26,308 nt of DNA from Betaproteobacteria bacterium UBA2293 (GTDB lineage Bacteria; Pseudomonadota; Gammaproteobacteria; Burkholderiales; Rhodocyclaceae). Below the pieces are notes generated by a model. It was not told the origin of the DNA. It saw only the letters and a program-made list of their open reading frames with translations, and did no database searches. The DNA is taken from the NCBI GenBank assembly GCA_002345845.1, contig DDWF01000292.1, positions 1 through 26,308 of the forward strand. Direction: 5' to 3'. The position numbers and the translations under genes were made by a program. Positions 1 through 26,308 of the stretch are shown in pieces (position 1 is the first letter of the stretch; every line of letters begins with the position of its first letter).

Positions 1-704
1 AGATCATGATGGGCGCCGAGCGTCGCAGCATGGTGATGACCGAGGACGAGAAGATGAATACGGCCTACCATGAGTCCGGTCACGCCGTGGTCGCCAAACT
101 GGTGCCGAAGTCAGATCCGGTACACAAGGTCACGATCATTCCGCGCGGTCGCGCTCTCGGGCTGACCATGCAGCTGCCCGAGCAGGATCGTTATGCCTAC
201 GATCGTCAATATCTGCTTAGCCGTATCGCCGTGCTGTTCGGCGGCCGCATTGCCGAAGAACTGTTCATGAACCAGATGACCACCGGCGCCTCGAACGACT
301 TCGAGCGGGCAACGGCGATGGCGCGTGACATGGTCACCCGCTACGGCATGTCCGACCTCGGCGTCATGGTTTATGGCGAGAATGAGGGCGAAGTCTTCCT
401 TGGCCGCTCGGTGACGCAGCACAAGAATGTCTCCGAGGCAACCATGCAGAAGGTCGATGCCGAGATTCGCAAGATCATCGACGAGCAGTACGCGCTGGCC
501 CGGCAACTGCTGGAAGACAACCGCGACAAGGTCGAGGCGATGACCAAGGCGCTGCTTGAGTGGGAAACCATCGATGCCGAGCAGATTGATGACATCATGG
601 CCGGCAAGGATCCCCGTCCGCCGAAGCCGAGCCCGAGCATTACTCGCCCGTCGTCCTCGGACAATACGCCGGGCGCCGAGCCGAGCGCGACCGCTCCCGC
701 CTGA
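1..704 (+). CDS. ftsH: FtsH ATP-dependent zinc metalloprotease, C-terminal part (5' end outside window)
   Basis: FtsH is a membrane-anchored hexameric AAA+ protease that degrades misfolded membrane proteins and short-lived regulators in the cytoplasm. Only the end of the AAA region and the peptidase domain are inside the window, and the reading frame is open to the left edge. Counting from the first in-window Met at position 6, the zinc-binding HESGH is at residues 22-26. The third zinc ligand is the Asp of TTGASNDFERAT, about residue 98. The family segments IPRGRALGLT, LFGGRIAEE and MVTRYGMSDLG are all present. The last 30 or so residues form a Pro/Ser-rich, probably disordered tail, which is variable in the family. 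A strong intrinsic terminator follows at 722-746. The order ftsH-folP-glmM is also found in E. coli. Identification is secure from the motifs. Confidence 0.97.
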   Translation, partial: IMMGAERRSMVMTEDEKMNTAYHESGHAVVAKLVPKSDPVHKVTIIPRGRALGLTMQLPEQDRYAYDRQYLLSRIAVLFGGRIAEELFMNQMTTGASNDFERATAMARDMVTRYGMSDLGVMVYGENEGEVFLGRSVTQHKNVSEATMQKVDAEIRKIIDEQYALARQLLEDNRDKVEAMTKALLEWETIDAEQIDDIMAGKDPRPPKPSPSITRPSSSDNTPGAEPSATAPA

Positions 705-721
705 TGCCGTCACGATAATTG

Positions 722-746
722 AGGCCGGGGTTTTCCCCGGCCTTTT
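722..746 (+). terminator. Rho-independent terminator downstream of ftsH
   Basis: A perfect 9-bp GC-rich stem (AGGCCGGGG at 722-730 with CCCCGGCCT at 735-743) carries a TTTT loop and is followed by TTTCATTT. It sits 17 nt after the ftsH stop and ends 9 nt before the folP start codon. It therefore occupies the place where a folP promoter or leader would be expected. Either it ends most ftsH transcripts, or it is a partial terminator that sets the ftsH to folP ratio. Confidence 0.88.
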
Positions 747-755
747 CATTTGCTC

Positions 756-1592
756 ATGAACACCATTCACTGCGGACCCTACCGCCTTTCCCTGCAACGC
801 CCACTGGTCATGGGCATCGTCAACCTGACGCCGGATTCCTTTTCCGGCGACGGCCTGCTTGGCGACCTTGAGCGCGCCATTGCGCATGCCCGTGTTCAGC
901 GCGATGCCGGTGCCGACATTCTCGATATCGGGGCCGAATCATCGCGTCCCGGGGCGGTGCCGACGCCGGAAGACGAGGAGTTGCGCCGACTGTTGCCCGT
1001 CCTCGAAGAACTGAAGACCTGGAATATTCCGCTTTCGGTCGATACCTATAAGCCGGCGGTCATGCGCGCCTCGCTGGCGGCCGGTGCGGCGATGATCAAT
1101 GACATTTCCGGAATGGTGCGTCCGGAGGCGCTGGCTGCCGTGGCGGCCAGCGATTGCGCCATCTGTCTGATGCATATGCGCGGTGAGCCGGGAACCATGC
1201 AGCAGGCGCCTCAATACGAGAATGTCGTCGGCGAAGTGCACGATTTTCTGGCATCGGCTGTGGCGCGCTGTCGTCGGGCCGGTATCGCCGATGAACGTCT
1301 GCTGCTCGATCCGGGCTTTGGTTTTGGCAAATCCCTCGAACATAACGTGGCTTTGTTCCGCGCCATGGCGGCAATGACGGTCGATAATCTGCCTCTGTTG
1401 GTTGGCGTCTCGCGCAAGTCCATGCTCGGTGCGATTACCGGGCGTCCGGTGGAGGAGCGGCTGGCGGCCAGCATCGTGGCGGCGGTGTTGGCGGCGGCAA
1501 AGGGTGCGAAAATATTACGCGTTCATGATGTGGCGGCGACCCGTGATGCGTTGGCCGTCTGGGCTGCGATGGAGCAAGGAGAAGAACAATGA
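756..1592 (+). CDS. folP: Dihydropteroate synthase
   Basis: FolP condenses p-aminobenzoate with 6-hydroxymethyl-7,8-dihydropterin diphosphate to give dihydropteroate in cytoplasmic folate synthesis; it is the sulfonamide target. The 278-residue protein has the usual TIM-barrel length. Visible motifs are NLTPDSFS (23-30), ESSRPGA (61-67), SVDTYKP (94-100), NDISG (115-119), LMHMRG (138-143), DPGFGFGK (185-192), GVSRKS (217-222) and RVHDV (255-259). I chose the ATG at 756; a TTG two codons earlier would start inside the terminator tail. No clear Shine-Dalgarno sequence precedes either start, which is odd. The stop overlaps the glmM start by ATGA, so the two are probably translationally coupled. 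Confidence 0.96.
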
Positions 1593-2947
1593 GCAGAAAG
1601 TATTTCGGCACGGACGGGGTGCGTGGTCGTGTCGGTCAAGCGCCGATCACGCCGGATTTTGTCATGCGCCTTGGTTATGCGGCCGGGCGCGTCTTGTTGG
1701 GCGAATATGCGATGCCAGGCGGTGAGCGGCCGCAGGTGCTGATCGGCAAGGACACACGGCTTTCCGGCTACATGCTGGAATCGGCCCTGGAGGCCGGCTT
1801 CTGCGCTGCCGGCGTGGACGTCAGCCTGGTCGGCCCGCTGCCGACACCGGCTGTTGCCTACCTGACCCGGGCACTACGCCTGCAGGCTGGTATCGTCATT
1901 TCCGCCTCGCACAATCCTTACTACGACAACGGGATCAAGTTCTTCTCGGCGCAAGGCACCAAGCTACCCGATGACATCGAACGGGCCATCGAAGCCCAGA
2001 TCGATCAACCCATCGCCTGTGTGTCTGCCGCCGACCTTGGGCGGGTACGGCGAATCGAGGATGCGCGCGGTCGCTACATCGAGTTTTGCAAGAGTACCTT
2101 CCCCAACGATCTTGACCTGCGTGGCCTGAAAATCGTTGTCGATTGCGCCCATGGGGCCGCCTATCACACGGCCCCGAGTGTTTTCCACGAACTGGGCGCC
2201 GAGGTGATCAGTATCGGCGTTCAGCCGAATGGCCTGAACATCAACGATGGTTGTGGGGCCACAGCGCCGCAGGCGCTGGCGCAGGCCGTGCTGGCCAACG
2301 GCGCCGACCTCGGTATCGCGCTCGACGGCGACGCCGACCGCATCCAGATGGTCGATGCCCGCGGCAATCTTTACGATGGCGACCAGTTGCTGTTCGCCAT
2401 TGTCCGTAGCCGGGCCCGCCTGGCACCGGTCAAGGGCGTCGCCGGAACGCTGATGACCAACCTGGCGCTGGAGCATGCGCTGGCCAGAATGGGCGTTCCC
2501 TTCGGGCGGGCGGCAGTCGGCGATCGCTATGTCGTCGAAATGTTGAATGAAAAGGGGTGGCTCTACGGTGGTGAGAACTCCGGCCATATCCTGGCTCTCG
2601 ATCGCCATACGACTGGCGACGGCACGGTGGCTGCCCTGCAGGTGCTGGCTGCATTGCGCGAGGCGGGTGGTGATCTGCAGGCCTTGCTCGGCGAGTTGGT
2701 TCTCTATCCGCAGAAGCTGATCAACGTGCCAATGAGCAAGGGTTTTCCGTGGCAAAACGATGCACGTATCGCTGCTGGTCTCGCTCTTGTCGAGGCGCGG
2801 ATGAATGGACGTGGCCGGGTGCTGCTGCGCGCTTCAGGTACCGAGCCGCTGTTGCGGGTGATGGTCGAGGGTGAGGAGGCGAGCGAGGTGGGGGCCGTGG
2901 CTGAGCAGCTGGCGATGATCGTTCGTCAGGCGGTGGAACAGGTTTGA
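1589..2947 (+). CDS. glmM: Phosphoglucosamine mutase
   Basis: GlmM interconverts glucosamine-6-phosphate and glucosamine-1-phosphate, the cytoplasmic step towards UDP-GlcNAc for peptidoglycan and LPS. The 452-residue protein shows the whole alpha-D-phosphohexomutase signature. It begins with [10 protein letters not shown]. The phosphoserine loop ISASHNP has the acceptor Ser at about 107, the Mg-binding DGDADR is at 246-251, the sugar-binding GGENSGH is at 327-333, and the phosphate-binding [15 protein letters not shown] is at 414-428. Length fits the family (about 445). The start overlaps the end of folP by 4 nt. No terminator is visible after the stop; a new promoter begins 16 nt downstream. 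Confidence 0.97.
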
Positions 2948-2962
2948 TGGCGTGCACCAATC

Positions 2963-2992
2963 TTGACCGGTTGTTTTGCGCAACGCTATAAT
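2963..2992 (+). promoter_or_regulatory. Sigma70-type promoter for tpiA-secG (and possibly the tRNA and nuo genes)
   Basis: The -35 box TTGACC (2963-2968) and a perfect -10 box TATAAT (2987-2992) are separated by 18 bp, in the short gap between glmM and tpiA. Transcription would start near 2999, leaving a leader of about 28 nt before the tpiA ATG at 3027. The spacer holds a perfect 8-bp palindrome TTGCGCAA (2976-2983). The boxes are read directly; the activity is inferred. Confidence 0.75.
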
Positions 2993-3026
2993 CGACGGGT
3001 TTTTCGCCACCCAAACGGCTATCTCC

Positions 3027-3776
3027 ATGCGTAAAAAGCTTGTCGCCGGAAACTGGAAAATGCACGGCAGTCTGCAGCGCAATGCGCTGCTGCTGGAGCG
3101 GGTTGTGGCGGCCAGTGATGAGTTGGCCTGCGATGTGGCGGTCTTTGCGCCTTTCCCATATCTGGGGCAGTTGCAGGGAGCGCTGGCGGGCACCCGCCTG
3201 GCCTGGGGAGCGCAGACGCTGAGCGAGTTTGCCGAGGGGGCCTACACTGGTGAGGTGTCGGCGGGAATGTTGACAGACTTTGGCTGTAGCCATGTCCTGG
3301 TTGGTCATTCCGAGCGACGCAGTTTGTTTGGTGAGGGCGATGCGGTTGTGGCGGCAAAATTTGCTGCTGCTCAGGCGGCTGGTCTGGTGCCTGTGCTCTG
3401 TATCGGTGAGGCGCTGGCCGAGCGCGAGGCTGGGGCGACCTTTGACGTGGTGGCGCGGCAGTTGTCTGCGGTTATCGACCGTGTTGGCATCGCCGCGATG
3501 CGCGCGGCAGTGCTGGCCTACGAGCCGGTCTGGGCGATTGGTACCGGGGTGACCGCTTCGCCGGCTCAGGCCCAGGAGGTGCATGCTGCGATTCGCGCTC
3601 AGTTGGCCGAGGCGGATGCGGCGGTGGCAGAAGGGATGTGCATTCTTTACGGCGGCAGCGTCAAGCCGGGGAATGCGGCGGAATTGTTTGCGCAGGCTGA
3701 TATCGATGGTGGGCTGATCGGTGGAGCGGCGCTGGTGGCGGACGACTTTCTGGCAATTTGCCAGGCGGCGAATTGA
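3027..3776 (+). CDS. tpiA: Triosephosphate isomerase
   Basis: TpiA interconverts dihydroxyacetone phosphate and glyceraldehyde-3-phosphate in glycolysis and gluconeogenesis. The ATG at 3027 gives MRKKLVAGNWKMHG, the standard N-terminus, and a 249-residue protein, typical for the family. An upstream TTG in frame (2976) lies inside the promoter and is rejected. Catalytic residues are Lys11 (GNWKM), His94 (HSERR, 94-98) and Glu166 (AYEPVWAIGTG, 165-175, including the mobile loop 6). The phosphate-binding GGSV (209-212) and DIDGGLIGGAAL (225-236) are also present. No convincing Shine-Dalgarno sequence lies in the short leader. secG follows after 9 nt, a pairing seen in many proteobacteria. Confidence 0.97.
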   Translation: MRKKLVAGNWKMHGSLQRNALLLERVVAASDELACDVAVFAPFPYLGQLQGALAGTRLAWGAQTLSEFAEGAYTGEVSAGMLTDFGCSHVLVGHSERRSLFGEGDAVVAAKFAAAQAAGLVPVLCIGEALAEREAGATFDVVARQLSAVIDRVGIAAMRAAVLAYEPVWAIGTGVTASPAQAQEVHAAIRAQLAEADAAVAEGMCILYGGSVKPGNAAELFAQADIDGGLIGGAALVADDFLAICQAAN

Positions 3777-3785
3777 TAGGCGGTA

Positions 3786-4160
3786 ATGATGAGTTGGCTT
3801 TTTTCGGTTGTATTGACGGTTCATATTCTGGTCGCGCTGGCGATCATCGTGCTGGTGTTGATGCAGCATGGCAAGGGAGCTGACATGGGTGCGGCTTTCG
3901 GCAGTGGTTCGTCGGGCAGTCTGTTCGGTGCCACCGGTTCGGCAAATTTCCTAAGCCGGACGACGGGGGTGCTGGCGGCCGTGTTTTTTGCCACCAGCCT
4001 GACGCTCGCTTACATTGCCTCGAATACCGTAAAAACGACTGGCAGTGTGATGCAGGAGACGGTACAATCGCAGCCTGTTTCGGCGCCCGCCGAGAGTGCC
4101 GGTGAGTCGTCGAAGGCTCCTGTTGATGCGGGTTCCCGGGCGAAAGATATTCCGAAGTAA
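3786..4160 (+). CDS. secG: Preprotein translocase subunit SecG
   Basis: SecG is the small inner-membrane subunit of the SecYEG channel and assists SecA-driven protein export. The 124-residue product has two predicted membrane helices (about 3-25 and 58-78). They are joined by the conserved Gly-rich loop that starts LMQHGKGADMGAAFGSG (25-41) and continues to FLSRTT. After Asn80 the tail is low-complexity and rich in Ser, Ala, Pro and Gly, which is common in betaproteobacterial SecG. Two adjacent ATG codons (3786 and 3789) could start it; the AGG at 3778-3780 is slightly better placed for the second. It lies downstream of tpiA and upstream of a tRNA-Leu gene. Confidence 0.94.
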   Translation: MMSWLFSVVLTVHILVALAIIVLVLMQHGKGADMGAAFGSGSSGSLFGATGSANFLSRTTGVLAAVFFATSLTLAYIASNTVKTTGSVMQETVQSQPVSAPAESAGESSKAPVDAGSRAKDIPK

Positions 4161-4213
4161 CGCAAGTGATTTGCCTGGCAGCTATCCCTCGTCAGGTGAG
4201 TCAAAAAAGTAGT

Positions 4214-4298
4214 GCCGACGTGGTGAAATTGGTAGACACGCTATCTTGAGGGGGTAGTGGCGAAAGCTGTGCGAGTTCGAGTCTCGCCGTCGGCACCA
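4214..4298 (+). tRNA. tRNA-Leu, anticodon GAG
   Basis: The 85-nt sequence folds into a class II tRNA. The 7-bp acceptor stem is GCCGACG (4214-4220) with CGTCGGC (4288-4294), and A4295 is the discriminator. CCA is encoded at 4296-4298. The anticodon stem CTATC/GGTAG (4241-4245 and 4253-4257) holds the loop TTGAGGG with anticodon GAG at 4248-4250. The long variable arm is about 4258-4270 with a GAAA loop. The T-arm is GCGAG-TTCGAGT-CTCGC at 4271-4287. It decodes CUC/CUU. It sits 53 nt after secG and 64 nt before nuoA, with no clear terminator on either side, so it may be processed out of a longer transcript. Confidence 0.97.
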
Positions 4299-4299
4299 A

Positions 4300-4349
4300 T
4301 AACCGGAGTGGTCGTGTAACCGGCTGTCTCTGACAATAAAACTGACAAT
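4300..4349 (+). repeat. Two pairs of short direct repeats in the nuoA leader
   Basis: TAACCGG occurs at 4300-4306 and 4317-4323 (17 bp apart), and CTGACAAT at 4330-4337 and 4342-4349 (12 bp apart). They fill most of the 64-nt gap between the tRNA and nuoA. No clear promoter boxes or terminator were seen there. They could be regulator contacts or chance. Confidence 0.35.
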
Positions 4350-4362
4350 TTGGCGGCGGGTT

Positions 4363-4734
4363 ATGGAAGCTTATTTTCCGATCCTGATGTTCGTGCTGGT
4401 GGGGGTTGCGATCGGCGTTCTGCCGATTGCCATGGGTTTTGTCCTCGCTCCGCAAAATCCCGATCCCGAAAAGCTCTCGCCCTACGAGTGCGGCTTCGAG
4501 GCGTTCGAGGATGCGCGCATGAAGTTCGATGTGCGCTATTACCTGATAGCCATCCTTTTCATCCTGTTCGATCTGGAAATTGCCTTCCTGGTTCCGTGGG
4601 CAGTTGTTTTTTCGGACATGGTCTCGCTCGATTCGCTGAAGATTTTCGGCTTCGTCGAAATGTTGATCTTCATGGGCATCCTGGCGCTGGGCGATATTTA
4701 TGCCTGGGCCAAGGGCGCGCTTGAGTGGGAGTAA
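4363..4734 (+). CDS. nuoA: NADH-quinone oxidoreductase subunit A
   Basis: NuoA is a small three-helix membrane subunit near the quinone-binding junction of complex I. The 123-residue protein has predicted helices at about 8-29, 60-83 and 89-113. It carries the family segment [15 protein letters not shown] and the acidic [11 protein letters not shown] of helix 2. A purine-rich GGCGGCGGG stretch (4352-4360) ends only 2 nt before the ATG and is a poor Shine-Dalgarno match. It is the first of fourteen collinear nuo genes; nuoB begins 3 nt after its stop. Confidence 0.96.
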
Positions 4735-4737
4735 GGC

Positions 4738-5214
4738 ATGGCTATTGAAGGCATTCTCCAGGAAGGCTTCGTCACGACCAGTGCGGACAAGTTGATCAAT
4801 TACATGCGCACCGGCTCGATGTGGCCGATGACCTTCGGTCTCGCCTGTTGTGCCGTTGAAATGATCCATGCCGGTTGCTCGCGCTATGACCTTGATCGCT
4901 TCGGCGTGGTTTTTCGCCCTAGTCCGCGGCAGTCCGATGTGATGATCGTTGCCGGTACGCTGACCAACAAGATGGCGCCCGCCCTGCGCAAGGTTTACGA
5001 CCAGATGGCCGAGCCGCGCTGGGTGATCTCGATGGGCTCCTGTGCCAACGGCGGTGGTTACTATCACTACTCCTATTCCGTCGTCCGCGGCTGCGACCGC
5101 ATCGTTCCTGTCGATATCTATGTTCCCGGCTGCCCGCCGACTGCCGAAGCGCTGATCTACGGCATCATCCAGCTGCAAAACAAGATTCGCCGTACCAATA
5201 CCATCGCTCGTTAA
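4738..5214 (+). CDS. nuoB: NADH-quinone oxidoreductase subunit B (cluster N2 subunit)
   Basis: NuoB carries the terminal [4Fe-4S] cluster N2, which hands electrons to the quinone in the peripheral arm. The four ligands are visible in the 158-residue protein: the adjacent pair Cys37-Cys38 (GLACCAVEM), Cys102 (GSCANGGG) and Cys132 (PGCPPTAE). The length is typical of short proteobacterial NuoB. The N-terminal part, with an [12 protein letters not shown] segment, is the amphipathic stretch that lies against the membrane arm. It is tightly packed between nuoA (3-nt gap) and nuoC (18-nt gap). Confidence 0.97.
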
Positions 5215-5232
5215 TCGTCGAGGCTGATTCAT

Positions 5233-5838
5233 ATGTCTGCCAAGCTGGAAACGCTCAGCCAAAACCTGCAGAAGCACTTTGGCGACAAGATCACGTCGCT
5301 CAAGCTGGCTCTCGGGGAACTAACCATCGAGGTCGGTGCCGCCGACTATCTTGGCGTGATGACCGCCTTGCGCGACAGCGAGGATCTCGCTTTCGAAGAG
5401 ATGATCGATCTCTGTGGTGTCGATTATTCGACCTATGGCGATGGCGCCTGGCAGGGTCGTCGTTTTGCCGCCGTCTCGCACCTGCTGTCGATGACCCACA
5501 ATTGGCGCTTGCGTGTCCGCGTCTTTGCCGAGGATGACGATTTTCCTGCTGTTGATTCGCTGACCGGCGTCTGGAACAGCGTCAACTGGTTCGAGCGCGA
5601 GGCCTTCGATCTGTATGGCATCGCCTTCGTCGGTCACGACGATCTGCGCCGCATCCTGACCGACTATGGTTTCATCGGCCATCCATTCCGCAAGGATTTC
5701 CCGATCACCGGCAACGTCGAAATGCGTTATGACCCGGATCAAGGACGGGTCATTTACCAGCCGGTCACCATCGAACCTCGCGAAAACACCCCGCGCATCG
5801 TCCGCGAAGACTCTTACGGGGATCCGGCACATGGCTGA
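5233..5838 (+). CDS. nuoC: NADH-quinone oxidoreductase subunit C (30-kDa subunit)
   Basis: NuoC is a structural subunit of the peripheral arm that packs against NuoD and has no cofactor. The 201-residue protein contains the complex I 30-kDa signature around [14 protein letters not shown] (119-132), continuing through HDDLRRIL and the GHPFRKDFP segment. It is a free-standing NuoC, unlike the NuoCD fusion of E. coli. A CGAGG Shine-Dalgarno-like sequence (5219-5223) lies 9 nt before the ATG. Its last 8 nt (ATGGCTGA, 5831-5838) overlap the start of nuoD, which points to translational coupling of two subunits needed in equal amounts. Confidence 0.96.
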
Positions 5839-7084
5839 TATCCGCAACTACACCCTCAATTTCGGTCCGCAACACCCGGCCGCCCATGGAGTACTGCGTA
5901 TGGTGCTGGAGCTGGACGGCGAAGTCGTCCAGCGCGCCGATCCGCACATCGGTCTGCTGCATCGCGCCACCGAAAAACTGGCCGAAACCCGCACCTGGGT
6001 CCAGTCGGTGCCGTACATGGATCGTCTCGACTACGTCTCGATGATGTGTAACGAGCACGCCTACTGTCTGGCCACCGAAAAGCTGCTGGGTATCGAGGTG
6101 CCGGAGCGCGGCAAGTACATCCGCACAATGTTCGACGAAGTGACGCGCATCCTCAACCACCTGTTGTGGATCGGCTGTCATGCCCTCGACGTCGGCGCGA
6201 TGACCATGGCGCTGTATACGTTCCGTGAGCGCGAAGACCTGATGGATGCCTACGAGGCGGTCTCCGGCGCCCGCATGCACGCGGCCTATTACCGTCCGGG
6301 CGGTGTCTATCGCGATCTGCCTGATCGCATGCCGCAGTACAAGGAATCGACCTGGACCAGTGCCAAGAAGGCCGGCGAACTGAACGAAAATCGCAGCGGC
6401 TCGCTGCTCGATTTCCTCGAAGATTTCACCAACCGGTTCCCGAAGTATCACAGCGAGTACCACACGCTGCTCACCGACAACCGGATCTGGAAGCAGCGAC
6501 TGGTCGACGTTGGCGTCGTCTCGCCGGAGCGGGCGCTGCAGATGGGCTTCACCGGTGCCATGCTGCGCGGTTCGGGCTTCGCCTGGGACCTGCGCAAGAA
6601 GCAGCCCTATGCGGCGTATGACAAGGTCGATTTCGACATTCCGGTCGGCGTCAATGGCGATTGCTACGACCGCTATCTGGTGCGCATGGAAGAGATGCTG
6701 CAATCCAACAGCATCATCAAGCAATGTATCGACTGGCTACGCAAGAACCCCGGCCCGGTGATCACCGACAACCACAAGGTGGCACCGCCCAGCCGCGAGG
6801 CGATGAAGTCGAACATGGAAGAGCTGATCCACCACTTCAAGCTGTTCACCGAAGGCATTCACGTGCCGGCAGGCGAAGCGTATGCCGCCATTGAGCATCC
6901 GAAGGGCGAGTTCGGCATCTACTTCATTTCCGATGGCGCCAACAAGCCGTACCGCATGAAGATTCGCGCCCCGGGCTACGTTCATCTGCAGGGCATGGAT
7001 GAAATGTCGCGTGGCCACATGATTGCCGACGTCGTCACGATCATCGGCTCCCAGGATATTGTTTTTGGCGAGATTGACCGCTGA
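5831..7084 (+). CDS. nuoD: NADH-quinone oxidoreductase subunit D (49-kDa subunit)
   Basis: NuoD forms the quinone pocket together with NuoB and descends from the large subunit of [NiFe] hydrogenases. The ATG at 5831 gives [20 protein letters not shown], the normal N-terminus, and 417 residues; a longer in-frame extension into nuoC has no family support. His19 (QHPAAHG) and Tyr68 (DRLDYVS) correspond to the residues known to contact the quinone head group. [12 protein letters not shown] (39-50) is the 49-kDa signature region, and the C-terminus ends in the standard [12 protein letters not shown]. The stop overlaps the nuoE start by one base (TGATG). Confidence 0.97.
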
Positions 7085-7557
7085 TGTTTGCCGCCCAGAC
7101 CCTAGAGAAGTTTGCCCGCGAGGTCGCCAAGTACCCCGCCGCCCATAAACAATCGGCTGTCATGGCCTGCCTGGCGCATGCCCAGGAAGAGAAGGGCTGG
7201 TTGCCCGGCGAAGCCATCGAGGCCGTCGCCCACTATCTCGGCATGGCCCCGATGGCTGCCTACGAGGTGGCCTCCTTCTACAACATGTATGACCTGAAGC
7301 CGGTCGGCAAATACAAGCTGACGGTGTGCACCAACCTGCCGTGTGCCCTGTCCGGTGGTTATCACGCCGGCGAGTACCTGCAGCAGAAGCTTGGCATCGG
7401 CTACGGCGAAACCACGGCCGACGGCAAGTTCACGCTGAAGGAAGGCGAGTGCATGGGCGCCTGCGGCGATGCACCGGTGATGATCGTCAATAACCGCTCG
7501 ATGTGCAGCCACATGCATCCGGAACAGATCGACAAGCTGCTCGAGGAGTGCAAGTAA
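7084..7557 (+). CDS. nuoE: NADH-quinone oxidoreductase subunit E (24-kDa, cluster N1a)
   Basis: NuoE is a thioredoxin-fold subunit holding the [2Fe-2S] cluster N1a next to the NADH site on NuoF. The four ligands in the 157-residue protein are Cys82 and Cys87 (VCTNLPC) and Cys123 and Cys127 ([10 protein letters not shown]). The N-terminal helical part with the [12 protein letters not shown] segment is also typical. Start and stop each overlap the neighbours by one base (TGATG with nuoD, TAATG with nuoF). Confidence 0.97.
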
Positions 7558-8885
7558 TGGCCATGCTCGGAGCAATCAACGGCGTCCTGATGGATGGCCT
7601 GGACGGCGACAATACCTGGCGCCTGAAGGATTACGTCGCCCGTGGTGGTTATGCCCAGTTGCGCCGCATTCTCGAAACGGGTTTGACCCAGGAAGACGTC
7701 ATCAGCGAGGTCAAGAAGTCGGTGCTGCGCGGTCGTGGCGGTGCCGGTTTTCCGACCGGCCTCAAGTGGTCCTTCATGCCGCGTTCCTTCCCCGGTGACA
7801 AGTACGTGGTCTGCAACACCGATGAAGGCGAACCTGGTACCTTCAAGGACCGCGACATCATGCGCTACAACCCGCATTCGGTGATCGAGGGCATGGCCAT
7901 TGCCGCCTTCGCCATGGGCGCCAATCGCGGTTACAACTATGTGCATGGCGAAATCTGGGAAATCTACCAGCGGTTTGAGGAAGCACTGGCCGAAGCCCAT
8001 GCTGCCGGCTTCCTTGGCCAGAACATCCTCGGTTCCGGCTTCAATTTCGAACTGTTCGCCCACCACGGTTACGGCGCCTACATCTGTGGCGAAGAAACTG
8101 CGCTGCTCGAGTCGATCGAGGGCAAGAAGGGCCAGCCGCGCTTCAAGCCGCCGTTCCCGGCCTCCTTCGGTCTGTACGGCAAGCCGACGACGATCAACAA
8201 CACGGAAACCTTCGCTTCCATTCCCTTCATCCTGAAGATGGGCGGCGAGGAATTTCTCAACCTGGGCAAGCCGAATAACGGCGGCACTAAGCTGTTCTCG
8301 GTGTCCGGCCACGTCAATCGTCCCGGCAACTATGAAATTCCGCTCGGCACGCCGTTCGCCACGCTGCTCGAAATGTGCGGCGGCATGCGCGGCGGGCGCA
8401 AGCTGAAGGCAGTTATCCCTGGCGGTTCTTCCGCCCCGGTGATGCCCGGCGAGGTGATCATGGACTGCACCATGGATTATGACTCGATCAGCAAGGGTGG
8501 CTCGATGCTGGGTTCCGGCGCGGTCATCGTCATGGACGAGACGGTGTGCATGGTCAAGGCGCTGGAGCGTCTGTCATTCTTCTATTACGAAGAGTCCTGC
8601 GGCCAGTGCACGCCCTGTCGCGAAGGCACGGCCTGGATGTACAAGGTGGTGCATCGCATTGAGAACGGCCAGGGCAAGCCCGAAGACCTGGATCTGCTGA
8701 ACAGCGTGCTCGGTAACATCGCCGGCCGCACCATCTGCGCCCTCGGCGATGCCGCCGCTTTCCCGGTGCAGAGCTTCATCAAGCATTTCCGCAAGGAATT
8801 CGAATACCACATCGAACACAAGACCTGTCTGGTGCCGAAGGATGTGCAGTGGGCCGGTAGCGGCTTCCACAAGATCCCGGCCTGA
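7557..8885 (+). CDS. nuoF: NADH-quinone oxidoreductase subunit F (NADH- and FMN-binding)
   Basis: NuoF oxidises NADH at its FMN and passes electrons through cluster N3. The 442-residue protein has the glycine-rich NADH/FMN loop [14 protein letters not shown] (58-71) and the [11 protein letters not shown] segment (173-183). The N3 [4Fe-4S] ligands are Cys348, Cys351 and Cys354 (SCGQCTPC) and Cys394 (RTICALGD). The ATG at 7557 lies 8 nt after a GAGGAG Shine-Dalgarno sequence inside the end of nuoE; a second ATG two codons later is possible. A small hairpin (8881-8895) spans the stop codon. Confidence 0.97.
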
Positions 8886-8895
8886 CCGTGTCAGG
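8881..8895 (+). other. Small inverted repeat across the nuoF stop codon
   Basis: CCTGAC (8881-8886) and GTCAGG (8890-8895) can form a 6-bp stem with a CGT loop. It contains the nuoF TGA and lies in the 46-nt nuoF-nuoG gap, one of the longest inside the operon. No T-run follows, so it is not an intrinsic terminator. A role in RNA stability or translation is speculative. Confidence 0.35.
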
Positions 8896-8931
8896 TGTCA
8901 GCAACGAACGAACTGGCTACAAGGTAGCGAC

Positions 8932-11265
8932 ATGCTAGAAATCGAAATCGACGGCAAGAAAGCGCAAGTGCCCGACGGCAGCACGGTGATGGACGCCGCG
9001 CAGCAGGTGGGCGTCTATATCCCGCATTTCTGCTATCACAAGAAATTGTCGATCGCCGCCAACTGCCGGATGTGTCTTGTGCAGGTGGAAAAGGCGCCGA
9101 AGCCGCTGCCCGCCTGCGCGACGCCGGTGACCAACGGCATGAAGGTGTTCACGCATTCCGAACTGGCCGTCAAGGCGCAGAAGGGGGTGATGGAATTCCT
9201 GCTGATCAACCACCCGCTCGACTGCCCGATCTGCGACCAGGGTGGTGAATGCCAGCTGCAGGATATGTCGGTCGGTTACGGCCCGATGAAGAGCCGCTAT
9301 ACGGAAGAAAAGCACGTCGTCTTCCACAAGAACGTCGGGCCGCTGATCTCCATGGAGGAGATGAGCCGCTGCATCCACTGCACGCGCTGCGTCCGCTTCG
9401 GCCAGGAAATCGCCGGCATCATGGAACTCGGCATGGCCAACCGGAACATGCACTCGGAAATCACGACCTTCCTCGGTCGCACCGTCGATTCCGAGTTGTC
9501 CGGCAACATGATTGACCTGTGCCCGGTCGGCGCGCTGACCTCCAAGCCCTTCCGCTACACCGCCCGTTCGTGGGAACTGCAGCGGCGCCGCTCGGTCAGC
9601 CCGCACGATTCCGTCGGCGCCAATCTGGTCGTCCAGGTCAAGCACGACAACGTGATGCGCGTGTTGCCGCGCGAAAACGAAGCGGTCAACGAATGCTGGG
9701 TTTCCGACAAGGAACGCTTCGCCTATCAGTCCCTGAATTCCGCCGAGCGGCTGACGAAGCCGATGGTCAAGCAGGGCGGCGAGTGGCGTGAAGTCGACTG
9801 GAACGTGGCGCTCGACTATGTCGCCCACGGTCTCAAGGACGTCGCCCGCGAACATGGCGGCGACGCCATCGCTGCCCTGGCCGCGCAATACGCCACCGTC
9901 GAGGAACTGTTCCTGCTGAACAAGGTGCTTGCCGGCCTCGGTAGCGGCAACATCGATTTCCGTCCGCGCCACGCCGAATTCGCTGCCGACGGCAAGCGTG
10001 CCGGTACGCCGTGGCTGGGCCTCAAGCTGGCCGAGATCAAGGATCTCGACGCGGCACTGGTGGTCGGTTCCTTCCTGCGCAAGGATCATCCGCTGATCGC
10101 CCAGCGTCTGCGTCAGGCCGCCAAGAAATGGACCAAGGTCAGCCTGCTGTCGGTCAGCGGCGACGACCAGTTGATCGATTTCCATGCCCGCCAGACGGTC
10201 GCTCCGGCGCAACTGGTATTTGCGCTGGCGGCTATTGTCAAGGCAACCGCCGAGGCCAAGGGTGCTGCCGTGCCGGCCGGCTTGGAGCAGGTCGCCGTCA
10301 GCGACGAGGCCCGCAGCATTGCCCAGAGCCTGCTCGAAGGTGAGAAGCGTGCCATCTTCCTCGGCAACGTCGCCACGCAGTCGGCCGATGCCACCCAGAT
10401 TCACCTGCTGGCCCTCGAGTTAGGCAAGCTGATCGGCGCCAGCGTCGGTTTCCTCGGCGAGGGGGCCAACACCGTTGGCGCTTACCTGGCCGGCGCCCTG
10501 CCGAAAGCGGCCAATGCCCGTCAGATGTTCGAGCAGCCGCGCAAGGCCTACGTGTTGATGGGTATCGAGCCGGAGTTTGACTGTGCCAATCCGCAATTGG
10601 TGCTCGGTGCGCTGAAGCAGGCCAGTCTGGTGGTTTACATGTCGGCCTTCAAGCATGCGCCCGCCCTCGACTACGCCGACGTGATGCTGCCGATCGCCCC
10701 GTTCACCGAAACCGCCGGTACCTTCGTCAATACCGAAGGTCGCATCCAGAGTTTCAATGGTGTCGTCAAGCCGCGCGGCGATGCCCGTCCGGCCTGGAAG
10801 GTGCTGCGTGTCTTGGGTAACGTGCTGAATCTCGACGGCTTCGCTTACGAATCGAGCGAGCAGGTGCGCGACGAACTGTTCGGCAAGGGTGCCGAGTTTG
10901 CCACCGGCCTCGACAACGGCCTCAACGGTGTCGCCCTAGCCCTGCCGGCCGCGGCGGGCGCAGGCCTGCAGCGCATCGCCGACGTGCCGATCAACTTCGC
11001 CGATCCGTTCGCCCGCCGGGCGCCGGTTCTGCAACAGACGGCCGACGCTGTGGCGCCGACGCTGCGTGCCGCCGCCGCGACGCTGGCCGCGCTCGGCGTG
11101 AATGCCGGTGACAGCGTGCGGGTTCGTCAAGGTTCCGGCGAAGCGTTGCTGACGGCGCGTGCCGATGACGGTGTTCCGACCGGCTGCCTGCGCGTGGCCG
11201 CCGCCCACCCGACGACTGCCATGCTGGGCGAAATGTTCGGCGCCATTTCCGTGGAGCGTGCATAA
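8932..11265 (+). CDS. nuoG: NADH-quinone oxidoreductase subunit G (75-kDa Fe-S subunit)
   Basis: NuoG conducts electrons through several Fe-S clusters and ends in a molybdopterin-oxidoreductase-like domain without evident cofactor ligands. The ATG at 8932 gives MLEIEIDGKK and 777 residues. The [2Fe-2S] N1b ligands are Cys34, 45, 48 and 62. The His-Cys3 cluster N5 uses His94, Cys98, 101 and 107, and cluster N4 uses Cys147, 150, 153 and 197. The extra N7 cluster of E. coli-type NuoG is missing; the region reads SVSPHDSVGANL instead of a CxxC pattern. The last 350 residues are Ala-rich and divergent, as usual. An AAGGTA Shine-Dalgarno sequence (8921-8926) precedes the start by 5 nt. nuoH begins directly after the stop. 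Confidence 0.96.
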   Translation: MLEIEIDGKKAQVPDGSTVMDAAQQVGVYIPHFCYHKKLSIAANCRMCLVQVEKAPKPLPACATPVTNGMKVFTHSELAVKAQKGVMEFLLINHPLDCPICDQGGECQLQDMSVGYGPMKSRYTEEKHVVFHKNVGPLISMEEMSRCIHCTRCVRFGQEIAGIMELGMANRNMHSEITTFLGRTVDSELSGNMIDLCPVGALTSKPFRYTARSWELQRRRSVSPHDSVGANLVVQVKHDNVMRVLPRENEAVNECWVSDKERFAYQSLNSAERLTKPMVKQGGEWREVDWNVALDYVAHGLKDVAREHGGDAIAALAAQYATVEELFLLNKVLAGLGSGNIDFRPRHAEFAADGKRAGTPWLGLKLAEIKDLDAALVVGSFLRKDHPLIAQRLRQAAKKWTKVSLLSVSGDDQLIDFHARQTVAPAQLVFALAAIVKATAEAKGAAVPAGLEQVAVSDEARSIAQSLLEGEKRAIFLGNVATQSADATQIHLLALELGKLIGASVGFLGEGANTVGAYLAGALPKAANARQMFEQPRKAYVLMGIEPEFDCANPQLVLGALKQASLVVYMSAFKHAPALDYADVMLPIAPFTETAGTFVNTEGRIQSFNGVVKPRGDARPAWKVLRVLGNVLNLDGFAYESSEQVRDELFGKGAEFATGLDNGLNGVALALPAAAGAGLQRIADVPINFADPFARRAPVLQQTADAVAPTLRAAAATLAALGVNAGDSVRVRQGSGEALLTARADDGVPTGCLRVAAAHPTTAMLGEMFGAISVERA

Positions 11266-12312
11266 ATGGACGCACTGATGAGTTTCGGCCAAGGGATCTT
11301 CGGCGGCGTCTGGCCTGCCGTGTGGACCCTGATCAAGATCGTCCTGATCGTCGCCCCGCTGATGCTGGGCGTCGCCTATCTGACCTACTTCGAACGCAAG
11401 GTCATCGGCTACATGCAGGTGCGTATCGGCCCCAACCGCGTCGGTCCCTGGGGCTTGATCCAGCCGATCGCCGACGGCCTGAAATTGCTGCTCAAGGAAA
11501 TCGTTGTCCCCAGCCGCTCGAGCAAGGCGGTGTTCATCATCGCCCCGATGCTGGCCATCGGTCCGGCACTCGCCGCCTGGGCAGTGATTCCCTTCACTGA
11601 CACGCTGGTGCTGGCCAATATCGACGCCAGCCTGCTCTACATCCTGGCCATCACCTCGATGGGCGTGTACGGCATCATCCTGTCCGGCTGGGCTTCCAAC
11701 TCCAAGTACGCCTTCCTCGGCGGCATGCGCTCCGCCGCGCAGATGGTGTCCTACGAAATCGCCATGGGCTTCGCCCTGATCACCGTGCTGATGATCGCCG
11801 GCAGCCTGAACCTGGTTGAGATCGTCAACGGCCAGGGCCGGGGACAGTTCGCCGACATGGGCCTCGGTTTCCTGTCGTGGAACTGGCTGCCGCTGCTGCC
11901 GATGTTCATGGTGTACCTGATTTCCGGCACGGCCGAACTGAACCGGGCACCGTTCGACCTCGCCGAAGGCGAATCGGAAATCGTCGGTTTCCACGTCGAG
12001 TATTCCGGCATGGCCTTCGCGCTGTTCTTCCTGGCCGAATACGCCAACATGATCCTGGTTGCCGCGCTGACCTCCATCCTCTTCCTGGGTGGCTGGCTGT
12101 CGCCGGTCGGATTTCTGCCCGACGGCATTCTCTGGCTGTTCGCCAAGATGTCCTTCGTGCTTTTGCTGTTCCTGTGGTTCCGCGCCACCTTCCCGCGCTA
12201 TCGCTATGACCTGCTGATGCGCCTCGGCTGGAAAGTCTTCCTGCCGCTGTGTTTCTTCTGGGTCATCATCGTCGGCGTGTGGATGATCACCCCGCTGAAC
12301 ATCTGGAATTGA
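11266..12312 (+). CDS. nuoH: NADH-quinone oxidoreductase subunit H
   Basis: NuoH is the membrane subunit that joins the peripheral and membrane arms and forms part of the quinone tunnel. The 348-residue protein has about eight predicted helices. It has both family signatures: [20 protein letters not shown] (41-60), and [20 protein letters not shown] (223-242) with its run of conserved acidic residues. [18 protein letters not shown] lies near the C-terminus. The start directly abuts the nuoG TAA stop with no spacer, so ribosomes finishing nuoG probably re-initiate here. Confidence 0.97.
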
Positions 12313-12322
12313 GGAGAGCACA

Positions 12323-12811
12323 ATGGGTTCGATGAAGGAAGTCTTCAACAGCCTCTTCCTCAAGGAGCTGCTGAAAGGCATGTCGGTGACCGGCAAGTAT
12401 TTCTTTGCCCGCAAGATCACTGTCCAGTATCCGGAAGAAAAGACGCCGCAGTCTTTCCGTTTCCGCGGCCTGCATGCGCTGCGCCGTTATCCGAATGGCG
12501 AGGAGCGCTGCATTGCCTGCAAGTTGTGCGAGGCGATCTGTCCGGCCCTGGCCATCACCATCGAGGCTGAACCGCGTGATGACGGCTCGCGGCGCACGAC
12601 GCGCTACGACATCGATCTGACCAAGTGCATCTTCTGTGGTTTCTGCGAAGAGGCCTGTCCAGTCGATGCCATCGTCGAGACGCGCATTTTCGAGTACCAC
12701 GGCGAGAAGCGCGGCGATCTCTACTACACCAAGCAGATGCTGCTGGCCACCGGCGACCGTTACGAGGCGCAGATCGCCGAAGACCGTGCGCTCGACGCCA
12801 CTTTCCGCTAA
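12323..12811 (+). CDS. nuoI: NADH-quinone oxidoreductase subunit I (2x[4Fe-4S])
   Basis: NuoI is a ferredoxin-like subunit carrying clusters N6a and N6b between NuoG and NuoB. The 162-residue protein has two clear CxxCxxCxxxC motifs: Cys63, 66, 69 and 73 ([11 protein letters not shown]), and Cys102, 105, 108 and 112 ([11 protein letters not shown]), each followed by Pro. The amphipathic N-terminal helix (about 5-25) lies along the membrane in known structures. GAGGAG (12311-12316) overlaps the nuoH stop and serves as the Shine-Dalgarno sequence 6 nt before the ATG. Confidence 0.97.
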
Positions 12812-12823
12812 CAGGACCCCGCG

Positions 12824-13420
12824 ATGGATTTCCCCACCTTCGTTTTCTTCTTCCTCGCCGCGATCCTGATCTTCGCCGCCCTGCGCGTGATCACCTCGCG
12901 CAACCCGGTTTATGCCGCGCTGCACCTGATGCTCGCCTTCTTCACCACGGGCGGTATCTGGGCGTTGTTGCAGGCCGAGTTCCTAGCCATCGCCATCATC
13001 CTCGTCTATGTCGGGGCGGTCATGGTGCTGTTCCTGTTCGTCGTCATGATGCTCGACATCAACATGGACCGCATCCGCGAAGGCTTCTGGAACTACCTGC
13101 CACTCGGCGCCGTGCTCGGTTTGCTGATGGTCATGGAGATGGGCCTGGTGCTCGGCGCCAAGTATTTCCAGGTGCCGATCGCTGAAGCGGTGGTGCCGGC
13201 CGGTGTTTCCAACACCAAGGAAATCGGCGCGCTGCTGGTCACCGAGTACGTCTATACCTTCGAGCTGGCCGCCATCATCCTGCTCGTCGGCATGGTCGCC
13301 GCCGTCGTTCTTACCCATCGCGGCAAGAAGACTTCCAAGATCGCCAATCCGAACCAGCAGGTCTTCGTCAAGGCCAAGGATCGCATGCGTATCGTCCAGA
13401 TGCCTGTAGAAAAAGACTGA
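12824..13420 (+). CDS. nuoJ: NADH-quinone oxidoreductase subunit J
   Basis: NuoJ is a five-helix membrane subunit; its third helix can switch conformation in known structures and is implicated in coupling. The 198-residue protein has predicted helices at about 1-20, 28-48, 54-77, 92-112 and 144-165. Helix 3 contains the conserved YVGAVMVLFLFV (62-73), preceded by Glu52. The polar C-terminal tail of about 35 residues after THRGKK is cytoplasmic. It has an AGGA Shine-Dalgarno sequence in a 12-nt gap after nuoI, and nuoK follows after 13 nt. Confidence 0.96.
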   Translation: MDFPTFVFFFLAAILIFAALRVITSRNPVYAALHLMLAFFTTGGIWALLQAEFLAIAIILVYVGAVMVLFLFVVMMLDINMDRIREGFWNYLPLGAVLGLLMVMEMGLVLGAKYFQVPIAEAVVPAGVSNTKEIGALLVTEYVYTFELAAIILLVGMVAAVVLTHRGKKTSKIANPNQQVFVKAKDRMRIVQMPVEKD

Positions 13421-13433
13421 ACCGGGATAGCCC

Positions 13434-13745
13434 ATGCTCACACTTTCCCTTTCGCATTTCCTGATTCTTGGCGCAATCCTCTTCGCCATCAGCGTGGTCG
13501 GCATCTTCCTCAACCGGAAGAATCTGCTGGTGCTGTTGATGGCCATCGAACTGATGCTGCTGGCGGTCAACATGAATTTCGTCGCCTTCTCGCATTTCCT
13601 CGGTGATCTTTCCGGGCAGGTTTTCGTCTTCTTCATTCTCGCCGTTGCCGCGGCCGAATCGGCCATCGGCCTGGCCATCCTGATCGTGCTGTTCCGCAAC
13701 CTGAAGAGCATCCATGTGGATGACCTGGGCGGCCTGAAGGGTTAA
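13434..13745 (+). CDS. nuoK: NADH-quinone oxidoreductase subunit K
   Basis: NuoK is a small MrpC-like three-helix subunit with membrane carboxylates needed for proton translocation. The 103-residue protein has Glu39 in [13 protein letters not shown] and Glu75 in [12 protein letters not shown], which match the two essential Glu residues (36 and 72) of the E. coli protein. Length is normal. Its AAGGG near the end (13737-13741) doubles as the Shine-Dalgarno sequence for nuoL, 2 nt downstream of the TAA. Confidence 0.97.
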
Positions 13746-13747
13746 CC

Positions 13748-15787
13748 ATGGACATGCAAAAACTCTATCTGCTGGTGCCGATGGCGCCGTTGTTCGGCGC
13801 CATCATCGCCGGTCTGTTCTGCCGCATCATCCCGCGCTGGCTGGCCCACACCGTCACCATCGCCGGCGTTGCCATCTCCTTCATCGCCTCGCTCATCATC
13901 TTCCAGGACGTACAGGCCGGCAATACCTTCAATGGCACGGTCTACACCTGGCTGACCAGTGGTGAATACACCTTTGAAGTCGGCTTCCTGATCGATTCGC
14001 TGACGACAACGATGATGCTGGTCGTTACCTTCGTGTCGCTGATGGTGCATATCTACACCATCGGCTACATGCAGGAAGATCCCGGCTACAACCGCTTCTT
14101 CAGCTACATCTCGCTGTTCACCTTCTCCATGCTGATGCTGGTGATGGCCAACAACTTCATGCAGCTGTTCTTCGGCTGGGAAGCGGTCGGTCTCGTCTCC
14201 TACCTGCTGATCGGTTTCTGGTACACCCGGCCGACGGCGATCTTCGCCAACATGAAGGCCTTCCTGGTCAACCGCGTCGGCGATTTTGGTTTCCTGCTCG
14301 GCATCGGTCTGATCCTCGCTTATTTCGGTTCGCTGGATTACGCCACGGTGTTCGCCAAGTCGCCGGAACTGGCCACCGCCACCATCGACCTGTTCGGCGA
14401 AGGCTCGGCCGTCTCGTTGATGACCGCCACCTGTATCTGCCTGTTCATCGGTGCCATGGGTAAATCGGCGCAAGTGCCGCTGCACGTCTGGCTGCCCGAC
14501 TCGATGGAAGGTCCGACGCCGATTTCCGCCCTGATCCACGCGGCGACAATGGTCACTGCCGGCATCTTCATGGTCGCCCGCATGTCGCCGCTGTTCGAAC
14601 TGTCCACCACGGCGCTCTCCTTCATCATCGTCATCGGCGCCATCACCGCGCTGTTCATGGGTTTCCTCGGCATCATCCAGAACGACATCAAGCGCGTCGT
14701 CGCCTACTCGACGCTGTCGCAGCTGGGCTACATGACCGTCGCCCTCGGTGCTTCGGCCTATTCGGTGGCGATCTTCCACCTGATGACGCACGCCTTCTTC
14801 AAGGCGCTGCTGTTCCTTGCCGCCGGCTCGGTGATCATCGGCATGCACCACGACCAGGACATCCGCAACATGGGCGGCCTGCGCAAGTACATGCCGATCA
14901 CCTGGATCACCTCGCTGATCGGTTCGCTGGCCCTGATCGGTACGCCCTTCCTGTCCGGCTTCTACTCCAAGGACTCGATCATCGAGGCGGTGAAGTTCTC
15001 CGACATTCCAGGTTCCGGCTTTGCCTACTTCGCCGTGATGGCTGGTGTCTTCGTTACCGCTTTCTACTCCTTCCGCATGTACTTCCTGGTCTTCCACGGC
15101 GAGGAGCGCTTCGGCAAAGCCGATGACGCACATCACCACGAACACCACGGTGACCATGACGACGAGGAAACCAGCCACGATCACCACCATGGTCTGGCTC
15201 CCGGCCAGAAGCCGCATGAAACCCCCTGGGTCGTCACCCTGCCGCTGGTCCTGCTGGCCATTCCGTCGGTCGTCATCGGTTACCTGACCATGGGTCCGCT
15301 GGTCGCCGGCGACTACTTCAAGGGCGTGATTCACGTCGATAGCGTGGCGCACCCGGCGCTGGCCACTTTCCTCGAGCACTTCCACGGTGCTGCGGCGATG
15401 GGCCTGCACGCCTTCTCGACGCCGCCGTTCTACCTGGCCCTGGCCGGTGTGCTGCTGTCGTGGTTCTTCTACATGAAGCGTCCGGACATCCCGGCCGCCA
15501 TCCAGCGCCGCTTCTCCGGTATCAATACCCTGCTCGAAAACAAGTACTACTTCGACAAGATCAACGACTTCGTCTTTGCCGGTGGTGCCCGCGTCCTGGG
15601 CAAGGCCCTGTGGCGCGGTGGCGACGTCGCCATCATCGATGGTCTGGTCGTCAACGGCTCGGCCAAGGTCGTGCGCTGGATCTCTTCCATTACCCGCCTG
15701 TTCCAGACGGGCTACGTCTATCACTACGCTTTCACCATGATCATCGGCGTCTTCGTGCTGATGACCCTGTGGATCAACCGCGCCTAA
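13748..15787 (+). CDS. nuoL: NADH-quinone oxidoreductase subunit L, with a His-rich loop
   Basis: NuoL is the distal Mrp-antiporter-like proton pump and carries the long lateral helix. Key residues are Glu145 (FFGWEAVGLVSYLLIGFW), Lys239 (GAMGKSAQVPLHVWLPD), the Thr-His-Ala-Phe-Phe-Lys helix (347-352) and Lys408 (FYSKDSI). At 679 residues it is longer than the E. coli protein (613). Part of the extra length is a hydrophilic insert at about 455-490. Within residues 462-481 of that insert are ten His and seven acidic residues. The insert lies between two membrane helices and could bind metal; its side of the membrane was not worked out. Otherwise the gene is ordinary and sits 2 nt after nuoK. 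Confidence 0.97.
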   Translation: MDMQKLYLLVPMAPLFGAIIAGLFCRIIPRWLAHTVTIAGVAISFIASLIIFQDVQAGNTFNGTVYTWLTSGEYTFEVGFLIDSLTTTMMLVVTFVSLMVHIYTIGYMQEDPGYNRFFSYISLFTFSMLMLVMANNFMQLFFGWEAVGLVSYLLIGFWYTRPTAIFANMKAFLVNRVGDFGFLLGIGLILAYFGSLDYATVFAKSPELATATIDLFGEGSAVSLMTATCICLFIGAMGKSAQVPLHVWLPDSMEGPTPISALIHAATMVTAGIFMVARMSPLFELSTTALSFIIVIGAITALFMGFLGIIQNDIKRVVAYSTLSQLGYMTVALGASAYSVAIFHLMTHAFFKALLFLAAGSVIIGMHHDQDIRNMGGLRKYMPITWITSLIGSLALIGTPFLSGFYSKDSIIEAVKFSDIPGSGFAYFAVMAGVFVTAFYSFRMYFLVFHGEERFGKADDAHHHEHHGDHDDEETSHDHHHGLAPGQKPHETPWVVTLPLVLLAIPSVVIGYLTMGPLVAGDYFKGVIHVDSVAHPALATFLEHFHGAAAMGLHAFSTPPFYLALAGVLLSWFFYMKRPDIPAAIQRRFSGINTLLENKYYFDKINDFVFAGGARVLGKALWRGGDVAIIDGLVVNGSAKVVRWISSITRLFQTGYVYHYAFTMIIGVFVLMTLWINRA

Positions 15788-15817
15788 CGGACAGCACGCA
15801 GAACAGCAAGGAATAAC

Positions 15818-17302
15818 ATGTCGAATTACCCGCTACTGTCTCTCGCTATCTGGATTCCGATCTTCGCCGGTCTGGCGGTGCTCGCCGTCGGTTCCGACCG
15901 GAACGCGCCGCTGGCACGGATGCTCGCCCTGTTCGGCGCCGTTGCCGGTTTCCTGGTGACCATACCGTTGTGGACCGGCTTTGATGTTGCCAACGGCGGC
16001 ATGCAGTTCGTCGAGATGAAGACCTGGATTCCGCGCTTCAACATCAACTACCACCTCGGGGTTGACGGTATCTCGATGCTGTTCGTCATCCTCAATGCCT
16101 TCATTACCATCATCGTCATCGCCGCCGGCTGGGAAGTCATCAAGGAAAAGGTCGCCCAGTACAACGCCGCCTTCCTGATCATGTCCGGCCTGATGAACGG
16201 CATCTTCACCTCGCTCGACGGCGTGCTGTTCTACGTCTTCTTTGAGGCCTCGCTGATCCCGATGTACCTGATCATCGGCGTCTGGGGCGGTCCGAACCGG
16301 GTGTACGCCGCGTTCAAGTTCTTCCTCTACACGCTGTTCGGCTCGCTGCTCTTCCTGCTGGCGCTGCTCTATCTGTTCATCAATTCCGGCGGCAGCTTTT
16401 CGATTCTCGACTGGCACAAGCTGCCGATCGAACTGGCACCGCAGATCTGGCTGTTCCTCGCCTTCCTGATTGCCTTCGCGGTCAAGGTGCCGATGTGGCC
16501 GGTGCATACCTGGTTGCCGGACGCCCACGTCGAGGCGCCGACTGGTGGCTCCATTGTCCTCGCCGCCATCGCCCTGAAGCTCGGTGCCTACGGTTTCCTG
16601 CGTTTCTCGCTGCCGATCGCCCCGGATGCCTCGCATGAACTGTCCGGACTGGTCATCGCTCTGTCGCTGATCGCCGTCGTCTATATCGGTTTCGTCGCCC
16701 TGGTTCAGGCCGACATGAAGAAGCTGGTCGCCTATTCGTCGATCGCCCACATGGGCTTTGTCACTCTCGGTTTCTTCATGTTCAGCGCGCTGGCCATCGA
16801 AGGCGCGCTGGTGCAGATGATTTCGCACGGCTTCATCTCCGGCGCCATGTTCTTCTGTATCGGCGTCATGTACGACCGCCTGCACAGCCGCCAGATCGCC
16901 GATTACGGCGGTGTGGTGAACACCATGCCGAAGTTCGCTGCATTGTTCATGCTGTTCTCCATGGCCAACGCCGGCCTGCCAGCCACCTCCGGCTTCGTCG
17001 GCGAATTCATGGTGATCCTGGCTGCCGTCAAGTTCAACTTCTGGATCGCCTTCGCCGCTGCCACCTCGCTGATTCTCGGTGCCGCCTATTCGCTGTGGAT
17101 GTACAAGCGAGTGGTCTTCGGCGAGATCGCCAACAGCCACGTTGCCGAACTGACCGATATCAACAAGCGGGAATTCGCCATTCTCGGCGTCCTGGCCTTC
17201 TGCACACTGTGGATGGGCCTCTATCCGCAACCCTTTACCGAAGTCATGCACGCCTCGGTCAACGAGCTGCTGAATCACGTCAACATCAGCAAGATTCAAT
17301 AA
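15818..17302 (+). CDS. nuoM: NADH-quinone oxidoreductase subunit M
   Basis: NuoM is a Mrp-antiporter-like proton-pumping subunit of the membrane arm, with about fourteen helices in 494 residues. The functional residues seen are Glu143 (VFFEASLIPMYLIIGVWGG), Lys223 (AFAVKVPMWPVHTWLPDAHVEAP) and Lys254 (LKLGAYGFLRF). YSSIAHMGFVTLG marks the second half-channel. An AAGGA Shine-Dalgarno sequence precedes the ATG in a 30-nt gap after nuoL. nuoN follows after 12 nt. Confidence 0.97.
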   Translation: MSNYPLLSLAIWIPIFAGLAVLAVGSDRNAPLARMLALFGAVAGFLVTIPLWTGFDVANGGMQFVEMKTWIPRFNINYHLGVDGISMLFVILNAFITIIVIAAGWEVIKEKVAQYNAAFLIMSGLMNGIFTSLDGVLFYVFFEASLIPMYLIIGVWGGPNRVYAAFKFFLYTLFGSLLFLLALLYLFINSGGSFSILDWHKLPIELAPQIWLFLAFLIAFAVKVPMWPVHTWLPDAHVEAPTGGSIVLAAIALKLGAYGFLRFSLPIAPDASHELSGLVIALSLIAVVYIGFVALVQADMKKLVAYSSIAHMGFVTLGFFMFSALAIEGALVQMISHGFISGAMFFCIGVMYDRLHSRQIADYGGVVNTMPKFAALFMLFSMANAGLPATSGFVGEFMVILAAVKFNFWIAFAAATSLILGAAYSLWMYKRVVFGEIANSHVAELTDINKREFAILGVLAFCTLWMGLYPQPFTEVMHASVNELLNHVNISKIQ

Positions 17303-17314
17303 ACGGTAGCCGAC

Positions 17315-18793
17315 ATGTTCGACAATTTCGTTGTCCCCGATTTCCTGCCAGCAGCGCCCGAGATTTTCCTGGCGGTGATGGCCATGGCCATCCTGATGAT
17401 CGACCTGCTGGTCAAGGACAGCCGGCGCACCGTGACCTTCGCCCTGAGCATCCTGACGCTGCTCGGTTGCGCGGTGATCCAGCTGATGACCAGCAGCGGC
17501 GAAATCACCTACACCTTCAGCAACATGTTCGTCGACGACCTGATGTCCGACCTGCTGAAACTGTTCCTCTACATGACCGTGATCGTCGTGCTGTTCTACT
17601 CGCGCGGTTACATCAACGACCGCCCGGAAATGAACAAGGGCGAGTACTACGTGCTGACGCTGTTCGCCACGCTCGGCATGATGGTGATGATTTCGGCCAA
17701 TCACTTCGTTTCGCTGTACGTCGGCCTGGAATTGCTGTCGCTGTCGCTGTACGTGATGGTGGCGATGAACCGTGATTCGGTAACGTCCACCGAAGCGGCG
17801 ATGAAGTACTTTGTCCTCGGTGCCCTGGCCTCCGGCCTGCTGCTCTACGGCATGTCGATGATCTACGGTGCCACCGGCAGCCTGGAAATCACCGCCATCG
17901 CCGAGCGCCTGTATGGCGGCGGCGTGAACAACACGGTGCTCGTCTTCGGCCTTGTCTTCCTGGTTGCCGGCCTCGCCTTCAAGCTCGGCGTCGTGCCCTT
18001 CCATATGTGGATTCCCGACGTCTATCACGGCGCCCCGACCTCGGTGACGCTGCTCATCAGTACCGCCCCGAAGCTGGCCGCATTCGCTATTGTCATGCGT
18101 CTGCTGGTCAACGGCTTGATCACGATGTCCGCCGACTGGCAGAACATGCTGATCATCCTGTCGGTGCTGTCGATGGCCATCGGCAACCTGGCCGCCATCG
18201 CCCAGACCAATCTGAAGCGCATGCTGGCCTATTCAGCAATCTCGCACATGGGCTTCATGCTGCTCGGCATCGTTACCGGTGTCGTCAGCGGTGATGCCCG
18301 CTACGCATTGAATGCCTACAGCTCGGCCATGTTCTATGTCATCGCTTACGTGATCATGAGCCTCGGCACCTTCGGCATGATCCTGCTGATGGCCCGCGCC
18401 GGTTTCGAGGCCGACAACATTGACGACTTCAAGGGACTGAACAAGCGCAGCCCGTGGTTTGCCGCCGTCATGATGATGCTGATGTTCTCGATGGCGGGCG
18501 TGCCGTTCTTCATCGGCTTCTTCGCCAAATTCTCGGTGCTGCAGGCCGTTGTTGCTGCCGGTTATACCTGGCTGGCGCTGGTGGCCGTGCTGTTCTCGCT
18601 GATCGGTGCCTTCTACTATCTGCGCGTCGTCAAGGTGATGTATTTCGATGCGCCGGAAGACGAAACGCCGATCATGGCCGGTACCGACATGCGTCTGCTG
18701 ATTTCCGCCAATGGCCTGGCCGTTGCCTTTCTCGGCCTGTTCCCGCAGGTGATCATGTCGCTCTGTGCCTACGCGCTGCTGCGTTCGCTCTGA
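17315..18793 (+). CDS. nuoN: NADH-quinone oxidoreductase subunit N
   Basis: NuoN is the third antiporter-like proton-pumping subunit and the last gene of the operon. The 492-residue protein has Glu139 ([12 protein letters not shown]), Lys164 ([12 protein letters not shown]), Lys223 ([16 protein letters not shown]) and Lys253 ([11 protein letters not shown]), in the positions of the half-channel residues of the family. The length is close to that of the E. coli protein. A perfect terminator lies 23 nt after the stop. The DUF2818 gene that, from memory, often follows nuoN in Burkholderiales is not here. Confidence 0.97.
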
Positions 18794-18815
18794 CAAAGGC
18801 TTCGACAGACAAATG

Positions 18816-18849
18816 AAACGCCCCGCCAGTCGGGGCGTTTTTACTTTTT
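18816..18849 (+). terminator. Rho-independent terminator of the nuo operon
   Basis: AAACGCCCCG (18816-18825) pairs perfectly with CGGGGCGTTT (18831-18840) around a CCAGT loop, followed by a T-rich run to 18849. It ends right at the Shine-Dalgarno sequence of the next gene. Confidence 0.92.
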
Positions 18850-18859
18850 GGAGTAGTCC

Positions 18860-19402
18860 ATGTCCCATGACAGCCACCTGATCGAATCGGAAATCGCCAG
18901 TGAAACCGTGTTCAAGGGCCGCTTGCTGGAAGTCCGCAAGGATCGCGTGCAGTTGCCCAACGGTCAGGAGTCGTTGCGCGAATACATCGTTCATCCCGGT
19001 GCCGTCGTCGTTCTCGCCTTTCTCGACAATGGCAATCTGCTCTTCGAACGCCAGTTCCGCTATCCCCTGCGCCGGGTTTTCCTCGAACTGCCGGCCGGCA
19101 AGATCGACGCCGGCGAGGCCATCCTCGACACCGGTCGCCGTGAGCTGCAGGAAGAAACCGGCTATGTGGCCAGCGCATGGGAATATCTGGGGGTCATGCA
19201 CCCCTGCATCGGTTATTCCGACGAGCGCATCGAGATTTTCGCCGCCCGCGGTCTGCACCGGGCCGGCGGGCAACAGCTCGACCACAACGAATTTCTCGAC
19301 GTTCTCGAACTGTCGCCGGCGGAAGCCAGGCAGGCAGTGTGGGACGGCCGCATCACCGATGGCAAGACGATCAGTGCCCTGTATTGGCTCGACCGTCCCT
19401 GA
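18860..19402 (+). CDS. NUDIX hydrolase, ADP-ribose pyrophosphatase type
   Basis: The protein probably hydrolyses ADP-ribose or a related nucleoside diphosphate sugar to AMP and a sugar phosphate. The 180-residue sequence carries a complete Nudix box at residues 80-102: G, five residues, E, seven residues, then RELQEETGY. It is preceded by VFLELPAGKIDAGE, typical of the ADP-ribose pyrophosphatase branch. The ATG at 18860 has a good GGAG (18850-18853) 6 nt upstream. That Shine-Dalgarno sequence begins where the T-run of the nuo terminator ends, leaving no room for a promoter between them. Expression therefore needs read-through or a promoter inside nuoN. The exact substrate cannot be told from sequence alone. 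Confidence 0.9.
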   Translation: MSHDSHLIESEIASETVFKGRLLEVRKDRVQLPNGQESLREYIVHPGAVVVLAFLDNGNLLFERQFRYPLRRVFLELPAGKIDAGEAILDTGRRELQEETGYVASAWEYLGVMHPCIGYSDERIEIFAARGLHRAGGQQLDHNEFLDVLELSPAEARQAVWDGRITDGKTISALYWLDRP

Positions 19403-19417
19403 AGGCTTTACGTGCTA

Positions 19418-19434
19418 TGCACAGATATGGTGCG
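19418..19434 (+). promoter_or_regulatory. Candidate NtrC-binding dyad
   Basis: TGCACAGATATGGTGCG matches the NtrC consensus TGCAC-N7-GTGCA in nine of ten conserved positions with the correct 17-bp length. Its centre is about 107 bp upstream of the start point inferred for the sigma54 promoter at 19506-19522, a normal distance for an enhancer site. A second GTGCA half-site lies at 19469-19473. This is a pattern match only. Confidence 0.6.
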
Positions 19435-19505
19435 GCATGCCCGATTTGGCAGCATCGAGTACCTCTTTGTGCATTCGGACGAACAAGTAAACAGGTACTT
19501 AGCGC

Positions 19506-19522
19506 CTGGTTCGGCTTTTGCT
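19506..19522 (+). promoter_or_regulatory. Candidate sigma54 (RpoN) promoter for the amidoligase/transglutaminase genes
   Basis: CTGGTTCGGCTTTTGCT matches the sigma54 consensus YTGGCACGRNNNTTGCW at 15 of 17 positions. The invariant GG (19508-19509) and GC (19520-19521) are exactly 10 nt apart. Transcription would begin near 19533, giving a leader of about 25 nt that contains the GGAG (19547-19550) and the GTG start at 19558. No comparably good sigma70 promoter was found in the 155-bp gap. Confidence 0.65.
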
Positions 19523-19557
19523 TTTAGCATGACAGTCCATTCCCCCGGAGCACGCTC

Positions 19558-22500
19558 GTGTCCATTCACGTCGCACTGAATCACATCACCCATTATTCCT
19601 ACGACCGGCTGATCAACCTCGGGCCGCAAGTCGTGCGCCTGCGTCCTTGTCCGCATTCGCGGACGCGCATCCTCTCCTATTCGCTGAAGGTCGGTCCGGA
19701 AAAGCATTTCATCAACTGGCAGCAGGACCCGCAGGGCAATTATCTGGCCCGTCTGGTTTTCCCGGAGAAGACACGCGAGTTCCGTGTCGAGGTGGACATG
19801 GTGGCCGAGATGTCGGTGATCAATCCTTTCGACTTCTTCCTCGAGCCGCATGCGGAGAAGATTCCGTTCGCCTACGAGGCCGGTGAACGCCACGAACTGG
19901 CGCCTTACCTTTACAAGGTCAATTACGGCCCGCTGTTCGACAAGTACGTCGCTGCCATTTCGCGCGAACCGCTGCGCAGCGTCGATTTCCTGGTGGCCGT
20001 GAACGCCCAGTTGCAGCGCGACATCAGCTACACCATCCGCATGGAACCCGGTGTTCAGACGCCGGAGGAAACGCTGAGCAAACGCTCCGGTTCCTGCCGC
20101 GACTCGGCCTGGTTGCTGGTGCAGGTCCTGCGCCACCTTGGCCTGGCCGCCCGCTTTGTCTCCGGTTACCTGATCCAGCTCACCGCCGACGTCAAGTCGC
20201 TGGACGGCCCGTCCGGTCCGGAAGCTGACTTCACCGATCTGCATGCGTGGACCGAGGTCTATCTGCCGGGTGCCGGCTGGATCGGTCTCGATCCGACCTC
20301 CGGCCTCTTCGCCGGCGAAGGTCACATCCCGCTTGCCTGCACGCCCGAGCCGTCATCGGCGGCACCGATCAGCGGCGGCATCGACGAGTGCGAAACCGAG
20401 TTCAGCCACCACATGGGGGTCAGCCGGATCTGGGAAGCGCCGCGCGTCACCAAGCCGTACACCGACGAGCAGTGGCTGGAGATCGAGAATCTCGGCCACC
20501 GCATCGACGAGACGCTGGGCCAGCTCGACGTTCGCCTGACCCAGGGCGGCGAACCCACTTTCGTCGCCGTCGATGATCCGGATGGCGCCGAATGGAATAC
20601 CGCCGCCCTCGGCCCGACCAAGCGCATCTTCGCCGCCGACCTGTTCCACCGCCTGCGCGAGAAATATGCGGCGAATGGCCTGATGCACTTCGGCCAAGGC
20701 AAGTGGTACCCCGGCGAGCAACTCCCGCGCTGGTCGCTGAACTGCTTCTGGCGCAAGGATGGCGAGCCGATCTGGAATTCGCCGGCGCTGTACGCCAACG
20801 AAAGCGTCAATTACGGCGTCACCGCCGAGCAGGCTGGCGACTTCCTCAAGCGTGTCGCCGTGCGCCTCGGGGTCACCGACGAATATGTCTTCCCGGCATT
20901 CGAGGACGTCTATTACTACATGTGGCGCGAGCGCCGCCTGCCGGGCAACGTCGATCCCTTCGACTCGCGCGTTGACGATGCCCTGGAGCGCGAACGCCTG
21001 ATGAAGGTGTTCACCCAGGGCATGACTCATACCGTCGGCCATACCCTGCCGATCATGAAGAATGTCTGGGGCCAGTGGCAGACCGGCCCGTGGTTCCTGC
21101 GTGCCGAACGCTGCTACCTGTTCCCCGGCGATTCGGCCATGGGCTATCGCCTGCCGATCGACTCGCAACCGTGGACGGCGCAGAGCGACTACCCCTACGT
21201 CAACCCGCCGGATGCCGAGACGGCCACCGATCCGCTGGCCAGCTATGCTGCGCTGCGGGCCCGCGTCAGTGCCGAGCGCGCCGCCGCCGAACCCCGCCTG
21301 CAGGACCGTCGCAGCACTTTTGCCGACGCCCACGGCAAGGGCGGCCCGGATGGCAAGGGCCATCCGTGGGACAAACCGACCGACACCCGTCCCGGCTTCA
21401 AGGAATCGGCCGGCTGGATCACCCGCCTGGCGATGTGTGCCGAACCGCGCGACGGCAAGCTCTACATCTTCATGCCGCCGACCGAGAAGCTCGACGACTA
21501 CCTGGAAATCGTCGCTGCCGTTGAAGCGACCGCTGAGGAAATGCGCCTGCCGGTGATCATGGAAGGCTATGAGCCACCGTCCGATCCGCGCCTGACGCAT
21601 TTCCGCGTCACCCCCGACCCTGGTGTCATTGAAGTCAACATCCATCCGGCCAAGAGCTGGGACCAACTGGTCGACCAGACCACGCATCTCTATGAATCGG
21701 CGCACATCTCGCGTCTGACCACCGAGAAATTCATGGTCGATGGTCGCCATACCGGCACCGGTGGCGGCAACCACTTCGTCCTCGGTGGCGCGACGCCGAA
21801 CGATTCGCCCTTCCTTCGCCGGCCGGACCTGCTGAAGAGCCTGATCGCCTACTGGCACAATCATCCCAGCCTGTCCTACCTGTTCTCCGGCCTGTTTATC
21901 GGCCCGACCAGTCAGGCGCCGCGCGTCGATGAAGCCCGTAACGACTCGCTCTACGAACTGGAAATCGCCTTTGCCCAGATTCCGCAACCGGGTGGCCATG
22001 TGCCGCCGTGGCTGATCGACCGCATCCTGCGCAATCTGCTCACCGATGTCACCGGCAACACGCACCGTTCCGAGTTCTGCATCGACAAGCTGTACTCGCC
22101 GGATGGCCCGACCGGCCGCCTCGGCCTGCTCGAACTGCGTGCCTTCGAAATGCCGCCGCACGCCCGCATGTCGCTGGCCCAGCAACTACTGTTGCGGGCG
22201 ATGATTGCCCGTTTCTGGGAACAGCCCTACCAGCCGGCGCGCCTGGCGCGCTGGGGCACCGAGCTGCATGATCGCTTCATGTTGCCGTTCTACGCCGAGC
22301 AGGATTTCAAGGATGTCATGGAGGAAATGGCCGAGGCCGGCTTCCCGTTCAAGGCTGAATGGTTTGCCCCGCACTTCGAGTTCCGCTTCCCGAAATATGG
22401 CGATTTCGCCGTCAAGGGCATGGAGTTCGAACTGCGCCACGCCCTCGAGCCCTGGCATGTCATGGGCGAGGAGGGGAGTGCCGGAACCACCGTGCGCTAC

Positions 22501-22926
22501 GTCGACTCCTCGGTCGAGCGCGTCCAGGTCAAGGTCAAGGGCATGGCGCCCGATCGCTATGTGCTGACCTGTAACGGGGTGCCGGTGCCGCTGCAGAATA
22601 CCGGCACCAACGGCGAGTTCGTCGCTGGCGTCCGTTACCGTGCCTGGCAACCGGAATCCTGTCTGCATCCGACCATCGGCGTCCATGCGCCGCTGGTCTT
22701 CGACATTGTCGATACCTGGATGCAGCGCTCGCTGGGCGGCTGTCAGTACCATGTGGCGCATCCGGGCGGGCGCAGTTTCGACACCTTCCCGGTCAATGCC
22801 TTCGAAGCCGAGAGCCGCCGTCTGGCGCGCTTCTTCCGCTTCGGCCATACGCCGGGCAGGATGCAGGCAGGGCAGCCCGAGATCAGCGCCGAACACCCGT
22901 TTACGCTAGACTTGCGCCGTTTCTAA
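19558..22926 (+). CDS. Transglutaminase-like domain fused to DUF2126 (circularly permuted glutamine-synthetase-like ligase)
   Basis: This 1122-residue protein is a two-part fusion. Residues 1-110 or so are the bacterial transglutaminase N-terminal domain ([20 protein letters not shown]). The papain-like core follows, with Cys180 (SGSCRDSAW), His229 (DLHAWTEVY) and Asp245 (GLDPTSGL) as a complete catalytic triad. From about 320 to the end is DUF2126/COG4196: QGGEPTF (329-335), [14 protein letters not shown] (379-392), EVNIHP (692-697) and [12 protein letters not shown] (733-744). From memory, this domain was proposed to be a circularly permuted glutamine-synthetase-like amidoligase; EVNIHP and GGGNHF would then be metal/ATP loops (inference). 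The GTG start is supported by GGAG 7 nt upstream and by the family N-terminus. It is the first gene of the set; a stem-loop follows the stop. Reaction and substrate are unknown. Confidence 0.9.
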
Positions 22927-22939
22927 CCCCCAGACAGCG

Positions 22940-22963
22940 GGTCGCGGCCATCCGGCCGCGACC
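22940..22963 (+). other. Strong intercistronic stem-loop without T-run
   Basis: GGTCGCGGCC (22940-22949) and GGCCGCGACC (22954-22963) form a perfect 10-bp GC-rich stem with an ATCC tetraloop, in the 79-nt gap between the two large amidoligase genes. No T-run follows, so it is unlikely to be a simple intrinsic terminator. It may stabilise mRNA ends or set relative expression (inference). Confidence 0.7.
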
Positions 22964-23005
22964 GTTGGCCATCACTGGCCTGATCCGCGTTGTTTCTCAG
23001 GCTGA

Positions 23006-25525
23006 ATGGCCCGCACACTCCTCGCAATCTATCCGCATAACGCCCGCCGTTACGACGAAATGTTGACCGCCGACGGGGCCGTGCGCGCCCACTGGCGGCA
23101 ATTCTTCGGGCATCTCGACGCGGTGGCGCCGGAAGAGATGCGCCGTCGGCTCGACTTCGTCGACCGGCGCATCCAGGAAAACGGCGTCACCTACAACGTC
23201 TACGCTGACGCCAGTGGATCCGACCGGCCGTGGGCGCTCGATCCGTTACCGCTGATCATCCCGCCCGACGAATGGGCCGAACTGGCTTCTGCTGTCGCCC
23301 AGCGGGCGATGCTGCTCAATGCCATCCTGGCGGACCTCTACGGCGAGCAGAAGCTGCTCGCCGAAGGCCTGCTGCCACCGGCGCTGGTCTATGGCCAGCA
23401 TGGTTATCTGTGGCCCTGCCAGGGCATCAAGCCGCCGGGTGGTGTCTGGCTGCACAACTATGCGGTCGATCTGGCGCGTTCGCCGAATGGCCGCTGGTGG
23501 GTCATCGCCGACCGTACTCAGGCGCCTTCCGGAGCCGGCTATGCGCTGGAGAACCGGCTGGTCGTCTCGCGCGTTTTCCCGGAAATGTTCCGCGACCTGC
23601 ATGTCCAGCATCTGGCCGATTTCTTTCGCGACCAGCTGGAGGGCCTGGCCGCCTATGCCCCGGTCGATGGCGACGAGCCGCCGCACATCGTCCTGCTGAC
23701 TCCCGGGCCGTACAACGAAACCTATTTCGAGCACGCCTACCTGGCGCGCTACCTCGGTTTCCCGCTGGTCGAGGGCCAGGATCTGACGGTGCGCGGCGAC
23801 AGCGTCTTCCTGAAGACCCTGCGTGGCCTCAAGCGGGTGCATGTGATCCTGCGTCGCCAGGATGACGATTATTGCGATCCGCTCGAACTGCGCGGCGATT
23901 CGGCGCTTGGCATCCCCGGTTTGCTCAATGTCGCCCGTGCCGGCCGCGTCGTCATCGCCAATGCGCTGGGCAGCGGCCTGCTCGGCTCCGGCGCCCTGAT
24001 GGGCTTCCTGCCCGCCATCTGCCGCCGGCTGCTCGGCGAGAAGCTGGCCATGCCTTCGGTTGCCACCTGGTGGTGCGGCGAAAAACCAGCGCTCGATTTC
24101 GTCAAGGAAAATTTCGACGACCTGGTGATCAAGCCGGCCTATCCGACGCAGCGCATGGAGCCGGTGTTCGGCTACGAGCTGGAAGGTGAGGCGCGCGCCG
24201 AAATGTTGCGCCGCATCGAAGCTCGGCCACATGCCTATGTCGCCCAGGAGATGGTCGAACTGTCGCAGGCGCCCACCTGGAGCCGCGCCCACGAGCGCCG
24301 CCTGCTTGCCCGGCCGGTCGGCCTGCGCGCCTACGCGGTGGCCAGCGGCGACGGTTACTCGGTGATGCCGGGCGGCCTGGCGCGCGTCGCCACCGGTGCC
24401 AATGCCCGCATCATCTCCATGCAGCGTGGCGGTTCCTCGAAGGATGCCTGGGTGCTGACCAACGGCCCGGTCAGCGAATTTACCCTGCTCAAGCCATCGG
24501 TCGGCGTGCGCGACCTGGTGCGGGCCGGGGCCAACCTGACTTCGCGGGTGGTCGAGAACCTGTTCTGGTTTGGCCGCTACTCCGAACGTTTCGATGACAG
24601 CGCCCGCGTGCTGCGCGTCGCCCTGGCGCGCCTGGTCGAGGCCGGCGGCGCCAAGACGCCGGCGGTTGCCTCATCTATGGAACTGGCTGAGCTGCTGCGT
24701 ATTCTGCCGCGGCCGGAAGAGGATGGCGAGATCGGGGAAGGCAGCGAGCACGCACTGCTTGAGGCGATTTACGACCCGGAGCAGCCGGGCAGCCTGGCCG
24801 GCACCATCCGCAACCTGATGTGGTCGGCAACGCATGTCCGCGAACGGCTGTCGCTCGACCACTGGCATTCGCTGAATCACCTGCAACGCGAGCAGCAGGC
24901 GGCGCACAGAATGCATCCGACACTGACCGAGGCAATTGCCTTCCTCGATCGCGTGCTCGGCATCTCCTCCTCGCTGACCGGTTTCGCCATGGACAACATG
25001 ACTCGCGATGACGGCTGGCGTTTCCTGTTCATCGGCCGTCGCCTGGAGCGTCTGACCTTCCTGGCACAGAGCATTGCCGGCTTCCTGCGCATGGAATCGG
25101 CGCGGGCGCCGGGCTGCCTGGAATGGTTGCTCGAACTGGCCGACTCGATCATCACCTATCGTTCGCGCTACTCGCGCCTGCCGGAGATGCTGCCGGTGCT
25201 CGACCTGCTGGTGTTCGACGACAGCAATCCGCACGGCGTCATCTTCCAGGCCGGCGTGCTCGCCCGCTATCTCGAGCGCATGGCCAAGGAACTGGGCGAA
25301 CGCTTCGACGGCAACCTCGAGCAGGCGCTGGCCAATCTGCGTGACTTCGATCTGGAAACGCTGGAGGACGTGCAGTTTGTGCCCGGGCGCGACCAGGCGG
25401 CCGGCGAAGATCTGGCCGCCCGCCTCGATGCCCTGGTCCTGGCAGGTAATCAGCTGTCCGACTGGCTCGGCATGCGCTACTTCACCCACGTCGGCGATGT
25501 CAGCCGGCAGACCATGGCCTTGTGA
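23006..25525 (+). CDS. Circularly permuted ATP-grasp fused to an alpha-E domain
   Basis: The 839-residue protein joins two units that are often separate genes. Residues 1 to about 500 are the circularly permuted type 2 ATP-grasp (COG2308): RRYDEM near the N-terminus, YGQHGYLWPCQG (129-140), YNETYFEHAYLARYLG (236-251), GGLARV (456-461) and QRGGSSKDAWVL (473-484). Residues from about 510 to the end are the all-helical alpha-E domain (COG2307), starting SRVVENLFWFGRYSER (513-528). ATP-grasp enzymes activate a carboxylate as acyl-phosphate and ligate it to an amine, so a peptide or amide ligase is likely. The alpha-E function is unknown. The ATG at 23006 has only a weak AGG upstream. The next gene starts 2 nt after the stop. 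The substrate is not known. Confidence 0.92.
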   Translation: MARTLLAIYPHNARRYDEMLTADGAVRAHWRQFFGHLDAVAPEEMRRRLDFVDRRIQENGVTYNVYADASGSDRPWALDPLPLIIPPDEWAELASAVAQRAMLLNAILADLYGEQKLLAEGLLPPALVYGQHGYLWPCQGIKPPGGVWLHNYAVDLARSPNGRWWVIADRTQAPSGAGYALENRLVVSRVFPEMFRDLHVQHLADFFRDQLEGLAAYAPVDGDEPPHIVLLTPGPYNETYFEHAYLARYLGFPLVEGQDLTVRGDSVFLKTLRGLKRVHVILRRQDDDYCDPLELRGDSALGIPGLLNVARAGRVVIANALGSGLLGSGALMGFLPAICRRLLGEKLAMPSVATWWCGEKPALDFVKENFDDLVIKPAYPTQRMEPVFGYELEGEARAEMLRRIEARPHAYVAQEMVELSQAPTWSRAHERRLLARPVGLRAYAVASGDGYSVMPGGLARVATGANARIISMQRGGSSKDAWVLTNGPVSEFTLLKPSVGVRDLVRAGANLTSRVVENLFWFGRYSERFDDSARVLRVALARLVEAGGAKTPAVASSMELAELLRILPRPEEDGEIGEGSEHALLEAIYDPEQPGSLAGTIRNLMWSATHVRERLSLDHWHSLNHLQREQQAAHRMHPTLTEAIAFLDRVLGISSSLTGFAMDNMTRDDGWRFLFIGRRLERLTFLAQSIAGFLRMESARAPGCLEWLLELADSIITYRSRYSRLPEMLPVLDLLVFDDSNPHGVIFQAGVLARYLERMAKELGERFDGNLEQALANLRDFDLETLEDVQFVPGRDQAAGEDLAARLDALVLAGNQLSDWLGMRYFTHVGDVSRQTMAL

Positions 25526-25527
25526 CG

Positions 25528-26308
25528 ATGAGCAGCCCCGTCCGCTACCGTGTGCTGCACGAGACCCGTTACGACTACGGCAGTCCGGTGTCGCTGTCGC
25601 AGCAGCAGTTGCACCTGTCGCCGCGTATTCTCGACTGCCAGCAGATCGAGGAGCAGCGCATCGAGGTCACGCCGCCGCCGTCCTGGAGACGCGACGGGCA
25701 GGATGCCTTCGGCAATCCGGTCAGCTGGGTCTTCTTCAATGCGCCGCACCAGACGCTGTTGCTGCGCTCGGTAATGACCGTCGCCGTCCTGCCCCGTCTG
25801 CCGTCGGCCGAAGACATAACCGACTCGCTGCCCTGGGAGGAGGTGCGCGACCGTCTCGCCTACGATTCCTCGGAGCCGGAAGCGGCCGACCTGGCAGCCA
25901 CCCGCTTCCTGTTCGAAAGCCCGCATGTGCGCATCAAGCACGAATTGGCAGCCTATGCCGCCGACTGCTTCGCCCCGGAGACGCCGATCCTGGTCGGCGC
26001 CCAGGCGCTGATGGCGAAAATCTTCCGCGAATTTACCTTCGATCCGGAGGCGACCACGGTGTCGACGCCGGTTCTTGAGGTGCTGGAAAACAAGCGCGGC
26101 GTCTGCCAGGATTTCGCCCACCTGATGATCGCCTGCCTGCGCGCCCTCGGCCTGGCCGCCCGCTACGTCAGCGGCTACCTGCTGACCCGGCCGCCACCTG
26201 GCAAGCCGCGCCTGGTCGGAGCAGACGCCTCGCATGCCTGGGTCGCCGTCTATGCCCCGGGCAGTGCCGGCGACTGGGTTGATTTCGACCCGACCAACAA
26301 CCTGCTGC
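25528..26308 (+). CDS. Second transglutaminase-like protein (3' end outside window)
   Basis: This is a stand-alone transglutaminase-like cysteine peptidase or amidase whose first 260 residues are visible before the window ends. The N-terminal beta-sandwich domain is recognisable (YRVLHETRYDYGSPVSLSQQQLHLSPR). The catalytic triad is complete: Cys193 (RGVCQDFAH), His236 (ASHAWVAVY) and Asp254 (DFDPTNN). It begins 2 nt after the stop of the ATP-grasp/alpha-E gene, so the two are surely co-transcribed and probably coupled. It resembles the N-terminal part of the protein at 19558-22926 (shared GLAAR-Y/F-VSGYL core) but differs around the Cys. It could trim, transfer or hydrolyse the amide or peptide made by the two ligases (inference). 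Confidence 0.92.
   Translation, partial: MSSPVRYRVLHETRYDYGSPVSLSQQQLHLSPRILDCQQIEEQRIEVTPPPSWRRDGQDAFGNPVSWVFFNAPHQTLLLRSVMTVAVLPRLPSAEDITDSLPWEEVRDRLAYDSSEPEAADLAATRFLFESPHVRIKHELAAYAADCFAPETPILVGAQALMAKIFREFTFDPEATTVSTPVLEVLENKRGVCQDFAHLMIACLRALGLAARYVSGYLLTRPPPGKPRLVGADASHAWVAVYAPGSAGDWVDFDPTNNLL

Follow-up and report, generated by a model that had tools for sequence, protein, structure and literature searches.

Amidoligase systems that combine a circularly permuted (CP) ATP-grasp protein, an alpha-E protein, transglutaminases and the glutamine synthetase (GS)-like DUF2126 were reportedly proposed by Iyer et al. in 2009; to our knowledge, no substrate has been established for them. The three-gene locus described here (ORF1–ORF3) has the same domains and the same gene linkage, but differs in the presence of NtrC and sigma-54 sites in front of the operon and in the ATP-grasp half of ORF2, which lacks the ATP/Mg determinants. 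The kind of system is already known, and what is new is the regulatory evidence and the pseudo-enzyme evidence.

The Anbu operon, represented by Pseudomonas putida PP_2685–PP_2688 and by Yersinia bercovieri, shares ATP-grasp, alpha-E and transglutaminase with the ORF1–ORF3 system, and the P. putida operon is induced by nitrogen limitation, according to the accessible part of PMC7801951. The P. putida operon embeds Anbu and not DUF2126, whereas the ORF1–ORF3 operon adds DUF2126 and its ATP-grasp is a degenerate, fused paralogue. Furthermore, RloABC of Pseudomonas aeruginosa also joins an ATP-grasp and a transglutaminase-fold protein in one operon; in the available text of PMC12239564, RloB is described as a transglutaminase that is inactive and has seven TM helices, and a retropepsin is also present. 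The ORF1–ORF3 locus differs from RloABC in this respect, the Cys-His-Asp triads of ORF1 and ORF3 being intact and invariant.

Organization of the Locus

The window, i.e., the whole stretch of 26,308 nucleotides that was analysed, carries complex I (nuo) genes and a Nudix gene 5' of the locus, whose features are the following:

19419..19433, + strand: NtrC-type enhancer palindrome GCAC-N7-GTGC, perfect match in the window
19507..19522, + strand: sigma-54 -24/-12 promoter element TGGTTCGGCTTTTGCT, two mismatches to TGGCACGN4TTGCW
19558..22926, + strand: ORF1, transglutaminase-DUF2126 fusion, GTG start, 1122 aa (Pfam, alignment A1, AlphaFold2 model)
22940..22963, no strand: GC-rich perfect inverted repeat with 10-bp arms in the ORF1-ORF2 gap (read directly)
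23006..25525, + strand: ORF2, circularly permuted ATP-grasp/Alpha-E fusion, 839 aa
25522..26308, + strand: ORF3, second transglutaminase, open at the window end (Pfam, alignment A3)

The initial annotation had placed the same three genes here, and the Pfam searches retrieved the families that it expected, with scores well beyond the cut-off. Its distance of 2 nt between the last two genes is correct for an ORF3 start at ATG 25528, whereas a start at GTG 25522 makes the two genes overlap by 4 nt. By eye, GC-rich inverted repeats were also seen in the ORF1-ORF2 gap of many relatives.

The window is Dechloromonas/Azonexus-like DNA: ORF2 is 86% identical to its best named relatives, and a near twin of the window (96–99% identity by segment) was found in genome G001 (locus L141). 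Among the best 80 of at least 596 related loci, 74 have an ORF1 homologue 5' of ORF2 and 79 have an ORF3-type gene 3' of it; of the seven misses, at least L028, L031 and L068 are located at contig edges. The Pfam matches and these neighbours link the DUF2126, CP-ATP-grasp, alpha-E and transglutaminase genes, and the assignment to the Iyer-type amidoligase system, already made in the initial annotation, was right.

No Anbu gene is present in the operon up to the window end inside ORF3; in the twin L141, ORF3 is followed by a HI0933-like flavoprotein gene (5126–6337, minus strand), which overlaps the ORF3 stop by 1 nt. An ORF cluster with the HI0933-like family was observed in 11 related loci, all of them with an ORF2 identity of at least 82%.

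ORF1 and ORF3

ORF1 matched Bact_transglu_N, Transglut_core and DUF2126 (1346 bits), the last of which is labelled a putative amidoligase in Pfam; the transglutaminase spans residues 1–275 and DUF2126 about residues 295–1041. ORF3, whose full length in L141 is 322 aa, matched Bact_transglu_N and Transglut_core. The catalytic triads are invariant in both proteins: C180/H229/D245 among the 37 sequences of alignment A1 for ORF1, and C195/H238/D256 (L141 numbering) among the 29 sequences of alignment A3 for ORF3. The earlier statement that the catalytic motifs are intact holds for these two transglutaminases and fails for ORF2, where the ATP/Mg determinants are lost.

The comparison of an AlphaFold2 model with the PDB, a check suggested in the initial annotation, predicted a GS fold for the DUF2126 half of ORF1. 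The DUF2126-to-GS profile alignment gave no significant match, and the metal sites were mapped by motif. We take the GS residues to be E131/E212/E220 for site n1 and E129/H269/E357 for site n2. With this motif-based mapping, site n2 seems kept (E332, H739 and E859, all invariant); of site n1, only E692 is found, with T334 in the place of E131.

The Degenerate ATP-Grasp of ORF2

ORF2 embeds a permuted ATP-grasp domain (CP_ATPgrasp_2, 523 bits, residues 82–462) and an Alpha-E domain (218 bits, residues 511–826). Its fold matches are tripeptide-type ligases, that is, glutathione, trypanothione and glutathionylspermidine synthetases and the ligase Cp1B. Compared with Methylobacillus flagellatus 3n6x and with eukaryotic-type glutathione synthetases, however, ORF2 has lost the ATP-grasp determinants: its ATP-grasp half is devoid of E168, N170, the GGYG loop, D439 and N471 (ORF2 numbering), which presumably represent the Mg ligands of an E-x-N motif, the Gly-rich loop, the D-x-R motif and the N of NSSQGG. 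All five determinants are present in each of the standalone paralogues (27/27), whereas the fused ones retain none (25/32) or one (7/32).

Since the determinants shared by all 27 standalone paralogues are absent or reduced in the 32 fused sequences, ORF2 looks like a conserved pseudo-ligase or a non-canonical ligase. The initial annotation had named the loss of ATP- and metal-binding residues as what would speak against its reading, and the alignment of paralogues revealed exactly this loss in ORF2. Its count of two ligase folds plus two cysteine-peptidase-like enzymes overstates the active set because ORF2 no longer has these residues.

Standalone Paralogues and Phylogenetic Distribution

In G001, a second operon on another contig (L142) groups a standalone ATP-grasp gene, a standalone alpha-E gene and an Anbu-type gene; its upstream region has a sigma-54 site (-54) and a palindrome (-122), each with one mismatch. 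The Anbu-type gene is 3' of the standalone pair both in L142 and in L114. Upstream of the standalone ATP-grasp gene, a sigma-54 site was detected in 13 of the 14 testable loci and a palindrome in all 14 (11 perfect), 25 loci having been dropped for their short upstream region.

As for the 60 genomes of relatives, 35 harbor the fused alpha-E, all of them together with DUF2126 (35/35), and 33 of these 35 also harbor a standalone alpha-E (the exceptions are G002 and G027); six genomes have DUF2126 without a fused match. On a broader scale, among the 199 Pseudomonadota genomes sampled, 115 encode Alpha-E, including all 60 that encode DUF2126 (hypergeometric 5.6e-19, not a clean probability because the genomes are related). 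Moreover, 18 distant DUF2126 loci almost always include the fused ATP-grasp/alpha-E gene (17/18) and always an ORF3-type gene (18/18), and the standalone pair is on the same stretch in 12/18. Of the 27 relatives with both urease and the standalone alpha-E gene, only 6 have the two within 15 kb of each other.

Some neighbouring genes were also observed. About 3 kb 5' of the standalone ATP-grasp gene, L142 carries a retropepsin-type aspartic protease gene (gag-asp_proteas, 3078–3752), which recalls RloA. In L114 (genome G015), a UreG-like gene (cobW/HypB/UreG, 55–726) is convergent with the Anbu-type gene of the standalone operon. One near relative has a class-V aminotransferase gene between the standalone alpha-E and the TG-DUF2126 genes (L001:5198–6397), and in two lineages genes with a zinc ribbon and Peptidase_Mx (putative metallopeptidase) lie near the cluster (L037:13573–14775 and L152:2192–3310).

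NtrC and Sigma-54 Sites

Of 105 loci with an ORF1 hit, 100 were left after the exclusion of five partial ones, and for 98 of these the 200 bp preceding ORF1 were available, yielding 88 distinct sequences. In 84/100 loci, the start of the sigma-54 core falls between -54 and -49. The site counts, which are inflated by shared descent and near-identical species, were 75/88 for the sigma-54 core (shuffle mean 3.2), 70/88 for the palindrome with at most one mismatch (14.6), 68/88 for the two together (0.16) and 27/88 for a perfect palindrome plus sigma-54 (0.015). In many Azonexaceae relatives, the palindrome is located near -139, with a core that drifts and arms that are mostly kept, a pattern to be set against shared descent as the sole source of the palindrome counts. 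Both sites occur in 36/53 sequences of L001–L044, L081–L110 and the window (mainly Rhodocyclales) and in 32/35 of L045–L080 (mainly Pseudomonas), where the palindrome is perfect in only one.

A strict composite pattern had 3, 3, 1 and 2 matches in genomes G001, G009, G025 and G030, respectively, with no control matches. In all four genomes glnA was a target, while the ORF1 operon was matched in G001 and G009 and missed in G025 and G030. The three matches of G001 correspond to the ORF1 operon, glnA and the gene upstream of the P-II (glnK-type) gene; this last target is, in three genomes (L195 = G001:C10, L193 and L194), a Gcw_chp-family gene directly 5' of the P-II gene. From these promoter sequences, the ORF1–ORF3 operon appears to be switched on with the main ammonia-capturing genes when nitrogen is short.

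Published Expression and Ecological Data

In the ntrC mutant of Burkholderia cenocepacia, the genes I35_5080–5083 change by -8.2, -9.4, -9.4 and -6.0, and the cluster is named among the common targets of sigma-54 and NtrC, as reported in the available part of PMC5491218. The order annotated for strain H111 in the accessible material (DUF404/407, DUF403, TG and large TG) matches the order ATPG_s, aE_s, a weakly matching TG and TG-DUF2126 of two Burkholderia relatives. From the gene order in these two other species, we infer that I35_5083 is TG-DUF2126, and the NtrC-dependent cluster looks orthologous to the ORF1–ORF3 system; the genes are collinear in Burkholderia, whereas the near twin G001 has two separate operons.

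According to the accessible data of PMC7801951, nitrogen limitation raises P. putida PP_2686–2688 by 11 to 15-fold in the wild type, 17 to 37-fold in the relA/spoT mutant and 14 to 20-fold in the rpoN mutant, with a change of 1.1 to 4.8-fold for PP_2685 (Anbu). The rpoN data, as available, speak against a sigma-54 dependence of the PP_2686–2688 operon; however, the strain or the conditions may be unusual, since the urea-transporter (urt) genes also keep their induction in this mutant. The accessible part of PMC3597751 reports a correlation between urea-metabolism domains and Bact_transglu_N, DUF403, DUF404 and DUF407 in marine metagenomes.

Discussion

The NtrC/sigma-54 sites, the second operon with an intact ATP-grasp and the published nitrogen-limitation expression data go beyond the initial annotation, and on balance they incline us, by a little over an even chance, to regard the locus as half of an amide-bond pathway for nitrogen starvation. 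Under nitrogen shortage, phosphorylated NtrC would bind the palindrome at 19419–19433 and activate the sigma-54 RNA polymerase at 19507–19522, so that the ORF1–ORF3 operon would be transcribed together with glnA and the glnK-type operon; the hairpin at 22940–22963 might perhaps allow differential expression inside the operon. The GS-fold DUF2126 would be the likely ligase, with ATP activating a carboxylate that is then joined to an amine, and the two transglutaminase-fold enzymes, whose Cys-His-Asp residues are conserved, would cleave the amide bonds thus formed or transfer them. ORF2, having lost the residues for the usual ATP binding, may be a partner to the DUF2126 protein, with a structural or regulatory role. 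The second operon supplies, in the relatives, the full-signature ATP-grasp, the standalone alpha-E and, in some of them, Anbu. The purpose would most likely be nitrogen recovery or rerouting via peptide, isopeptide or glutamyl-type amides, for which the gamma-glutamylamine pathways offer an analogy. Against this explanation, both sites are found 5' of ORF1 in only 1 of the 18 distant Pseudomonadota loci (L152), so the regulation is not universal. The induction kept by PP_2686–2688 in the rpoN mutant also makes us slightly less confident, and the rarity of urease near the standalone alpha-E gene likewise counts against this explanation.

The same scarcity of nitrogen-control sites in distant loci would fit a dedicated synthesis of a small peptide or secondary metabolite, the make-and-trim idea of the initial annotation, in which nitrogen control would be incidental and with which the resemblance of ORF2 to tripeptide-type ligases also agrees. 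Nevertheless, in the recurrent-neighbour search every flanking family was shared by at most 3 of the 18 distant loci, the presence of DUF2126 in 60/199 genomes is wide for a special metabolite, and the fused ORF2 has lost its ligase determinants; we consider this explanation quite unlikely. That ORF2 has instead kept an ATP-dependent ligase activity through a remodelled active site is improbable, with none or one of the five determinants in the fused sequences versus five in the standalone ones. A further proposal, reported in the available portions of PMC6376114 and PMC5666114, is protein tagging, in which ligases would tag proteins with a peptide or an amino acid, and removal of the tag or degradation of the tagged protein would fall to Anbu or the transglutaminases in a proteasome-like cycle. 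The Anbu-type gene following the standalone pair in L142 and L114 is in agreement with it, but the window operon has no Anbu as far as the sequence runs, the twin has the flavoprotein gene after ORF3, and the Anbu study on Y. bercovieri, in its accessible part, reports neither peptidase activity nor a specific complex with the operon proteins. No candidate tag was noticed in passing either, and tagging seems unlikely as well.

Within the preferred nitrogen-starvation pathway, a bolder version, to which we would give a rather small chance, is an unrecognised nitrogen-assimilation route: a GS-fold/transglutaminase enzyme gated by a conserved pseudo-ATP-grasp/alpha-E protein, switched on with glnA, would recover nitrogen from peptides or amines by making and re-cutting amides. 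The promoter element that the locus has in common with glnA and the glnK-type operon points to nitrogen starvation as the time to look, and the split between full-signature and degenerate ATP-grasp shows which protein to assay as a ligase. The system is widespread, and the promoter, together with the paralogue split, makes an old question directly testable.
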